Shown here piece after piece: positions 1-64,000 of a stretch of DNA of 64,000 bases. The position numbers and the translations under genes were made by a program. The stretch lies in contig NZ_JAFY01000002.1 in NCBI RefSeq assembly GCF_000526375.1, forward strand, positions 434,001 through 498,000, read 5' to 3'. Below the pieces are notes generated by a model that saw nothing but the letters and a program-made list of their open reading frames with translations, was not told the origin of the DNA and did no database searches. Each line of letters starts with the position of its first letter. Position 1 is the stretch's first letter. This DNA is from Aminiphilus circumscriptus DSM 16581. Its GTDB lineage: Bacteria; Synergistota; Synergistia; Synergistales; Aminiphilaceae.

Positions 1-6
1 CTTTCT

Positions 7-387
7 TTATGCCTTCTTCACGGCGATGACATCGATCTCCACGAGAATGTCGTCGAGCAGGGCGCTTCCCACGGTGGTGCGCACCGGATAGGGCTCGGAA
101 AAGAACTCCCGGTACACCGCGTTGAAGGCCGCGAAATCCTCCAGGTTCGCCAGGTGCACCGTGGACTTGACCACCTCGTCCATGGACGCTCCCGCCGCCT
201 CGAGAATCGAGCGGATGTTCGTGAGCACCTGCCGGGTCTGTTCAGTGATGGTGTCGCCCACGGTCGCCCCCGTCTTCGGATCCAGGGGCCCCTGTCCGGC
301 CACGAAGACCAGATTGCCCACGAGAAGCCCCGGCGTATAGGGGCCGAGGGGTTTGGGCGCGCTTTCGGGATGTACGGGCTGTTTCAT
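7..387 (-). CDS. ridA: RidA family reactive intermediate deaminase
   Basis: A 126-residue protein of the RidA/YjgF/UK114 family, which hydrolyses reactive enamine/imine intermediates released by PLP enzymes to the 2-keto acid and ammonia in the cytosol. The family pattern is visible: an N-terminal SAPKPLGPYTPG segment, FVAGQGPLDPKTG, the TRQVLTNIRSILEAAG helix and a C-terminal VEIDVIAV strand. The length matches the usual 125-130 residues. ATG 387 is chosen because a GAGGAGGG ribosome-binding site lies about 8 nt upstream; the reading frame stays open far upstream, but that part antisenses larA. It lies downstream of larA on the same strand across a 218-nt gap. Confidence 0.93.
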   Translation of the reverse strand: MKQPVHPESAPKPLGPYTPGLLVGNLVFVAGQGPLDPKTGATVGDTITEQTRQVLTNIRSILEAAGASMDEVVKSTVHLANLEDFAAFNAVYREFFSEPYPVRTTVGSALLDDILVEIDVIAVKKA

Positions 388-523
388 GCGATGGACCCTC
401 CTCGTTTTTTCAGATGGTTGAGCCTGCGCCGTCATTGTAGCATTGCCCGGTCTCTGGACCGAAAGAAGGAGGAGGCACGGCGCTGGACACCCTGCGCTTC
501 GAGAGGGCCCCTCCGACACGTCC

Positions 524-541
524 GCGCGCTTCGAAGCGCGC
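524..541. repeat. GC-rich perfect inverted repeat
   Basis: An 18-nt perfect palindrome (GCGCGCTTC and its complement) in the 218-nt gap between larA and ridA. It can fold into a hairpin but is not followed by a T-run on either strand, so it is not a convincing intrinsic terminator. Nothing else is recognisable in the gap. Confidence 0.4.
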
Positions 542-605
542 CCAAGGCACCTTACACATCGGATCGGACCGGAAAAGCACCCGCTTCGGCGTTTCCGGCG
601 TCGCG

Positions 606-1880
606 TCACCGTCCCTCCGGGGCAAACACGGGAACAGTGAGGCTCCCCTGGGGCATGACGATGCAGCGAAACGCCGCTCCTCTCTCCGCCTCGATGCGGC
701 CCAGGGCCTCCTCCACGGAGGCGGCCTTTTCGGCGAAGAGCTTCCGTACCATCTCCCCGCTCATGGAGGTCACCAGGTAGATTTTCTTCGCCGCCGCAAC
801 CTTGGCGATGCCGAAGGCCTTGTGCCCTCCCATTCTGAACTCCCTCCGGATCCGCGCCACGATGTCCTCCGGGCGGGAGGCTGCGTTCAGCCACTCCTCG
901 AAGACCCTCTCTCCGTAGCCACCGGGACAGTCTGCCACGAGGACGATGGCGCCTCCCGCTTTCGTGGCCTTGTCCGCGTGGTCCAGGGCTTTCTGGGCCT
1001 GATAGACGTTGATGTCCCGGGGATGGCCGCAGGCAGAGACGATGGCCACGTCGGCGCGTTCCACGACGGGCACCTCGTAGAGGGCGGACGAGACGGCCAC
1101 CGCCTCCTTCCAGGCTTGTTCCACGTCCCCCGCGACGACCTTCACGACCTCTCCGTTCTCGTTCGTCACCACGTTGAGGATGCAATCCACCCCCACCCTC
1201 CGGGCCGCCTCGAGCATCTCCAGGTGCAGGGGATTGGCGTCCAGGTCGGGAAGATCGTCCATGAGGGCCACCATGCGCACATGGTTGCGCTCCACCGACT
1301 CCTTTCCGGCCACGCCGGGGAGAATGGATTTCCGCCCCCCGGAATATCCGGCGAAATAATGGGGCATGACGACCCCCAGAGTGAGCAGAAAATCCGCCTC
1401 GGCCACCAGCCGGTTGACGAAAAGCTCCGATCCGGTGGCAAGCGTTCCCAAAGAGACGAGGGAATCCGGATCGTCCGCCGCGTGGGAGACGATTCGGAAG
1501 CGCCGGACCAACTCCTCCCCGTAAACCTGGAGATTCTGCTCCGGCGTGTGGGGATCGTGGATGCCCGTGGCCACCACCAGGGTCACTTTTTCGTCCGGAA
1601 TGCCCGCCTCGGCGAAACGCCGCAGCACCGGAGGCAGCAGCAGCGCGTAGGGAGTGGGGCGAGTGATGTCGTTCACCACCACCACGACCCTTTCGGGTTT
1701 TCTCGCCTGAAGCTGCTCCAGAAGCGGCGGCGTTCCCACGGGATGGTCCAGCGCGGCCTCCACATCGGCGGCGGTACAGGGCACCGCCTTCACTTCAGGA
1801 GGAAGGAGCACCTGGGAGATCCTGGCCTCGTCGAGCCGGAACTCATGCGTGCCTCTACCGTAGGGAAAGCTGAAGTTCAT
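606..1880 (-). CDS. larA: LarA-family (nickel-dependent lactate racemase-like) protein
   Basis: A 424-residue member of the LarA (DUF2088) family. These enzymes use the nickel-pincer nucleotide (NPN) cofactor to racemise or epimerise 2-hydroxyacids. Key residues fall where family knowledge predicts: NDITRPTP at about 70-77, His108 in GIHDPHT, His174 and Lys184 in PHYFAGYSGGRK, and His200 in ERNH. Lys184 is the residue that carries the NPN cofactor and His200 is a nickel ligand in the lactobacillar enzyme. The ATG has AAAGGAG upstream. No larB, larC or larE (cofactor maturation) is present in the window, so these must be encoded elsewhere. The substrate could be lactate or another 2-hydroxyacid. 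Confidence 0.9.
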   Translation of the reverse strand: MNFSFPYGRGTHEFRLDEARISQVLLPPEVKAVPCTAADVEAALDHPVGTPPLLEQLQARKPERVVVVVNDITRPTPYALLLPPVLRRFAEAGIPDEKVTLVVATGIHDPHTPEQNLQVYGEELVRRFRIVSHAADDPDSLVSLGTLATGSELFVNRLVAEADFLLTLGVVMPHYFAGYSGGRKSILPGVAGKESVERNHVRMVALMDDLPDLDANPLHLEMLEAARRVGVDCILNVVTNENGEVVKVVAGDVEQAWKEAVAVSSALYEVPVVERADVAIVSACGHPRDINVYQAQKALDHADKATKAGGAIVLVADCPGGYGERVFEEWLNAASRPEDIVARIRREFRMGGHKAFGIAKVAAAKKIYLVTSMSGEMVRKLFAEKAASVEEALGRIEAERGAAFRCIVMPQGSLTVPVFAPEGR

Positions 1881-1929
1881 GGAAGATCACGCTCCTTTCC
1901 ACCGGAGAAGGTCCTTTCGGAACATCGAC

Positions 1930-1957
1930 AAAAAAAAGACTCTTCAGCAGAAGAGTC
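1930..1957 (-). terminator. Rho-independent terminator of oadB-mntP
   Basis: On the minus strand an 8-bp perfect stem (GACTCTTC/GAAGAGTC) with a 4-nt loop is followed directly by eight T residues. The mntP stop codon lies inside the loop, so terminator and coding sequence overlap. Confidence 0.9.
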
Positions 1958-2537
1958 CCTGAAGAAGAATCTTCGCGCCGAGAAGCACAAGAATAACGCC
2001 CCCCAGGATCTCGCAGCGTCCGTCGCCTATGTTGCGGCTGAGACGTCCCGCGCCGAGCACGCCGAAGAGGGAGAGGGCGAAGGTGATGCCTCCGATCACC
2101 GCGGCGGTACCGTAGACGTGCAGCTCCAGTCCCACGAAGGAGACTCCCACGGCCAGGGCATCGATGCTGGTCCCCAAAGCGAGAAGAAAGAGCAGGCTCC
2201 CCCGGGTGGGGTCCCCGGAGAGCTTCCGCCGCATTGCCTTGCGGGCCGCCTCGGTGGCGCGCAGGGCGGAGATCCCCTCGAAGCTCATGTGTCCCCCCAC
2301 GAAGGCGAGGAGGAAGAAGGCCACCCAGTGGTCCACGGGCTCGATGACATCGAGGAAGTTCCCCGCCAGCCAGAAGCCCAGAAGGGGCATGACGGTCTGG
2401 AAGAGGCCAAAGGCACCGGCGGCCCGAAGCGCTCCGGCGAGCCCCACCCCGGGCGCATAGAGCGGAATGGCGCAGGAGACGGCGAAGGCGTCGAGCGCCA
2501 GGCTGAAACCCAGCGCTCCCGCGACGGCCCAGTTCAC
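1944..2537 (-). CDS. mntP: Putative manganese efflux pump MntP
   Basis: A 197-residue integral membrane protein of the MntP (DUF204) family, which exports Mn2+ across the inner membrane. Six hydrophobic segments are visible, with the repeated family motif: LALDAFAVS near the N-terminus and ALGTSIDALAVG in the second half, each containing the conserved Asp. The GTG start at 2537 lies 4 nt after the oadB stop codon and is preceded by GGGTGAGG, indicating translational coupling; starting further upstream would run into oadB. Control by the manganese riboswitch at 3827-3926 agrees with this role: genes of this family commonly follow yybP-ykoY elements. Confidence 0.9.
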   Translation of the reverse strand: MNWAVAGALGFSLALDAFAVSCAIPLYAPGVGLAGALRAAGAFGLFQTVMPLLGFWLAGNFLDVIEPVDHWVAFFLLAFVGGHMSFEGISALRATEAARKAMRRKLSGDPTRGSLLFLLALGTSIDALAVGVSFVGLELHVYGTAAVIGGITFALSLFGVLGAGRLSRNIGDGRCEILGGVILVLLGAKILLQGLFC

Positions 2538-2541
2538 GACC

Positions 2542-3663
2542 TCACCCGAGGTAGGCGAGGAGCAGCCCTCCCGCGAGGACCGACCCGATCTGCCCCGCCA
2601 CGTTGGCACCCACGGCGTGCATGAGAAGGAAGTTCGACGGATCCTCCTGCTGCCCCATGCGCTGGATCACCCGGGCGGACATGGGAAAGGCGGAGATGCC
2701 CGCGGCACCCACCATGGGGTTGATCTTCTCCGACCGGAAGAGGTTGAGCACCTTCGCGGCGAGCACCCCCGCAGCAGTGTCCAGAATGAAGGCCACGAGT
2801 CCCATGGCGATGATGAGGAGCGTGGAGGTCTGGACGAAGCGCTCCCCCGTCATGGTGGCGGCGATGGTGAAGCCCAGAAGGAGGGTCACCAGGTTCGCCA
2901 GCTCGTTCTGCGCCGCCTTGGAGAGGCGCTCCAGGACACCGCACTCCCGGACGAGGTTGCCGAACATGAGAAAGCCGATGAGCGACACCGACGCGGGGGC
3001 CACCACGCCCGCCACAAGGGTGACGGCGATGGGGAAGAGGATCTTCGTCCGCCGGGAGACGGCGCGCTTCGCGTAGGCCATCTTGATGCGTCGCTCGGAT
3101 TTCGTGGTGAGAAGGCGGATCACCGGAGGCTGGATCAGGGGCACGATGGCCATGTAGGTGTAGGCCGCCACGGAGATCGGTCCCAGCAGGTGCGGCGCGA
3201 ACCGGGCGGACACGTAGATGGAGGTGGGGCCGTCCGCGGCGCCGATGATGCCGATGGATGCCGCCTCGTGCAGGGAAAAACCGAAGAGCAGGGCGAGCCC
3301 CATGGTGAGAAAGATGCCCGCCTGGGCGGCGAAACCGAAGAGGAACATGACCGGATTGGAGAGCAGCGGCGAAAAGTCGATCATGGCCCCCACGGCGATG
3401 AAGATGAGCAGAGGAAAGAGTTCCGTGGCGATCCCCAGATCGAAGAGAACCGAGAGGGCTCCCTTGTGGAGCGTGCCGTCCACCATCTGCGAGATGGCCG
3501 AGGAAAGAGGAATGTTCACCAGAATCGTGCCGAACCCCATGGGAAGAAGCAGGTTCGGTTCGTACTCCTTCTCGATGGCCAGCCAGATGAGCCCCGCCCC
3601 CACGAGCATCATGATGAGCTGCTTGTAGGTGAATGCTCCCAACACCGCCAGTATCTGTTCCAT
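2542..3663 (-). CDS. oadB: Sodium-pumping decarboxylase beta subunit (OadB/GcdB/MmdB type)
   Basis: A 373-residue polytopic membrane protein matching the beta subunit of Na+-transporting carboxylic acid decarboxylases, which carries out carboxybiotin decarboxylation coupled to Na+ export. The conserved GIIGAADGPTSIYVS segment at roughly 150-165 and the C-terminal GISAFPMSARVIQ and NFLLMHAVGANVAGQIGSV blocks are present. The ATG at 3663 has GGAGGGAGC upstream. No alpha, gamma or biotin-carrier subunit lies beside it, and the substrate (oxaloacetate, glutaconyl-CoA, methylmalonyl-CoA or malonate) cannot be told. It is the first gene of an operon with mntP, directly behind a Mn2+ riboswitch. Confidence 0.92.
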   Translation of the reverse strand: MEQILAVLGAFTYKQLIMMLVGAGLIWLAIEKEYEPNLLLPMGFGTILVNIPLSSAISQMVDGTLHKGALSVLFDLGIATELFPLLIFIAVGAMIDFSPLLSNPVMFLFGFAAQAGIFLTMGLALLFGFSLHEAASIGIIGAADGPTSIYVSARFAPHLLGPISVAAYTYMAIVPLIQPPVIRLLTTKSERRIKMAYAKRAVSRRTKILFPIAVTLVAGVVAPASVSLIGFLMFGNLVRECGVLERLSKAAQNELANLVTLLLGFTIAATMTGERFVQTSTLLIIAMGLVAFILDTAAGVLAAKVLNLFRSEKINPMVGAAGISAFPMSARVIQRMGQQEDPSNFLLMHAVGANVAGQIGSVLAGGLLLAYLG

Positions 3664-3793
3664 GTGCGCTCCCTCCGTCGTTCCGCCGCGGGCGCCCTCC
3701 GGCGCCTCTTCCTTTTTCCGATCCCCCGCGCGATCCTCCGCCCGTTTCGGAAAAAACCCGCCGCCCCGCCGGGGCCGTTTTCGTGGAAGACAC

Positions 3794-3839
3794 AAAAACG
3801 AGACCCTCAGCATGGCAACATCCCACGCTAAAAGTCTCG
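3794..3839 (-). terminator. Riboswitch-controlled terminator upstream of oadB-mntP
   Basis: On the minus strand, a 17-bp stem including G-U pairs (3799-3839, 7-nt loop) is followed by TTTTT (3798-3794). The 5' side of this stem contains the segment that would form the 3' side of riboswitch helix P1. The two structures are therefore mutually exclusive, and ligand-stabilised P1 would antiterminate. Confidence 0.85.
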
Positions 3840-3926
3840 CTCATTGGCTTTCGGCCAACGACGGAGCCAGGCGCAGCGCGCCGGGTTTGTTGACTCCGTC
3901 TGATCAGCTACTCCCTTTTAGTTTCG
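3827..3926 (-). promoter_or_regulatory. yybP-ykoY manganese riboswitch
   Basis: The minus-strand RNA carries the hallmarks of the yybP-ykoY family: P1 made by CTAAAAG (3920-3914) and CTTTTAG, an AAAGGGAGTAGC loop L1 entry, the internal GTCAACAAA region, TTGGCCGAAAGCCAA near L3, and the closing GAGCGAGACTTTTAG. Members of this family bind Mn2+ and usually turn on Mn exporters. The adjoining terminator (3794-3839) competes with P1, giving a transcriptional ON switch for oadB-mntP. The call rests on pattern recognition of conserved loop sequences; a covariance-model search was not possible. Confidence 0.85.
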
Positions 3927-4262
3927 TTCACGCTACCACATTCTTTTCCGGAAGACAAGAGCATCCCCCGGATGGTGCACCTTCCGCCCGTTAAAGAGTT
4001 GTGCTTCTGTTCTCCCCTCATGGTACACTAAACCACAACGCACTGACAAAAACCGATTTTTTTTCACTCCGCGACGCCTGGGACGGCGCGGAATCGAAGG
4101 CAACTCCGACACAAAGAATTTCTGATGCTCTTACAGCGACGTTTCATCTCTCTAAAACGAGATTTCCAAGGAGACCTCGGAGCGATGCTAAGGAATTCCC
4201 TCGAACACCTTGCCTGACACGGCGTTTTTGAATCCAGTCACCGACGAGAAAGGTGGAAAACG
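3927..4262. other. Intergenic region between divergent oadB-mntP leader and anti-sigma gene
   Basis: About 336 nt between the riboswitch and the ATG at 4263. It must hold the promoter of the minus-strand riboswitch transcript and the promoter of the plus-strand anti-sigma gene, but no confident -35/-10 pair was found. No ORF with coding character was seen. Confidence 0.5.
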
Positions 4263-4658
4263 ATGGAACGAACCTGGCTAGCCACGATGGACGTTCTTGA
4301 AGAGGTCCAACAGTTCGTTCTTGAGAACGCCAAAGGATTGCCTCCGAAACGGATGGCGCACCTAGAACTCGCCATCGAGGAGATTATAGTCAACATTTGT
4401 ACCTACGCCTATGAGACACCGCCGGGAGCGTTCACCGTGCGCGTCACCGACGACGCTGCGGGCCTCACGGTGGAGTTTGAGGACAAGGGAATCCCTTTCA
4501 ACCCCCTCTCCCTAGAGGAGCCCGACGTAAACCGCCCCCTACAAGAGCGGGAAAAGGGGGGCTTAGGCATTCTCCTTGTGCGGCGCATCATGGACGAAGT
4601 GTACTACAAGAGGGACAACGGGCTGAACCGACTCGGCGTCGTGGTGAAAAAGGAATGA
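4263..4658 (+). CDS. Anti-sigma regulatory factor (RsbW/SpoIIAB-like serine kinase)
   Basis: A 131-residue GHKL-fold protein of the HATPase_c_2 type that, in characterised relatives, binds a sigma factor and phosphorylates an STAS anti-anti-sigma partner. The N box ELAIEEIIVNICTYAY (about 38-53), the G1-like FEDKGIPFNP and the G2-like KGGLGILLVRRIMDEV are clear. An AAAGGTGG ribosome-binding site precedes ATG 4263. No cognate sigma factor or anti-anti-sigma protein is adjacent, so the partner is unknown; in some bacteria these stand-alone proteins control PP2C phosphatases or two-component outputs. Confidence 0.88.
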   Translation: MERTWLATMDVLEEVQQFVLENAKGLPPKRMAHLELAIEEIIVNICTYAYETPPGAFTVRVTDDAAGLTVEFEDKGIPFNPLSLEEPDVNRPLQEREKGGLGILLVRRIMDEVYYKRDNGLNRLGVVVKKE

Positions 4659-4675
4659 TGAGGCGGTGAAAAACC

Positions 4676-4704
4676 TTGACGGAAAAAGTCCGATCAAGTA
4701 GAGT
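4676..4704 (+). promoter_or_regulatory. Candidate sigma-70 promoter of hom
   Basis: TTGACG (4676-4681), a 17-nt spacer and TAGAGT (4699-4704) lie 111 nt upstream of the hom start codon and just after the preceding stop codon. The spacing is ideal; the -10 matches consensus at 4 of 6 positions. Confidence 0.4.
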
Positions 4705-4814
4705 TCACCGAAACGAAAGTGCGCCCCCTCTCGGACAATCCCTCTCCTGTGGAGCGGTATGTTCCGTAAAGAACGAGGACAAGGGGCAGCCTTACCGAAG
4801 GCGGTGAAAGAAAC

Positions 4815-5846
4815 ATGTGGACACTTGGATTCGTTGGCTTCGGAAACGTAGGGCAGGGACTCGCCCGAATCCTCCTGGAGAAGAAGGAGACACTCCGGCG
4901 GCGCTTCGGCTTCGATTGTTCCGTTGTCTTCGCGGCTACGAGGCCGGACGAGGTGGTCTGTGATCCCGCAGGGCTGGACCTCGCGACCCTCCTGGACGAA
5001 ATGGCCCGAAAGGGGCATCTCCGGGAGCATCCGAGGCGCTCGGAAAAGAGCGTCATCGAATGTCTCCGAACCTGCGGCACCGACATCGTGGCGGAGATCA
5101 CCCCCACGAACCTCGAGACCGGCGAGCCCGGGCTCACCCATATCCGGGAGGCCCTGATGGCGGGAAGCCACGTGGTGACCACCAACAAGGGCCCCCTCTC
5201 GGTGGCTTTGAAAGAGCTGGAGACCCTCGCCGCCGAAAAAGGCGTGCGTTTCCGCTACGAGGGAACCGTCCTGAGCGGCACGCCGGTGATCAATCTGGCC
5301 CGGGAAGCCCTTGCGGGATGCGATGTTCTGGGTGTTGCCGGTATCGTGAACGGCACCACGAATTTCATCCTCACCCGCATGGAGGAAGGCATGGACTACG
5401 GCGAGGCTCTCGCGGAGGCGCAGAAGCTCGGCTACGCCGAGGCGGATCCCACGGCGGACGTGGAGGGATGGGACGCGGCGGTGAAGATCTCCCTGCTGGC
5501 ATCGCTCCTGATGGAAACACCCCTTCCCGTGACCGAAGTGGAACGCCGGGGCATCTCCGACGTCACCGCCGACCAGGTGAAAAAGGCCCTCGCCGCGGGA
5601 AGGCGAATCAAGCTTCTGGGCGAACTCACCCGGGATGGAGGCGTTCTCAAAGGACGCGTTTCTCCAAGGGAGCTGCCGGGAAACCATCCTCTGGCGGGCG
5701 TTGCCGGCGCCACCAACGCCCTGACGCTCACCACGGACAACATGGGGGACGTGACCATCGTCGGCCCCGGAGCGGGACGGACGGAGACGGGGCAGGCCCT
5801 GCTGACGGACATCCTCGCCATCGCCCGGGAATCGGTCCGTTCCTGA
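4815..5846 (+). CDS. hom: Homoserine dehydrogenase
   Basis: A 343-residue NAD(P)-dependent homoserine dehydrogenase, which reduces aspartate semialdehyde to homoserine for threonine and methionine synthesis. It shows the N-terminal dinucleotide-binding GFVGFGNVGQG, the VVTTNKGPLS motif, the signature GYAEADPTADVEGWDAAVK (about 205-223) and a following catalytic Lys region. It is a short form without the C-terminal ACT domain of longer family members, so feedback by threonine through ACT is not expected. It stands alone between its candidate promoter and the superoxide reductase gene. A GGCGGTGAAAGAAAC leader precedes the ATG. Confidence 0.93.
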   Translation: MWTLGFVGFGNVGQGLARILLEKKETLRRRFGFDCSVVFAATRPDEVVCDPAGLDLATLLDEMARKGHLREHPRRSEKSVIECLRTCGTDIVAEITPTNLETGEPGLTHIREALMAGSHVVTTNKGPLSVALKELETLAAEKGVRFRYEGTVLSGTPVINLAREALAGCDVLGVAGIVNGTTNFILTRMEEGMDYGEALAEAQKLGYAEADPTADVEGWDAAVKISLLASLLMETPLPVTEVERRGISDVTADQVKKALAAGRRIKLLGELTRDGGVLKGRVSPRELPGNHPLAGVAGATNALTLTTDNMGDVTIVGPGAGRTETGQALLTDILAIARESVRS

Positions 5847-5884
5847 AGCCCGGCGACATCCGACACATGGGCGGACCGGCGGAG

Positions 5885-5930
5885 CGCCCCTTTCGGGCGC
5901 GCCTCCGACACGAATCCGTTCACGGATTCG
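5885..5930. repeat. Two adjacent hairpins downstream of hom
   Basis: GCGCCC-CTTTC-GGGCGC (about 5884-5900) and a perfect 8-bp stem with 4-nt loop (CGAATCCG TTCA CGGATTCG, 5911-5930). Neither is followed by a T-run, so they may be transcript-end or processing structures rather than classical terminators. Confidence 0.4.
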
Positions 5931-6049
5931 CCCGGGAAAAAGCCTCCCGCAGGATTCCGGATGGATGAAACGGCCCGGCCCGCTCACGTACCCGCCGCGC
6001 GAAAGAGACGTCCGAGGAAAACTCCGGGATGCGGGACACTGGCAGGGGT

Positions 6050-6077
6050 TTGACAATCTCCGTGTCAGCGCGATAAT
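6050..6077 (+). promoter_or_regulatory. Promoter of superoxide reductase gene
   Basis: TTGACA (6050-6055), a 16-nt spacer and GATAAT (6072-6077), about 45 nt upstream of the start codon. The -35 is perfect and the -10 matches at 5 of 6 positions, making this one of the clearest promoters in the window. Confidence 0.75.
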
Positions 6078-6122
6078 AGGGGGGCAATACCTAAATCTGT
6101 TTCAAAAAGGAGGGACCCACCC

Positions 6123-6518
6123 GTGAAGTTCGCCGATGTGATGCAGAGCGGAGATTGGAAGGGTGAAAAGCATGTTCCCGTCATCGAGGCCCCTGAAAAG
6201 GTCAAGGCGGGAGAAGCCATGACCGTCACGGTGAGCGTGGGCAAGGAGATTCCCCATCCCCACACGACGGAACACCACATTCGCTGGATTCGCCTTGCCT
6301 TCAAGCCCGAGGGAGGCAAGTTCGTCTACGATCTTGGCCTCGTGGAGTTCAACGCCCATGGGGAATCTCCGGAGGGGGCGAACCAGGGCCCGGCCTATAC
6401 GGATCCCGTGGCAAGCTTCCGGATCAAGCTGAAGAAGTCCGGAATGCTCCTCGCCGCATCGTACTGCAACATCCACGGCATGTGGGAAAGTTCCGTTCCC
6501 GTCGCCGTGGAGGAATAG
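6123..6518 (+). CDS. Superoxide reductase (class II, neelaredoxin type)
   Basis: A 131-residue superoxide reductase, which reduces superoxide to hydrogen peroxide without releasing O2, a typical defence of anaerobes. The non-haem iron-site ligands are visible: EKHVPVIE (Glu15, Lys16, His17), HPHTTEHH (His45, His51 region) and the C-terminal SYCNIHGMW with the axial Cys and a His. It lacks the N-terminal desulforedoxin Cys4 domain, so it is the one-iron neelaredoxin class. The GTG start at 6123 is preceded by AAGGAGGG at good spacing. A strong promoter and a strong terminator make it a monocistronic unit. Confidence 0.95.
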   Translation: MKFADVMQSGDWKGEKHVPVIEAPEKVKAGEAMTVTVSVGKEIPHPHTTEHHIRWIRLAFKPEGGKFVYDLGLVEFNAHGESPEGANQGPAYTDPVASFRIKLKKSGMLLAASYCNIHGMWESSVPVAVEE

Positions 6519-6564
6519 GTTTCCAAAAGACCGAGACGGCGCTCGAAAGAGCGGAACGCGGAGG

Positions 6565-6590
6565 GGCCGCCCGAAAAGGGCGGCCTTTTT
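6565..6590 (+). terminator. Rho-independent terminator of superoxide reductase gene
   Basis: GGCCGCCC-GAAAA-GGGCGGCC followed by TTTTT: an 8-bp perfect GC stem with a stable loop and T-run, 47 nt after the stop codon. Confidence 0.92.
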
Positions 6591-6640
6591 GTCGTCTCCC
6601 GGAGAGATTCGCCGCCGGAGAGTGCCGTCCTCCCCTTCGT

Positions 6641-7768
6641 CTATTTCCTGGACATGGGGAGCGGAGGAGCTTCCTTGGCGAGGACGGGAGTACACAGTTC
6701 CTTGCGGAACGAGGCGATCTTCTCCCGTTCGCCGAGGAGAACCAGTTCGTCCCCGGAAGCGAGCACCGTCGTTCCGGGGGGATTGTAGAGCACTTCGCCA
6801 CCGTGGGCCTTTACGGCCACCACCAGCAGGTTGTACCTGGATTTGAGGGGCGACTCCTGGAGAGAGGTTCCCACGAGAGGATTGTCTGCCGCGAGACGCA
6901 CCGCGTCGAATTCGAGCTGAAGCTGCTTGGAGATGCTCGCCATTTCGAGAAAATCCGCCACGGCGGGCTTGAGCGCCGCCCGGGCCATCGCTGCAGCGCC
7001 GGCAAGAAGGGGGTTGAGCACTTTGTCCGCTCCGGCCCGGTAGAGAACGTTCACGGACTGGGTGTCCTGTGCCCTTGCGATGATGCGGAGATTCTTGTTG
7101 AGGGAACGGGCCGTGAGGAGCACGTACACGTTGTCCGCGTCGCTGTCGAGGGCCACGATGAGCCCCGCGGCGCGTGTGATCCCCGCCGCTTCGAGAATTT
7201 CCTCCTCCCGGGCGTCACCCACGAGGACCATCCACCCCTGGCGACGTGCCGCCTCCGCCAGAGCTTCATTCCGGTCGATCCCGACGAAGGGCGCCTCCTC
7301 CCGGAAGACGATCTCCGCCACGTTCCGCCCAACCCTGCCCAGTCCGCAGATGATCCAGTGTTCCCGCATCGCCTCCACGCGCTTGTCCCTCCGTTTCCCA
7401 AGGGCAGTGAGAAGCCCCGACACGACCACATTCTGGGAGAAGAACGCCACGGCGTACCCAGCAATGCCGATCCCCACCACAAGGAGGAGCACCGTGAAGA
7501 GCTTCCCCTCCTCCGAGAGGTTCGGTGGTGCCTCGAATCCCACGGTAGTGAGCGTGGTGAAGGTGTAAAAGAGCGCATCCACCCAGGAAAGATCCGCAAG
7601 GTATCTGAATCCGACGATGCCCGCGACGACGACGCAACCGAAGAGAAAAAGAAGGATGCGTCCCGTGCGGAACGTTGTTCCTTCCCAAGAAGCCACAGCA
7701 AAAAGTCCCCCTTTGCCCAAGAGGTTCGAAACGCCTACAATGTTCCTGCAACGTCCAAAGGGATCCAA
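6641..7768 (-). CDS. Potassium channel with RCK (TrkA-N/TrkA-C) domains
   Basis: A protein of up to 375 residues with the layout of a two-helix ligand-gated K+ channel. There is a first membrane segment (about 36-55), a pore loop with the filter motif TTLTTVGFE (about 70-78), a second membrane segment (about 90-112), then an RCK domain beginning with IICGLGRVGRNVAE and Asp at the end of the second strand, and a C-terminal TrkA-C domain. It probably opens a K+ conductance in response to nucleotides or Ca2+ bound by RCK. The TTG start at 7768 has a weak ribosome-binding site. A GTG about 70 nt further in, behind AAAGGGGG, may be the true start. Confidence 0.88.
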   Translation of the reverse strand: MDPFGRCRNIVGVSNLLGKGGLFAVASWEGTTFRTGRILLFLFGCVVVAGIVGFRYLADLSWVDALFYTFTTLTTVGFEAPPNLSEEGKLFTVLLLVVGIGIAGYAVAFFSQNVVVSGLLTALGKRRDKRVEAMREHWIICGLGRVGRNVAEIVFREEAPFVGIDRNEALAEAARRQGWMVLVGDAREEEILEAAGITRAAGLIVALDSDADNVYVLLTARSLNKNLRIIARAQDTQSVNVLYRAGADKVLNPLLAGAAAMARAALKPAVADFLEMASISKQLQLEFDAVRLAADNPLVGTSLQESPLKSRYNLLVVAVKAHGGEVLYNPPGTTVLASGDELVLLGEREKIASFRKELCTPVLAKEAPPLPMSRK

Positions 7769-7801
7769 GGTCCCCGATCTTCAGGAAGGATGGTGGTATT
7801 G

Positions 7802-8610
7802 GTGTCCCTTCTCCGCGTGGCCACCTTCAATGTGAATTCCATCAGGTCTCGTCTTCCCGTGCTGGAACGGTGGCTTCATGATACCAGTGTGGATGTGCTC
7901 TGTCTCCAGGAAACGAAAGTCGTGGACGGAGACTTTCCCCGGGCTTTCTTCGAGGACCTTGGCTACGGCGTGGCCTTCCGGGGACAGAAGGCTTACAGTG
8001 GCGTCGCCGTCGCCTCCAGGCTGCCCATCGAGGAAGCCGAGGCCGGCTTCGGCGACGGAGGCCCGAGGGGGACGAACACCGAATCCTCCGGGTGACGCTG
8101 GGTGTCCCCGGAAGCGTCGCCCGCCCGCGTCTCCGCGTTGTGAACACCTACGTTCCCCAGGGAAAGGCCATCGACCATCCCGACTACCCCTACAAGCTGG
8201 CTTTCCTCGAACGCCTGGCCCGCCTCTTCGACGCCGCGGGCGTTCCCGAAGGGCACCTCCTCTGGGTGGGAGACCTCAACGTGGCCCCCACGGACCGGGA
8301 CGTGACGCATCCGGAGAACAAGCGGGACCACGTGTGTTTCCACGAGACACTGCGAAACCTCTTCGCGGACATCGCCGCCCCCCGCTTCGTGGACGTCTTC
8401 CGCAAGCACCGTCCCGGCGACGGGGAGTTCTCTTTCTGGGACTACCGCGTCAAGAACGCTCTGGAGCGGAACATCGGCTGGCGCATCGACCATATCCTGG
8501 CCACGCCGGAACTGGCGGCGCTCTCCAGCGACTGCTACGCCGTCCGGGAGCTGCGCGCCTGGGAAAAGCCCTCGGATCACACCGCCGTGGTGGGAGTCTT
8601 CGACCTATGA
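7802..8610 (+). pseudogene. xthA: Exodeoxyribonuclease III, frameshifted
   Basis: The two halves together make a normal 269-residue exodeoxyribonuclease III/AP endonuclease. The first half, read from GTG 7802 (or ATG 7790), has FNVNSIRSR and LCLQETKV with the metal-binding Glu. The second half, in a different frame, has VNTYVPQG, GDLNVAPTDRD, RIDHILATP and the catalytic SDH in KPSDHTAVVG. The frame changes by one base at 8062-8071, in a stretch ending in five G residues; restoring one G rejoins the halves in the expected place of the alignment. All catalytic motifs are intact, so a sequencing or assembly indel is as likely as a real inactivating mutation. The 3' end overlaps the next gene by an ATGA. 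Confidence 0.88.
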
Positions 8611-9470
8611 GCCGGGAGAGCCGTATCGCCCTTCCGGCGACACTGGGGGAATGGATTCAGGGGTGGATTCTGGAGGACGGCGAAGCGCTGGTGAGCCACT
8701 GCGTGGACTGGTGGGGATGCGTGTCCGTCCGCTCCGGAGCCAGCGGTGACGAAAAGGCCCTGCCTCCAAAAGCGCGGCGCGCCCTGGCCCTGGCGGCGGA
8801 GCGCTTCGCCCTGGACCGTCCCGTCGCAGCGACCCTGGAGAACCCCCTTCCCGCCTCTCTGGGGCTGGGCTCCTCCACGGTGGACGTGGCGGGGATCCTC
8901 GGCGCCTGCGCGCTTCTGGCGGAAAAAGACCTCTCCGAGGAAGAGCACTTCGCCCTCTGTTGCGCCGTCGAACCCTCGGACGGTATCGTCTTTCGGGGGC
9001 TCGCCCTGGTGGACCATCTCCGGGGACGCCTCGTGGAACGCCTGCCCGCAGCACCGCCCCTCTGGACGGCGGCGCTGCTTCCCCGTCGGACTCTCGACAC
9101 GGAGGACTACCGGAAGGATCCGGCCCGCATGCGGGCCGTCCGGAACCGCGCCGACCGGCACCGCCGGGCCTACGCCATCCTCCGGGACGGACTCCGCGCG
9201 GGGGACGTGCGGAAAATCTGCGCCGCCGCAACCCTCTCGGCCCTGCTCCAACAGGCGGTCATGCCCCGGGAGGAGTGGCCCCTTCTTCTGGCCGCCACGC
9301 GGGAATGCCGCGGCTTCGGCGTGGTGGTGGCCCACTCGGGCACTGCCGGAGGGGTGCTCTTCGGGGATCCCGACGAGGCGGCCCGGTGCGCGGAGTGGAT
9401 GCGGGCGCGTTGGGACGGAGGCGACGTGCGAACCCTCGCCTCCACGTCCGGCGGCCTGCGCCGCCGGTGA
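8607..9470 (+). CDS. pduX: GHMP kinase, PduX-like (L-threonine kinase for cobamide synthesis)
   Basis: A 287-residue GHMP-superfamily kinase. The N-terminal PATLGEWIQGWI and the ATP-binding PASLGLGSSTVDVAG (about 88-102) resemble PduX, which makes L-threonine-O-3-phosphate for the nucleotide loop of cobalamin. The C-terminal HSGTAGGVLF matches the third GHMP motif. The length is close to PduX (about 300). The start ATG overlaps the preceding exonuclease stop (ATGA), so the two are translationally coupled, although no functional link is evident. No cob genes are adjacent, and a kinase with another small alcohol substrate cannot be excluded. Confidence 0.72.
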   Translation: MSRESRIALPATLGEWIQGWILEDGEALVSHCVDWWGCVSVRSGASGDEKALPPKARRALALAAERFALDRPVAATLENPLPASLGLGSSTVDVAGILGACALLAEKDLSEEEHFALCCAVEPSDGIVFRGLALVDHLRGRLVERLPAAPPLWTAALLPRRTLDTEDYRKDPARMRAVRNRADRHRRAYAILRDGLRAGDVRKICAAATLSALLQQAVMPREEWPLLLAATRECRGFGVVVAHSGTAGGVLFGDPDEAARCAEWMRARWDGGDVRTLASTSGGLRRR

Positions 9471-9485
9471 CGTCGCGCCGGAACG

Positions 9486-9941
9486 TCAGCGCGACGACCC
9501 GGACTGTGCCGCCTTCACCTCGGCGATGAGGGCCTCGACAGCCTCCCGGATCTGATCCCGCACCCTTCTCGTGGCGGCGACGCGCTCCTCCCAGCTCCCC
9601 TCGAAAGAGGCGGGGTCGTCGAAAGGCCAGTGTCTCCGCTCGCAGATCCCCGGGAAAACGGGGCAGCGCTGTGCCTTCGCGGCGTCGCAGACGGAGATGA
9701 CATAGTGGTAGGTCCTCCCCGCCACGAAGAGATCGAAGACCTTGGTGACCTCGTTGTTCGAGATGTCCAGGCCGATCTCCTTCATGACCTCCACCGCGAG
9801 GGGATTGATGCCGGGGCCTGCCTCGAGGCCAGCGCTCTCCACCTCGAAGGCATCTCCTCCGAGTTCTTTCAGAATTGCTTCCGCCATCTGGCTTCGTGCG
9901 GTGTTCTGCCCACACACGAAAAGCACCTTCGTCTTCCTCAC
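9486..9941 (-). CDS. Low-molecular-weight phosphatase / thioredoxin-coupled arsenate reductase family protein
   Basis: A 151-residue protein of the low-molecular-weight tyrosine phosphatase fold. The catalytic P-loop CGQNTARS (C-X5-R-S) is near the N-terminus and the general-acid region FDDPASFEGS is near residue 110. ISVCDAAKAQRCPVFPG contributes additional Cys residues, as in ArsC of the thioredoxin-coupled arsenate reductase class, so arsenate reductase is favoured over phosphatase. GTG 9941 is preferred because AAAGGA lies 9 nt upstream; ATG 9959 would add six residues but its GGAGG directly abuts the codon. No ars transporter or ArsR is adjacent. Confidence 0.83.
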   Translation of the reverse strand: MRKTKVLFVCGQNTARSQMAEAILKELGGDAFEVESAGLEAGPGINPLAVEVMKEIGLDISNNEVTKVFDLFVAGRTYHYVISVCDAAKAQRCPVFPGICERRHWPFDDPASFEGSWEERVAATRRVRDQIREAVEALIAEVKAAQSGSSR

Positions 9942-10290
9942 GCGAATCAGTCCTTTCATCCTCCGGCTCTTGTGACACCCCCCATGAAAAAACCGCAAGG
10001 GGCGCTCTTCGACATGCATTCCGGGGCAGAGCCATGCGGCATTCAATTCCTCCGGGCTTTCCCGCCGCGCCGCCGATGTCACTCCGGCGGCGTTCTTCAG
10101 TCATGTGCGTCACGCCTGCGCAAAAAGATGATCGCGGCCTTCGGTGGTCATACGGCGCTTCTTTTATCTTCCAAAACCACCGTAAAATCCAGTTTCGATT
10201 TTGTAACGAACGAGGCCCTCTCAGGCGGCCTCGACGCACTCGTCTTCCCGGAAACCATCACCGGAGCCCGCCCCGCGACCGCGGCGAGAC
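9942..10290. other. Intergenic region upstream of the arsenate-reductase-like gene
   Basis: About 350 nt without a convincing gene. On the minus strand TTGGAA (10174-10169) and TATGAC (10152-10147) with a 16-nt spacer make a weak candidate promoter with a leader of roughly 200 nt. Nothing else was recognised. Confidence 0.35.
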
Positions 10291-10333
10291 AAAAAACGGT
10301 GCAGAAGTCGCCCTGAAAGGGCCTTCCGCACCG
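10291..10333 (-). terminator. Rho-independent terminator downstream of lytic transglycosylase gene
   Basis: On the minus strand a long stem (CGGTGCGGAAG paired with CTTCTGCACCG, plus an inner GCCCT/AGGGC helix) is followed by TTTTTT. It lies 143 nt beyond the transglycosylase stop codon. Confidence 0.88.
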
Positions 10334-10475
10334 CTCTCGTTCTTCTGCTGCCGTTTTGTCCGTCTTTCCGACCCCTGCGCTGGCAATGGAACGCACTCCG
10401 AGAACACGGTCACCTCAATCGCAACAGGGGTGGAGCCAGCTCCCGGCAGATCTCCGCCGAAAACATGTCTCTGGG

Positions 10476-11198
10476 CTAGAGTCCCAGGGTCACCGCGTGC
10501 TCCCGGATCTTGAAGAGATTCCGGGTGATCTTGTTCCAGTAGGTGTCGATGGAGCCGCCGGAATAGCGCAGAAGCGCCTTTCGCGTGTTGTCCGACACCC
10601 GCATGTACCGGGAAAGCAGGAGACATCCCGCGGCGACGCCCCGATCCGGATCGTGAAGATCCTCCGGTGCGGCGATGCCGTTCGCCTGGAGAAGATGGCT
10701 GTGAATGTCCCACACGACCTGCATGACTCCCATGGCTCCGTAATTGCTGCGGGAGGAGGGGTTGAAGTGGCTCTCCGCGTTACCCACCGCCACGGCGAGA
10801 TCCAGCGGAACGCCGTACTTGTCGCTGTAGTGGACGAAGGCCGCCGCCTCGATCCAAGCGGTGCGGGCGTCGATGGCGCGGTTCTGCTTGCGGATGTACC
10901 GGGCGACGGCCGCCACGGAACGCTGCGTGTCCGGATGCATATCCCAGATATGGCGCAACGCCGCCAGAGGGAAATCCCGGTGCCATTCCCGGAGATGGCG
11001 CTCCGTAACCTCCATGGCGGAAAGACTCCGGAGAACGAGGGGGTCGAGGACACTCTGTTCCGACGGAAGGAGGAATCCTCTCCAGTCGTCGCCGTAGTCC
11101 TCGGGAAACCATGTTCCCAAAGGCCCCACGGCGGTGACGATAAGCAGCAGGACGAGGGCGGCGATACCGCTCTTCATGACGCGGATCTTCATGTTCAC
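10476..11198 (-). CDS. Membrane-anchored or exported lytic transglycosylase (SLT domain)
   Basis: A 240-residue protein with an N-terminal hydrophobic segment (about 8-28) serving as signal anchor or signal peptide, and a C-terminal goose-lysozyme/SLT fold. The catalytic Glu lies in AVAVGNAESHFNP. SNYGAMGVMQV, AGCLLLSRYM and LLRYSGGSIDTYW are the other family blocks. Such enzymes cut peptidoglycan glycan strands with formation of 1,6-anhydromuramic acid. GTG 11198 is preferred because GGAGG lies 7 nt upstream; ATG 11192 is the alternative. A strong promoter (11249-11276) and a strong terminator indicate a single-gene unit. Confidence 0.87.
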   Translation of the reverse strand: MNMKIRVMKSGIAALVLLLIVTAVGPLGTWFPEDYGDDWRGFLLPSEQSVLDPLVLRSLSAMEVTERHLREWHRDFPLAALRHIWDMHPDTQRSVAAVARYIRKQNRAIDARTAWIEAAAFVHYSDKYGVPLDLAVAVGNAESHFNPSSRSNYGAMGVMQVVWDIHSHLLQANGIAAPEDLHDPDRGVAAGCLLLSRYMRVSDNTRKALLRYSGGSIDTYWNKITRNLFKIREHAVTLGL

Positions 11199-11248
11199 GA
11201 GATCTCCTCCTTTGCGCAAACGCTCCTCAGGAAGAGGGAGGGGGTTTT

Positions 11249-11276
11249 ATTATAGTGCATGGGGATATTCTGGCAA
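11249..11276 (-). promoter_or_regulatory. Promoter of lytic transglycosylase gene
   Basis: On the minus strand TTGCCA (11276-11271), a 16-nt spacer and a perfect TATAAT (11254-11249), about 50 nt upstream of the start codon. Confidence 0.75.
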
Positions 11277-11536
11277 GAAATGTGTCCTTTATTTTATAAA
11301 AATGTCACGCATGTCTCCTTCCATCGGTGAAGAGAGAGCTCTCCGGAGAGGGTGACGGCACTGCTTTTTCCGTTGTCTCGCTTTTTTGTTCGGGCGAAAA
11401 AGAGGAAAGCCTTTCCGGGAAAATCCTTGGGAAGTCCGCAGGGATAACGAAAACTTCTCTAAAAAGTGCTGGAGGAGGCTTCTGGCGTTCCGGAGGCGAA
11501 AAGAAAAAGCGGAGGAAACAGTATTGCCTTAAAAAG

Positions 11537-11956
11537 TCAAGAAGACCTTCGTTGTTTCTCGAAAAGTTCATAGGCCATTTCGATGGTGGAGCGCAGCACG
11601 AAATCTCCGGTGCTCTTGATCACATACCCGAACCGCGTGATGCCCTGCACTTTCTCCACCATGGCCCGTTCCGAATGGGAGGTGAGAAAGATGACGGGGA
11701 GATTCCGCACGTCGAGAATGCGCTGGGCCGCCTCGGCTCCATCCATGCCACTCCCGAGGTCGATGTCCATCAGAACAAGGCTGATGGCATCGTTTTCCAT
11801 GACCAGTTCCACCGCCTCCTCTCCGGAGAGGGCGGTGACGACGCGGTAGCCGAAACTTTCCAGCATCTGCGCCTCCACCATGGCGATGATGGCTTCGTCC
11901 TCCACCAACAGAAGTGTCTTTTCCGCGTCGTGTTCCTCGTGATGATCTGCATTCAT
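11537..11956 (-). CDS. Stand-alone response regulator (CheY-like receiver)
   Basis: A 139-residue protein made of one receiver domain without an output domain. The acidic pocket LLLVEDEA, the phospho-acceptor Asp in LVLMDIDLG, the Thr/Ser in FLTSHS and the Lys in GYVIKS are all present. The ATG overlaps the stop of the upstream sensor kinase by 2 nt, so it is translationally coupled and probably its direct target. Such single-domain regulators act on other proteins or pass phosphate on. No output protein is next to it. Confidence 0.9.
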   Translation of the reverse strand: MNADHHEEHDAEKTLLLVEDEAIIAMVEAQMLESFGYRVVTALSGEEAVELVMENDAISLVLMDIDLGSGMDGAEAAQRILDVRNLPVIFLTSHSERAMVEKVQGITRFGYVIKSTGDFVLRSTIEMAYELFEKQRRSS

Positions 11957-13482
11957 TGCGTTTCCCTCCGGATCGCGAACTCGATGCGAAAACGCGTGCC
12001 GACTTTCCGTTCCACCAGAATCGTGCCCCTCATCTGCCGCACCAGCATGCGCACGAGGTGGAATCCAAAGCCCGGGGAGTTGTCGAGGGTCACACCCTCG
12101 GGCAATCCCACGCCATCGTCCTCGCAGACGAGGACGATGTTCTTCCCCTCCAGCCCCGCGGAGATCCGGACGGTCCCCCGCTCTCTTTCGGGAAAGGCAT
12201 GTTTCATCGCGTTGGTGATCAACTCCGTGACGAGGATACCCAGGGGAAAAACGAGATTCGCCTCCAGGACCACGTCCTCGACGGCGGTCTCGACAGTCAC
12301 GTCCGTTCTTCCGGGAAAACCGGGCGACATGTCGTCGATCAGCGCAAGCAGATATTCCTTGAGGGAAATGTCCCGGATCGACTCGCTCCGGTAGAGCTTG
12401 TCGTAAAGCACCACCATGCTCCGAACCCGATTCGCCGCTTCCTCCAGCGCCCTGGCCACCGCGGAATCGGGCTCCGCCTGGGCCTGGAGCCGGAGCAGGC
12501 CGGTGATGGAACTCATGTTGTTCTTGATGCGGTGGTGCACCTCCCGCAGGAGGGTCTCCTTCTCCCGGAGGAGATCGCATATTCTCTCCTCCGCCCGTTT
12601 CCGCGCCGTGATGTCGTGGAAGATGCCCATGAGGCACGTCTGCCCCTCAAGATCCACCACACTGGCGTGCACGTCCGCGAAGAACACGCCTCCGTCCCTG
12701 CGCCGGACGGGAATATCCTCGGCGAGAAAGAGTTCCCGCCGGACAAGCCGGTCGAAGCCATCGAGAATCAAGGGGAGCTCCTCCGGGGGGTGAATGTCCT
12801 CCACCGTACGCTCCCGCAGCTCCTCCAGGGAATAGCCGAGCATGTCGCACATGGCGGCGTTGGCGTCCCGAAAACGCCGGGAGACCGCGTCCGCAAGGAG
12901 AATTCCGTCCCGGGCCGAATCGAAGATGGTCCGGAGAATGCGATTCGCCCTTTCGAGATCCCGCTCGCTCGCGTCGAGCCGTTTCACCGTGTCCTCGAGC
13001 TGGGCCACTTTCTCCTCGAGTTTGCGCACCAGCACCTGATTGTACTCCCGCATCACCGTCTCTTCGGGCTCCTGGATCTGCCGCACCTGAACCTTTTCGG
13101 CAGCCTCATACTCCGCGAGAAGAGAGCGGATCTGCTCCATGAAGACCTCCGGCTCCGTGGGCTTGATGAGGAAACGGTCCGCACCCATGTCGAGCGCCAG
13201 TTTCTCGTCCCGGGGGTCCGTGTAGGTGGCGGTGTAGAACACGAAGGGAATCGTCCGGAGATCCGGATCCTTTTTCCACTCCCGGCAGAGGGCGAACCCG
13301 TCCATGCCGGGCATGAGAATGTCGCTGACGATCAGATCGGGCCGCGAGGACCGGGCAGCCCGGAGGGCCTCCCCTCCCTCGTTTGCGCAGGTGACGGAAA
13401 AGCCGTTTCCGGTGAGCAGCGCCCGGAGCAGATAGAGATTCTCCGGTTTGTCATCCACGATCAGTACGTTCACGGAACTCAT
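11953..13482 (-). CDS. Hybrid sensor: receiver-PAS-histidine kinase (HisKA_2 type)
   Basis: A 509-residue cytoplasmic protein. Residues 1-125 form a receiver (VLIVDDKPEN, Asp in IVSDILMPGMDG, Lys in FLIKPTEPE). A coiled segment (about 140-180) leads to a PAS domain (about 180-300). Then follow a HisKA_2 phosphotransfer helix, with the phospho-His in REVHHRIKNN, and a HATPase_c domain with LVTELITNAMKHAF and CEDDGVGLPEG. No membrane segment is seen. It sits 13 nt after the response regulator at 13496-13897 and overlaps the next regulator, so four signalling genes form one operon. Its own receiver may accept phosphate from the upstream kinase. Confidence 0.92.
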   Translation of the reverse strand: MSSVNVLIVDDKPENLYLLRALLTGNGFSVTCANEGGEALRAARSSRPDLIVSDILMPGMDGFALCREWKKDPDLRTIPFVFYTATYTDPRDEKLALDMGADRFLIKPTEPEVFMEQIRSLLAEYEAAEKVQVRQIQEPEETVMREYNQVLVRKLEEKVAQLEDTVKRLDASERDLERANRILRTIFDSARDGILLADAVSRRFRDANAAMCDMLGYSLEELRERTVEDIHPPEELPLILDGFDRLVRRELFLAEDIPVRRRDGGVFFADVHASVVDLEGQTCLMGIFHDITARKRAEERICDLLREKETLLREVHHRIKNNMSSITGLLRLQAQAEPDSAVARALEEAANRVRSMVVLYDKLYRSESIRDISLKEYLLALIDDMSPGFPGRTDVTVETAVEDVVLEANLVFPLGILVTELITNAMKHAFPERERGTVRISAGLEGKNIVLVCEDDGVGLPEGVTLDNSPGFGFHLVRMLVRQMRGTILVERKVGTRFRIEFAIRRETQ

Positions 13483-13495
13483 CCTTCCGCGTTCC

Positions 13496-13897
13496 TCATT
13501 CGGAGATGCCGCTTCCGCGGCCCCTGCGGCCCGTCAGATGGCCGCGTATCCGGTCCACGAAGCTTTCCGGGTCGATGGGTTTCTCGATGTAGTCCGTCGC
13601 CCCCGCGGCAAGGCATTTTCCCCGGTCGTCGGGCATGGCGTAGGAGGTGACGGCCACGATGGGCAGGTCGCGCAGCGCGTCGTGCCGGCGAAGTTCCCGG
13701 GCCACGGCGTATCCGTCCATGAGGGGAAGCTGAATGTCCAGGAGAATCATGTCCGGAACGTCCCGCAGGGCCGCTTCGATGCCCCTGGGGCCGTCCACGG
13801 CCTCGGACACGACGAACCCGTGCTGTTCCAGAAGAAACCGCATCAGATAGAGATTCTGTTCGTTATCCTCGATGACGAGAACGTGCGCGCCCTTCAT
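13496..13897 (-). CDS. Stand-alone response regulator (CheY-like receiver)
   Basis: A 133-residue single receiver domain: VLVIEDNEQN, phospho-acceptor Asp in ILLDIQLPLMDG, Thr in VAVTSYA and Lys in DYIEKPIDPE. It has no output domain. The ATG overlaps the stop of the upstream membrane sensor kinase by four bases (ATGA), which makes that kinase the likely partner. Confidence 0.9.
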   Translation of the reverse strand: MKGAHVLVIEDNEQNLYLMRFLLEQHGFVVSEAVDGPRGIEAALRDVPDMILLDIQLPLMDGYAVARELRRHDALRDLPIVAVTSYAMPDDRGKCLAAGATDYIEKPIDPESFVDRIRGHLTGRRGRGSGISE

Positions 13898-16007
13898 GCG
13901 CCTCCCTCCTCCCGTATGGGCATGCGGAACGTGAAGGTGCTGCCCGAACCAGGGGTACTCTCCACCGAGATGGAACCTCCCATGAGTTCCCCGAGGCGCT
14001 TGCTGATGTGCAGCCCGAGCCCCGTGCCGTCGTACTCGCGGGTCTTTCCCGAATCGACCTGCTGGAAAGGGCGGAACAACTTCTGCAGATTCTCCGCACT
14101 GATGCCGATGCCCGTGTCCTTCACACTCATGATCGCAGAAGAATCCTCCCGTGTACAGGTGACCGTCACGCTTCCCCGGGCGGTGAACTTGACGGCGTTG
14201 CCGAGCAGATTCATGAGAACCTGCTCCACCCGTCGCCGGTCTCCGACGATTTGTCCCACACCCTCCCCGATCTCGCAGACGAGCTGCAGGCCCTTCTCTT
14301 TCGCCGCGGGCGCCACGCTCTGCACCACCCGCTCCACCGCGGCCCGGAGATCGAAGGGCTCCTCCGCGAGTTCGATCCTTCCCGCCTCGATCTTGGAGAT
14401 GTCCAGCACGTCGTTGATCAGGGCGAGCAGGTGCCGCGCACTGCCCTGGACCATGCGGAGCTGTTTCGCCTGCTCTTCGTTCAGCGGACCCGCGAGCCCC
14501 TGGAGCAGAATCCCCGTGAAGCCGATGATCGAGTTGAGAGGTGTGCGCAGCTCGTGGGACATCGTTGCCAGAAAGGCCGATTTCAGGTGATCCGCGGATT
14601 CGGCGGCGAGCTTCGCCTGAAGCAGGTCCGCGTTGGCCGCCTCGAGTTCCTCCGTTCGCCGCCGAACGAGATCCTCCAGCCCGCGGCGGTAGTGATCCAG
14701 CTCCTCCTCGGTCCTCCGTTTCTCCGTCACGTCGCTGACGACATGCATGTATCCCTTCGTGGTCCCTTCCTCGTCGAAGACGGGATGGACACTCACCTGG
14801 AGCCAGCGGCCATCCACGGTGTGCACGGTGGCGCTTCTGCTCTGGCGTTTCGCGGCGGCGTCCTTCAGGGGGCACTCGGAGATCGCCTCGTCGGTCTCGT
14901 GCGCGACCTCCCAGCACGTCCGCCCCGTCACGTCCTCGGGAGCCTTTCCGAAGATACGGGTCGTGGCCTGGTTCGCGTGGGCGATGCGCCCTTCGCAATC
15001 GAGCACCCACATCGCATCCTCCACGGAATCGAAGGTGGCCTTCCACTCTCGGTCCGCCTGTTTCAGGGCCTCCACGAAAATCCGCAGTTCTTTCGTGCGC
15101 TTGTTGACGAGGCGCCGCAGCAGCCACATACCCACCATCCCAACCAGCGATACCGCGGCGAGGACTCCCCCCGCGACCTTCAACCAGTGGGGAAGGGAAT
15201 CGCGCCGGGAAGTTCCTCGGAGGTCCAGCGGCGAAGGGCATCGTAATAGGCCGATCCGGGATCTCTCTTCATGCGTGCGAGATGACGGTCGATGGCCTCC
15301 AGCAGGGCGGCGTCCCCCGACTTCGGCGCGGCAAAATAGACGCGGGTCGGGCTGAAGACCACCGCCGTGTCCTCGAGGCCGTATTCCTTCATGAGCAGAG
15401 GACCGTTGAAGCGGTTGGCGATCACCGCGTCCGCACTCCCCTCCTGCACCGCCCGAAAGGCCTCGGCAAAAAGGGAAAAGGGGACGAGCTGGACATCCAG
15501 GTCGAAGGCCGTGGCATGCTGGGTGAAGGCATCCTGCTGAATGGACCCGGCGAGCACCGCGACGCGCTTTCCCCGGAGATCGACGATGGAGTGAATGCCG
15601 CTGCCTTTGCGGGCAAAAAGCTGGAACCAGTCCGAGACGACCGGTTCGCCGTGGAAGGCGAAGAGGTGCTCCCGTTCGCTCGTATAGGCCACGTCGGGCA
15701 TAAGGTCGATATCCCCCCAGGCCAATCGGCCAAGTCCCTCCTGCCACGTCCCCGGCACGTAGTCGAGGATCCATTTCTCCTCTCGGGCAATGCTCTCGAG
15801 AATGTCCACGAAGAGTCCCGACGGCACACCCGGGGACGAGGTGAACACCTTTGGTTCGTTCTCGTAGATGCCGACCCGCACGGTTCGATCGGCCCGCGCG
15901 GCGGAGGAGAACAAGGAAAAAAGAAGCACCAGCGCCGACAGCACCGCAAAAAATCGCTTCCCCCGATTTTTTCTTCCACAGGGCCTTTCTCCGTGAACGA
16001 AAATCAT
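13894..16007 (-). pseudogene. Membrane sensor kinase with periplasmic solute-binding domain, frameshifted
   Basis: Read across one frameshift, this is a roughly 705-residue sensor kinase. It has a signal peptide (about 16-36), a SBP_bac_3 periplasmic domain (about 38-275), a membrane segment (VAGGVLAAVSLVGMVGMWLL), a PAS domain, a HisKA domain with MSHELRTPLNS and a HATPase_c domain ending in GTGLGLHISK. The binding domain and kinase are in different frames. The break is at the GGGG run 15189-15192 (plus strand), just where the linker enters the membrane; one extra base restores IPFPHWLKVAGG. All motifs are intact, so either a sequencing indel or a recent mutation is possible. As written, the gene would give a secreted binding protein and an unanchored kinase. 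ATG 16007 follows AAAGGGG. Confidence 0.85.
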
Positions 16008-16095
16008 GGATGCGCCCCTTTCCTCGCCGTCTCTCTCCGTCACGCGTCTTTCCGGCAACATCTCGCGCATCGGTACTCTTCTTCGTTCTGCCAGT

Positions 16096-16101
16096 ATTAT
16101 A
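16096..16101 (-). promoter_or_regulatory. Candidate -10 element of the signalling operon
   Basis: A perfect TATAAT on the minus strand, 89 nt upstream of the sensor-kinase ATG at 16007. No good -35 is found at 16-18 nt, so activator dependence or a chance match are both possible. Confidence 0.35.
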
Positions 16102-16536
16102 ACGCGGCTTTTCGACAATTTGCTTATGCTTCGCGCAAAAACGAAAGAAACTCAAAGAAGAGCGACGCGGAGAAACGTCTTCCGGTCGCTGCACCTTCAC
16201 TGTGCAGCGGAAGCTGCCGTCGCAAACCCTACGAAAGCCGTCTCATTCCCGATCCACGCGGGGAAAGCGCAGAGTCCCGGCATCAGGCCACCGCACACCC
16301 GGCGAAGGCACGCCTGTTCCTGAAAAGACCTGCTCCTCTCACTTTTGCGGGGATCCCGCACTTCATCCCCGTGAACATTTCCTCCGGCGGAGTTCCCGCA
16401 ATCGCCGGGAGGGATGTCACCGACCGGAACTCTTTCATCTCTCCTTCCCGTCAGTTTGCTGCCTTGCTGCTCCTTGGTTCACGTGCTAGACTGCCTTCGA
16501 CTCTAGTTCGTATCCACTGCGGGGGAGGCCCGGAAC
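16102..16536. other. Intergenic region between divergent sensor kinase and decarboxylase genes
   Basis: About 430 nt with no convincing ORF. A 15-nt inverted repeat (TGCGGG-GAT-CCCGCA, 16346-16360) is the only structure noted; it lacks a T-run. The promoter of the decarboxylase gene should lie here but no confident pair was found. Confidence 0.4.
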
Positions 16537-17976
16537 ATGCGCGACATCCAGAACAGACTGTTCGAGGAAATCAGGGACCGAAGCATCTTCGACCTTTCCG
16601 AGCACTACGGTCTGGAATACCTTGCCACCGTCTTCGACCGCAACGTCTTTCCCGACGGAGAAGCCCTGTCGAACCTCGCCCTCTTCGACGAAAAGCTCCC
16701 CCTGGAGTTCACCCCGTCGAAGGAGATCCTCGCAAAACTGCATCACTGCGGCTCTCCCGCCACGGTGGCCCAGGTAGGGGGACGGTACTTCGGCTTCGTG
16801 AACGGCAGTGTGGTTCCCGCCGGTCTCGCCGCAAGACTCCTGGGGGATTTCTGGGACCAGAACACGGCCATGCAGGTGATCTCGCCCATCGCCGCCAAGC
16901 TGGAGTGCATCGTCGAGGAATGGCTCCGCGAACTCTTCGGGCTTCCCGATGAGACCGTCGCCGGATTCGTCAGCGGCACCTCCATGGCCACCTTCTCCGG
17001 TCTGGCCGCCGCCCGGTACAGGGTGCTGCAGCGCAAGGGCTGGGACGTCGGCGAAAAGGGACTCTTCGGCGCGCCGAAGGTGCGCGTCGTCGCGGGAACA
17101 CACGCGCACTCCACGGTCCACAAGGCCATCGCCCTCCTCGGTTTCGGCCGGGAGAACGTGGAGTGGGTGGAGTCGGACGATCAGGGCAGAATCGTTCCGG
17201 AGAAGGTTCCCCCTCTGGACGACGGCACGATCCTCATTCTTCAGGCGGGCAACGTGAACTCCGGATCCTTCGACAATTTCGACATCCTCTGCGATAAGGC
17301 CCGGGCTGCGAACGCCTGGGTGCACATCGACGGCGCCTTCGGCCTCTGGGCCGGCGCCGTGGAGGCGCTGAAACATCTCACCCGAGGCATGGAAAAGGCC
17401 GATTCCTGGAGCGTGGACGCCCACAAGACGCTCAACACTCCCTACGACAACGGGATCGTTCTCTGCCGGGACAGAGAGGCGCTGGTCTCGGCGCTGCACA
17501 TGTCCGGAGCCTACATTGTGCTGGGAAAAGACCGGGACGGCATGTTCACCACGCCGGAGATGTCCCGCCGGGCGCGGATCGTCGAATTGTGGGCGACCCT
17601 GAAATGCCTGGGCAGAAGAGGTCTGGGAGAAATGGTCCTGGGCATGCACGAGCGGGCGGCACAGTTTGCGGCGGAGCTGCGGGCCCGGAATTTCGAGGTG
17701 TGCAACGAGGTGTGCTTCAACCAGGTGCTGGTGCATTATGAAAACAGCGATCTCACCCGGGAGATTCTCCGGAAGGTGCAGGACCTCCGGGTCTGCTGGT
17801 GCGGCAGCTCGAAATGGGATGGCCGGGACGTGATCCGCATCAGCGTCTGCTCCTGGGCCACCACCCCGGAGGATGTCCGGCTCTCCGTGGACTCCTTCGT
17901 CAAGGCTCGGGAACTCGCTCTCGGGGAGGCGGAAGACAAGCGGACCGGCCGCACCGAACTGCTTTCGAAGGACTGA
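16537..17976 (+). CDS. Group II PLP-dependent amino-acid decarboxylase family protein
   Basis: A 479-residue PLP enzyme of the glutamate/aromatic-amino-acid decarboxylase fold. The PLP-binding Lys is in SWSVDAHKTLNTPY (about 288-301), the conserved Asp/His are in AWVHIDGAFGLW, and TSMATFSGLAAAR matches the phosphate-binding region. The substrate cannot be told from sequence: glutamate, tyrosine, aspartate or an aliphatic amino acid are all possible. GGGGGAGG precedes the ATG. It stands alone. Because methanofuran synthesis starts with tyrosine decarboxylation (MfnA, same superfamily), a link to the C1 operon 30 kb away is conceivable but unsupported. Confidence 0.85.
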   Translation: MRDIQNRLFEEIRDRSIFDLSEHYGLEYLATVFDRNVFPDGEALSNLALFDEKLPLEFTPSKEILAKLHHCGSPATVAQVGGRYFGFVNGSVVPAGLAARLLGDFWDQNTAMQVISPIAAKLECIVEEWLRELFGLPDETVAGFVSGTSMATFSGLAAARYRVLQRKGWDVGEKGLFGAPKVRVVAGTHAHSTVHKAIALLGFGRENVEWVESDDQGRIVPEKVPPLDDGTILILQAGNVNSGSFDNFDILCDKARAANAWVHIDGAFGLWAGAVEALKHLTRGMEKADSWSVDAHKTLNTPYDNGIVLCRDREALVSALHMSGAYIVLGKDRDGMFTTPEMSRRARIVELWATLKCLGRRGLGEMVLGMHERAAQFAAELRARNFEVCNEVCFNQVLVHYENSDLTREILRKVQDLRVCWCGSSKWDGRDVIRISVCSWATTPEDVRLSVDSFVKARELALGEAEDKRTGRTELLSKD

Positions 17977-17996
17977 AACGCCCCCGCAGAGTAAAG

Positions 17997-18030
17997 GGCG
18001 ACGGGACGGCGGTACCGCCGTCCCGTCGCC
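17997..18030. terminator. 34-nt perfect palindrome between convergent genes
   Basis: A perfect 17+17-nt inverted repeat centred between the decarboxylase gene (plus) and thiC (minus). It would form a very stable hairpin in either transcript. T-runs are poor on both sides (TTGTG on plus, CTTTAC on minus), so termination efficiency is uncertain, but the position suits a bidirectional terminator. Confidence 0.65.
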
Positions 18031-18126
18031 TTGTGTCCTGTCTCATTCGTCTTGCTTCGTCCCGCCCGGATGATCTCCGGGAGCAAGCGCCTTCCCTCCT
18101 GCGGGCCTTCGCCCTCCCGGGAAGCG

Positions 18127-19443
18127 TCAACCCTCGCTCCCGGAGGCGGCGTGCGCCGCAAGCGCCCGGGAGACGATCTTCATGGCGCACAGGGGACCGC
18201 ACATGGCGCACCCCTCACCGTCCTTGAGGAAAGCGCGCCGGGCTCTCACCGCCGACGGATCCAGCGCCGCCCTTTCCTGTCTCTCCCAGTCGAGGGCCTT
18301 GCGCGCCCGGGACATCTCCAGATCCCATTCCGCCGCCCCGGCGAGCCCTTTCTCCACATCTCCCACGTGGGCGGCGATGCGCGACGCCGTCACGCCCGCC
18401 CGGACATCCTCCACGTCGGGAAAATCCAGGTGCTCCGAGGGTGTCACGTAGCAGAGAAAATCCGCTCCCGCCGCCGCCGCGACGGCCCCTCCGATGGCTC
18501 CAACGATGTGGTCGTAGCCGGGAGCAACGTCGGTCACCAGAGGCCCCAGCACGTAGAAGGGGGCACCTTCGCAGAGGCGCTTCTGCAACTGCACGTTGGT
18601 CCCGATCTGCCCGAGCGGCACGTGCCCCGGCCCCTCCACCATGACCTGTACTCCCGCCTCGCGGCACCGCCGCACCTGGGCACCGAGTTCAAGAAGTTCC
18701 GCCACCTGCGCCCGATCCGTGGCGTCCGCCCCGGCGCCAGGGCGGAGTCCGTCCCCGAGGCTCAGGGTCACCTCGTGGGTGCGGGCGATGGAGAGCAGTC
18801 GGTCGAAATGCTCCGCCAGGGGATTTTCCCTGTCGTGCTGAAGCATCCAGGCCACGAGAATGGAACCGCCCCGGCTCACCACGTCCGCAACCCGTCCCTG
18901 CTCCATAAGATGAGAGAGGGCGCGGCGGGTCAGTCCCGTGTGAACCGTCATGAAATCCACGCCCTCCGCGGCCTGTCGCTCGATGACCTCGAACAGGTCC
19001 TCCACGGTCATGCGCACCACCGCATCATGGCGGCTCCGGGCCACCTGGGCCGCCTCGTAGAGCGGCACCGTCCCCAGAGGGAGCGGCGACAGACGGAGCA
19101 GCTCCGCCCTCAGGGCAGGCAGGTCGCCCCCGGTGCTCAGATCCATCACCGCGTCGGCGCCGCTCTCCACCGCCGCAACCAGTTTTCTCCGCTCCAGGTC
19201 GACCGCCGCGTGTCCTTCGGAGGTGCCGATGTTGGCGTTCACCTTGGTGCGCAAACCTTGACCGATGCCGCAGGGCACCAGGCCCCGATGGGCCGGATTG
19301 GCGGGCACCACCGCCGTGCCCGCCGCCACTCCGGCGAGCAGAACCTCCGGAGAAAGGCTCTCCCTTTCCGCCGCCTCTTTCAGAGCACCCTCTCCGTCTC
19401 CGCGGCGGGCACGCTCCATCAAGGTCATTCCGCTCTTTTCCAT
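18127..19443 (-). CDS. thiC: Phosphomethylpyrimidine synthase ThiC
   Basis: A 438-residue radical-SAM enzyme that converts aminoimidazole ribotide into hydroxymethylpyrimidine phosphate for thiamine. Family blocks are clear: NANIGTS, GADAVMDLSTGGD, MTVHTGLTR, LSLGDGLRPG, EGPGHVPL, GPLVTDVAPGYDHIVGAIGG, and the C-terminal cluster motif CAMCGPLC (C-X2-C-X4-C) that holds the 4Fe-4S cluster. ATG 19443 is preferred over 19449 because GGGGAGG is 6 nt upstream. It is slightly longer than the short clostridial-type ThiC. Expression is under the TPP riboswitch at 19592-19713 and its terminator. No other thi genes are adjacent. Confidence 0.96.
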   Translation of the reverse strand: MEKSGMTLMERARRGDGEGALKEAAERESLSPEVLLAGVAAGTAVVPANPAHRGLVPCGIGQGLRTKVNANIGTSEGHAAVDLERRKLVAAVESGADAVMDLSTGGDLPALRAELLRLSPLPLGTVPLYEAAQVARSRHDAVVRMTVEDLFEVIERQAAEGVDFMTVHTGLTRRALSHLMEQGRVADVVSRGGSILVAWMLQHDRENPLAEHFDRLLSIARTHEVTLSLGDGLRPGAGADATDRAQVAELLELGAQVRRCREAGVQVMVEGPGHVPLGQIGTNVQLQKRLCEGAPFYVLGPLVTDVAPGYDHIVGAIGGAVAAAAGADFLCYVTPSEHLDFPDVEDVRAGVTASRIAAHVGDVEKGLAGAAEWDLEMSRARKALDWERQERAALDPSAVRARRAFLKDGEGCAMCGPLCAMKIVSRALAAHAASGSEG

Positions 19444-19529
19444 GATCATCCTCCCCTTTCTTCCGCCCCACCGAGGGCGGACGTTCCACTCTGCCGATTC
19501 CGGCGGGGAGACGGGGCGGCGGGAGAAAA

Positions 19530-19563
19530 CGAAACAAGCCGCCCCCCTTCAAAGGAGAGCGGC
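19530..19563 (-). terminator. TPP-riboswitch expression platform (terminator)
   Basis: On the minus strand GCCGC-(T)CTCCTTTGAAGGG-GGCGGC (19563-19538) is followed by TTGTTTCGTTTTC. It lies between the riboswitch and the thiC ribosome-binding site, the expected position of a TPP-dependent terminator. Confidence 0.65.
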
Positions 19564-19591
19564 CTGCAAAACGCACCGTTTCTTTTTCCGG

Positions 19592-19713
19592 ATGGACCTC
19601 CCTGCGCCGGTATGACCCGGTGCCGCCTTCGGGCGACAGCGCACGTGTGCGCTCAGGTTCAAAGGGTCTGCGGGTCCTCCCGCACTCTCAGCCCCGGATC
19701 GGGGGCCCCCCCG
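19592..19713 (-). promoter_or_regulatory. TPP (thiamine pyrophosphate) riboswitch
   Basis: The minus-strand RNA carries the conserved thi-box core: GGGGCTGAGAGTG, ACCCTTTGAACCTGAG, a variable P3-extension stem, and CGGGTCATACCGGCGCAGGGA. These are the invariant CUGAGA, ACCUGA and GCGUAGGGA-like elements (here GCGCAGGGA) of the family. The location directly upstream of thiC confirms the ligand. Confidence 0.94.
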
Positions 19714-19752
19714 TTCGCTTGACAAGATTCTCCGTCAGGCATCCTTTCGAGC

Positions 19753-19758
19753 AGTATA
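19753..19758 (-). promoter_or_regulatory. Candidate -10 of the thiC transcript
   Basis: TATACT on the minus strand about 40 nt upstream of the riboswitch 5' end. The -35 region is poor. Confidence 0.3.
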
Positions 19759-19774
19759 GCAGCTCCGCGCCATT

Positions 19775-21559
19775 TCAGCCACGTTCCGGAGTCTCTTCGC
19801 GCTGTGACGCGCCGGAAGGGGGATCGGGAAGGACGATGGTGAAGGCGGCGCCCTCGTCCGACTCCTCCAGGAGAACACTGCCACCATGCAGCTCCGCCAT
19901 GCGCTTCACGATGGCGAGACCGAGGCCGTAGCCGCCCTTGGCCTTGCCGTTCCGCACCCGGCTTGCGTCACCCCTGCGGAAGCGCTCGAAGATGCAATGT
20001 CGCATCGTCTCGGGAATGCCGATGCCGTTGTCGGCGACGACAATACGCCAGGCCTGGAGCAGGTCGTCCCGGACCATGCGGAGGGAGATCTTTCCGCCGG
20101 GGTTCGCCTCGAACCGCCCGGCGGTGTACTTCACGGCGTTGTCCAGGAGATTGGTGACGCAGCGCAGCAGCCCCTCGCTCCATCCCGTGAAGGGGGCGGA
20201 TTCGGGGAGATCCACCTCCCATTCCAGGTGTTCCGCCAGGGGGTGGAGCGCCGCCTCCTCCCGGGCGACACGGCAGAGCTCGGCCAGGTCCACCTCCTCG
20301 GTGAGATCCAGGGGAACCGCCGTTCCCGAATCAAGGCGGGAAAGGAGAAGGAGGTCGTCCATGAGGGCGCTGATGCGCTCCTGCTGTTCGAGGATGCGCT
20401 CCAGATAGGAACGCTGGTTTTCCGAGCTTCCCTCCTCCAGAAGCAGTTCCGCCGCGGCACGGATGATGGTGAGGGGGGTCTGGAGCTCGTGCCCCGCGTC
20501 GGCCACGAAGGCCTTTCGGGACTCCTCCAGGAGGTGGCGTTCCGTCATGTCCTGGAGGACCGCGATGGCGCCTCCCGCCACGGAGACCGCCTGGGCAAGG
20601 AGAAAGCGCTGCTCCTCCCGAAGGACCACGTTGCAGGTTCCGTCCCGCCCCCGAAGGGCATCCTCCAGAAGCTCCACGAGCTCGGGGCTTCGCAGGACAC
20701 CCTGGAAAGGATGTCCTTTCTGGGAGGGCATGCGGAGCAGCTTTCCCAGAGGAGGATTTTCGTAGCGGATCTTTCCCTCCCGGTTCACCACGAGGACTCC
20801 CACGGGGAGGGAGGCGAGAATGCGCTCCAGATAGGTCCGCTCCTCCTGAAGCTGCTGGAGAATCTGTTCATTGCGCTCGGCCATGTTCTTCAACGCCAGG
20901 GCGAGTTCCTGCACCTCCGCGCTGGGACGCACGGGAAGGGGCGGCAGGGAGATGGGACCGCCCTTGTTGACGGCCTTTACCAGGGCCTGGATGGGCTGCA
21001 CGAGCTGCCTCAGGAAAAGGGTGCCCAGAAAAAGCGATGCAGCCGCAGCCAAAAGCAGTGCCGCACCGAGGGAGAGCCGCCCCGCGGAAAGCACGTCCCG
21101 AAGCAGCGCGAGGGGAAAGGCGGTGCGCACCACCAGAGCTTCCCCATGCACGGGAACGAAGCGGGCCACGTAGAGCATGTTCTTCTTCACCGACTGGCTG
21201 TACCGGGTGTCCGAGCCGTGTCCTTCCGCAAGGGCGACCTGTACCTCCGGACGGTTCCGGTGGTTCTCCAGAGTCGCCGCATCGGCCTCGGAATCGACGA
21301 GGACTTTGCCGTCGGGAGCGATGACGGTGATCCGGCACCGCAGGGCCTTGCCGAGTTCCTCCAGGACGGTGCGCCATTCCGAGGAATCGCTCCGTTCAAG
21401 GGCGAGGAGCGACGCCTCCAGACGCCCGTCGAGTTCGCGGGCGGCGTAGTCACTCAGGCGATCCCGAAGAACCACGGACTGGAAGAGCCACCCGAGGGCG
21501 AAGCACAAGAGAAGGGAGACCGCGAGAAGAAAAAAGAGTCGGGTCCGGAGGTGTCTCAC
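19775..21559 (-). CDS. phoR: Phosphate regulon sensor kinase PhoR
   Basis: A 594-residue membrane histidine kinase. There are two membrane segments (about 8-28 and 165-187) flanking an extracytoplasmic sensor domain, a HAMP-like linker, a PAS domain (about 250-340), a HisKA domain with DAGHELQTPLTIIRAAAE, and HATPase_c with NLLDNAVKY, VADNGIGIPE and GGYGLGLAIVKR. The conserved phospho-His is followed by Gln-Thr-Pro instead of the common Arg-Thr-Pro. GTG 21559 overlaps the phoB stop. The gene order pstSCAB-phoU-phoB-phoR identifies it as PhoR, which senses Pi status through PstSCAB and PhoU. Confidence 0.92.
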   Translation of the reverse strand: MRHLRTRLFFLLAVSLLLCFALGWLFQSVVLRDRLSDYAARELDGRLEASLLALERSDSSEWRTVLEELGKALRCRITVIAPDGKVLVDSEADAATLENHRNRPEVQVALAEGHGSDTRYSQSVKKNMLYVARFVPVHGEALVVRTAFPLALLRDVLSAGRLSLGAALLLAAAASLFLGTLFLRQLVQPIQALVKAVNKGGPISLPPLPVRPSAEVQELALALKNMAERNEQILQQLQEERTYLERILASLPVGVLVVNREGKIRYENPPLGKLLRMPSQKGHPFQGVLRSPELVELLEDALRGRDGTCNVVLREEQRFLLAQAVSVAGGAIAVLQDMTERHLLEESRKAFVADAGHELQTPLTIIRAAAELLLEEGSSENQRSYLERILEQQERISALMDDLLLLSRLDSGTAVPLDLTEEVDLAELCRVAREEAALHPLAEHLEWEVDLPESAPFTGWSEGLLRCVTNLLDNAVKYTAGRFEANPGGKISLRMVRDDLLQAWRIVVADNGIGIPETMRHCIFERFRRGDASRVRNGKAKGGYGLGLAIVKRMAELHGGSVLLEESDEGAAFTIVLPDPPSGASQREETPERG

Positions 21560-22263
21560 GCGTCGTCTCCTTGTTCCCAGCGCAGCCGGTATCCCCGCCC
21601 GCGCACGGTGTGCACCAGCCGGGGATGCTCCGGATCGGGATCCACCTTCTTGCGGAGCCGCGACACGTGAACGTCCACCGTGCGGGTGTCGCCGCCGTAA
21701 TAGCCCCAGACCTTGGCGAGGAGTTCCTCCCGGGAGATCACCTGACCTTTGCGGCGGATGAGCGTCTCCAGCAGGCGGTACTCCGTGGGGCTCAGGTCCA
21801 GCACGCCCTGGTCGAGGTAGAACATCTGGGCCGTGGCATCCAGGGTCAGGGGACCTTCGGCGATGACCGCCTCGGTGGAAACCTTCCGCGACGCCCGGCG
21901 CAGAATGGCTTTGACCCGGGCGGCCAACTCGGACATGGAGAAAGGTTTCCGCACGTAGTCGTCCGCCCCCAGTTCGAGCCCCGCCACCACGTCCTTCTCG
22001 TCCCGCCGGGCGGTGAGCATGAGAACGGGAATGTCCCGCGTGGCCGGAGCGGAGCGGAGACGGCGGCAAACCTCCCAGCCGTCCATCTTCGGCAGCATGA
22101 GATCCAAAAGGATCAGGTCCGGCAAAACCGTCTCGGCCATATCCAGGGCGGTGTCGCCGTCGGAGGCGCGCTCCACGGAGAAACCGTGCCTGCGGAGACC
22201 CTCGGCCACAAGATCTCCCAGGGCCTCCTCATCCTCGACGATGAGAATGCGTTGCCCCGTCAT
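21556..22263 (-). CDS. phoB: Phosphate regulon response regulator PhoB (OmpR family)
   Basis: A 235-residue two-domain regulator. The receiver (1-120) has ILIVEDEEALG, phospho-acceptor Asp in LILLDLMLPKMDG, Thr in LMLTARRDE and Lys in YVRKPFS. The C-terminal winged-helix domain has LSPTEYRLLETLIRRKGQV and VDVHVSRLRKK followed by VRGRGYR. It starts 3 nt after the phoU stop codon and overlaps phoR by a GTGA. The direct-repeat array upstream of pstS is the probable target. Confidence 0.93.
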   Translation of the reverse strand: MTGQRILIVEDEEALGDLVAEGLRRHGFSVERASDGDTALDMAETVLPDLILLDLMLPKMDGWEVCRRLRSAPATRDIPVLMLTARRDEKDVVAGLELGADDYVRKPFSMSELAARVKAILRRASRKVSTEAVIAEGPLTLDATAQMFYLDQGVLDLSPTEYRLLETLIRRKGQVISREELLAKVWGYYGGDTRTVDVHVSRLRKKVDPDPEHPRLVHTVRGRGYRLRWEQGDDA

Positions 22264-22266
22264 GGA

Positions 22267-22959
22267 TCATTCCTCCTCCTTGGGACGCCGGATGGCGGAG
22301 GACTTCTCCACCTTCCCCGTCACCATGTAGATGGTCCGCTCGGCGAGGTTCGTGGCGTGGTCTCCCGCCCGCTCCAGCGTGCGCGCCACGAAGAGGAGCC
22401 GCGTGGCCTGTTCGATGGTCCTCGGGTTCTCCATCATGATGAGAAGGAGTTCCCGAAAGATCTGCTCCTGGATGTCGTCCATCTGGTCGTCCATGAGACA
22501 GACCTTGCGCGCCTCCTCGGCGCTCCGGTCCAGAAAGGCCCCCAGGGCCGTATCGATCATCTCCTTGAGAATCTGGGCCATGCGGGGGATATCCAGCAGA
22601 GGCTTGATGAGGCGCTCTCTGGAGAGTGCCTTGGCCGCCTTTGCGAGGCTCACGCCGTAGTCGCCGATGCGCTCCAGATCCACCGCCATGTGGAGGATCG
22701 CCGAGAGAGTGCGCAGATCGAGCGCCACGGGCTGGAAACGGGCGATGATCTGGAGACACTGGGCATCGATGTTTCCCGTGAGGCTATCGAGGACATCGTC
22801 GCCTCTGAGGACCTCCTCGGCGAGGCGCACATCCTGTTCCTTCAGTGCCCACACGCCCTTCATGACTGCATCCTGGGCCAGATTCCCCAGCTTGAGAAGA
22901 TCCGTCTCAAGGCGTTTCAGTTCCGTATCGAAAGCTTTTCGCATGTTCATGGAATCCAT
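22267..22959 (-). CDS. phoU: Phosphate transport regulator PhoU
   Basis: A 230-residue all-helical protein with two PhoU repeats; each contains the metal-binding E/D-X3-D motif region (DLERIGDYGVSLAK in the first and TLERAGDHATNLAE in the second). PhoU links the PstSCAB transporter to PhoR and limits Pi uptake. ATG 22959 has AAAGGAGAG at good spacing. It lies between pstB and phoB in the pho operon. Confidence 0.95.
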   Translation of the reverse strand: MDSMNMRKAFDTELKRLETDLLKLGNLAQDAVMKGVWALKEQDVRLAEEVLRGDDVLDSLTGNIDAQCLQIIARFQPVALDLRTLSAILHMAVDLERIGDYGVSLAKAAKALSRERLIKPLLDIPRMAQILKEMIDTALGAFLDRSAEEARKVCLMDDQMDDIQEQIFRELLLIMMENPRTIEQATRLLFVARTLERAGDHATNLAERTIYMVTGKVEKSSAIRRPKEEE

Positions 22960-23033
22960 GGAATTCTCTCCTTTCCGCCGTGCGCCGTCCGGAATCGCCG
23001 CGGACGGCGCTCCGGCATGGCCGCGACCCGGGT

Positions 23034-23798
23034 CTAACCGAAACGCCCCGTGATGTAGTCCTCGGTTCTGCGATCCTGGGGAGACGTGAAGATCTCCTGG
23101 GTGGGCCCCATCTCGATGGTCTCTCCCATGAGGAAGAAACAGGTCATGTCGGAGATGCGGGCGGCTTGCTGCATGTTGTGCGTCACAATGACGACAGTAT
23201 AACGTTCCTTGAGTTCTCTGACGAGTTCTTCGATACGGGCCGTTCCAAGAGGATCGAGGGCGGAGGTGGGCTCGTCCATGAGAAGAACCTCCGGCTCCAC
23301 CGCGATGGCCCTGGCGATGCAGAGGCGCTGCTGCTGCCCTCCCGAAAGAGCCAGGGCCGGAGTGTGGAGCTTGTCCTGCACTTCCTCCCAAAGCGCCGCG
23401 CCCTTCAGGCTCGACTCGACGATCTCCTGAAGGACATCCTTGTTCCGGACGCCGTGGAGCTTTGGACCGTAGGCCACGTTCTCCCAGATGGACGAAGGAA
23501 ATGGATTCGGTCGCTGGAAGACCATGCCCACCTTTCGCCGCAGGGCGATCACGTCCGTGGAGGCGGCATAGATGTCCATGCCGTCAAGTTTGATCTCCCC
23601 CTCGACGCGGCACCCCAGGATGAAGTCGTTCATCCTGTTCAGGCAGCGGAGAAAGGTGCTCTTGCCGCATCCCGAGGGGCCGATGAAGGCCGTCACCGAC
23701 TTGGGGGCGATGTCCATCTCCACATTCTTCAGGGCATGATGTTCCCCGTAGTGGAGGTTGAGGGCGCGTACGAGAAATTTCGGCGTCGCCGCAGGCAT
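23034..23798 (-). CDS. pstB: Phosphate ABC transporter ATP-binding protein PstB
   Basis: A 254-residue ABC ATPase with Walker [14 protein letters not shown], the PstB-specific [14 protein letters not shown], the signature [14 protein letters not shown], Walker [14 protein letters not shown] and the switch His in IVTHNMQQA. It powers high-affinity phosphate import by PstCA. ATG 23798 follows AAGGTGG at 8 nt. Confidence 0.97.
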
Positions 23799-23821
23799 GA
23801 ATGCGTACCACCTTTCGGAAG

Positions 23822-24745
23822 TCACCGCACATTCTTCAGGCGGAGCCGTGCCCGCCAGAGAATGCCGATGAGCGTCGTTCCAAGAACGATGATGAGGAGA
23901 ACCAGCACCGTCCCGTACTGGATGGGCCGGGTCATCTCGATGTTGGTCCCCGCCGTGGCCAGCACGAGAATGTGGTACGGCAGGGCCATGACCTCCTGGA
24001 AGAGGCTCTTCGCCACGTGAGGGGCGTAGAAGGCCGCTCCGGTGAAGATGATGGGCGCCGTCTCCCCCGCCACACGCCCGACGCTGAGGATTCCTCCCGT
24101 GAGAATCGAGGGAAACGCCGCGGGAAGAACCACCTTGTAGATGGTCTGCCACCGGGTGGCTCCCATGGCGTAGGAGGCATCCCGATAGTCCTGGGGGACG
24201 GATCGCAGAGCCGATTCGGCGGCGCCCACCATGATGGGCAGGGCGAGACATCCCAGGGTGAGCCCCGCGGAGAGAAGACAGGGGCCGAACCCGAGGAAGA
24301 CCGCAAAGAAAGAGAGCCCGAAAAGGCCGAACACCACCGACGGAACGCCCGCAAGGCTCCGGATGGCCAGGCGCACCGTGCGGGTGAAGAAATCGTCCCG
24401 GGCGTACTCCACGAGATACACCGCCGTGGCCACACCCATGGGAAAGGCGAAGGCCATGGAGACGAGAATGAGCTGGAAGGTCCCCACGATGGCGGGGTAG
24501 ACCCCGCCCTGGGTCATGGCCTCCCGCGGGGGCTCCAGGAAGAAATCCCAGGAGAGCACTCCCGCGCCCCGGGCGGAGAGGAAGATCAGAATGCCTCCCA
24601 GCAGGAGGACAATCCCTCCCATGGTACACCAGAGAAGGACCGTGACGAGCTTGTCCTTCACAACCCGGCCGGCGCGCACCTCCGGCAGGGTTCCCGCGCC
24701 CTGGCCGGCATAGGCGCTTCCGTTCGACCTTCGTGCGGTCTTCAT
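23822..24745 (-). CDS. pstA: Phosphate ABC transporter permease PstA
   Basis: A 307-residue inner-membrane permease with six predicted transmembrane segments. It carries the EAA-loop signature [20 protein letters not shown] and the PstA pattern [12 protein letters not shown] and [14 protein letters not shown]. The ATG overlaps the pstC stop by four bases (ATGA). The N-terminal 35 residues are polar and poorly conserved. Confidence 0.95.
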
Positions 24746-25629
24746 CCCCGCCACCGCAATCCTCTCCGCTCCACCCACATGGCGGCCACGTTGATGCCCA
24801 GGGTGATGACCAAAAGCAGAATCCCCGCGAAGAAGAGCGCAAAGTAGTGGTCGGAACCAACCGGGGTCTCCCCCATCTCCGCGGCGATGGTGGATGTGAG
24901 GGGACGGACCGGATCGAGCACCGACCGGGGGATCAAGGCGGCGCCTCCCGAGGCCATGAGGACCACCATGGTCTCCCCCACGGCGCGCATGACACCCAGC
25001 AGGCACGCCTGAAGAATGCCCGGAAGCGCCGAGGGGATCACGACCCGGGAGATGGTCTCCCACCGGGTGGAACCCAGGGCGTAGGCGGCGTCCCGGAGAT
25101 CCTTGGGCACCGCGGCCATGGCATCCTCCGCGAGAGAGGCCACCACGGGCACGATCATGATTCCCATGAGGATCGAGGCGTTCATCAGATTGAGCCCCGT
25201 GAGAATGGAAAAGCGTTCCTGGAGCCAGGGAGCGATGACCACCATGCCGATGAATCCAAGCACCACCGAGGGAAAAAATCCCAACACCTCCAGAATGGGT
25301 TTGAAGATCTCCCGGAGCGATCTGGGACAGACCTCGGAGATGAAGGCTGCAAGGCCGAGGCTTACCGGCACGGCGAGGAGCGACGCCAGAGCCGTCACCG
25401 CCAGAGAGCCCACGACGAGGGGAAACATGCCGAACTCGGGAGGATCGTAGGTGGGATACCAGTAGGAACCGAGGAGCAGCTCCCCCAGCGAGGCGTGCCG
25501 CAGCACCGGCAGCCCCTCGCGGAGCAGGAAATAGAGAATGAAGAGCATGATCGCCATGCCCGTGGACGCAAGCACGGTTATGACCCTTTTTGGTATGCGA
25601 TCACCGCGCAGGGTATCGGAATCTTTCAT
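24742..25629 (-). CDS. pstC: Phosphate ABC transporter permease PstC
   Basis: A 295-residue permease with six membrane segments, [12 protein letters not shown], the EAA loop [20 protein letters not shown] and [17 protein letters not shown]. It forms the membrane channel with PstA. ATG 25629 follows GGGAAGG; an upstream TTG at 25659 is less likely. A hairpin with a T-run separates it from pstS. Confidence 0.95.
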
Positions 25630-25812
25630 GTTCCGGACCTTCCCTTCTGGACGACTCAACCGAGCCTCTCCGGTTCGTGGTCCCCCCCTGGTCTCTTCCG
25701 TCTTCCGGGAAGAACGGTCCGAAACCCGTTCCTCCCTTCGGCCCGAAGAGGCGGCTTTCTCTTTCCCCGAAGAAGGACGAGACGAACTCCGAAGGTGAGA
25801 AGCGTCACGCGG

Positions 25813-25847
25813 AAAACTCGCCCCCCGGGGACGGCGTGGGGGGCGAG
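25813..25847 (-). terminator. Terminator-like hairpin between pstS and pstC
   Basis: On the minus strand CTCGCCCCCC-loop-GGGGGGCGAG followed by TTTT lies 34 nt after the pstS stop codon. Partial termination here would give more binding protein than permease, a common arrangement in ABC operons (inference). Confidence 0.75.
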
Positions 25848-25880
25848 GGTGGAAAGGGGAAGAGGAAGCGCTCTGGTTTT

Positions 25881-26693
25881 CTAGTTGAGGGGGATGTAGC
25901 CCACCTGCTCGACGATCTTCTGCCCCTCGGGGCTCAGCAGGTAGTCCACGAAGGCCTTCGCGTCGCCCTGAGGTTCGCCGTTCGTGTAGAGGAAGAGGAA
26001 GCGGCTGAGGGGATAGGCGCCACTCTTGGCGTTCGCCGCGTTGGCTTCCACGCCGCCCACCTTCAGAGCCTTCACGGAGTCGTTGATGTAGGCGATACCG
26101 TCATAGCCGATGGCGAGGGGATTCTTCGCGACGGTCTGGAGCAGCGCACCGGCGGAAGCGGTGACGAGCGCCTTGGGAGTGACCTTCTCGCCGTGCATGA
26201 CCATTTCCTCCCAGGTGCCGAAGGTTCCGGAGCTGGTGTCGCGTCCCACCACGGCGATGGCCTTCTCTTCGCCGCCAACGGCCTTCCAGTTCTCGATCTT
26301 GCCCATGTAGATTTCCTTGAGCTGCTCCAGAGAGAGATCGTTCACGGGGTTGGAGGGGTGCACCATGGCACAGAGAGCGTCGATGGCCACCTTGATCTCG
26401 AAGGGCTTCACACCCTTGGCCTCGGCATCGCTCTTCTCCTTGTCCTTCATCGGGCGGGATGCCATGGCGATGTCCGTGGTGCCGTCGATAAGGGCCTTGA
26501 TGCCGTTACCGCTGCCACCGCCGGAGACAGTGATCTTCACGTCGCTGTTGGAGGCCATGAATTTCTCCGCCGCAGCCTGGCCGATGGGAAGAACCGTGGT
26601 GGAACCGTTCATCTTCAGGTCGCCCGCAAACGCCGCTCCCGCCAGGAGCACACCACAAAGAACCGCCGCCGTGCCGATCAGATACCGCTTCAT
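25881..26693 (-). CDS. pstS: Phosphate-binding protein PstS
   Basis: A 270-residue periplasmic solute-binding protein with a signal peptide (1-23, cleavage after AGAAFA). Phosphate-contacting segments are visible: MNGSTTVLPIGQAAAEKF, SGGGSGNGIKALIDGTTDIAMASR and GRDTSSGTFGTWEE. It captures phosphate outside the cell and hands it to PstCA. Lacking a lipobox Cys, it is free periplasmic rather than a lipoprotein. It is the first gene of the pst-pho operon, below the PhoB-box-like array. Confidence 0.97.
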   Translation of the reverse strand: MKRYLIGTAAVLCGVLLAGAAFAGDLKMNGSTTVLPIGQAAAEKFMASNSDVKITVSGGGSGNGIKALIDGTTDIAMASRPMKDKEKSDAEAKGVKPFEIKVAIDALCAMVHPSNPVNDLSLEQLKEIYMGKIENWKAVGGEEKAIAVVGRDTSSGTFGTWEEMVMHGEKVTPKALVTASAGALLQTVAKNPLAIGYDGIAYINDSVKALKVGGVEANAANAKSGAYPLSRFLFLYTNGEPQGDAKAFVDYLLSPEGQKIVEQVGYIPLN

Positions 26694-26794
26694 TTCAAGA
26701 CTCCTCCTCGTGTTGTCGATCTTGTTGTCGTTTTCCGGTGCCGTCCAAACCTCTTCCTTGCAGGGACAAGTCTAGAGGAACGTCGTTACGCGGA

Positions 26795-26834
26795 TATGTC
26801 GCGTTCGTGACGAAAATGTAACGGCTTTGTGGCA
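26795..26834 (-). promoter_or_regulatory. PhoB-box-like repeat array upstream of pstS
   Basis: On the minus strand three 7-nt units CGTTACA, CGTCACG and CGACATA are separated by 4-nt spacers (26823-26795), giving the 11-nt period typical of PhoB sites. A fourth weaker unit TGCCACA fits in register upstream. It ends 102 nt before the pstS ATG. Confidence 0.65.
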
Positions 26835-26963
26835 ATCTCTTCGGGAATGTTTCCGAAGGGTAACGGCGGAAAACGAACGAGGCAGGACGGGCGCCGGAGA
26901 AAAACGAGGGAAGAAGCGAGAGAAGGAAAACAGATCGCCGTGGAGGATTCCCAGGCCGCGACA

Positions 26964-26998
26964 AAGGGGAAGGAGGCGCCGTGCGCTTCCTTCCCCTT
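26964..26998 (-). terminator. Strong hairpin between ferredoxin gene and pstS
   Basis: A 16-bp nearly perfect stem with a 3-nt loop, 51 nt after the ferredoxin stop codon. The following T-tract on the minus strand is short (TTTG), so it is a probable rather than certain terminator. Confidence 0.6.
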
Positions 26999-27048
26999 CG
27001 ACAGAACCGGACAGGATCAGGCGCCGTGAAACGAAAAAGACGTCAGGT

Positions 27049-27222
27049 CTACTGAGAGATGGCGCTCACGGGGCAAGCGGCCACGCAGGCACCGCACTCG
27101 ACGCAACTGTCAGCATCAACCTGGGCTTTGCCGTCGTTCATGGCGATGGCGCTCACGGGGCAGGTGCCCACGCAGGCCTCACATCCGACACACACATCCT
27201 TGTCAACTACTGCCTTTGCCAT
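27049..27222 (-). CDS. 2[4Fe-4S] ferredoxin
   Basis: A 57-residue clostridial-type ferredoxin with two C-X2-C-X2-C-X3-C-P motifs (CVGCEACVGTCP and CVECGACVAACP), each followed by VSAI. It carries low-potential electrons in the cytosol. GGAGGG lies upstream of ATG 27222 at good spacing. It is a small single gene with its own promoter, between the pst operon and the ubiquitin-like gene. In this organism it could serve amino-acid oxidoreductases or formylmethanofuran dehydrogenase, but no direct link is visible. Confidence 0.95.
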   Translation of the reverse strand: MAKAVVDKDVCVGCEACVGTCPVSAIAMNDGKAQVDADSCVECGACVAACPVSAISQ

Positions 27223-27269
27223 TTGTCATCCCTCCTCTTTTTTCACAAGCGACCGAAATCGGCAACGAC

Positions 27270-27298
27270 ATCATACCATTGCGGCAATAGGGGCACAA
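27270..27298 (-). promoter_or_regulatory. Candidate promoter of ferredoxin gene
   Basis: On the minus strand TTGTGC (27298-27293), a 17-nt spacer and TATGAT (27275-27270), about 48 nt upstream of the start codon. Confidence 0.5.
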
Positions 27299-27309
27299 GC
27301 GAGCAGGAA

Positions 27310-27327
27310 CGTGTCATTTTCGTGACG
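27310..27327. promoter_or_regulatory. Pho-box-like sequence upstream of ferredoxin promoter
   Basis: CGTGTCA-TTTT-CGTGACG on the plus strand closely resembles two units of the pstS array (CGTTACA-TTTT-CGTCACG). It is 11 nt upstream of the ferredoxin -35 but in the opposite orientation. Regulatory meaning is uncertain. Confidence 0.3.
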
Positions 27328-27336
27328 GCGGAACGT

Positions 27337-28902
27337 TCATGACTCCAGAGACAACAGCAGAGGAAGGACAAACAGTAGAAGTACCGGCGAAGCGAACCCG
27401 GCGGAACATCCACCGCCTCCCGACCCCGAAGGATTTTCAGGCGTGGGTTCGACCGTCGGCGTGGTGACCGTCACACGGTCTCTGTTCACCGCCACGGAGA
27501 CCAGAGAAAACTCCGTCGTGATGGTTCCACGGAGCCCTTCCTCGTCCAGGGAGGCGTTGTCCTCCACAGTGTAGCGAAAATTTTCCTCGATGACCCAGGA
27601 CGCGCCCTCTTCGGCGACAAGCGGGGAGAAGGGGCCTTTTCCCTTCTCCGAGGGAAGAAGCAGAGAAAAGCCGTTCATCGCCCGGGTCGTCGTGTCGAAG
27701 GTGGACACGGCGAGAAAAACGCCGCGGGCGATGGTCTCTTCGCTCGGCTCCCGCTGAATGTCCATGGAGACGAAGAGCGGACCGGTCATCATGTCGGCAC
27801 TGACGAGAATCGCCGGGGCGACGAGGAGAGACGCGTTGGCCCCGTTGATGTCCGGAACCCCGAGCCACGCGGCGATGAGCTCCCTTGCCCGCGCACCGTC
27901 CCCGCCCCATGCGGCGGCATCAAAGGCACCATCCCCGCCACCGCCGTTCAGGATGGCGTCCTCCACGTTCCACGCCCTCTGAAGTCCCAAAGGATCGTCG
28001 GAAATGGAGCGGACGATGTAGTGTCCGGCTCCTCCCACGAAGGCACCAACGAGACCCGGACTGAAGGGCGGTGGGGGCGACGGTGCGACCCCCGTGGGGG
28101 ACGGACGGGGAACCTCCGTGGGAAGAGGCTCCTCCGGAGGACGGGGAGGAAGCGTCGGTTCGGGAGAGAGAGTCGGCCTCGGCGTCACGAAAGGCTCCGG
28201 CGTCGGTGTTACCGGGGTGGTCGGCACGGGCGTCGCGGTGGGCCTCGGCGTCGGGGACGGAGACAGAGTCGGTTCCGGCGTGGGAGCCCGCGTCGGGGTG
28301 GGGGTAGCGCAGGAGCGGACCGCCGTGAACGTGGGAACCTGCAACTCCTCATTGCCGAGGGAGACGGTCCGGATCGCCGGGGTGTATTCACAGAAAACAG
28401 AGGGAAGAACGAGAATCCGATAGGTCGCTCCTCCCTCGAGATCCTTCGAGTAGACACCGTTGCCATCGGTGGCGACGGTGTGAAGAAGGGTCACGCCGTC
28501 GCCGCTCAGAATCCTCACGTCCACGCCCTTCACACAGGCCTCGCAAGCAGCCGCCACGTCGCCACTGACGGTCCACACCAAAACAAGGAGAAGCGTCGTC
28601 TCCTTCTGGATTTCGTAGTCCGAGAGCGTTTTTTCGTTCTCCAACTCCACGCCATCGAAAAAGAGACGCTGTCTCTCCGGCACATAGCCTTTCTTATCCT
28701 GGATCTTCGCCTTCACACTCTCAATGGAGTCTCCCGCCTCCACTTCAAGCGTGATCGTGCCTTCTGCGCCCTTTTCCTTCACGAAGATCTGCATCGCCTG
28801 GGCCGCGGATCCGAACACGGCGAAAAGAGCCGCCGCGAGAAGCACCGCGAAAAAGGTGCGGCGACAGGACCGATGTCCCCGCCGACGGAGGTCGGAAAAC
28901 AT
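27337..28902 (-). CDS. Secreted protein with N-terminal ubiquitin domain and Synergist-CTERM anchor
   Basis: A 521-residue protein in clear modules. Residues 1-36 are a signal peptide (two-arginine-rich n-region, cleavage expected after SAAQA). Residues 37-109 are a ubiquitin fold starting MQIFVK, with [18 protein letters not shown] and TLSDY/IQKE; by eye 47 of 72 positions match eukaryotic ubiquitin. It lacks the terminal RLRGG and instead runs into a Cna/CarboxypepD-like beta domain (about 110-190), a Pro/Thr-rich linker (200-279), an unassigned domain (280-490) and a C-terminal Gly-rich GGGGCSAGF plus hydrophobic tail of the Synergist-CTERM sorting type. ATG 28902 follows AGGAG. It lies 12 nt after the lipoprotein gene. 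The protein is probably displayed at the cell surface; function unknown. Confidence 0.92.
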
Positions 28903-28913
28903 CGCAACATCTC

Positions 28914-31469
28914 CTAGAAATCATAGAGCCGGAAGGTCCACCGCTGGGGAGCGTCCTTCTCGGTCCCGTTGGTGTAGAGCGTCTTTCCGTTTTCCGCCTC
29001 CCGCAGATAGTCGTGATCCTTCGTCTTGATGAAAACGTGGATGCCCTCCCGGGGGTAAGCCGGTTCCTTGGTTTCGGTGTAGAAATCCACGAAACGGGAC
29101 ATGATCACCGGCACGGGCTCGAGCGTTGCCGTATCGACGACCCTGGCGTAATTGCATTTGTTTTTGTACGAGGGAAACTGAAGTTCTCCGCTGTGGCTCT
29201 TCAGAGAAAGAAGATCTCCGTAACGGACGAAGGTCTTCGTGGCATCCACGGCTTTATATCGGACGAGCCCGTGTCGTTCCGCGCCGCCGTCTTTCCGCCA
29301 TCCGCCCAGGCAGGAGACATAATATCCTTCGCCTTTCAAATATTCCCAATTCGTTGCCTTGATGCCGTACTCGGCGACCGGTTCGTCCTTTTTCTCGGGC
29401 GTCGTGGCGAGCAGTGGGGCACCTCCGGCCTCGTCGGGCACCCCATTGCGAAGAAGAGCGGCGTCGGGAAGCCAGGCGAAGAGCGGGACCGTGGCGTAGG
29501 GCTTCTCTTCCGTCAGCGTGAGCCAGATGGTCGGCACTTTCGCATCGTAGCTGAAAGTGCTGTTGAGGAGTTTCTTGCCCACCGCTCCGGGAACAGGGGG
29601 TTCGTTGTCCCCGAGGTTGAAACGGCGGACCTCGCTTTCACCGGCGACGAGGGTGAAGCGGGTCTGCAGCGGCATGTCCCGGAAGATGTACCGGAGCACC
29701 ACCGCCCTGGTGGGGCTCTTTCCGGGATCCTGCCAGGCAACGACGTTCACCGTGCCGTTATAGCCTCCTATCGGTGCTGATATGTCGCTTTCATTCACCC
29801 TCAGATAGAGGGGCAGCGCGGTGCCCTTGTTGCCGTCTTTCTTCGCCTCCAGGTCGCGCATACGATCCTTCATGAAGGTGAAAAAGACATTGTAATCCTT
29901 CGGTCTGGAGCCCCTCCAGTAATAGGTATCCGCCACCAGGGAATCCCAAAGGAGGCGCACCACCACCTGCGACGACGCTCCCACCGCGTCTCCGACATGA
30001 TCGTCGAAGGTGAAGTAGGGCGATCCTCCCGCGTCGTGCGGCATGTCACTTCCCCGATGATAATCCATGGTGCATCCTCCCCGGGGAAGGAAGACACCCA
30101 TCATCTCCACGCCGTCGAGGAAGATCTCCGACTGGGCGGCGATCCGGTCGGTGTGCTTCGCCTGCCACCGCAGCACGTTGTTCTTGACGTCCTCCGGGTC
30201 CTGAAAAAGATGATAGTGTTCGGTGATGAGGATCAATCCCTTGCTCTGGATGCCCACGAGGAACAAATAGGTCTGGAGATAGGTGTCGAGGGCGTCCTCG
30301 ATAGAGGTCTTTCCTCCCCTGACCTGGTCCAGCAGATACGTCGCCAGCTTGGTGTAGAAGCTGGTTCCCACCAGAGGGGCGGTCAATTTCTCGTTGATCA
30401 GGTCGAGCCCGAGTTCCACGTCGAGGGTCTTGGCGTCGATGGCCTCCGCCTCCTTCTTGGATCTTTCGCGGTCCTTGTTTTTTGGAAGCGGCATCAAGTT
30501 GTCGTCATAAAGGGTCCGGATCAGCGAAATGGAGGAGAGCATGGTGTTGTAGTCGGCCTCCACCTGCATCTGCCGCAGCAGATCCGTCATGGCCTTCTCG
30601 AAGTCGATCAGGTTCTTGCTGATGAAGGTCATCTTCTCCGAGAGCATGTCCAGCTCGGACTGAATGTCCTTCGTCGGGTCACCGAAGATGAGTTTCTCCA
30701 CCCAGCCGAGCCCCTCGCCGGTGGCCCAGCCCACCGCTCCGGCACCGATCTCATTCAGCAGCCACTTGAAGATCTTGCTTCCCGCACCCTGAACGGAGCC
30801 GGGAAAGGGGTGAGTCCCTCCCGCCTCGGCCTCGTCGATAAGGGTGTCCAGAAAGGCGTCGAAGGAAAGCCCCGAGTCGACCCAGGCCCAGCCGAAGAGC
30901 GAAAAGGAGAAATTGTTGCGATCCGACGCGCCCGGAACGAGCCGGGAGGGAGAGGCGCTGTATTTCAGCTCCAGGAACGTTCCGATGGCTTCCTCCGCCT
31001 CGGCGAGGGTCTTTCCCGTGCGAATCGCGTAGCGGGCGACCAGCGACGAGAGGGGCGTCACCCGCACCAGCGCGTCGCGTTCCTCCACCAGCGCATAGAG
31101 TGAGGAGGGTGCCGGAAGGGGTGCCTGTCCCGAAAGCGTCGAACTGGAGGTGTCCCTCGTGGTGATGTCCGTCACCACCGCGAGAAAGGGCGAGGGGAGA
31201 ATCTCTCCGGGGGAGATCGCGAAGGAGCCCGTGGTGTGCACGTCATCCGAGAGGTCGAAAAGAACATCGCCGGAGAGGGTCTGCAACGTCACTCTTCCCG
31301 CGGTGACGTCATCGCTGAACGTATAGGTCAGGCCACGCACCACCGGCGGGGGAGCATCGTCGTCTCCGCCGCATCCTCCGAGCAGGAGAGAGCTTCCGAC
31401 CAGCAACAACAGGAACAGTGGAAAGAGCGCCTTGAAAGAGCGATTCATCCGTGATGGGTTCCTCTCCAT
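28914..31469 (-). CDS. Large lipoprotein of unknown function
   Basis: An 851-residue exported lipoprotein: hydrophobic signal (12-31) and lipobox LLGGC with Cys33, followed by GGDDD. An N-terminal beta-rich region (about 45-130) precedes a mostly helical centre (about 140-430), which contains a hydrophobic stretch ([16 protein letters not shown]) and long amphipathic helices, and a C-terminal part (about 690-851) with GDLLSLKSH and [10 protein letters not shown] patterns reminiscent of a beta-trefoil. I do not recognise the family. The helical-plus-beta layout is reminiscent of pore-forming toxins, but this is only an impression. ATG 31469 has GGGGAG at 8 nt; ATG 31448 would also give a good signal peptide. 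It is the first gene of an operon with the ubiquitin-domain gene. Confidence 0.8.
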
Positions 31470-31575
31470 GAAAAACACTCCCCTCGTTTTTTCTCCGCCC
31501 CGAAGGATTTCCTCCCGTTCCCGTCGGACCTGCGGAGAGATGGGTCATTTTTTTCTTTGTTTCTCGTCGAAAAGA

Positions 31576-31591
31576 CACAGTGAACACTGTG
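31576..31591. repeat. 16-nt palindrome in leader of lipoprotein-ubiquitin operon
   Basis: CACAGTG-AA-CACTGTG, a perfect dyad between the candidate promoter (31646-31675) and the lipoprotein start codon. Its size and symmetry suit an operator for a dimeric repressor. Confidence 0.45.
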
Positions 31592-31645
31592 GTGCTCTGA
31601 AAAAAATCTCAAAAACACAATAATTTTCAATTTTTGTCTCTTTGC

Positions 31646-31675
31646 ATTCTAGCATGCACAATGACAGGAATTCAA
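31646..31675 (-). promoter_or_regulatory. Candidate promoter of lipoprotein-ubiquitin operon
   Basis: On the minus strand TTGAAT (31675-31670), an 18-nt spacer and TAGAAT (31651-31646), in an AT-rich stretch unlike the surrounding DNA. The implied leader is about 170 nt. Confidence 0.5.
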
Positions 31676-31745
31676 GAAGCTGACGCCGCCTTGTGGTCGG
31701 ACAGTGAGCGTGTCACCTCTGAGCGGGGCGATGAAAATGTCACCC

Positions 31746-31877
31746 ATGACGAACAGGGGCGACGTCTTCATGAAGACGAAGGAAGTGCGGCGGTTGCTGC
31801 TGATTGGACAGGCATCGGCCGGGAAGACCACGGTACGGGAGGCCGGCGAAAGGCTCGGATTGAGTTCTCGGCTGTGA
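31746..31877 (+). other. Short ORF with a P-loop motif, possible remnant of an NTPase gene
   Basis: A 43-codon reading frame (an in-frame ATG also at 31737) encodes RRLLLIGQASAGKTT, a Walker A P-loop with the preceding beta strand, then stops. This looks like the N-terminus of a small GTPase/kinase of the EutP/PduV kind that has been truncated, but no further motif follows in any frame. Chance cannot be excluded. Confidence 0.25.
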
Positions 31878-32226
31878 TTCGACGCAAAAACAGGTTTCGC
31901 AAGCGGAAACTTCGGGACTCATTCACAAGGGACGGGGCTGTGCGCAACATGCCTGTTTCCACTCCCGCAAAACGGAACGGAACCTTCTCCGCTTCGGGAT
32001 TGGCACATTCCGATCATTTGAGAGAAAATGAAATCCCCAGGGGTTCCCGTTTGAAGATGCGGGGAAGCAGTTGCACGCACCGAAACGTGAAGTACCGGGA
32101 AGAGCGGGAAATTTGCAGGCTCCGCTCCGACGTTCCTCCGGCCGAGGGCCGGCGATGTCGGGTACGGGAAGGGCATTTTCCATCGGAGAGACCACGGTTC
32201 TTGAAGCAAGGGAGGGATCGACAACC
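31878..32226. other. Intergenic region upstream of 2-hydroxyacid dehydrogenase
   Basis: About 350 nt with no convincing ORF, RNA or promoter. GGGAGGG lies about 11 nt before the ATG at 32227. Confidence 0.4.
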
Positions 32227-33174
32227 ATGCGGGTTCTCTTTGCGGACACCATTTTCGAAAAGGTCTTCGGACGGGCGGGAGTCTCCCTGGAAGGACACGA
32301 GGTGCGGATGGCCACGCCGGAGACGCTCTTCGACGAGCTTCCCCGGGCGGAGGCGGTGATTCTTCCGCCGCTTGCTTTCGGAGAGAAGCACCTCGCCGCG
32401 GCGCCGAATCTGCGCCTGGTGCAGCAATGGGGTGTGGGCGTGGAAAACATCGATCTGGAGGCGTGCCGCCGGAGGAACGTGCCGGTCTGCAACGTCCCCT
32501 CCAGGGGAACGGGAAACGGAGAAAGCGTCGCCGAGATGGTGCTTCTCCATCTCCTCCTCCTCTCCAGGCGTTTCGCCGCGAGCCAGGAGAATCTGCGCAA
32601 AGGGCGGCTTCACGCGCCGCTGGGGAGCACGCTCTGGGGAAAACGGGCCTGCGTGGTGGGACTGGGCAATCTGGGGCACTGCATCGTCGAACGCCTTCTC
32701 TGTCTCGGCGTGACGGTGGTGGGCGTCAACCGAACACTCCGGGAGGAACACGCCTTCTGGGGGATGGAGCAGGTTTTTCCTCTGCACGCCCTCGGCGAGG
32801 CCGTCCGGGGATGCCACTTCATCGTTCTCGCCGTTCCCGAGACCGCGGAAACGCGGGGACTCGTGAACGCCGAGGTGCTGAACGCCATGGAGAACGGAGC
32901 GTTTCTCGTAAACGTGAGCCGGGGCAGCGTGGTAGTCCGCAAGGACTTGGAGGAGGCGCTCCGGACGAAGCGTCTCGGAGGCGTGGGGCTCGATGTGTTC
33001 TGGGAGGAACCTCCCTCTCCGGAGGATCCGCTTCTCTCCCTCCCCGAAGTCGTTGCCACGCCCCATCTCGGCGGCGTGACCCGGGAAGCCCACGAAGGTA
33101 TCGCCCGGTTCGTTCTGGAAAACCTGAACCGCGTCGCCCGAGGAGAAGCGCCGCTCTCTCGCGTCACCGACTGA
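32227..33174 (+). CDS. D-isomer specific 2-hydroxyacid dehydrogenase
   Basis: A 315-residue NAD(P)-dependent dehydrogenase of the D-2-hydroxyacid/phosphoglycerate dehydrogenase family. The nucleotide-binding motif is GLGNLGHCIVERL (about 142-154). The catalytic triad is visible: Arg in FLVNVSRGSVV, Glu in DVFWEEPP and His in ATPHLGGVT. It lacks the ACT domain of full-length SerA. The substrate may be glyoxylate/hydroxypyruvate, a branched 2-keto acid or 3-phosphoglycerate; the sequence does not decide. It stands alone, starting 11 nt after a GGGAGGG site. Confidence 0.9.
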   Translation: MRVLFADTIFEKVFGRAGVSLEGHEVRMATPETLFDELPRAEAVILPPLAFGEKHLAAAPNLRLVQQWGVGVENIDLEACRRRNVPVCNVPSRGTGNGESVAEMVLLHLLLLSRRFAASQENLRKGRLHAPLGSTLWGKRACVVGLGNLGHCIVERLLCLGVTVVGVNRTLREEHAFWGMEQVFPLHALGEAVRGCHFIVLAVPETAETRGLVNAEVLNAMENGAFLVNVSRGSVVVRKDLEEALRTKRLGGVGLDVFWEEPPSPEDPLLSLPEVVATPHLGGVTREAHEGIARFVLENLNRVARGEAPLSRVTD

Positions 33175-33179
33175 GCACG

Positions 33180-33500
33180 CCTCCTCTCAAACGCCGCAAC
33201 AGCGCGCCGGTTCGCTCCGGAACGCTGCTCCGAAGAATGAGCAGACATCATCCGGAGGTACGCGATGGCGCCCTTTTTCTTCGCGTCGTGGTCGCTGTTC
33301 TCTTTCCGAAAAAGATTGGCGTAGGCGACGTCCAGCGCGTACCTTCCCCACAGGACGCAGAGTTGTTCCGCCACCGCTTCCAATGCTTCGGTACGGCTCT
33401 TCGCCTCCGCGGCAGCGGAAAAGGGAGCAAATTCCCCGAAAAGGAACAGCGCGAGAACAAGGAGCACAAGAAGAGCAAAAAACACGGCGGATCATTTCAT
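33180..33500 (-). pseudogene. Degenerate small exported protein gene (tentative)
   Basis: On the minus strand, AAAGGAGTGACGTGGACA is followed by ATG AAA TGA and then, in the same frame, an excellent signal-peptide core (AVFFALLVLLVLALFLFG) and about 60 hydrophilic residues. The third codon is a stop and no proper end exists before the antisense of the dehydrogenase. It may be a decayed gene for a small exported protein, or translation may begin at the GTG at 33485. Low confidence. Confidence 0.25.
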
Positions 33501-33603
33501 TGTCCACGTCACTCCTTTGTTCCTCTGGATTTCAAGAGGTGTGTCACCGTACGGCATCGCATCGTCCGTCTGAACAACCGGAAGGCTCACTCAAAGGGGA
33601 CAG

Positions 33604-33624
33604 AAAAAGCTCCCGGAAAGGAGC
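33604..33624 (-). terminator. Rho-independent terminator of nitronate monooxygenase-like gene
   Basis: On the minus strand GCTCC-TTTCCG-GGAGC is followed by TTTTT, 28 nt after the stop codon at 33652. Confidence 0.8.
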
Positions 33625-33651
33625 GGAACGTCCTTACGCAGGAGCTGTTTC

Positions 33652-34722
33652 TCAGGCGTCTCCGAAGAGTTCTCGGAAAATCCCCTCCACCGTCTCGATG
33701 GAGGAACAGCGGGATACGTTGTCGCCGCAGAAGAAGAGTCCCTCCTCCCAATCGCCGCGATAGGCGTCCACGAGGGCCTGGGCGATGCAGAAGGCCTTGC
33801 GGTCCTTCTTGTAGGAGCAGTGGGAGAGGCAGTTGGCGATGCAGGGTTTGCTCGTCACGTCCCCTTCGAGATACTTCGCGACGAAGGGGTTTTTGATGGC
33901 CCGTCCCGGAATGCCCACGGGGCTCATGATGACCACCACGTCCTCGTCCTTCGCGTCGAGATAGGCCTGTTTGAAGCGGTCCGAGGCGTCGCACTCCTCG
34001 GTGCAGGCAAAGCGTGTCCCCATCTGGACGCCCCGGGCTCCAAGGGCGAAGGCGCGCTGCATGTCCTCGCGATTCCAGATTCCTCCCGCGGCAATGACCG
34101 GGATGTCCGCCTTCACTTCCTCCTCGAGGTACGCCACCAATTCGGGAACGACCTCCTCAAGGGAAAATTCCCGGGCCGTCACGTGTTCCATCTTCGTCGC
34201 TCCAAGGTGTCCTCCCGCGTGAAGAGGTGTCTCGACCACGAATCCGTCGGGCAGCCTCCCATAGGACTTCTCCCATTTCCGGAGTACGAGCTGTGCCGCC
34301 CTGGTGGAACTCACGATGGGCACCAGGGCGACCTGGGGAAAGTCCCTGGTGAGTTCCGGAAGCTTGAGCGGAAGTCCGGCGCCGGAGATGATCACGTCCG
34401 TGCCTCCTTCGCAGGCTGCCTGGATGTGGGTTTCGTAGTCCGTGAGAGCGACCATGCAGTTCACCGCAAGGATGCCCTCCGGAGCGATCCGGCGGGCATC
34501 CCGGAGCGCGTCACGCAATGCCAGTCGGTTTGCCTCGAAGTAGTTCCTTCCGTTGTAGTGCGGCGACGCACAGGCGACGCCGACACTGGCGATGGTGCCG
34601 ATGCCTCCCGCTTTCGCCGCGGCGCCGGCGAGGCGGGGTCCGGAGATCATGACGCCCATGCCTCCCTGGATCAGCGGAAATACAGGTGTGTGCTTTCCCA
34701 GGGTGAGTGTCGGATTGGTCAT
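33652..34722 (-). CDS. NAD(P)H-dependent flavin oxidoreductase (nitronate monooxygenase family)
   Basis: A 356-residue TIM-barrel flavoprotein of the nitronate monooxygenase/FabK family. It has PLIQGGMGVMISGPRLAGA at the N-terminus, ETPLHAGGHLGATK around the conserved His, IPVIAAGGIWN and GARGVQMGTRFACTEE (FMN phosphate binding). A C-terminal Cys-rich stretch (CIANCLSHCSYKKD, then CIAQ, FFCG, RCSS) is notable and may bind metal. The precise substrate is unknown: nitronates, an enoyl thioester or a quinone are all possible. GGAGGAAG precedes the ATG. Confidence 0.87.
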   Translation of the reverse strand: MTNPTLTLGKHTPVFPLIQGGMGVMISGPRLAGAAAKAGGIGTIASVGVACASPHYNGRNYFEANRLALRDALRDARRIAPEGILAVNCMVALTDYETHIQAACEGGTDVIISGAGLPLKLPELTRDFPQVALVPIVSSTRAAQLVLRKWEKSYGRLPDGFVVETPLHAGGHLGATKMEHVTAREFSLEEVVPELVAYLEEEVKADIPVIAAGGIWNREDMQRAFALGARGVQMGTRFACTEECDASDRFKQAYLDAKDEDVVVIMSPVGIPGRAIKNPFVAKYLEGDVTSKPCIANCLSHCSYKKDRKAFCIAQALVDAYRGDWEEGLFFCGDNVSRCSSIETVEGIFRELFGDA

Positions 34723-34872
34723 TTTCGCTCCACTTCCTCCCGTGTAGGTACCCGCGCTGCGGACGCGGTACGTTTCCTGGAAACAGGGTTTCTATTGTAC
34801 ACTCTTTAGCGTTTCTTCTCCACGAAAAAACAAGGAAAAGAAGACGATGGCACCATCCCGGAAACAACGCTC

Positions 34873-35370
34873 TCAGCGAGAATGGCCTCCCGTTTTTCCG
34901 GGAAAGCGCTTCCGATACACCGCCATGAGCCTCGCCAAGGATTCCGCCACATCACCCCGCTCCACCTTCTCCGCGACGACATCCAGGGCGGCATGTACCT
35001 CTTCGGCCGGAACGGAGCCGAGGGGTCTGTCTACGGGAGGTGCGCCATCCCGCGGCGGTGGCGGAACTCGTCCGACCGTCACGGTGATGCCGGAGACGAG
35101 GATGTTCCACTCTCTTTCCAGGTTTTTCACGATGCGCGCTCCCCGCATGACGAGTTCCTGAGCTGCCGCGGGGCTCTCCGCCACGACGAGGAGTTTTCCC
35201 TCCACGATCCGCCTCGGGGCGCTTCGTTTCGCCAGAAGCGGGCCCACCACGCTCTCCCAGTTCCGGGCACTCGCAGCGACCCGGATCCGGACTTTCGCTC
35301 CCTCGGGAAGGGAGTTCCAGAGCAGTTCCGAAAGAGGCTTCGCCGATCCCCTCCTCACGGTGCGTCTCAT
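34873..35370 (-). CDS. dciA: DciA-like protein (DUF721), helicase loader
   Basis: A 165-residue DUF721 protein. DciA proteins deliver the replicative helicase DnaB to the origin in bacteria lacking DnaC/DnaI. The core pattern is present: WESVVGPLLAKRSAPRRIVEGKLLVVAESPAAAQEL (shown here in parts as WESVVGPLLAKRS and GKLLVVAESPAAAQEL) followed by IVKNLEREWN. The ATG overlaps the mnmG stop by four bases (ATGA). Its place at the end of a dnaA-dnaN-recF-mnmG chain fits a replication role. Confidence 0.85.
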   Translation of the reverse strand: MRRTVRRGSAKPLSELLWNSLPEGAKVRIRVAASARNWESVVGPLLAKRSAPRRIVEGKLLVVAESPAAAQELVMRGARIVKNLEREWNILVSGITVTVGRVPPPPRDGAPPVDRPLGSVPAEEVHAALDVVAEKVERGDVAESLARLMAVYRKRFPGKTGGHSR

Positions 35371-37241
35371 GACGATCCTTTCCTCCGACGCCGTTCCAGG
35401 GCGATCCAGAGCAGCTGGAGATCCGCGGGGGTAACCCCGGAAATCCGCCCTGCCTGTCCCAATGTTCTCGGATGTACCGATTCGAGCTTCTGCAGCGCCT
35501 CGGAGGAAAGACCCGGAACGCCGCGCCACTCGAAATCGACAGGGACCTCAACCTTCTCCATGCGGGCGAGCCGCTCACAGGCCCGTTCCTGTCTCTTCAC
35601 ATAGCCTGCGTACTTCACCTCGATCTCCACGCGCTCCCGAATCTCTTTCTCCAACGGCTCGTCGGGAGGAGCGATGCGGACGAGAAGCGCATAATCCGCC
35701 TCGGGACGGCGGAGCAACTCCTCCGCGGTGACACTTTCCGAGAGAGGGGTGCTTCCCGCCTCCAGAAGAAGGCGGTTCACTTCAGGAGAGGGAGAAATTC
35801 GAATCGAGCGAAGCCGCTCCAGTTCCTCTTCAAGAGTTTTCCATCTCCGAAGCAGAACGTTCCAGCGGAAATCATCCAGGAGCCCCAGCTTTCTTCCCAG
35901 AGGAGCGAGGCGGCGGTCTGCGTTGTCGTGCCGCAGAAGAAGACGGTATTCACAGCGGCTGGTCAGCATGCGATAGGGCTCTCTCGTTCCCTTGGTGACC
36001 AGATCGTCCACGAGAACACCCATATAGGCCTCGGAGCGGCCCAAAACCACCGGGGACTCGCCGCGGAGAGTGAGCACCGCGTTGACTCCGGCAAGGATCC
36101 CCTGAGCCCCCGCTTCCTCGTAGCCGGAGGTTCCATTGATCTGTCCCGCGCAGAAGAGTCCTTTCACGCGTTTCGTCTCAAGCCAGGGAGTGAGCTGCGT
36201 CGGAGGAAGATAATCGTACTCGATGGCGTAGGCGGGACGGAGAATATGCGCCTTCTCGCACCCGGGAAGGGAGCGGACCATGCGCTCCTGGGCCCAGAGA
36301 GGAAGGCTCGACGAGAAATTCTGCATGTACACCTCGGCGCTGCCTCTCGCAGTGGGCTCGAGGAAGACCTGATGGCTTTCCTTGTCGGGAAAGCGCACCA
36401 CCCTGTCCTCGATGGAGGGGCAATACCGCGGACCGATGCCTTCGATACGCCCAGTGAAAAGCGGCGATTCGCCGAGGGCCTCCCGGATGATTCCGTGGGT
36501 TACCTCGGTCGTCCTCGTGAGATAGCAGGCAAAACCATCGTGCACCGCTCCTTCACTCCAATGGGAAAAGCAGAGGGGATCTCTCTCGCTTTGCTGGGGG
36601 GTGAGGGACTTCCAGTCCACCGTATCCGCATGGATGCGCGGCGGCGTCCCCGTCTTCAAACGCCCAACTTCGAATCCGTGCCGTCGCAGATCCTCCGTAA
36701 GTCCCTCCGCCGCAACCTGGCCGAGAGGTCCGGAGGCAAAATTGACCAAGCCGATGTGCACCTTTCCTCCGAGATAGGTTCCCGTGGTGAGAACGACCCG
36801 AGGTGCTCCGAACCGCACCTGTTCTCTGGTGACCACTCCTTCGACACGACCTCCGGAGACGAGGAGTCCTGTCACGAGACCTTGAAAGATATCGAGGGAG
36901 GAGGTGGATTCAAGAACATGTTTCATAGTACGGTGATATTCCACAAGATCGCACTGGGCGCGCAGCGTACGCACCGCAGGCCCCTTGGAGGTGTTCAGCA
37001 CCCGAATATGCAGTGTCGAGGCGTCCGTGACCCGCCCCTGCTCACCTCCGAGGGAGTCAATCTCTCTGATGAGGTGTCCCTTCGCAGGGCCTCCCATGGC
37101 GGGATTGCAGGCCATGAGAGCGGTATTGTCCAGGGAGAGATTCAAAAGCAGCGTGGAAGCGCCCATGCGAGCCGCTGCAAGAGCCGCCTCGGTCCCCGCA
37201 TGACCTCCTCCCACAACGATCACATCGTAGTGCTCCTTCAT
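35367..37241 (-). CDS. mnmG: tRNA uridine-34 5-carboxymethylaminomethyl modification enzyme MnmG (GidA)
   Basis: A 624-residue FAD protein that with MnmE modifies U34 of tRNAs. The N-terminal FAD motif VVVGGGHAGTEAALAAARMG, ACNPAMGGPAKGHL, VLTTGTYLGGKVHIG, GRIEGIGPRYCPSIEDKV-like sequence (here GIGPRYCPSIEDRV), LFCAGQINGTSGYEEAG and the C-terminal helical GidA domain are all present. Full length. It follows recF by 15 nt in the origin-proximal operon. Confidence 0.97.
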   Translation of the reverse strand: MKEHYDVIVVGGGHAGTEAALAAARMGASTLLLNLSLDNTALMACNPAMGGPAKGHLIREIDSLGGEQGRVTDASTLHIRVLNTSKGPAVRTLRAQCDLVEYHRTMKHVLESTSSLDIFQGLVTGLLVSGGRVEGVVTREQVRFGAPRVVLTTGTYLGGKVHIGLVNFASGPLGQVAAEGLTEDLRRHGFEVGRLKTGTPPRIHADTVDWKSLTPQQSERDPLCFSHWSEGAVHDGFACYLTRTTEVTHGIIREALGESPLFTGRIEGIGPRYCPSIEDRVVRFPDKESHQVFLEPTARGSAEVYMQNFSSSLPLWAQERMVRSLPGCEKAHILRPAYAIEYDYLPPTQLTPWLETKRVKGLFCAGQINGTSGYEEAGAQGILAGVNAVLTLRGESPVVLGRSEAYMGVLVDDLVTKGTREPYRMLTSRCEYRLLLRHDNADRRLAPLGRKLGLLDDFRWNVLLRRWKTLEEELERLRSIRISPSPEVNRLLLEAGSTPLSESVTAEELLRRPEADYALLVRIAPPDEPLEKEIRERVEIEVKYAGYVKRQERACERLARMEKVEVPVDFEWRGVPGLSSEALQKLESVHPRTLGQAGRISGVTPADLQLLWIALERRRRKGSS

Positions 37242-37256
37242 CTTCCTTCGCCTTCC

Positions 37257-38315
37257 TCATTTCAAAGGAGAAATATGCCCTTCGTGAACTCTCCATTCTT
37301 TTCCGGGCCACTCGTAGGGCGTCCCCTCCGCCGTTGCGGCGAAGATCTGCCATCCCGTTGCAGCGAGAGAGGAGAAGAGAAGTCCTCTTCCCTCTCCATC
37401 GAGTTCCGCCGCAACTTCATCAAGAAGAAGCAGGGGGCAACGCCGCAGACGACGCTCTACCACGTATCCCGCGGCGAGCATGAGAGCGACGGCGAGACGA
37501 CGACGCTGTCCCCGACTCAACACGACCGAAGCCGCCTGTTCCTCCACACCGAGAAAGAGGTCGTCCCGATGGGGACCCACAAGAGGAGAGCCGACGAGAC
37601 GCTCTCTTTTTTCCAGAAGAGAGAGGGATTTCCAGTATTCCTCCATGGGATTTCCCTCTCCGACACATCCTCCTCGGGAAAAAACGAGGGACACCTCCGC
37701 GGGAAGAAGCGCATGCATCGCGGAGAGTCCCTCCACAAGGAGACGAACGGCCATCTCTCGGGAACTCCAGAGCCATCCCGCAAGAGGCGCCAGGACTCTT
37801 GCGGTGAGTTCCACGTTTTTTCCCTGGCGCAGGAGAATGACCCTCGACCGAAGAGCCCGCTTGTACTCATGAAGTTTCGATGCATACAGAGGAAGAAGAA
37901 GTGCACAGAGCTGATCCAGAAATCGTCTCCGGATTCCCGGAGATCCCTCCACGAGAGCCAAATCTTCCGGAAGAAACGCGAGGGAAGGAATCCTCGGGCG
38001 AAGATCAGCCGCACCACACCGTTTTCCGTTGCATCCGAGCTGTGTAGATCTACCTACCACGGCTGCGGACACAACCCTTTCCTCCCCCTCGAACTCTCCC
38101 GAAAGATACACCCCCCCGTCCCCTCCCCAGGCCCGCATCTGGGAGGTCTTCCTTCCAGGAAAGGGACCCCACCCGGTCATCAGAGAGAGCGCCTCCAGAG
38201 CGTTCGTTTTTCCAGCCCCATTCGGCCCCACGAGAAGATGAAGTCCTTCGCCCCATTCGATGCGCTGGACAGCAAGATTGCGAAATCCTCTCCATTCCGT
38301 CCGCTTACAGCGCAT
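37257..38315 (-). CDS. recF: DNA replication and repair protein RecF
   Basis: A 352-residue SMC-like ATPase that loads RecA at gaps. It has Walker A GPNGAGKTNALEALSLM, FRNL near the N-terminus, VEGSPGIRRRFLDQ, the signature VLSRGQRRRLAVALMLA and Walker B LLLLDEVAAELD. ATG 38315 overlaps the dnaN 3' end by 11 nt and gives the usual N-terminus (MRCKRTEWRGFRN); upstream ATGs would add an Arg-rich tail not found in the family. Confidence 0.94.
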   Translation of the reverse strand: MRCKRTEWRGFRNLAVQRIEWGEGLHLLVGPNGAGKTNALEALSLMTGWGPFPGRKTSQMRAWGGDGGVYLSGEFEGEERVVSAAVVGRSTQLGCNGKRCGAADLRPRIPSLAFLPEDLALVEGSPGIRRRFLDQLCALLLPLYASKLHEYKRALRSRVILLRQGKNVELTARVLAPLAGWLWSSREMAVRLLVEGLSAMHALLPAEVSLVFSRGGCVGEGNPMEEYWKSLSLLEKRERLVGSPLVGPHRDDLFLGVEEQAASVVLSRGQRRRLAVALMLAAGYVVERRLRRCPLLLLDEVAAELDGEGRGLLFSSLAATGWQIFAATAEGTPYEWPGKEWRVHEGHISPLK

Positions 38316-39453
38316 TCTCCTCCGAAAAAGCATCCTCCTCCGAAAGAGCGATGGGCATGGCCACATAGAGAAACGCATCATCGTCGGGACGCGACATGGT
38401 CATCTGCCCTACGGAACCGTTGAAGGAAAGATGCACCAGAGTTCCGGAGACCGCCTTGAGACCGTCAAGGAGGAACCGCACGTTGAAGGCGATCCGGAGA
38501 GGCTCTCCGTCTATCTCCGCGTCGAGTTCCTCCATCGCGTCTCCCACCTCGGGAGCTTGAGCGGAAATGTGGAGGTTCCCCGCAGGTGAAAGTTGAAGCA
38601 CCACCATACGGGTGAAATCGCGAACGATAAGGTCCATTCTTTCCACCGCGGCAAGGAGTGCATCCTTGTCCATCACCATCCAGGTTGTTCGGTCCTTGGC
38701 GAGAAATTTCTCGTAGGCCGGAAATTTGGTATCGATACGCCTGACCGAAAACTCCCCCCCTGGAAACTGGAAGAAAGCCTGGGCTCCATCGACGAGAATC
38801 CGCACAGGATCCTCGCTCTCGCAGGAGGAGAGAACCCGGCCAAGCTCTCGGAGACCGCGGATGGGAAGAACGAGTTGTGCCCCCTGAGTCCCTTCCCTCA
38901 CCATCGTTCGAGAGAGAGAGAGCCGCCGTGTATCCGTGGCAGCCACGGTGAGCCGCCCTTCCTCAAGCTGCAGGGAAGCGCCACTCAGATACTGAGGAAA
39001 CTCGTCATTTACAGACCCGGAAATACTTCCTTCTCCAAGAACACGAAGCAGTTCTCCACAGGAAAGATCGCAGTAGTATTCCCCCGTGGCGGAGGAAGGA
39101 ATCCGCGGAAATTCCTCAACCCTGTATGTTCCAAAACGATACTTGTTTCTTCCGGCAGTTATGAGAGCGCTTCCCTCGCTCACTTCCACAGTGAACTGCT
39201 TTGCCGGAATCTTCTTGAATATATCCCCCACAACCTTGACGGGAAACACGGCGGATCCATTCCTCTCCACAGTGATTCCTTGGGCATTGCAGGTGAGACA
39301 TGTCTTCAAGTCCGTTGCCTGGAGCGTAATGTGATTTTCCTCAGCGGTACAGAGAACTCCGGTAAGAGTGTTCACAGCGCTGGAGGTTCCCACATTCCGT
39401 TCGGCGAGTTGCCAGCTTTTGAGAAAAGGAACTTTGTCGATGTTGAGTCTCAT
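38305..39453 (-). CDS. dnaN: DNA polymerase III beta subunit (sliding clamp)
   Basis: A 382-residue sliding clamp with three clamp-fold repeats. Recognisable segments are LEEGRLTVAATDTRRLSLSR-type sequence (here RLTVAATDTRRLSLS), RIDTKFPAYEKFL and the C-terminal MPIALSEED. It encircles DNA and holds polymerase III. The C-terminus continues beyond the usual MP(M/I)RL end by about 15 acidic residues. It lies 231 nt downstream of dnaA, across a cluster of DnaA boxes. Confidence 0.95.
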   Translation of the reverse strand: MRLNIDKVPFLKSWQLAERNVGTSSAVNTLTGVLCTAEENHITLQATDLKTCLTCNAQGITVERNGSAVFPVKVVGDIFKKIPAKQFTVEVSEGSALITAGRNKYRFGTYRVEEFPRIPSSATGEYYCDLSCGELLRVLGEGSISGSVNDEFPQYLSGASLQLEEGRLTVAATDTRRLSLSRTMVREGTQGAQLVLPIRGLRELGRVLSSCESEDPVRILVDGAQAFFQFPGGEFSVRRIDTKFPAYEKFLAKDRTTWMVMDKDALLAAVERMDLIVRDFTRMVVLQLSPAGNLHISAQAPEVGDAMEELDAEIDGEPLRIAFNVRFLLDGLKAVSGTLVHLSFNGSVGQMTMSRPDDDAFLYVAMPIALSEEDAFSEENAL

Positions 39454-39712
39454 CGGCGGTCACATCCTTCCACAATTAGTACTGCTTTTTATCTCTTGAA
39501 GAACAGTCGTATAAGTAATAGGGACTGTGTGAACTGTGGAAAAGTCCTACGGAAACCTACAACGAAGGAAAAGAGCCTGTGGAAAAGAAGAAGAGGAAAT
39601 CCTCTTTGTTATCCACATTATCCACAGAACTATTGTGGAAATACCCTCCTTAGTTCGTTTTCCACAGTGCAATGCACCGGGAAATCACAGCTTTTTACGG
39701 ATGTTATCCACA
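39454..39712. promoter_or_regulatory. DnaA-box cluster between dnaN and dnaA
   Basis: Two perfect tandem DnaA boxes TTATCCACA at 39609-39617 and 39618-39626 and a third at 39704-39712 (inside the 3' end of dnaA), plus several near matches (TGTGGAAAA, TTTTCCACA). The dnaN promoter must also lie here. Confidence 0.8.
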
Positions 39713-41007
39713 ATACTTGCCACGCGAATATTGGTCCTGACAAGTTCCTCTATTTTTCTGCAGGCATGGAGCACCGTCGTATGGTCCTTCTTGTTATAGG
39801 CGAAACCCACCTGTTGCAGGCTGGCTTCGGTGAGTTCCCTGCAAAGGTACATTCCCACCTGGCGGGCCAGGGCTATTTCAGAGGTTCGTTTGGCGCTCGA
39901 GAGATCCTCCACGCTGAGACCGAAGGCTTCCGCCGTGAGCTGTTGAATGAGGTTCACACTCACCGGGCCCCGAGAGACGTTTTTGATGATGTCCTTCAGC
40001 CATTCCGAGACATTTTCCACGGTGATAGGTTCCATGTTCAGTTGAGAGCAGGCGACGACCCGATTGAGTGAACCCTCCAATTCCCGGATGTTACTGGGAA
40101 TGTTTTGGGCGAGAAAATAGATGACGTCTTCGGGGACGCTGTAACCGCGAAATTCCGCCTTTTTCTGGAGAATGGCGATGCGTGTCTCCAGGTCGGGAGG
40201 CTGTATGTCAGTGACGAGACCCCATTCGAAGCGGCTTACCAGACGTTCCTCGATGCGTTGAATTTCCTTCGGCGGTCGATCGGAGCTGATGACGACCTGT
40301 TTTTTCGCGTCATAAAGACTGTTGAAGGTATGAAAGAATTCTTCCTGGGTGCTCTCCTTGTTTGCGAGAAACTGAATATCATCAATGAGAAGAACATCTA
40401 CATTTCGATACTTTGCCTTGAAGTCCTGAGTACGGTTGTTTTGAATGGCACTGATGAGTTCATTGGTGAATTTCTCGGAACTCACATAGACCACTTTTGT
40501 GGAGGGATTGCTGTCCCACACGTAATGTCCGATGGCGTGCATGAGGTGTGTTTTTCCCAACCCCACTCCTCCCCAGATGAAAAGGGGATTGTAGGCCACA
40601 CCGGGGGACTCCGCCACGGCAAGGCTGGAGGCATGTGCGAGACGATTCGCTTTTCCCACGACAAAGGAATCAAAGACATACATGGGGTTGAGTCCGCCCT
40701 TGTTTCCCTGGGGAGGCTGAGCGGCGCGCTCGGCACGCTTTTGTTCGTCACCTCGAACCTCCGTCCCTACTTGAAGGATGACGCTCTCGGCAATCTCAAG
40801 CTGTTGCGCGATCTTGTCCAGAGACGGGAGGAATCTCGTCTGGATTTGTTCCTTCACGAATACGTTCGGGACGTCCAGCACAAGCTTCCTCTCGCTGAGA
40901 GAGACGGGAAGGCAGGTCTTGAGCCAAATCTCTGCCGCTCCGGCAGGGAGGTCCTCTTTCGCTGCAGAGAGAAGAGCGGTCCAAAGGGTGTTCAGTTCAT
41001 CTGTCAT
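39685..41007 (-). CDS. dnaA: Chromosomal replication initiator DnaA
   Basis: A 440-residue initiator. Domain I (1-80) interacts with helicase, a short domain II linker follows, then the AAA+ domain III with Walker A GGVGLGKTHLMHAIG, Walker B VLLIDDIQFLANK and RLVSRFEWGLVTDI, and domain IV with the DNA-binding signature KKDHTTVLHACRKIEEL. ATG 41007 follows GGAG at 8-9 nt. It binds the DnaA boxes on both sides of its own gene to open the origin. Confidence 0.97.
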   Translation of the reverse strand: MTDELNTLWTALLSAAKEDLPAGAAEIWLKTCLPVSLSERKLVLDVPNVFVKEQIQTRFLPSLDKIAQQLEIAESVILQVGTEVRGDEQKRAERAAQPPQGNKGGLNPMYVFDSFVVGKANRLAHASSLAVAESPGVAYNPLFIWGGVGLGKTHLMHAIGHYVWDSNPSTKVVYVSSEKFTNELISAIQNNRTQDFKAKYRNVDVLLIDDIQFLANKESTQEEFFHTFNSLYDAKKQVVISSDRPPKEIQRIEERLVSRFEWGLVTDIQPPDLETRIAILQKKAEFRGYSVPEDVIYFLAQNIPSNIRELEGSLNRVVACSQLNMEPITVENVSEWLKDIIKNVSRGPVSVNLIQQLTAEAFGLSVEDLSSAKRTSEIALARQVGMYLCRELTEASLQQVGFAYNKKDHTTVLHACRKIEELVRTNIRVASIVDNIRKKL

Positions 41008-41039
41008 AACAATCACTCCAAAGAAAAACGGCGATATGA

Positions 41040-41385
41040 GACAAAAGGTTTTCCACAGCGGTGCAGTCCATCTTACCATACAAGCCCCTTAGGGGATGAT
41101 TTTTCGTGGAAAACTCGAAGGAAGAGCGTGGTCGAAAAATTGTGTATAAAGGTCCATTCTCGTTTGAATTCTTACCTTGTTTATGGATATATGCATCCCC
41201 CATGCCTCCAGTTTTCCACAAAAGAGGAAAGTTGGAGGAGAACTCTGTGGATAGAGCGGAAGACGTTGCGGGAAGGGATGAGAAAGTTGTCCACAAAAAA
41301 TACCGTTTTCGATATCATCCTTAAGGCTTGAAAGCGCGAAAAGAAAGGTTATCCACACCCTTATCCACATATGTGGATAAGGCAC
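41040..41385. other. Probable chromosomal origin of replication (oriC), upstream part
   Basis: The non-coding region upstream of dnaA carries three perfect DnaA boxes within 32 nt: TTATCCACA at 41349-41357 and 41361-41369 and TGTGGATAA at 41372-41380. There are also near matches at 41246-41254 (TGTGGATAG), 41287-41295 (TTGTCCACA), 41212-41220 and 41049-41057 (TTTTCCACA). An AT-richer stretch at about 41120-41190 could be the unwinding element. Together with 39454-39712 this looks like a bipartite origin around dnaA. GC-skew analysis would settle it. Confidence 0.82.
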
Positions 41386-41503
41386 GTCATTTTTCCCCTC
41401 GATTCCACCGTTTTTGTCTTTCTCCTTCGCGCTCTTCCTGAAAGATACAAGGAGAACTATACTTGGGGTGTGAAAACGACGATACGAGTGAAGGAGGATG
41501 GCT

Positions 41504-42508
41504 ATGCAGCCTTTACTTCACATTGTGAGCCACACCGATATGGACGGAGTGACCGCTGCCGCCGTGGCATGGCACGCCCATTATCCGGAGAATGCACCCC
41601 TTCGAGTGAGTCTCGCCGGATACGGCGAGGTGGATGAACTCATGCTGGAAACACTTCGGGGAGATGCGAGACTCCTGGTGCTTGATCTGTTCTGTCAGCG
41701 CCGGGAAACGGTGGACGAGGTGGACACTCTTTTTCCCGAAGGAGACGAACCGTTGCTCTTCGACCATCACAAGACGACGGAGGAGCGTTTCGGCAACCGG
41801 AAATGGATGGTCATCGACACGAGTGCCTGCGCGGCCAAAGTGTATTACGACTGGGTTCTGAAGAGGGATCTTCCGGCCGCTCCGCGGCGGCGGCTTGAAT
41901 CTCTTGCGGATCTCGTGGACATCGCCAACGACAGGGACCTCTGGCTCGGGAAAAGGACGGAAAGCCGTCTGTGGCAGGCTTTAGTGACTCTCTGCGGTCC
42001 CTGGAGCGTCTTCGCCCGTCTCGTGGCGAGTCCCTCCTCCACGCTGACGGAGGAGGAAAAGGATACGGCGGAGCGTTTCGTGGTTCGTCAGGAGGAGCGA
42101 TTCTCCCGGGCGAGGGAAAAGGTGATCCGCTCCGGGGACGCCCTCGTCTGGGTCGGGGCGGACCTCCTGGAGTACGGGGACGTGTCCGATTTCTGCGGTC
42201 TTCTTCTCGATCGCTCGGACGATCCCCCAAGACTGGTGGCGGTGGCGAACCGCAAGGTCTCCGGCGATTGGGCCATCTCCATGCGGAGCCGGGAAGGACT
42301 CGCGGGACGTCTCGTCGGACTGCTCAGGGATGGGCGGAAGGTCCGCGGCGGCGGTCACGGGGACGCGGCGGCGCTCTACTACCCCTCTTCGTACAAGGAA
42401 GGACAGATCCGGGACACGCTGCTCTCGGGAATTCGTACCGCCGATGACCAGGACCGCCCCATGGGGCTTTCCCTGGGAGATCTTCTGCAGGCGAAGCTGG
42501 GCAAATGA
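41504..42508 (+). CDS. DHH-family phosphoesterase (DHHA1)
   Basis: A 334-residue protein with the DHH metal-site motifs: SHTDMDGVTAAAV at the N-terminus, LVLDLF, LLFDHHKTTEERFG (the DHH triad) and the C-terminal DHHA1 segment VRGGGHGDAAALYY. The family includes oligoribonuclease NrnA, c-di-AMP phosphodiesterases and uncharacterised enzymes; the substrate is uncertain. ATG 41504 is preferred over 41498 because GGAGG is 6 nt upstream. It is transcribed away from the origin and overlaps the next gene by ATGA. Confidence 0.88.
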   Translation: MQPLLHIVSHTDMDGVTAAAVAWHAHYPENAPLRVSLAGYGEVDELMLETLRGDARLLVLDLFCQRRETVDEVDTLFPEGDEPLLFDHHKTTEERFGNRKWMVIDTSACAAKVYYDWVLKRDLPAAPRRRLESLADLVDIANDRDLWLGKRTESRLWQALVTLCGPWSVFARLVASPSSTLTEEEKDTAERFVVRQEERFSRAREKVIRSGDALVWVGADLLEYGDVSDFCGLLLDRSDDPPRLVAVANRKVSGDWAISMRSREGLAGRLVGLLRDGRKVRGGGHGDAAALYYPSSYKEGQIRDTLLSGIRTADDQDRPMGLSLGDLLQAKLGK

Positions 42509-43731
42509 AAGAGGGAAGACGGGCAATGAAGGAGCGACTTCGCAAGAGCTATGTGCTGCGCATCGCCGTGGTATGCGTTCTCTCCCTGCTTCTGGGATTT
42601 CTGGCGGATCGGGCGGTGTTCTCCCTTTGGTCCAGCGAGGGAACCTGGATCGTGCGCGTGGAGTCCATCGGCGAGAGAGAGCCGGTTCCCCTCGACATGC
42701 CGGAGCCGCAGAACGAAGACCCCCAGGGCAACGAGTCCCTCGGAGAGTGGCAACAGGTCCGCATTCCCCTGGTTGTGCGCTTCCTTACGGGCGACCGGAG
42801 GGGTGAGCAGGAGCAGGTCGTGGTGGAGCAGCTCGCCAACAGCGGCATTTCCCTGAATGACGGAGACCGCTATTTTCTGGGATGCGACACCTTCCCCGAC
42901 GGCTCCGTCCAATGCTACGTGAGCGACTTTTACCGGGTTCCCTGGGTGGTGGGATTCATCTCCCTCGCCGCGGGAGGCCTCGTTGCGAGCGCCGGTGTCG
43001 CGGGCATTCGGGCTCTTCTGGGGCTTGTCCTCTCTCTCGTGGCGCTCCTCGGATGGTTCGTCCCGGCGGTGCACGACGGGGCGTCGCCCATTCCCTACTC
43101 CATCGCCGCGGTTGCACTCGTGACGGCCTTCACGGTGCTTCTCGTGGTACGGCGCAAACACTGGCGCCCTGTGGCCTTCCTCGGCGCCGTGGGTGGCGCC
43201 GTCACCGCCTCGGTCATCGGTTCCGTCATGGTCTGGTTCTGGAAGCTCTCCGGCATGGCCGGGGAGGGGGGGGCTCTTCTGGCCTCCACACTTCCCGGGC
43301 TTTCCCTCAAGGGGCTTTTGTTGGCGTCGGTCATCGTCGGCTCCATCGGTGCCGTTTTGGACGTGGCCGTCTCGGTGACCTCTACGGTAGCAGAGCTTTC
43401 TACCTACGATCCGCAGATCACGCCGACCCGTCTTTGGCAGGCGGGGCTCGGCGTGGGGCGTGAGGTGTTGGGGAGCATGGTGAACACCCTCATCCTGGCC
43501 TATCTCGGAGGTTCCCTCCCCTTCGTGGTGCTCATCGCCGAGGCGGGGCCGACCTTCTTCGGCTTCTTCAACGACCCCAGCATCGCCGAGGAGATCGTCC
43601 GCAGTCTTGCGGGAACTATGGGGCTTTTGCTCACGGTGCCAATCACGGCTTTTCTCGGTATGTGGTGGCACAGACGGGACCAGCGGAGAGAACAGGGCCG
43701 GCCGGGCATGCGAAGACCTTTTTCGAGCTGA
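42505..43731 (+). CDS. YibE/F family membrane protein
   Basis: A 408-residue protein of the YibE/F family with an N-terminal membrane anchor (about 15-35), an extracytoplasmic domain (about 45-150) and seven or eight further transmembrane segments, including GMAGEGGALLAST and the typical GSIGAVLDVAVSVTST motif. The function of the family is unknown. It is coupled to the DHH phosphoesterase by an ATGA overlap and followed by a strong terminator. Confidence 0.87.
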   Translation: MKEGRRAMKERLRKSYVLRIAVVCVLSLLLGFLADRAVFSLWSSEGTWIVRVESIGEREPVPLDMPEPQNEDPQGNESLGEWQQVRIPLVVRFLTGDRRGEQEQVVVEQLANSGISLNDGDRYFLGCDTFPDGSVQCYVSDFYRVPWVVGFISLAAGGLVASAGVAGIRALLGLVLSLVALLGWFVPAVHDGASPIPYSIAAVALVTAFTVLLVVRRKHWRPVAFLGAVGGAVTASVIGSVMVWFWKLSGMAGEGGALLASTLPGLSLKGLLLASVIVGSIGAVLDVAVSVTSTVAELSTYDPQITPTRLWQAGLGVGREVLGSMVNTLILAYLGGSLPFVVLIAEAGPTFFGFFNDPSIAEEIVRSLAGTMGLLLTVPITAFLGMWWHRRDQRREQGRPGMRRPFSS

Positions 43732-43738
43732 GTTCGAC

Positions 43739-43777
43739 GCTGCGGCGCACGCGGGAACAAGCCCGCAGCCGTTTTTT
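43739..43777 (+). terminator. Rho-independent terminator of DHH-yibE/F unit
   Basis: A GCTGCGG/CCGCAGC stem containing an inner GCGGG/CCCGC option, followed by TTTTTT (43772-43777), just after the YibE/F stop codon. Confidence 0.82.
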
Positions 43778-43825
43778 CCGCGGTCCTTGACTTTTGGGGC
43801 GGCATGGAAAAAGGGGGGAAGAAGA

Positions 43826-44203
43826 ATGCTTTTGAGACGGGAATTCTCCTTCGACGCGGCCCATCGATTGGAACAGTATCACGGCAAGTGCGAGGCACTG
43901 CACGGCCATACCTATCGTTTTTCCGTCACCCTCGAGGGCGACCCCGATTCCGAGGGAATGGTGCTTGATTTCGTGGAACTCAAGAGCATCGTCTCCGAAA
44001 ACGTCCTGTCTTTTCTGGACCACTCCTATCTCAACAATGTGATTCCCCAACCCACCGCGGAATACATCGCCCTCTGGATCTGGAGGAGGATCGAGCCGTT
44101 CCTCCGTGGACGCGGCGCGTCTCTCTCCGAGGTCCAGGTGTGGGAGACCGCCACCTGTTCCGTGATCCTCCGCAGGGAAGACCTGGAGAGAGTCTCGTCG
44201 TGA
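43826..44203 (+). CDS. queD: 6-pyruvoyltetrahydropterin synthase family protein (QueD / PTPS-III-like)
   Basis: A 125-residue COG0720 protein. The zinc ligands are His in FDAAHRLEQ and the two His of HGH, and the proton-relay residues are in FLDHSYLN and PTAEY. The catalytic loop reads CEALHGH. It therefore carries both the Cys of the QueD pattern C-X3-HGH and the Glu of the PTPS-III pattern E-X2-HGH, a combination linked to enzymes that act in both queuosine and folate synthesis. The overlap with folP (GTGA) favours a folate role, making 6-hydroxymethyldihydropterin in place of FolB. GGGGGGAAGAAG precedes the ATG. Confidence 0.85.
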   Translation: MLLRREFSFDAAHRLEQYHGKCEALHGHTYRFSVTLEGDPDSEGMVLDFVELKSIVSENVLSFLDHSYLNNVIPQPTAEYIALWIWRRIEPFLRGRGASLSEVQVWETATCSVILRREDLERVSS

Positions 44204-45405
44204 CGCTCTGGGAGGAGTCTCTTGCCCGGCCGGAGGCCCTTCGCCGGAGGTTCGAGGAGATGGGCTGCTCTCCGGAGGACATGGTCAGTCCGGAGCTGGT
44301 GGAGGGCGTTCTCGCCTTCCATCTCTTTTGGGCGCCGGAGACCTTGCGGAACATCCTCTCCAGAGAGGCTGCCGCAGTGGGAGTCCGCATAGTATGGTCC
44401 CGTCCGGAGAAGGGAACGGTTTCCAAGGAAGCGCTCCTCCTCGGCACGCCGAAACAGCTCGAAGGAATTGCGGCACGTCTCGCCTCTGCATCCGAAACGG
44501 AGGCGAGGACATGGGGAGAGCAACTCCGGCGCGCTCTCGCGGGCAGAGTGATCCGGCAATGGAGGCTTCCGTTGCCCCGGGGGCGCGAGCTGCGTCTGGG
44601 AGGGCGCACTCTGATCATGGGGATCCTCAACCTCACGGAGGATTCGTTTTTCGCCGGAAGCCGCGTGACCGGCTCCTCCTGCATCTCCAGGGCTCTTTCC
44701 ATGGTCGAGGATGGGGCGGACATCCTCGATCTCGGTGCCGAATCCACCCGGCCCGGTGCAGTTCCTGTCTCCGAAGAGGAAGAGACGTCCCGCCTCGTTC
44801 CCGCCCTGAGGGCGATTCGGGAACGTCTCCCTGAGGCGGTGCTCTCCGTGGACACCACGAAGGCATCCGTGGCGAGGGCCTGTGTCGCCGCAGGAGCCGA
44901 TCTGGTGAACGACATCTCCGGACTCGGTTTCGACCCGGATCTCGCCTCCGCCGTAGGAGAACTCGGCGTTCCTCTGGTGCTCATGCACATCCGCGGAACT
45001 CCTGAAACGATGCAGAACGATCCGAATTACGAGAACCTGGCGGCGGAGATGAATGCGTATTTTGAAGAACGCCTCTCCAGGGCCGAAGCGGCGGGCATTC
45101 CGAGGGACCGGATCGTCCTCGATCCCGGCATCGGCTTCGGCAAGACCACGGCTCACAATATGGCACTCCTGCACCATCCGGAGTTCTTTCGCGCCTTCGG
45201 AAGACCTCTTCTCGTGGGACATTCGAGAAAAAGCTCCTTTGGCAAGATTCTCCGTCTGCCGAATCCGGAGGATCGACTGGAGAGCACTCTGGCGGTTACC
45301 GCCCTCTGTGCCTGGCAGGGCGTGGAGATTCTCCGGGTCCACGACGTGCGGGAGAACGTACGGGTGGTGCGCACCATCGAGGCGGTGAAGACCCTCGGCG
45401 CCTGA
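44200..45405 (+). CDS. folP: Dihydropteroate synthase with N-terminal extension
   Basis: A 401-residue protein. Residues about 130-400 are a complete dihydropteroate synthase, which condenses hydroxymethyldihydropterin pyrophosphate with p-aminobenzoate: IMGILNLTEDSFF, DGADILDLGAESTRPGA, ISGLGFDP, DPGIGFGKT and LLVGHSRKS. The N-terminal 125 residues form an extra helical domain of unknown role, seen in some clostridial and thermophile homologues. GTG 44200 overlaps the queD stop. It makes folate, separate from the H4MPT route in the operon that follows. Confidence 0.94.
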   Translation: MTLWEESLARPEALRRRFEEMGCSPEDMVSPELVEGVLAFHLFWAPETLRNILSREAAAVGVRIVWSRPEKGTVSKEALLLGTPKQLEGIAARLASASETEARTWGEQLRRALAGRVIRQWRLPLPRGRELRLGGRTLIMGILNLTEDSFFAGSRVTGSSCISRALSMVEDGADILDLGAESTRPGAVPVSEEEETSRLVPALRAIRERLPEAVLSVDTTKASVARACVAAGADLVNDISGLGFDPDLASAVGELGVPLVLMHIRGTPETMQNDPNYENLAAEMNAYFEERLSRAEAAGIPRDRIVLDPGIGFGKTTAHNMALLHHPEFFRAFGRPLLVGHSRKSSFGKILRLPNPEDRLESTLAVTALCAWQGVEILRVHDVRENVRVVRTIEAVKTLGA

Positions 45406-45794
45406 CGGCGATTCGCCGGGCAAATGAGGCGTGCCCTCCGCCGGAAACTTCTTCTCCGGTATTTTCCCTTTAGAAACATGTCGTCATGTCGTCCGGATGC
45501 GGACCACCCGAACAAGCCGTCCCCTGCACGACAAGGTTTCCTCACGCCGTTTTCGTGGCATCTTCCCCGCGCCTCCCTGTTTTCCGGAGTGCGCCTTCCC
45601 CTGGATGGCTTTACACACGTCAAGCACAACAAGGGCTAAGAGAGAGAACTCCGGAAAAAGCGGAGAGTCTCATGGCACGTTCTTCGCTGAGATGGAGTCA
45701 CCGCGGCAGCCGGTCAAGAGAATCCGGATCTAAAAAAGAATTTTTTGTTTGAAAAAAATGAAATTATCAAGAAAATTACTGGGGAAATCATTCG

Positions 45795-45823
45795 TTGACA
45801 AAATCTTTTGCATGCGTTATTCT
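45795..45823 (+). promoter_or_regulatory. Candidate promoter of the C1-transfer operon (distal)
   Basis: TTGACA (45795-45800), a 17-nt spacer and TATTCT (45818-45823). The -35 is perfect and the spacing ideal. The transcript would have a leader of roughly 390 nt. Confidence 0.55.
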
Positions 45824-45985
45824 ATGCTCGCTGATGTGCTTGCAGAGCACTCTGATTTTTTGACACGCGGAGAATATATGGCTTCATTTCAGTTTTTACA
45901 AGGCGTCGCCACTCTTCGTTCTCTTCGATTTCCCTTGGATGCACTTCGAAAAGGTCCTCCGTTCTTCGTTGCCGCCATCGGTTTT

Positions 45986-46014
45986 TTGACTTAAAACCAC
46001 CTCTTGTATGTAAA
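45986..46014 (+). promoter_or_regulatory. Candidate promoter of the C1-transfer operon (proximal)
   Basis: TTGACT (45986-45991), a 17-nt spacer and TGTAAA (46009-46014), about 200 nt upstream of the first operon gene. Confidence 0.4.
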
Positions 46015-46217
46015 AAGACTCCCTAGAAATGAAAAAATTATAAAACCCCTCTTTTTTCTCCGGGAGGGATCCTTGGGATCGGCAAAGCGTTTCCGAAGGA
46101 GGACGCGAGGGAGGTGAGCGTCGGGAGAAACGTGGAAGGAACGGATCTTTACGCGAAAAAGGGTGGCCCGAGAGGAACTGTAGTGGATTCATTGATGGAT
46201 TCGGAGGTGAAACGAGG

Positions 46218-47750
46218 ATGTCGATCCACGAAAAGATGATCAAAGAGGCGGTCGGAGCGACGCGTTCCGTCTATGGCGTCATCAAGGAAAAGCGGGGAGG
46301 CGTGTTCAAGCTGACGGATGCCAAGCCCTACGTGGACGCGGTCAACACCATGACCGCCGAAGGAGGGCAGTGCAAGGAGGTCATCGATCTCCACGTCAAG
46401 TCCGTGAACGCTCATTATGAGATTTTGTGCGGTCTCACCGACACGATTCGTCCCGAGGACGATCCCTTCGTGGAGCACTACCAGACTCCGGCGATCCTGG
46501 AAGTCCTCTACGAGAGCGATCCGGCGTTCAAGAAGTCCATGTGGCAGTTCATCGACGCCATCGCCGCGAACAAGGCACTCATCGGCCTTGAGGCGGTACG
46601 GCGCTACGGCGGCATGTACGGTCCCACCTGCGTGGTGGACTTCGCCATGTCCGTGGGTTCCGTTCCGAACCTGGTGAACCGGATTCTTCGCAACATGGAC
46701 ATGCCGAAGGCGCACAAGAAGACCATTCTCGCCTCCAAGTCCTGGGGGATGAACACGTCCTACGGTCTCGGAGGAGCCTTCCGGGCGGCTCTGGAGGCGG
46801 GCAAGAGCGCCGCCGAGGCGGAACAGGCCGAGGTCGAGATGCTCCAGTTCATCTACCGGGAACCCATCGCCGCCCAGACCCACCTCATGGCCACCCACAA
46901 TCTCGGTGGCCACGGCGGCCACAGTTCCTTCGACGTGGGAAAATACATGAAGCAGTACAAGGACAGGATGCGGGGCTCCATCGAGGCAGCGGCGAAAGCA
47001 GGGGTGCATTACGCGAACATCTGCGCCGTTCCCGCCTACTGTGTGGGCGACGTGGGGCACCATATCGCCCAGTCTGCCTACAACATGTTCAAGGACGACA
47101 TGGTCTTCGGCATTTACGAATCGGTGATGGACGTCTTCGAAGCGACGCTCCGGAAGGGAATCGAGATGGAGGCCTTCAAGAGTGAGTGGGACGTTCTCGC
47201 GGTGGCCACGGGAGCGCCCGCGGCGGCGTCGGCCTACATCCTCTGGCTCGACAGTTTCACTGTTCCCATGGTGGTGGATCTCCTCACGAAGCGCTTCTAC
47301 AATTACGCCGCCATGAATCCCAAGCGCGGCGAGGCGGACGAGCTGCACAATGTGGACTTCATGGATGTTCTGGCCAGAGGGGAGCAGATTCTGGACATTT
47401 CCCCCATCGGCGCGGGAGCAAAGATCAAGGGAATTCCCCTCGACTTCTCCCCCATCGACAAGCATCCCGTGGTGTCCAATCCGCAGCGCTACACCTACCC
47501 CGCCTGCGCCATCACGCAGCGCTTCGCCGCCCTTATGAGCCTGGCGGATTTCCCCTGCTATCTCACTCCCGAGTGCACGACGGCGACACTGATGACGAAC
47601 ATCATCGCCCTCAATCCCGACAAGCCCGGTGCCCCCGTCCGGGCCTGTAAAGGATGCGCCGTGACGTCTCTGATCAAGCGGAACGTTCCCTACGTGAAGG
47701 GGTGCGGCCAGGGCGACAACGGTTACTGCGAGTGGCATCTGTCGGTCTAG
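46218..47750 (+). CDS. DUF2193-like protein heading the H4MPT C1 operon
   Basis: A 510-residue soluble protein that I recognise as close to the DUF2193 family, known mainly from methanogenic archaea and without an assigned function. Conserved-looking polar segments include RPEDDPFVEHYQTPA, RRYGGMYGPTCVVDF, SKSWGMNTSYGLG, a His-rich GGHGGHSS, CVGDVGHH, ELHNVDFMD, RYTYPACAITQRF and a C-terminal CKGCAV, CGQGD and CEWH. The Cys/His content suggests metal binding. It precedes mtdB by 70 nt. Since the cluster has no fae, a role in loading C1 units onto H4MPT or in a methylene-H4MPT reaction is an attractive but untested idea. Confidence 0.75.
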   Translation: MSIHEKMIKEAVGATRSVYGVIKEKRGGVFKLTDAKPYVDAVNTMTAEGGQCKEVIDLHVKSVNAHYEILCGLTDTIRPEDDPFVEHYQTPAILEVLYESDPAFKKSMWQFIDAIAANKALIGLEAVRRYGGMYGPTCVVDFAMSVGSVPNLVNRILRNMDMPKAHKKTILASKSWGMNTSYGLGGAFRAALEAGKSAAEAEQAEVEMLQFIYREPIAAQTHLMATHNLGGHGGHSSFDVGKYMKQYKDRMRGSIEAAAKAGVHYANICAVPAYCVGDVGHHIAQSAYNMFKDDMVFGIYESVMDVFEATLRKGIEMEAFKSEWDVLAVATGAPAAASAYILWLDSFTVPMVVDLLTKRFYNYAAMNPKRGEADELHNVDFMDVLARGEQILDISPIGAGAKIKGIPLDFSPIDKHPVVSNPQRYTYPACAITQRFAALMSLADFPCYLTPECTTATLMTNIIALNPDKPGAPVRACKGCAVTSLIKRNVPYVKGCGQGDNGYCEWHLSV

Positions 47751-47820
47751 GTTCGGCTCCATCCCCGCGGGAGGCCGGAGCGTGCTCCGGTTCTCCCGCT
47801 TCGTTTCGGGAGGGAAGCGC

Positions 47821-48687
47821 ATGAAAAAAATACTGCTGCAGCTCGACGCGGATGAACATCCCAGCGTGTTCGACGCGGTGACGGCCCTTGACGCGGAGGT
47901 GGATGTGCTGCTTCGCCACGGAAACGTCCGGGCAGCGTCCGTCCAAGCCCTCATTCACGGGCTGCTCTTTCCCCGTGGTCCCGAGGAACTCCATCATAGC
48001 GCCGTTTTCATCGGCGGCTCCTCCGTCACTGCGGGAGAGGAAATTCTCGACGCGACAAAGGCCGCCTTCTTCGGCCCTTTTCGCGTCTCCGTCCTCTTCG
48101 ACGCCAACGGCTGCAACACCACCGCGGCGGCGGCGACGGCGAAGATCGCCGCCGCCGCGGGAGGACTTGAGGGGAAACACGTGGTGGTTCTCGGAGGCAC
48201 CGGCCCGGTGGGATGTCGGGCTGCGGCGCTTCTGGCGAAGGCGGGCGCGCGGGTGTTCCTGACGTCGCGGACCTTCTCCCGGGCGGAGGCGACGGCCCAG
48301 TCCCTGCTGGAGCGCTTCGGCGCCACCGTTTGTCCCGTGGTCGCCAGGTCGCCTGAGGAAACGAGGAGCATCCTCGAAGGAGCGGAGATCGTGCTCGCCG
48401 CGGGTGCCGCAGGTGTGACGCTCCTTCCCGAATCTGTCTGGACTTCTCTTTCCGAACTGAAGGTGCTGGCGGACTGCAATGCCGTTCCTCCAGCGGGCAT
48501 CGAGGGCATCAAGCCCGGCTGGAACGGCCGGGAGCGGGAGGGCAAGATTCTCTTCGGCGCTCTCGGCATCGGGGAGTTGAAGATGCGGGTCCACAAGGCA
48601 TGCCTGAAACGTCTCTTCGAGGCGAGCGACCGCATCTGGGACGCCGAGGAGGTCTTTGCGGAGGCAAGGGAGCACATGACGACGTGA
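47821..48687 (+). CDS. mtdB: NAD(P)-dependent methylene-tetrahydromethanopterin dehydrogenase
   Basis: A 288-residue enzyme of the MtdA/MtdB family, which oxidises methylene-H4MPT to methenyl-H4MPT with NAD(P). Family blocks match the methylotroph enzyme: LLQLDADEHPSVFDAV, FFGPFRVSVLFDANGCNTT, the nucleotide-binding VVLGGTGPVGCRAAALLA (about 122-139), ADCNAVPP and FGALGIGELK. GGGAGGG lies upstream of the ATG. It begins a chain of fifteen genes in which every gene overlaps the next. In this operon it replaces the F420-dependent archaeal enzyme. Confidence 0.93.
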   Translation: MKKILLQLDADEHPSVFDAVTALDAEVDVLLRHGNVRAASVQALIHGLLFPRGPEELHHSAVFIGGSSVTAGEEILDATKAAFFGPFRVSVLFDANGCNTTAAAATAKIAAAAGGLEGKHVVVLGGTGPVGCRAAALLAKAGARVFLTSRTFSRAEATAQSLLERFGATVCPVVARSPEETRSILEGAEIVLAAGAAGVTLLPESVWTSLSELKVLADCNAVPPAGIEGIKPGWNGREREGKILFGALGIGELKMRVHKACLKRLFEASDRIWDAEEVFAEAREHMTT

Positions 48688-49859
48688 CCATTCTTCTGGT
48701 GGCCTACAGCGCCCGCTTTCTGGCGGAGTCCGCCCTCTCCGGAGGCTTTCAGGTCCGCGCGGCGGATTACTTCGGCGACAGGGATCTCCGGGAGCGGGTG
48801 GAGAGCGCCTCGGTCCTGAGGGATCTCGGGGAGGCCTTCTCTCCGGCGGCGCTTCTCGCCGTGGCGGAACGGCTTGGTGGAGAAGCCCTCGTTTACGCAG
48901 GAGGACTGGAAAATCACCCCTCCCTTGTGGCCAGGCTCAGCCGGAGGCGGGAACTTCTGGGAAATCCGCCGGAAGTGCTTGTGGCGGTTCGCGACTGGAA
49001 ACGGCTGGGTGAGGTTCTGCGGAAGGCGGACCTCCCCGCGCCGGAGATGTTCTTCCCCGGAGAGGAAGGACGAGCGGAAAGCGGAGGACGGTGGCTCGTA
49101 AAACCCCGGTGGAGCGCCGCCGGCGCGGGAATCCACTTCTGGAGGGGGGAGGTTTTGCCCCGGGGGAACGTGCTCCAGGAATTTCTTCCGGGTCTTTCGG
49201 GAAGTTTCACCTTTCTCGCGGACGGGCGGCGCGCCGTCCCGGTGGGATGCACGGAACAACTGATCGGAAGGAAGGAGTTCGGAGGAAAACCCTTTGCCTG
49301 GTGCGGCAACGTGACGCCCCTTGCCTTCGCTTCGGGCGGAGAGGAGGCGGAACGCACGGAGACGCTCCTCCGGCGGATGGCGGAGGTCCTGGCCGAGATG
49401 TTTTCCCTTCGGGGTCTCAACACGGTCGATTTCGTCCTCGCCGGAAAAAGAGGGGAACGCCTTCCCGTCCCCGTGGAGATCAATCCGCGCCCCTCCGCCT
49501 CGCTGGAGGTGTTGGAAATGCTTTTGGGACGGTCCCTCTTCGGAGAGCATGTCCGGGCCTGCCGGGGTGTGCTCCCCGAAGAGCCCTTCCGTCCGAAAAG
49601 CGGTTTCTTCGGAAAGGGGATCGTCTTCGCCAGGCGGAAGGTGACCGTCTCCGCCACCGGAGAATGGCGGGCATCGGGCCGCGCCGACATTCCCCACGAC
49701 GGGGGGGTGATCGACCGGGGCAATCCCGTCTGTACCGTTTTCGGACAGGGAAAAACCCGGGAGGAGTGTCTCGAAGCGCTTCAGGCAGCTGCGCTCCGGG
49801 TCCGTAGGGAGATCGGGGATCGTCTTTTTCGCCGGGAGAGAGGGGAGGCGGAGCGATGA
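48684..49859 (+). CDS. ATP-grasp family protein of the H4MPT cluster
   Basis: A 391-residue ATP-grasp protein. WLVKPRWSAAGAGIHFW is the ATP-binding lysine region, LNTVDFVL and VEINPRPSASLEVLE the metal- and ATP-binding C-terminal motifs. It resembles the uncharacterised ATP-grasp proteins encoded in H4MPT clusters of methylotrophs and planctomycetes, thought to act in cofactor biosynthesis. The precise ligase reaction is unknown. GTG 48684 overlaps the mtdB stop, and its own stop overlaps fwdD. Confidence 0.78.
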   Translation: MTILLVAYSARFLAESALSGGFQVRAADYFGDRDLRERVESASVLRDLGEAFSPAALLAVAERLGGEALVYAGGLENHPSLVARLSRRRELLGNPPEVLVAVRDWKRLGEVLRKADLPAPEMFFPGEEGRAESGGRWLVKPRWSAAGAGIHFWRGEVLPRGNVLQEFLPGLSGSFTFLADGRRAVPVGCTEQLIGRKEFGGKPFAWCGNVTPLAFASGGEEAERTETLLRRMAEVLAEMFSLRGLNTVDFVLAGKRGERLPVPVEINPRPSASLEVLEMLLGRSLFGEHVRACRGVLPEEPFRPKSGFFGKGIVFARRKVTVSATGEWRASGRADIPHDGGVIDRGNPVCTVFGQGKTREECLEALQAAALRVRREIGDRLFRRERGEAER

Positions 49860-50188
49860 GATTGCGGCTCGTCCTCGTGACGGGAAGGACCCTGGAGCAG
49901 GCGGCGGGGATGCACAAGGGAAAGTGCTCGGAGGAGTATCGTGCCGCCGTCAGCCGAGGGGAGATCGCCCCGGAAAACCTGGCGGCCCTTTCCCTCGCCG
50001 AGGGAGGAGCGGCCCTTCTCCGCACGGAGCACGGTGCGGCGGAGGTGCGGCTCTTTTCCGCGGACCTGCCGGCGGGACTTCTCTTCCTTCCTCTGGGACC
50101 TTGCGCGAATGCCCTCGTGGGCGATGAGACGGAGGGAACGGGCATGCCCTCCTTCAAGGGAATTCCCGTGGAGGTGGAGCCCCTGTGA
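49856..50188 (+). CDS. fwdD: Formylmethanofuran dehydrogenase subunit D
   Basis: A 110-residue molybdopterin-dinucleotide-binding domain protein. The sequence has the FwdD/FmdD pattern: LVTGRTLEQAAGMHKGK, KCSEEY, LLFLPLGPCANALVG and ETEGTGMPSFKGIPVEVE. It supplies the second half of the Mo/W-pterin site to FwdB. This subunit is normally missing in methylotrophic bacteria, whose FhcABCD complex hydrolyses formyl-MFR without a metal-pterin. ATGA overlap on both sides. Confidence 0.9.
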   Translation: MRLRLVLVTGRTLEQAAGMHKGKCSEEYRAAVSRGEIAPENLAALSLAEGGAALLRTEHGAAEVRLFSADLPAGLLFLPLGPCANALVGDETEGTGMPSFKGIPVEVEPL

Positions 50189-51465
50189 TGGAACGGACGG
50201 AACACGTGACCTGCACGTTCTGCGGTTGTCTCTGCGACGACATTGCCGTGGAGCACGAGGATGGCCGCATTTCCTCGGTGAGCCGGGCCTGCCCGAACGG
50301 CAGGGCCCATTTCCTGGATTATGCCTCGGCACCTCACCTTCCCCGCATTCAGGGTGAGGAAGTCTCCTGGGAGGAGGCCCTCGCCGAGGCGGCGCGCATT
50401 CTGAACGCCGCTCGAAGCCCACTTCTGTACGGCCTCTCCTCGGCCTCCACGGAGGCGATCCGGAAAGCGGTCGCTCTGGCGGATCGCCTGGGAGCCTTCG
50501 TGGACAGCACCTCCTCGGTCTGCCACGGCCCGACGGGCCTTGCCATGCAGGCCGTGGGAGAACCCACCTGCACGCTCGGCGAGGTGCGGAGCCGGGCGGA
50601 TCTGCTCCTCTTCTGGGGGTGCAATCCGGCGGCCTCGCATCCACGGCACTTCGCCCGCTATTCCACCGCCGCGAAGGGGCGCTTCGTCCCCGAGGGACGC
50701 AAGGGAAGGACGGTGATCTTCGTCGATGTGCGCCTCACGCCGGGGGCGCGCAGCGCGGATCTCTTTCTCCGGGTCGATCCGGGGTGCGATTTCGAGGTGC
50801 TCACGACCCTTCGTGCCCTGGTCCGTGAAAAACCTCTCCGGGGGACAGAGGAGGCTTGCGTCGGCGGCGTGCCTCTCGGGGTGCTCCGGGACGTGGCGAC
50901 GCGGCTCAAAAGCTGTCGCTACGGAGTCGCCTTCATGGGCATGGGGCTCACCATGACCCGGGGAAGAGACGTGAACGTGGCGGAACTGTTCCGCCTCGTG
51001 GCGGAGCTGAACACCTACACCCGTTTCTCGGTGATTCCCATGCGGGGGCACGGCAACGTCACCGGTGCCGACCAGGTCCTCACCTGGCAGAGCGGCTTTC
51101 CCTTCGCGGTGAGCTACGCCAGGGGATATCCCCGGTACGGTCCGGGGGAGTTCACCGCCGTGGACCTGCTTCGCCGAGGGGACGCGGACGCGGCGCTCAT
51201 TCTCGCCTCCGATCCGGCGGCGCATTTTCCGAGCAGGGCGGCGGCGCGTCTCGCATCGATACCGACGGTCGTCCTCGATCCCGAGGAAAGCCTCACCGCA
51301 AGGGGCGCCACGGTGTGGCTGCCCACGGGAAAGGCGGGTATCGACGTCTCCGGGAGCGCCTACCGGATGGATGGCGTTCCCCTGCGGCTTCGGCCTTTTC
51401 TCGCGCCTCGGCGCCCCTCCGACGAGGAGGTCCTGGGGTGGCTTCTCGAGGAGGTGGCGCCATGA
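50188..51465 (+). CDS. fwdB: Formylmethanofuran dehydrogenase subunit B (Mo/W catalytic subunit)
   Basis: A 425-residue catalytic subunit of formylmethanofuran dehydrogenase. The 4Fe-4S ligands are visible at Cys9, Cys12, Cys16 and Cys35 (TCTFCGCLC and SRACPNG). SSVCHGPTG contains Cys112, at the position of the metal-ligating cysteine of archaeal FwdB. FWGCNPAASHPRHFARY and the TGADQVLTWQSGFPFAVSY-type segment (here GADQVLTWQSGFPFAV) follow. Because this cysteine and the FeS site are present, the enzyme is predicted to be a true redox enzyme, unlike the Fhc hydrolase of methylotrophs. It overlaps fwdD by one base and fwdA by ATGA. Confidence 0.92.
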   Translation: MERTEHVTCTFCGCLCDDIAVEHEDGRISSVSRACPNGRAHFLDYASAPHLPRIQGEEVSWEEALAEAARILNAARSPLLYGLSSASTEAIRKAVALADRLGAFVDSTSSVCHGPTGLAMQAVGEPTCTLGEVRSRADLLLFWGCNPAASHPRHFARYSTAAKGRFVPEGRKGRTVIFVDVRLTPGARSADLFLRVDPGCDFEVLTTLRALVREKPLRGTEEACVGGVPLGVLRDVATRLKSCRYGVAFMGMGLTMTRGRDVNVAELFRLVAELNTYTRFSVIPMRGHGNVTGADQVLTWQSGFPFAVSYARGYPRYGPGEFTAVDLLRRGDADAALILASDPAAHFPSRAAARLASIPTVVLDPEESLTARGATVWLPTGKAGIDVSGSAYRMDGVPLRLRPFLAPRRPSDEEVLGWLLEEVAP

Positions 51466-53138
51466 TCCGCATACGGGGTGGGCGCGTCGTCGATCCCGCG
51501 AACGGCGTCGATGGAGAGGTCCGGGATCTGTGGATCCGGGAGGGGCGCATCGTGGCCCCACCTCCGGAGCCGGTACCGGATGTGGAGGTGCTCGACGCGG
51601 AGGGGATGGTGGTCCTTCCGGGAGGCGTGGACCTACACAGCCATGTGGCGGGAGGCAAGGAGAATCTGGGACGGAAGCTCCGTCCCGAGGATCACCGGGA
51701 GCACGTGCGCCCCCGGGAGGGATCTCTCCGCTCCGGATCGGGGTTCACCGTTCCCTCCACCTTCCTCTCGGGCTATCTCTACGCCGAAATGGGCTACACC
51801 ACGGTGATGGAGGCCGCGTCGGCGCCGCTCTTCGCCCGCCATGCCCAGGAGGAGCTGGAGGATCTCCCCATGGTGGACAAGGGGCTCTTCATCACCCTCG
51901 GAAACAACCACTTCGTCCTCGAATGTCTCGCCGGGGGGGAGGAGGAGCTGCTCCGCAACTACGTGGCTTGGCTCCTCCGCGCCACCGGCGCCTACGCGGC
52001 GAAGGTCGTCAATCCGGGGGGCGTGGAGAACTGGAAATGGGGACGCAACGTGTCCTCCCTGGACGAGGAGGTGCTTTCCTTCGGCGTAACGCCCCGGAAA
52101 ATTCTCTCCGGCCTCGCCGGGGCAGTGCGGAAGCTCGGCCTTCCCCATCCGCTGCACGTGCACGGCATCAACCTCGGGCAGACCCGCAGCGCGGGCACCA
52201 CCGTGGACACCGTGAAAACCCTCGACGGAATGGGAGGACACCTCTGCCATCTCCAGTTTCTGAGCTACGAGGAGGTCGGCGAGGGAAGCTCCCTCTTCCG
52301 CTCCGCCGCCTCCCGGGTGGCGGCGGCTCTGGAGACGACGGAACTCTCTCTCGACGTGGGGCAGATCGTCTTCGGCGGGGCCACGACCATGACCTCCGAT
52401 GGGCCGCTGGAGTATGCTCTCCACCGCCTCACCGGGGCGAAGTGGATCAACGACGACGTGGAGGGCGAGGGCGGCGGCGGCGTTCTTCCTCTCGCCTACG
52501 ACCGAAGGAGCCGTCTTTCCGCGGAACAGTGGATCACCGGTCTGGAACTCTTTCTCCTCCTTCGGGATCCCTGGCGGCTCGCTCTCACCACGGACCACCC
52601 CAACGGAGGTCCCTTCTTCTGCTATCCTCAGATCATGCGGCTCCTCATGGACCGGAGCTACCGGGAGGAGGTCATCGCCACCCTTCCGCCGAAGGTCCGC
52701 TCTGGGGCGCTCCTTTCCTCCCTGGACCGGGAGTACTCCCTCTCCGAGATCGCCGTGATCACCCGGGCGGCTCCGGCGAGAATTCTCGGCCTGCGGAACA
52801 AGGGACATCTCGGCATCGGGGCCGACGCCGACGTGGCGCTCTACGACCGGGTCTTCACCGACGGAACGCCCTGCCGTTGTGCGAAATATCCTTCCTGCCG
52901 CCGCGCTCTTTCCCGGGTTCGGCATCTGGTGAAGGGAGGCGAGGTGGTCATCCGGGACGGCAAAATCGTCAAAGAGGTCTCGGGGAGGAGGCTCTGCGTG
53001 ATTCCGCCCTTCGACGAGAGCCTTGAGCCGCGACTCCGGAAACAGTTCTCCGAGACCTATTCCGTGGCCTTCGAGAACTATGCCCTGGAAGAGGGAGAAT
53101 TTCCGCACCGGGAGGTGGTGCCGTGCTCGAAAACATGA
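51462..53138 (+). CDS. fwdA: Formylmethanofuran dehydrogenase subunit A (amidohydrolase)
   Basis: A 558-residue amidohydrolase-fold subunit that interconverts formate and formyl-methanofuran at a dinuclear metal site. The metal ligands can be assigned: His59 and His61 in DLHSHVAGGK, Lys181 (carboxylated lysine) in AAKVVNPGGVEN, His232/His234 in LHVHGINLG, and Asp378 in TTDHPNGGPF. Full length. Together with FwdB, C and D it makes the minimal FwdABCD enzyme; no polyferredoxin subunit (FwdF/G) is encoded here. Confidence 0.94.
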   Translation: MIRIRGGRVVDPANGVDGEVRDLWIREGRIVAPPPEPVPDVEVLDAEGMVVLPGGVDLHSHVAGGKENLGRKLRPEDHREHVRPREGSLRSGSGFTVPSTFLSGYLYAEMGYTTVMEAASAPLFARHAQEELEDLPMVDKGLFITLGNNHFVLECLAGGEEELLRNYVAWLLRATGAYAAKVVNPGGVENWKWGRNVSSLDEEVLSFGVTPRKILSGLAGAVRKLGLPHPLHVHGINLGQTRSAGTTVDTVKTLDGMGGHLCHLQFLSYEEVGEGSSLFRSAASRVAAALETTELSLDVGQIVFGGATTMTSDGPLEYALHRLTGAKWINDDVEGEGGGGVLPLAYDRRSRLSAEQWITGLELFLLLRDPWRLALTTDHPNGGPFFCYPQIMRLLMDRSYREEVIATLPPKVRSGALLSSLDREYSLSEIAVITRAAPARILGLRNKGHLGIGADADVALYDRVFTDGTPCRCAKYPSCRRALSRVRHLVKGGEVVIRDGKIVKEVSGRRLCVIPPFDESLEPRLRKQFSETYSVAFENYALEEGEFPHREVVPCSKT

Positions 53139-54610
53139 ACATGAACGGGGACGAGCGGATCTTTCTGAGCCTGGGGGCGAACCTCGGCGACCGCCAGGGG
53201 AATCTCCTCCAGGCGTTGCAGTACCTGGGAGCCCGGGCCACCGTACGCCGTCTTTCCTCCTTCTACGAGACGGATCCCGTTGGGTGCGAGGGAGCACCGC
53301 CCTTTCTCAACGCCGTGTGCGAGGTGGCCACGGACCTAAAGCCCCGGGAACTGCTGGAATTTCTGCTGCGCATCGAAAAGCGCATGGGCCGCCTGCGCCC
53401 CTTCCGAAACGCACCGCGCCCCATCGACATCGACCTGCTTTTCTACGGAAAGCGGTGCATCGATGAGCCGGATTTGGTGGTGCCCCATCCCCGCATCGCC
53501 GAGAGGGGGTTCGTGCTGATCCCGCTGGCGGAAATCGCTCCGGAGTTTCCGCATCCTCTTTTGGGGCGCTCCGCGGCGGAGCTGGCCGAGGCGGTGGGAA
53601 CCTCTGGAGTGAAGAAGGTGGAGCGGAGCCTCCGACTTCGCCTCTCCGGCGATCCCCAGCAATGCGCTCCCGAGGTGTCCGTGGGCCTTTCCCGGGTAGG
53701 GGTGACCAACCTGGAGCGGGTCATTCGCCTCGGAGGCTCGGAGCGGTCGGATCCCGCCCTGTTTCACGCCTGGCTCGACCTCTTCGCCGACCTCGGCCCG
53801 GAACAGGCGGGGGTGCACATGTCCCGCTTCTCCGACGCTCTGGAGGAACTGGTGGAAGAGCTCACCACAAGCGCCTTTCCAGACGTGGAATCCCTGGCGG
53901 AGCGCCTCGCCCTCGCCGTCGCTCGAACGCAGAAGGCCCGTTTCTCTCAGGTCAGCATTCGTGCACGCTATCCCCTCACCCGGATCACCCCCATTTCGGG
54001 AAAGCGCGTGGAGGACATGGCCACCTTCCTGAGCATCGCCGCAAGCGACGGAGAGCGGACGCGCCACCTCGTGGGCGTCGAGATGGACGGTCTCACGGTC
54101 TGTCCCTGCGCTCAGGAGATGGTTCGCTCCTACGAACGGCGGCTTCTCCTGGACGAGGGTTTTTCGGAGGAGCAGGCCGAGAAGATCCTGGACCTGCTCC
54201 CCATCGCCTCCCACAATCAGCGGGGACGTGGCACGCTTCTCATGGGAGGCGGCGAGGGCATTCGGGCGGAGCATCTCGTGTCCATCGTGGAGGTCTCCAT
54301 GAGTTCCGAGGTCTACGAACTCCTCAAACGCCCCGACGAATTCTTTCTGGTCAACAAGGCGCATCGCAACCCCCGCTTTGTGGAGGACGTGGTGCGGGAA
54401 ATGCTCCAGAACCTGCTCCTCGTCTACGCGGATTTTCCAGGGAACACCTTCGTGCTCGCCCGGCAGGAGAATCTGGAAAGCATCCATCGCCACAACGCCT
54501 TTGCGGAATATCAGGGAACGCTCGCGGAGATCCGCGGAGAGATCGAGGAAGGGCGCCCGAGGGTGAAACACACCTCCCTCGATGCGTGGCTTCGGGAGGG
54601 ATGGTCGTGA
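53123..54610 (+). CDS. folK-mptA: Fusion of HPPK (FolK) and GTP cyclohydrolase MptA
   Basis: A 495-residue two-domain protein. Residues 12-165 are a complete 6-hydroxymethyl-7,8-dihydropterin pyrophosphokinase with LSLGANLGDR, SSFYETDPVG and RPFRNAPRPIDIDLLFYG. Residues about 180-495 are a Fe(II)-dependent GTP cyclohydrolase of the MptA/FolE2 family with VSVGLSRVGVTNLERVI, GVHMSRFSDALEE, TVCPCAQEM (Cys327/Cys329) and ENLESIHRHNAFAEYQGTL. MptA makes dihydroneopterin 2',3'-cyclic phosphate, the first pterin of H4MPT; FolK activates the later hydroxymethyl-pterin. The fusion joins early and late pterin steps in one polypeptide. GTG 53123 has GGGAGG at 7 nt; ATG 53135 is the alternative. Confidence 0.92.
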   Translation: MLENMNMNGDERIFLSLGANLGDRQGNLLQALQYLGARATVRRLSSFYETDPVGCEGAPPFLNAVCEVATDLKPRELLEFLLRIEKRMGRLRPFRNAPRPIDIDLLFYGKRCIDEPDLVVPHPRIAERGFVLIPLAEIAPEFPHPLLGRSAAELAEAVGTSGVKKVERSLRLRLSGDPQQCAPEVSVGLSRVGVTNLERVIRLGGSERSDPALFHAWLDLFADLGPEQAGVHMSRFSDALEELVEELTTSAFPDVESLAERLALAVARTQKARFSQVSIRARYPLTRITPISGKRVEDMATFLSIAASDGERTRHLVGVEMDGLTVCPCAQEMVRSYERRLLLDEGFSEEQAEKILDLLPIASHNQRGRGTLLMGGGEGIRAEHLVSIVEVSMSSEVYELLKRPDEFFLVNKAHRNPRFVEDVVREMLQNLLLVYADFPGNTFVLARQENLESIHRHNAFAEYQGTLAEIRGEIEEGRPRVKHTSLDAWLREGWS

Positions 54611-55140
54611 GGAACGGAACATGCGCGGGGCGCATCGCCTGGTGCATCACCGGGGCGGGGCACTTTCTCGAGGATTCGCTCCGGAGCGCCACATCCCGGG
54701 ACGATGTGGACTTCTTTCTCTCCCGGGCGGCGGAGGAGGTGGTGCGGATGTACCGTCTCGGGGATCTCCTCGCGGGACGACAGGTGTTCCGGGACACCAC
54801 CGCGTCGGTGCCGATCTCGGGACGGTTCTCCGGAGGCCGCTACCGCCTTCTGGTGGTCGCTCCCGCGACATCCAACTCCGTGGCCAAGTTTGTCCTCGGC
54901 CTGTCGGACAGCCTGGTCTCCACCCTCTTCGCCCAGGCGGGAAAATCCGGCGTTCCCGCCCTCGTCCTTCCCACGGACACGGTGACGGAAACCTGGTCCC
55001 TCACGCCCTCGGGCAACCGGGTGCGCATCCGGCCCCGGGCGGTGGACCTGGAGAATTCGCGCCGGCTCGCCTCCTTCGAGGGAGTGACCGTCGTGGCCGA
55101 TCCGGAGGAGCTCGCCCGATGGCTCGCACGCTTTTTGTGA
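54607..55140 (+). CDS. Dihydromethanopterin reductase-like flavoprotein (DmrB/AfpA type)
   Basis: A 177-residue FMN-binding protein of the flavoprotein (HFCD) fold. RIAWCITGAGHFLEDSL at the N-terminus and LLVVAPATSNSVAKFVLGLSD in the middle are typical of archaeoflavoprotein AfpA and of DmrB/DmrX, which reduce dihydromethanopterin to H4MPT in the last biosynthetic step. Position among H4MPT genes supports that role. GTG 54607 has GGGAGGG at 6 nt and overlaps the preceding stop; ATG 54601 is possible. Confidence 0.85.
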   Translation: MRNGTCAGRIAWCITGAGHFLEDSLRSATSRDDVDFFLSRAAEEVVRMYRLGDLLAGRQVFRDTTASVPISGRFSGGRYRLLVVAPATSNSVAKFVLGLSDSLVSTLFAQAGKSGVPALVLPTDTVTETWSLTPSGNRVRIRPRAVDLENSRRLASFEGVTVVADPEELARWLARFL

Positions 55141-56447
55141 CGGGAACTCTCGCCGCGGAGGCCCTGGAGGAAGTTCTTCGAGGCCTTGAGGATGTCGTGT
55201 GCTGGCGGATCGAAGTCATGCCCATCACCGTGGCGGCCCTCATGACCGTGGAATGGATCGCGGAGCGCCTCTCCTTGCCGGAAGAGTGCGATTTGGTCGT
55301 GCTTCCCGGCCTCGTTCGGGGCGACCCGGCGGTTCTGGCGGAGCGCCTGGGCGTTCCCGTGGAGCGGGGCCCCCGGGACTTGAAGGAGCTTCCCCGCCGC
55401 TTCGGACAGCGGATGGAACTGAGGGGATACGGCACCTACCGCACCCGCATCGTGGCGGAGATCACGAACGCCTGGACGCTCGATGCGGCGGCCCTCCTCG
55501 CCGCCGCCCGGGTCCGGGCCGCGGCGGGAGCGGACATCATCGATCTGGGCGGCCCGCCGAAGGAGCCCTATCCCCGGGTGGGAGAAGCGGTGTCCCTGCT
55601 GAAGCGGGAGGGATTTTCCGTCAGCGTCGACTCTCTGGATCCGGAGACGCTGAACGAGGCCTCCCGGGCCGGAGCGGACCTGCTCCTCTCGGTGCACGCG
55701 GGAACGCTCGACAAGGTTTCCTCGGACTGTCCCGTGGTGGTGATTCCCGAGCCGGAGACGGACATGACCTCCTTCCACCGCTGTCTGGAGAGAGCCCTCG
55801 CACGGGGGCTCTCCGTCGTGGCGGACCCCGTGCTGGACCCCCTTCTCTTCGGGTTTTCCGAGTCCCTGGTGCGCTTCGCGGAGGTACGACGCCGTTATCC
55901 CGGCATGCCTCTCCTGATGGGGGTCGGAAACGTGACGGAACTGGTGGAGGCGGACAGCGTGGGGATCAACGCTCTCCTCGCGGGGGTCGCCGAGGAGCTG
56001 GAGGTGGACTATCTCCTGACGGTGGAAGAGATTTCCTGGACCGCGGGCAGCATCCGGGAACTCGATCTCGCCCGACGTCTCATGCACTACGCCGGAAGCA
56101 GGCGCATGCTCCCGAAGCACCTCGTGGGAAGTCTCGTGGTGGCCAAGGAGATCCCCTTCGAGGAGTACACGGAGGAGGAACTCCGGCGGATCGCCGCCAA
56201 GGTGCGGGACAAAAACTTCCGCATCTTCGTCGGAGAGGGGCGGATTCACGCGTTCAACGGCGAGCGCTTCGTCTCCGGAACGGAGGCGGGAGAGCTTTTT
56301 CCGGCTCTGGGCGAGGTGGACGCCGCCCACGCCTTCTATCTGGGCCGGGAGCTCGAGCGGGCCCAGACGGCGCTGCGTCTGGGGAAACACTATGTCCAGG
56401 AAGAGCCGCTTCGCTTCGGCTACCGGAATGACCGTCATGATCCTTGA
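55119..56447 (+). CDS. Dihydropteroate synthase-related protein for H4MPT synthesis
   Basis: A 442-residue protein. An N-terminal domain (1-140) of a type found only in H4MPT-making organisms precedes a pterin-binding TIM barrel (about 145-370): VAEITNAWTLDAAALLAAARV, GADIIDLGGPPKEPY, SVSVDSLDPETLNEA and LLMGVGNVTELVEADS. A C-terminal domain (370-442) follows. It resembles the dihydropteroate-synthase-related family of methanogens and methylotrophs (TIGR00284 type), believed to join the pterin to the arylamine side chain. It overlaps the flavoprotein gene by 22 nt, with GGAGGAG about 10 nt before the ATG. Confidence 0.87.
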   Translation: MARTLFVTGTLAAEALEEVLRGLEDVVCWRIEVMPITVAALMTVEWIAERLSLPEECDLVVLPGLVRGDPAVLAERLGVPVERGPRDLKELPRRFGQRMELRGYGTYRTRIVAEITNAWTLDAAALLAAARVRAAAGADIIDLGGPPKEPYPRVGEAVSLLKREGFSVSVDSLDPETLNEASRAGADLLLSVHAGTLDKVSSDCPVVVIPEPETDMTSFHRCLERALARGLSVVADPVLDPLLFGFSESLVRFAEVRRRYPGMPLLMGVGNVTELVEADSVGINALLAGVAEELEVDYLLTVEEISWTAGSIRELDLARRLMHYAGSRRMLPKHLVGSLVVAKEIPFEEYTEEELRRIAAKVRDKNFRIFVGEGRIHAFNGERFVSGTEAGELFPALGEVDAAHAFYLGRELERAQTALRLGKHYVQEEPLRFGYRNDRHDP

Positions 56448-57003
56448 GGTCCTGCTCTCCACGCTGGACCAGGACGGATCTCCCCGCATCGTTCCCGCGG
56501 GGGTCCGTTGGGGGGAGACGCACCTGGAACTCGTCTCCTACCGGACGAGCCGGACCTGCGACAATCTTCTCAAGGGGCGGGGCGCCGTGGCGAACCTCTG
56601 CGACGACGCGCTCCTCTTCGTTCGCTGCGCCCTTGACGAGGCGGCGAAGAAGGAACAGCCCTGCCGCCCCTCCGGCAGGGTTCCCGGGGCCATTCTCGAA
56701 AGGGCCTGCTCCTATCGGGAGCTGCGCCTCCTCGCCGCTCTCGGCGAGGGAGAACGGATTTGTTTTTCCTGCGAGGTTGTCGGAACGGGGACGATTCGGG
56801 AGTTTCTCGGGTTTAATCGTGCGGCGGGAGCGCTCCTGGAGCTGGCGGTGGCGGCCACGCGCAGGGCCCTGCTTCCCGAGGAGGCGTGGAAGCCCCTGTG
56901 GAACCAGGCATGTCGCTGCGTGGAGCGCACCGGAGGTCCTCGGGAGCTGGAGGCGCTCTCGGTCCTTCAGGATTGTTTCTTCGGGGAGGAGGAAAAGGTG
57001 TGA
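56428..57003 (+). CDS. DUF447 family protein of the H4MPT cluster
   Basis: A 191-residue protein of the DUF447 type (flavin-binding split-barrel fold). The N-terminal ILEVLLSTLDQDGSPRIVPAGVRW strand pattern (quoted in part: LDQDGSPRIVPAGVRW), LVSYRTSRTCDNLL, and a C-terminal helical part ending before ALSVLQDCFF are seen. Homologues sit in H4MPT clusters of methylotrophs (orf5) and methanogens; no reaction is assigned. The start is uncertain: ATG 56428 is chosen for a 20-nt overlap, with ATG 56392 (longer overlap) and ATG 56437 possible. Confidence 0.82.
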   Translation: MTVMILEVLLSTLDQDGSPRIVPAGVRWGETHLELVSYRTSRTCDNLLKGRGAVANLCDDALLFVRCALDEAAKKEQPCRPSGRVPGAILERACSYRELRLLAALGEGERICFSCEVVGTGTIREFLGFNRAAGALLELAVAATRRALLPEEAWKPLWNQACRCVERTGGPRELEALSVLQDCFFGEEEKV

Positions 57004-58001
57004 AGGTTCGCGTCGAAACGGGCTCAAGGCTCCACCTGGGGTTTCTGGATCTCGAAGGAGGGGTGGGGCGTCGCTATGGCAGCCTTGGCATCTCCCTGAA
57101 CCGCCCCGGTGTGCTCCTTGAGGCGGAGGAGGCTGCCGCCTGGTTCTACCAGGGTCCAGAAGCCTTCCGCGAACGGGTGGAGGAGGCTGCCGGCGCGGTG
57201 TCGCTCCTCGCGGGGAGAACGGAGGGAGTTCCACCGATCCGGCTCTGTCTTCGCAAGGTCATTCCGCCCCACGTGGGGCTCGGCTCGGGAACGCAGGTCT
57301 CTCTCGCGGCAGGGACGGCCGTGGCGGAACTCTTGGGCGTTCGGACGGACCCTCGGCAGCTGGCCACTCTGCTCCGGCGGGGACGCCGCTCCGGGATCGG
57401 CGTGGAGGCCTTCGCCGGAGGAGGGTTTCTCCTCGACGGCGGGATCCGGGGGGACGGCGGCACGCCGCCGCTGCTCCTCCGGCGGTCTCTTCCGGCGTCG
57501 TGGCGTTTTCTCGTGGTGCTTCCCGAGACGGCGCCGGGCATCTCCGGAGCGGCGGAGGAACAGGCTCTGGCGACGCTTCCTCTCGTAGATCCTTCGGTGA
57601 CGGGCGAACTCTGCCGTCTCGTTCTTCTGGGCCTGCTGCCCTCCCTGGTCGAGGAGGACGGCATCGCCTTCGGGCGGGCGCTGACGGAAATCCAGCGCCT
57701 TGTGGGTTCCTGTTTCCTCGCCGCCCAGGGAGGCGTCTACGCCTCCCCGCTTTCAGAGCACCTGGTGACCCTTCTCCTGGAGATGGGAGCCCTGGGAGCG
57801 GGGCAGAGTTCCTGGGGGCCTGCGGTGTTCGGTTTCTTCGACGACCCTCTGACGGCGGAACAGGTGCGAAAGCGCCTCCTCGGGTCCAGGGAATTCGCGG
57901 GAGGGACGATTTTTGCGGCGGGGGGTGCGCGGGAGGGTGCGCGTATCCATTGCCGGAAGGATGCGGAAGGGGAGAAAGTGTCGTGCGGTTTGCCGGAGTA
58001 G
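57000..58001 (+). CDS. mptG: Beta-ribofuranosylaminobenzene 5'-phosphate synthase
   Basis: A 333-residue GHMP-fold enzyme that condenses phosphoribosyl pyrophosphate with 4-hydroxybenzoate/p-aminobenzoate, the first step of the H4MPT side chain. Diagnostic blocks are GSRLHLGFLDLEGGVGRRYGS (quoted in part: SRLHLGFLDLEGGVGRRYG), PPHVGLGSGTQVSLAAGTAV (ATP-site-like loop) and RRSGIGVEAFAGGGFLLDGG, then QSSWGPAVFGFF near the C-terminus. GTG 57000 overlaps the DUF447 stop, with GGGGAGGAGG upstream. Presence of this gene is one of the best markers for H4MPT synthesis. Confidence 0.93.
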   Translation: MKVRVETGSRLHLGFLDLEGGVGRRYGSLGISLNRPGVLLEAEEAAAWFYQGPEAFRERVEEAAGAVSLLAGRTEGVPPIRLCLRKVIPPHVGLGSGTQVSLAAGTAVAELLGVRTDPRQLATLLRRGRRSGIGVEAFAGGGFLLDGGIRGDGGTPPLLLRRSLPASWRFLVVLPETAPGISGAAEEQALATLPLVDPSVTGELCRLVLLGLLPSLVEEDGIAFGRALTEIQRLVGSCFLAAQGGVYASPLSEHLVTLLLEMGALGAGQSSWGPAVFGFFDDPLTAEQVRKRLLGSREFAGGTIFAAGGAREGARIHCRKDAEGEKVSCGLPE

Positions 58002-58879
58002 AGATCGAGGATACCTACGCGGAGGCCTTCAAGATGTGGGGAACCCGGCTACTCGTCACCGGAAGTTCTCCCGAGTGGGCGAAGACCGCTGCCGAGGCCG
58101 CGGCGGGTTTCGCCCACTCGGTGATCGGCTGTGGCTGCGAGGCCGGGGTGGAACGGTTTCTTCCGCCCGAAGAGACGCCCGACGGCAGGCCTGGCGCGAC
58201 GGTGCTCCTCTTCGCCTCGTCCCGGAAGGACCTGGAGAAGCAGTTGCTCCTTCGGGTGGGACAGGCGGTCATGACCTGCCCCACCAGTGCCTGCTACAAT
58301 GCTCTCGCCGGAGAGGAGGAACTTTCCGTGGGAGGCAAGCTCCGCTACTTCGGCGACGGCTGGCAGGGAAGCAAGGTTTTGGAGGGGTCCCGTTTCTGGC
58401 GGATTCCCGTCATGGACGGAGAGTTTCTCGTGGAGGACCGCTTCGGCATCCGGCGGGGCATCGGAGGCGGCAATTTCCTCATCCTCGGCGCGGACGCCCG
58501 GGCGGCCCTCGAGGCCGCCGAGGCCGCCGTCCGAGTCATGCGGCGCGTTCCCGGGATCATCCTCCCCTTTCCCGGGGGGATCGTCCGGAGCGGTAGCAAG
58601 GTGGGGTCCCGCTACAGGTTCCTCTCCGCCTCCACGAACACCGCCTACTGTCCTTCCCTGCGCCCCCTCGTGGAATCGGCGTTGCCCGAGGGAGTGAACT
58701 GCGTCTACGAGATCGTCGCGGACGGCCTGGAGGAAGAACCTCTTCGGCAGGCCCTCCGGGACGGTGTGAAGGCCGCCTGCCGCGAAGGGGTCTGCCGCAT
58801 TTCCGCAGGGAACTACGGAGGGAAGCTCGGGCAGTACGTCTTCGCTCTTCGAGATCTCCTGGGAGGTGATGCACCGTGA
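57983..58879 (+). CDS. ftr: Formylmethanofuran:tetrahydromethanopterin formyltransferase
   Basis: A 298-residue formyltransferase that moves the formyl group between methanofuran and H4MPT. It matches Ftr/FhcD throughout: GVEIEDTYAEAFKMWGTR, GCGCEAGVERFLPPEETPDGRPG, LRVGQAVMTCPTSACYNAL, LRYFGDGWQGSK, GIGGGNFLILG, PFPGGIVRSGSKVGS and RISAGNYGGKLGQY. The GTG start overlaps mptG by 19 nt; the stop overlaps fwdC. No ribosome-binding site oddity. Confidence 0.95.
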   Translation: MRFAGVEIEDTYAEAFKMWGTRLLVTGSSPEWAKTAAEAAAGFAHSVIGCGCEAGVERFLPPEETPDGRPGATVLLFASSRKDLEKQLLLRVGQAVMTCPTSACYNALAGEEELSVGGKLRYFGDGWQGSKVLEGSRFWRIPVMDGEFLVEDRFGIRRGIGGGNFLILGADARAALEAAEAAVRVMRRVPGIILPFPGGIVRSGSKVGSRYRFLSASTNTAYCPSLRPLVESALPEGVNCVYEIVADGLEEEPLRQALRDGVKAACREGVCRISAGNYGGKLGQYVFALRDLLGGDAP

Positions 58880-59703
58880 AGGTGCTGCGGCCCCGATGTG
58901 CCCTCGACTGCCCTGTGGAGGCGGAAGGTCTCGTTCCGGAGCGGCTCGCGGAGATGACGACGGAAGCACTCCTCCGGCTGCCTCTGGCGTACGGACGGTT
59001 TTCCGTTCCTCTCGGAGAGCTTTTCGACGTGGAGGCGGACGGCGCGGCGGATGCCGCGGTGGTGCTGGAGGGGGATTTTTCCCGGGTCAAGCGCATCGGG
59101 GAGAACATGGCCGGGGGCTCTCTTGAAATCCGTGGAAACGCTGGCATGCACCTTGGAGCGGGCATGTCCGGCGGGACGATCCGCGTTCTCGGCAACGTCG
59201 ATGCCTGGGCAGGTGCTATGATGTCCGGAGGGCGCATCGAGATCACCGGCAGTGCCGGTCCCTCCCTCGCGGGGGCCTACCCCGGGGAGACTCGGGGGAT
59301 GCGGGGCGGCATGGTCCTTGTCCGGGGGGATACGGGACTCCGGGCAGGCGAACGACTCCGCCGCGGCCTTATCGTTGTGGGAGGTTGCACCGGCGATTTT
59401 CCGGGGCTCGGCATGCTCGCAGGGACGCTTGTGGCCTTCGGTACGCTGGGCATCCGCGCCGGGGCTGGCTCGAAACGAGGCACCCTCGTGGCGCTGGGCG
59501 GTGCCCGAGGAGAGATGCTTCCCACCTACCGGGAGGCCTGTGCCTATCGGCCCGTCTTTCTGGACCGCCTTCTGCGTTTTCTGGAGCGGGAGGGGTTTCC
59601 CGTCACTGCGGAGCACCGGAGCGGTCGATTTCGGCGCTGGGTGGGCGACGCGAACGAGTTGGGAAAGGGGGAGATTCTTGTCCATGAAAAAGACCTGCAA
59701 TGA
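58876..59703 (+). CDS. fwdC: Formylmethanofuran dehydrogenase subunit C
   Basis: A 275-residue subunit with a right-handed parallel beta-helix built of Gly-rich GxxGGxI repeats (about 80-220), for example NMAGGSLEIRGNAGMHLGAG and MRGGMVLVRGDTG. Homologous to FwdC/FhcC and the C-terminal domain of glutamate synthase. It scaffolds FwdA and FwdB and anchors methanofuran. In methanogens it often lies beside fwdA/B; here it follows ftr. GTG 58876 has GGGAGGTG upstream and overlaps the ftr stop. Confidence 0.92.
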   Translation: MKVLRPRCALDCPVEAEGLVPERLAEMTTEALLRLPLAYGRFSVPLGELFDVEADGAADAAVVLEGDFSRVKRIGENMAGGSLEIRGNAGMHLGAGMSGGTIRVLGNVDAWAGAMMSGGRIEITGSAGPSLAGAYPGETRGMRGGMVLVRGDTGLRAGERLRRGLIVVGGCTGDFPGLGMLAGTLVAFGTLGIRAGAGSKRGTLVALGGARGEMLPTYREACAYRPVFLDRLLRFLEREGFPVTAEHRSGRFRRWVGDANELGKGEILVHEKDLQ

Positions 59704-60646
59704 ACGGAGCGTCGAAGTGGTCCGTCAGCTCGTGGAGGAAGCGGATGTCCTCGGCGTGGCGGTGCACCGCCTCGGAAACGGAACTCTGTGGATCGACTGC
59801 GGCATCGAGGTGGAAGGATCCCTGGAGGCGGGAAGACTCTACGCGCTCGCCTGCCTCGGAGGCATGGCGGACCTTCGGTTCGACACGTTCGATCTGGACG
59901 GGATCACCTGGCCCTCCCTCTCCGTCTCCGTGTCGCGTCCTCTGCTGGCCTGCCTGGGATGCCAGTACGCGGGGTGGAACATCGAGGTGAAGGGGACGTC
60001 GGGGACGTATCGGGCCATGGGATCGGGTCCGGGCAGAATGCGCGGTTCAAGGGAGCCGCTGCTGGACCGGTTCGGCCTGCGAGAGCGGACGGACGATGCG
60101 GTCCTCGCTCTGGAGACCCGAACGCCCCCCGACGAGGAGACGGCCACGGCCATCGCCTTTTCCTGCGCGGTCTCGCCGGGAAAGCTTGTGCTCCTCACGG
60201 CGCCCACGGCGAGCCTTGTGGGCTCGGTGCAGATCGCTTCCCGGGTGGTGGAGACGGGAATCCACAAGATGATCGAGGTGGACTTTCCCGTGGAGACGCT
60301 TTTCGCCGCAACGGGAACCTGTCCCATTCCGCCCCTCTGCGCGGACGATACCGAGGCCATGGGACGCACCAACGACGCGGTCCTCTACGGCGGCTCCGCC
60401 TGGTATGCCCTGCGCTCCGGAGAGGATCTGTCCGTTCCGGCGGAACGGCTTGCCTCGTCGAGTTCCCCCGACTTCGGTCTTCCCTTCCGGAAGATCGTCG
60501 AGCGCTACGAGGGGGATTTCTACAAGATGGATCCCCTGCTCTTCAGCCCCGCGGAGGTGGCGGTGAACGACCTGGCGACGGGAAGGACCTATTGCGCGGG
60601 ACAGATTCGTGCGGATCTGCTCCGGAAGGAGTGGCTCGGGTCGTGA
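59684..60646 (+). CDS. mch: Methenyltetrahydromethanopterin cyclohydrolase
   Basis: A 320-residue cyclohydrolase that converts methenyl-H4MPT to formyl-H4MPT. Family blocks are CLGCQYAGWNIEVKGT, ALGSGPGRM-like sequence (here AMGSGPGRMRG), LVLLTAPTASLVGSVQIASR, GTCPIPPLCADDTEAMGRTN and DAVLYGGSAWY. The ATG lies 20 nt inside fwdC. With mtdB, ftr and fwdABCD it completes the route between methylene-H4MPT and CO2. Confidence 0.95.
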   Translation: MKKTCNERSVEVVRQLVEEADVLGVAVHRLGNGTLWIDCGIEVEGSLEAGRLYALACLGGMADLRFDTFDLDGITWPSLSVSVSRPLLACLGCQYAGWNIEVKGTSGTYRAMGSGPGRMRGSREPLLDRFGLRERTDDAVLALETRTPPDEETATAIAFSCAVSPGKLVLLTAPTASLVGSVQIASRVVETGIHKMIEVDFPVETLFAATGTCPIPPLCADDTEAMGRTNDAVLYGGSAWYALRSGEDLSVPAERLASSSSPDFGLPFRKIVERYEGDFYKMDPLLFSPAEVAVNDLATGRTYCAGQIRADLLRKEWLGS

Positions 60647-61527
60647 GAGCGGCCCTCGTGGGCAACCCCGAGGGATGGCACGCAACCCAACTCGCGGCGG
60701 CGCTGGAGCGCCGGGGTGTCACGGTGAGCCGCTTTCCTGCCACGCGGCTCTCCGGCTCCATCGGCGCCTCTCCGGGTGCGTCCTCTCTCGGGGCATCCCT
60801 CGCTGACCAGGATCTCGTCCTGGTCCGGGCGATTCCTTCGGGCTCCCTGGAACAGGTGATCTTCAGGCTCGACATGTTGCACCTCCTCCGGCGCAGAGGC
60901 GTCCGGGTGGTCAACTCCCCGGAGGCGCTGGAGCGCTCGGTGGACAAGTTCACCACCAGCGCTCTGCTGGAGGAGGCGGGGATTCCCACACCCCGCACGG
61001 AGGTGACGGAGAATCTCGACGAGGCCCTGGCGTGCTTTCGAAGGCTCGGCGGGGACGTGGTGGTGAAGCCTCTTTTCGGCTCCGAGGGGAAGGGGATCGT
61101 CCGCCTCCGTGATTCCGAGACGGCATGGATGACCTTCCGCGCCCTGGATCTGGGGCGTTCCGTGTTCTATCTTCAGCAGTTCGTCCCCCACGGCAACGAG
61201 GACTTCCGCCTCTTCGTCGTGGGCGAAGAAGTGGCGGGCGCCATGGTCCGCCGCGGGGAGGACTGGCGCAGCAATCTCGCCCGGGGTGGCAGGGGGGAGC
61301 GCTTCGCTCCCGACGAGCATCTCCGGTCCCTGGCGATTCGGGCCGCCCGCGCCGTGGGTGCCTTCTACGCCGGAGTGGACATCCTTCCCGGTCCCGACGG
61401 TCCCCTGGTGGGAGAGGTGAACGGCATTCCGGGGTGGAAGGGGCTTGAGGCAGCCCTGGGGGTGTGCATGGCGGAGTTGTTGGTGGAGCGTCTTCTCGGC
61501 GCTTCCCTCCCCGGGGATGTGTCATGA
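60643..61527 (+). CDS. RimK-like ATP-grasp ligase of the H4MPT cluster
   Basis: A 294-residue ATP-grasp enzyme of the RimK/LysX kind. VNSPEALERSVDKFTTSALL (helix with the gatekeeper Lys), VVVKPLFGSEGKGIV (ATP grasp) and LVGEVNGIPGWKGLE (metal and ATP binding) are clear. Related proteins include MptN, which adds glutamate to tetrahydromethanopterin to make tetrahydrosarcinapterin, and orf9 of methylotroph clusters. A role in adding an amino acid to H4MPT or methanofuran is likely but not proven. GTG 60643 overlaps the mch stop. Confidence 0.83.
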   Translation: MRAALVGNPEGWHATQLAAALERRGVTVSRFPATRLSGSIGASPGASSLGASLADQDLVLVRAIPSGSLEQVIFRLDMLHLLRRRGVRVVNSPEALERSVDKFTTSALLEEAGIPTPRTEVTENLDEALACFRRLGGDVVVKPLFGSEGKGIVRLRDSETAWMTFRALDLGRSVFYLQQFVPHGNEDFRLFVVGEEVAGAMVRRGEDWRSNLARGGRGERFAPDEHLRSLAIRAARAVGAFYAGVDILPGPDGPLVGEVNGIPGWKGLEAALGVCMAELLVERLLGASLPGDVS

Positions 61528-62456
61528 AGGGCGGACGGACCCGGATGGAGGTAGTTCGCCACGTGGAGTTCGCCTGTCTTCTGGAGGTGGGGGCGCCCAA
61601 ACCGGGCAACGTGAACCGTTTCGCCGACTTCAGCGACGCCACCCTGGAGGATTTTCTCGTGAGCGCCGTCGCCGTGGGTGAAACCTTCCGGCGGATCCGG
61701 CGCTGGTCCGTGGGAACGCTGGTGCTTCGGGGCGTCACCGCGACCCGGCGTCTTACGGGGACCAACACGAACCTGGGCATGCTCCTTCTGCTGGCTCCTC
61801 TCGCCATGGGGGCTCTCGCCTCTCCCCGAGGAAAGCTGCGACAGGGCGTTCAAGAGGTGCTGCGCGGAACGGACGCGGAGGATGCCCGGCAGGTCTACGA
61901 GGCCATCCGGCGAGCCTCGCCGGGAGGACTCGGCAACGCTTCCGCCCACGACGTGACGGATAAGACAGCAGACCCTCCCTCGTTGTCGAAGGCCATGGAA
62001 GCCGCCGCGGAAAGGGATTCCGTGGCCCGTGAGCACGTTCGGGATTTTGAGTACACCTTCGGTCTCGTCCTGCCCGCGCTGCGCGGACACCTCGCCGCCG
62101 GAGCGGACCTGAGCGACGCGGTGGTGCGCACCTTTCTGCAGGTGCTCGCGGCCGTTCCCGACACGCTCATCGCCCGAAAGGCCGGAGACGAGGAGGCACG
62201 GCGCATCTCCCGCCTGGCGGCGGAGCTTTTCGCCGCCGCGCCTTCCGCCGCTGTCTCTCCGCTGGAGCGACCGTTCCTCCGGGAGTTCGATGCCCTTCTC
62301 CGCTCCGGAGGAAACCGGACCAATCCCGGGACCACTGCGGACCTGATCGCGGCGGGACTCTTTTGCCTTCTCTCGGAGAATCCCGGCGGGCGGGACGAAA
62401 CGGTGCTGCGCTTTCGCAGGAGCGCCACCGGAGAGGAGTTCCTGCAGGTGCAATAA
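61524..62456 (+). CDS. Triphosphoribosyl-dephospho-CoA synthase (CitG)-like protein
   Basis: A 310-residue all-helical protein of the CitG/MdcB family (COG1767). CLLEVGAPKPGNVNRFAD, LTGTNTNLGMLLLLAPLA and NPGTTADLIAAGLF match the nucleotide-binding motifs. In citrate lyase systems CitG makes the prosthetic-group precursor, but homologues in H4MPT clusters of methylotrophs and methanogens are thought to act in C1-cofactor synthesis (an ATP-dependent ribosyl or phosphoribosyl transfer). No citrate-lyase genes are near. Last gene of the operon; ATGA overlap with the preceding ligase. Confidence 0.83.
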   Translation: MKGGRTRMEVVRHVEFACLLEVGAPKPGNVNRFADFSDATLEDFLVSAVAVGETFRRIRRWSVGTLVLRGVTATRRLTGTNTNLGMLLLLAPLAMGALASPRGKLRQGVQEVLRGTDAEDARQVYEAIRRASPGGLGNASAHDVTDKTADPPSLSKAMEAAAERDSVAREHVRDFEYTFGLVLPALRGHLAAGADLSDAVVRTFLQVLAAVPDTLIARKAGDEEARRISRLAAELFAAAPSAAVSPLERPFLREFDALLRSGGNRTNPGTTADLIAAGLFCLLSENPGGRDETVLRFRRSATGEEFLQVQ

Positions 62457-62478
62457 AAAAGCGCCCCCGCGGGGGCGC
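62455..62478 (-). terminator. Rho-independent terminator between convergent citG-like and cysteine desulfidase genes
   Basis: A perfect GCGCCCCC-GC-GGGGGCGC palindrome (62461-62478). On the minus strand it is followed by TTTTTT, terminating the gene at 62557-63840. On the plus strand no T-run follows, but the hairpin may still end the C1 operon. The A-run overlaps the citG-like stop codon. Confidence 0.82.
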
Positions 62479-62556
62479 GCACACTGAAAAACGGACAGAT
62501 CGCCCCGGTGCTTCGGAAGCCATCGGGGTGGTTCATAAGACGCACGCGAAGTCGCC

Positions 62557-63840
62557 TCACGCGCCGGTGATGATCTGCAGGATCACCTCGTCCGTGTCCT
62601 TCATGCCGGTGGTGCTGATGCGTCCGAGATGGCGGATGCTCTCCTCCGCGCTGGAGACGACGATGCCGTTCTTGCCGCTCATGGCCACGCCCTTTTCGGC
62701 GAGGAGCGCCGCGAGAAGGGCCTCTCCCGCGGAGGTGGCGATCTTCAGCGCGCAGTCGTGCTTGGCCCCGTCGCAGAGCAGCCCCGCGAGGTTGCCGAGC
62801 ATCATGTTGATCGCCGCTGCGATGGCGTCGTCGTCGCCGCCGAGCATCCAGGTCATTCCCGCGGCGGCTCCCGTTCCGGCGGCCACGGCGCAGCCGCAGA
62901 CCGGCGAGAGCCGTCCCGTGAAGTTCTTGATGTAGAGCGTCACCAGGTGACTGAAGGCCAGCCCCCTCACGAGAACCTCTTCGCCCAACCCCCGGGCGTC
63001 CGCAAGGACCTTCAGCGGAACGACGGCGGTGATGCCGTGGTTGCCGCTTCCCGCGCTGCTCATCACCGGAAGGGGAACGCCTCCCATGCGGGCGTCCGTG
63101 GCGGCGGCGGCGACCATGCGGACCTTGCAGAGCAGGCTGTCCTCGATGACCCCCTCCTGCAGCAGCTCCCGGAAGGACCTCCCGATACCGAGTCCGGCCC
63201 CGAGACGGAGCCCCTCCTCGGCCATGGCCATGTTCATGGTCACGCCCTCCAGCAGAAATCGCAGCTCCTCCGGAGGAATCTCCCCGATCTCCCGGCGGAG
63301 CTCCGCCAGGGAGAGGCACGTCACGTCGAAGTCGTCTCCGGAATTGCCGGAAGCGCCGCTTTCCGCGCACCGAGCCGACGCGAAGACGATCTCGCCGTTG
63401 TGCGTGATGCGAACCACCTCGTCGTGTCTGTTCGCGATGACCGCCTCGGCCGCGTCCGTGGCCGTCTCGACCGTGGCTGACACGTACACGCCGGTCTTGT
63501 CCCGGTCGAAGCGGACCTCCACGAAGGGAAGCAGCTCCTCCGCCCGTTCGTAGTCCTCTTTCGAGCAGTTCTTCAGCACCTCCAGGCCGAGGTCCGGATT
63601 TCCTCCCGCGAAGGCGAGGGCCGCCGCGTAGGCGTTGCCCGTCTTGTCCGTTCCGGGGATGGTGACGCTGAAACCGTTCTTGTAGATGTTCGGGCTCACG
63701 ACGACGAGAATCCGCTCCGGTTTCCCCCGGACGAATTTTCGTGCGTTCGCCGTCGCCAGAGCGACGGCGATGGGTTCCGTACAGCCCACGGCGGGTTTCA
63801 CCTGTCTTCGCAGTGTCTGGAGCAGTTTCTCCCTGTACAT
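62557..63840 (-). CDS. cyuA: L-cysteine desulfidase / UPF0597 (serine dehydratase-like) family protein
   Basis: A 427-residue protein of the UPF0597 family, which includes the oxygen-sensitive Fe-S L-cysteine desulfidase (pyruvate, ammonia and sulfide from cysteine). It is related to the alpha domain of Fe-S L-serine dehydratase. Candidate cluster cysteines are Cys20 in VGCTEPIAVA, those in SPVCGCAVAAGTG and LLCDGAKHDCALK. SSAGSGNHGITAVVP and the C-terminal GISTTGMKDTDEVIL-like segment (here ISTTGMKDTDEVIL) are family hallmarks. AAAGGAGAG precedes the ATG. In an amino-acid-fermenting anaerobe it would degrade cysteine; other amino acids are possible. Confidence 0.88.
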   Translation of the reverse strand: MYREKLLQTLRRQVKPAVGCTEPIAVALATANARKFVRGKPERILVVVSPNIYKNGFSVTIPGTDKTGNAYAAALAFAGGNPDLGLEVLKNCSKEDYERAEELLPFVEVRFDRDKTGVYVSATVETATDAAEAVIANRHDEVVRITHNGEIVFASARCAESGASGNSGDDFDVTCLSLAELRREIGEIPPEELRFLLEGVTMNMAMAEEGLRLGAGLGIGRSFRELLQEGVIEDSLLCKVRMVAAAATDARMGGVPLPVMSSAGSGNHGITAVVPLKVLADARGLGEEVLVRGLAFSHLVTLYIKNFTGRLSPVCGCAVAAGTGAAAGMTWMLGGDDDAIAAAINMMLGNLAGLLCDGAKHDCALKIATSAGEALLAALLAEKGVAMSGKNGIVVSSAEESIRHLGRISTTGMKDTDEVILQIITGA

Positions 63841-64000
63841 GATGGGTGCTCTCTCCTTTGGGGACCGCCGAGAGGGAGACGAGGATCTCTCCTTTTCGAT
63901 GCGGACGCGGGGAAGATCGTTTTCCGAAAAGACAGAAAAGCAGTGCTGCTTTCGGAATCCAGAAGCAACAGTACCACATCTCGAAAGTCCTCTTCAAGGG

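Follow-up and report, generated by a model that had tools for sequence, protein, structure and literature searches.

What does a ubiquitin domain do at the mature N terminus of a bacterial protein predicted to be exported? The question is raised by an ORF of 521 aa that starts with ATG and occupies 27337..28902 on the minus strand of the 64,000-nucleotide stretch of the Aminiphilus circumscriptus DSM 16581 genome analyzed here (the window); the other parts of the window described below are on the minus strand too. A first-pass annotation of this DNA had proposed a signal peptide followed directly by ubiquitin, and both parts of that proposal held. In the leader, residues 1-36 (28795..28902), a basic n-region precedes a hydrophobic core (mean 2.87), and positions -3 and -1 hold small residues. 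The AQA motif ends at residue 36 rather than far from it, placing ubiquitin Met1 directly after the predicted cleavage site (AQA/MQIFVK). A Shine-Dalgarno-like GGAG (28911..28914) lies 8 nt 5' of the ATG, in overlap with the stop codon of an upstream lipoprotein gene; translation of a bare ubiquitin from Met37 is disfavored, since this GGAG precedes the upstream ATG and residues 1-36 make a good signal peptide. Export by the Tat route, hinted at by the residues CRRTFF, was rejected because TatC was not found in the window genome, whereas 11 of 14 control genomes gave a match. From the presence of a signal peptide together with the missing TatC match we infer export via Sec. Contamination was also rejected: the contig is 1.36 Mb long and has the pst operon next to the gene, and an ortholog of identical architecture, with the same lipoprotein gene upstream, is present in the genus-mate UBA5560.

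The head that follows the leader (residues 37-108; 28579..28794) is a true ubiquitin domain. Pfam assigns residues 39-108 to ubiquitin PF00240 at E=1.6e-18 and 66.6 bits (cut-off 25.4), by a wide margin the best Pfam family for the head, and residues 36-108 score about 68 bits per domain against polyubiquitin chains of the PDB. Pairwise alignment gives 47/71 identities to human ubiquitin, in agreement with the 47 previously counted by eye, versus 25/70 to NEDD8; yeast and plant sequences were also included in the identity comparison. NEDD8 or another UBL was rejected on these figures, as was a generic bacterial beta-grasp family, the head being far nearer to ubiquitin than to NEDD8 and PF00240 clearly its best match. 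The AlphaFold model of the head has the strand-helix order of ubiquitin, mostly at pLDDT 70-90, and Foldseek aligns it with solved ubiquitins at TM 0.95-0.98 over the target, rmsd 0.5-0.8 Å and 60-64% identity. It is the only match in the window genome, which has no stand-alone form.

Core and surface of the head differ sharply in their resemblance to human ubiquitin: the core, as generally known from the ubiquitin structure, is identical at 19/19 positions, and the surface at only 27/51. Lys6, 27, 29, 33 and 63 are retained, the last four as the first-pass annotation had noted, and Lys11 is lost. Its placing of a Glu at position 48 was a misreading, for this residue is Val and the Glu stands at 49; its Ile44-to-Phe replacement is correct and belongs to a wider change in which three of the four Ile44 patch residues (L8, I44, H68, V70) are replaced, reading K, F, L, V in the window head. 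By its sequence the head cannot be conjugated, as had been proposed, because the C-terminal diglycine is absent and the domain is embedded in a chain that runs on into a longer protein. A search of the window genome for UQ_con gave 0 matches, and the control genomes likewise gave 0.

The remainder of the chain comprises a beta-rich region with four Cys (residues 109-200; 28303..28578), whose SdrD_B-like Pfam match is weak (E=0.029, below the cut-off), an 80-residue Pro/Thr/Ser stalk (residues 201-280; 28063..28302), a C-terminal domain of ~215 residues (residues 281-495; 27418..28062) and a Synergist-type C-terminal sorting/anchor tail (27340..27417). The AlphaFold model outside the ubiquitin head, in the beta region and the C-terminal domain, is too poor to interpret. 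The tail, GGGGCSAG followed by a transmembrane stretch, resembles those of many Synergistota proteins and lacks the terminal Arg/Lys cluster usual among them, and NCBIfam models gave 0 significant matches to it. The earlier description of a beta domain, a stalk and a Synergist-CTERM anchor survives as to a stalked, membrane-anchored protein, with a tail that is like those of its phylum relatives except for the missing basic end. A protein from another family of the same order of Synergistota (L060) has a related C-terminal domain (34% identity, E=7.4e-17; phmmer E=8.9e-21), a Pro/Thr stalk and a GCSA-TM tail in common with the window protein, but its N-terminal head is not ubiquitin and it has a cluster of terminal Arg. 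Since the same stalk and anchor carry another head in L060, the head is modular, the ubiquitin being an interchangeable part of a Synergistota chassis.

The upstream lipoprotein gene (28914..31478, ~845 aa) lies 11 nt from the ubiquitin-head gene, and the two are probably in the same operon. Its product has a long helical middle and is 95% identical in the genus-mate; no relative beyond the genus-mate was found among 181 genomes of the order, no known family was matched, and the structure model (pLDDT 29) is too poor to read. The intergenic spacer from the lipoprotein stop to the ubiquitin gene (28903-28913) exceeds that of the genus-mate by ~8 nt, and the GGAG comes from these additional bases. 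Both genes share one frame in the genus-mate, with a single TAG between them.

Comparison with other bacteria places the window protein in a cross-phylum class rather than marking it as a one-genome oddity. The junction of signal peptide and Met1 of ubiquitin recurs in four phyla (Synergistota, Bacillota, Bacteroidota, Pseudomonadota). It is exact in 22 head-type proteins, whose leaders stop immediately before Met1 and of which 21 have Ala or Ser at -1, and further cases of the junction occur on viral contigs. PF00240 matches above the cut-off were obtained in 3/188 Synergistota genomes, 10/350 genomes of the order of Saccharibacillus, 4/395 of the order of Colwellia (two being exported heads), 6/395 of the phylum of Psychroflexus and 4/299 of the phylum of Saccharibacillus (two being clear exported heads), and a Ruminococcus albus plasmid (L024) and two Pseudoalteromonas megaplasmids came from protein searches. 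Exported heads thus occur in roughly 0.5-3% of sampled species in several bacterial groups, and their carriers include marine, rumen and sediment bacteria. Like the window protein, those of Saccharibacillus (L006), Colwellia (L007), Psychroflexus (L008), R. albus (L024) and another Synergistota genome (L041), and the autotransporters L043 and L044, combine a signal peptide, Met1 and surface or secretion modules, but their bodies and anchors are different and many keep the Ile44 patch that the window head has not. The anchors match the lineages (SLH, autotransporter, the T9SS tail Por_Secre_tail, OmpA), with the Synergist tail in L041 and the window protein and an IPTL-like tail in L081-L083; other bodies consist of tandem-95/cadherin repeats or of Listeria-Bacteroides repeats with leucine-rich repeats. 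The diglycine is absent in all tethered heads examined, the Ile44 patch is complete in about half of 20 aligned heads, and in 10 of these 20 at least 40 of 51 surface residues are kept. In the open-access literature searched we found no description of bacterial ubiquitin heads that are tethered or anchored at the surface; annotations of the kind 'ubiquitin family protein' already exist in databases.

Several other arrangements were seen. An IMG/VR contig (L078:3001-3213) encodes an exported ubiquitin behind a signal peptide with an intact LRLRGG, which may represent an early stage of the exported class. A tandem pair of free, BfUbb-like exported ubiquitins occurs in one Bacteroidota genome (L048:6893-7814), and another genome (G200) has three divergent exported ubiquitins (L049:6739-7101, L022:1357-1713, L023:1330-1713), in which a spacer separates the leader from ubiquitin and the ends read LVIR, LVLRI and LVLKL. 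Ubiquitin-like proteins with no evident signal peptide and with LVLR before the stop occur in two genomes of the Colwellia order (L028:1504-1806, L029:1504-1806), and in L056:6246-6449 and L057:6783-6995 the ubiquitin domain lies inside large BspA-LRR/SLH surface proteins, not at the tip.

Within these proteins the head is usually the best-conserved part, as far as ortholog pairs indicate. Between the window protein and its UBA5560 ortholog 71/72 head residues are the same, with six synonymous codon changes and one non-synonymous, compared with four and eight, respectively, in the beta region; the low non-synonymous count of the head is weakly significant (Fisher p=0.03 against leader, beta region, stalk and tail, 0.13 against the whole remainder). 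Head and body are 94% versus about 80% and 89% versus about 70% conserved in SLH orthologs from Paenibacillales, and 86% versus 45% in an autotransporter pair. The exceptions are L006, whose head has diverged while its body is conserved, and L056 and L057 with their internal ubiquitin domains.

As to origin, the evidence supports an ultimately eukaryotic source of the window head, most likely through lateral acquisition. In the tree the bacterial heads radiate star-like around eukaryotic ubiquitin, and AU tests gave p=0.107 for all bacterial heads together and 0.173 for the Synergistota heads together, so that with only 72 residues one capture followed by spread is not separable from several captures. 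Of the earlier suggestion of acquisition from a eukaryotic host the eukaryotic origin stands and the host is not supported, given the unresolved, star-like tree and the varied habitats of the carriers. The heads of the R. albus plasmid and the Synergistota protein L041 pair at 94/88, a pairing that points to exchange between phyla. With L006-L008 the window head forms a cluster at 87/92, a grouping that owes something to ascertainment, since peptides of the window protein had served to retrieve those three loci. GC at codon position 3 is 71% in the head and 73% in the rest of the gene, and this likeness indicates that the transfer was not recent. Phage records searched for a vector gave 0 matches, and nothing firm was obtained for a phage vector from IMG/VR, where the matches were some eukaryotic-virus-like polyubiquitins and others bacterial-type exported heads.

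How such a protein might work can be outlined as follows. A eukaryotic-type ubiquitin would have been acquired laterally, with a signal peptide placed exactly before Met1, and would have come to form the tip of a surface protein with a Synergistota stalk and anchor. After export, presumably by Sec, and leader cleavage between AQA and Met1, the GGGCS-TM tail would hold the protein at the cell envelope with the folded ubiquitin facing outward on the beta region and the Pro/Thr stalk, where it would act as a non-covalent, non-conjugating binding tip. Its most likely partner would be a surface or envelope protein of neighboring microbes, met on contact or after shedding, as with the free BfUbb of Bacteroides fragilis. 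Export, display at the surface and the kind of partner are inferences, and we regard an exported, non-conjugating binding tip aimed at neighboring microbes, by analogy with BfUbb, as somewhat probable; such a tip may kill, adhere or recognize. In favor of this reading are the ubiquitin identity of the head, its intact core, the recurrent junction, the anchors matched to each lineage, the other head of L060, the usual conservation of the head and the BfUbb precedent. Against it count the weak significance of the codon changes, the exceptions L006 and L056/L057, the free rather than tethered state of BfUbb, the lack of a recognizable immunity or shedding element and the missing basic end of the tail.

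A stronger form of the same reading is that proteolysis at the stalk sheds the head, which would then be toxic to related strains in the manner of BfUbb. The precedent is mature BfUbb, the product of ubb, a secreted protein of 76 residues that antagonizes sibling strains (PMC5705921), and the window protein has the Pro/Thr stalk that shedding would use; free exported ubiquitins, such as the tandem pair of L048, exist elsewhere. We nevertheless think this version unlikely for the window protein, whose genome has no stand-alone form (one match), whose head surface differs much from ubiquitin and at whose locus no immunity gene, shedding element or cleavage motif was recognized. Alternatively, the target of the head could be eukaryotic, either protists or an animal host, and the head a mimic or decoy for ubiquitin-binding proteins or enzymes or a mask for the cell. 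The eukaryotic origin of the domain, the complete Ile44 patch in about half of the aligned heads, the intact LRLRGG of L078 and the binding of recombinant BfUbb to human E1 (PMC3352274) are in its favor. However, the window head has no diglycine, eukaryotic ubiquitin receptors are intracellular while the window protein is tethered outside, and the marine, rumen and sediment carriers share no common animal host; we therefore hold an address to eukaryotes to be rather doubtful. The receptor decoy that the first-pass annotation had put forward fares poorly here, since replacement of the patch (L8K, I44F, H68L) over an intact core makes a decoy for ordinary ubiquitin receptors unlikely in the window protein, and possible only for those heads that keep the patch.

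A third view needs no partner at all: ubiquitin would be a stable, fast-folding N-terminal cap or spacer for which any fold would do. A kept core beneath a drifted surface (19/19 versus 27/51) is consistent with this, as are the very different bodies to which heads are joined and a chassis that works with another head in L060. Yet half of the aligned heads keep their surface too, and a head that is usually better conserved than its body would be unneeded in a mere cap, so that we consider this explanation quite improbable. The binding tip aimed at neighboring microbes remains our preferred reading. Extended to the whole class, it would describe a recurrent bacterial surface-weapon or recognition system in which captured eukaryotic ubiquitin, fitted in at least four phyla with each lineage's own anchors, serves contact-dependent recognition or antagonism and of which BfUbb is the free form; we offer this only tentatively, as a possibility. 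The sibling-antagonism work on BfUbb has reportedly been extended by Jiang et al. (Nat. Microbiol. 2024). Exported heads are now a testable class rather than a curiosity: they raise the question of how often bacteria captured ubiquitin and offer natural non-conjugating ubiquitin variants whose evolution would have been toward binding an extracellular partner.

Set beside known systems, the window protein is closest in its junction to BfUbb, which has a signal peptide, a mature start aligned to Met1 and no terminal glycine (PMC5705921); both have an exact junction of signal peptide and Met1, both lack the diglycine, and their identity to human ubiquitin is similar (63% for BfUbb (PMC3352274) versus 47/71). 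They differ in that BfUbb is a free toxin of 76 residues, whereas the window head tops a stalked, anchored protein of 485 residues in its mature form. With eukaryotic ubiquitin (PF00240) the window head shares family, fold, core and Lys6, 27, 29, 33 and 63, but it is without the diglycine, Lys48 and an intact Ile44 patch and, unlike its eukaryotic counterpart, is predicted to be exported.
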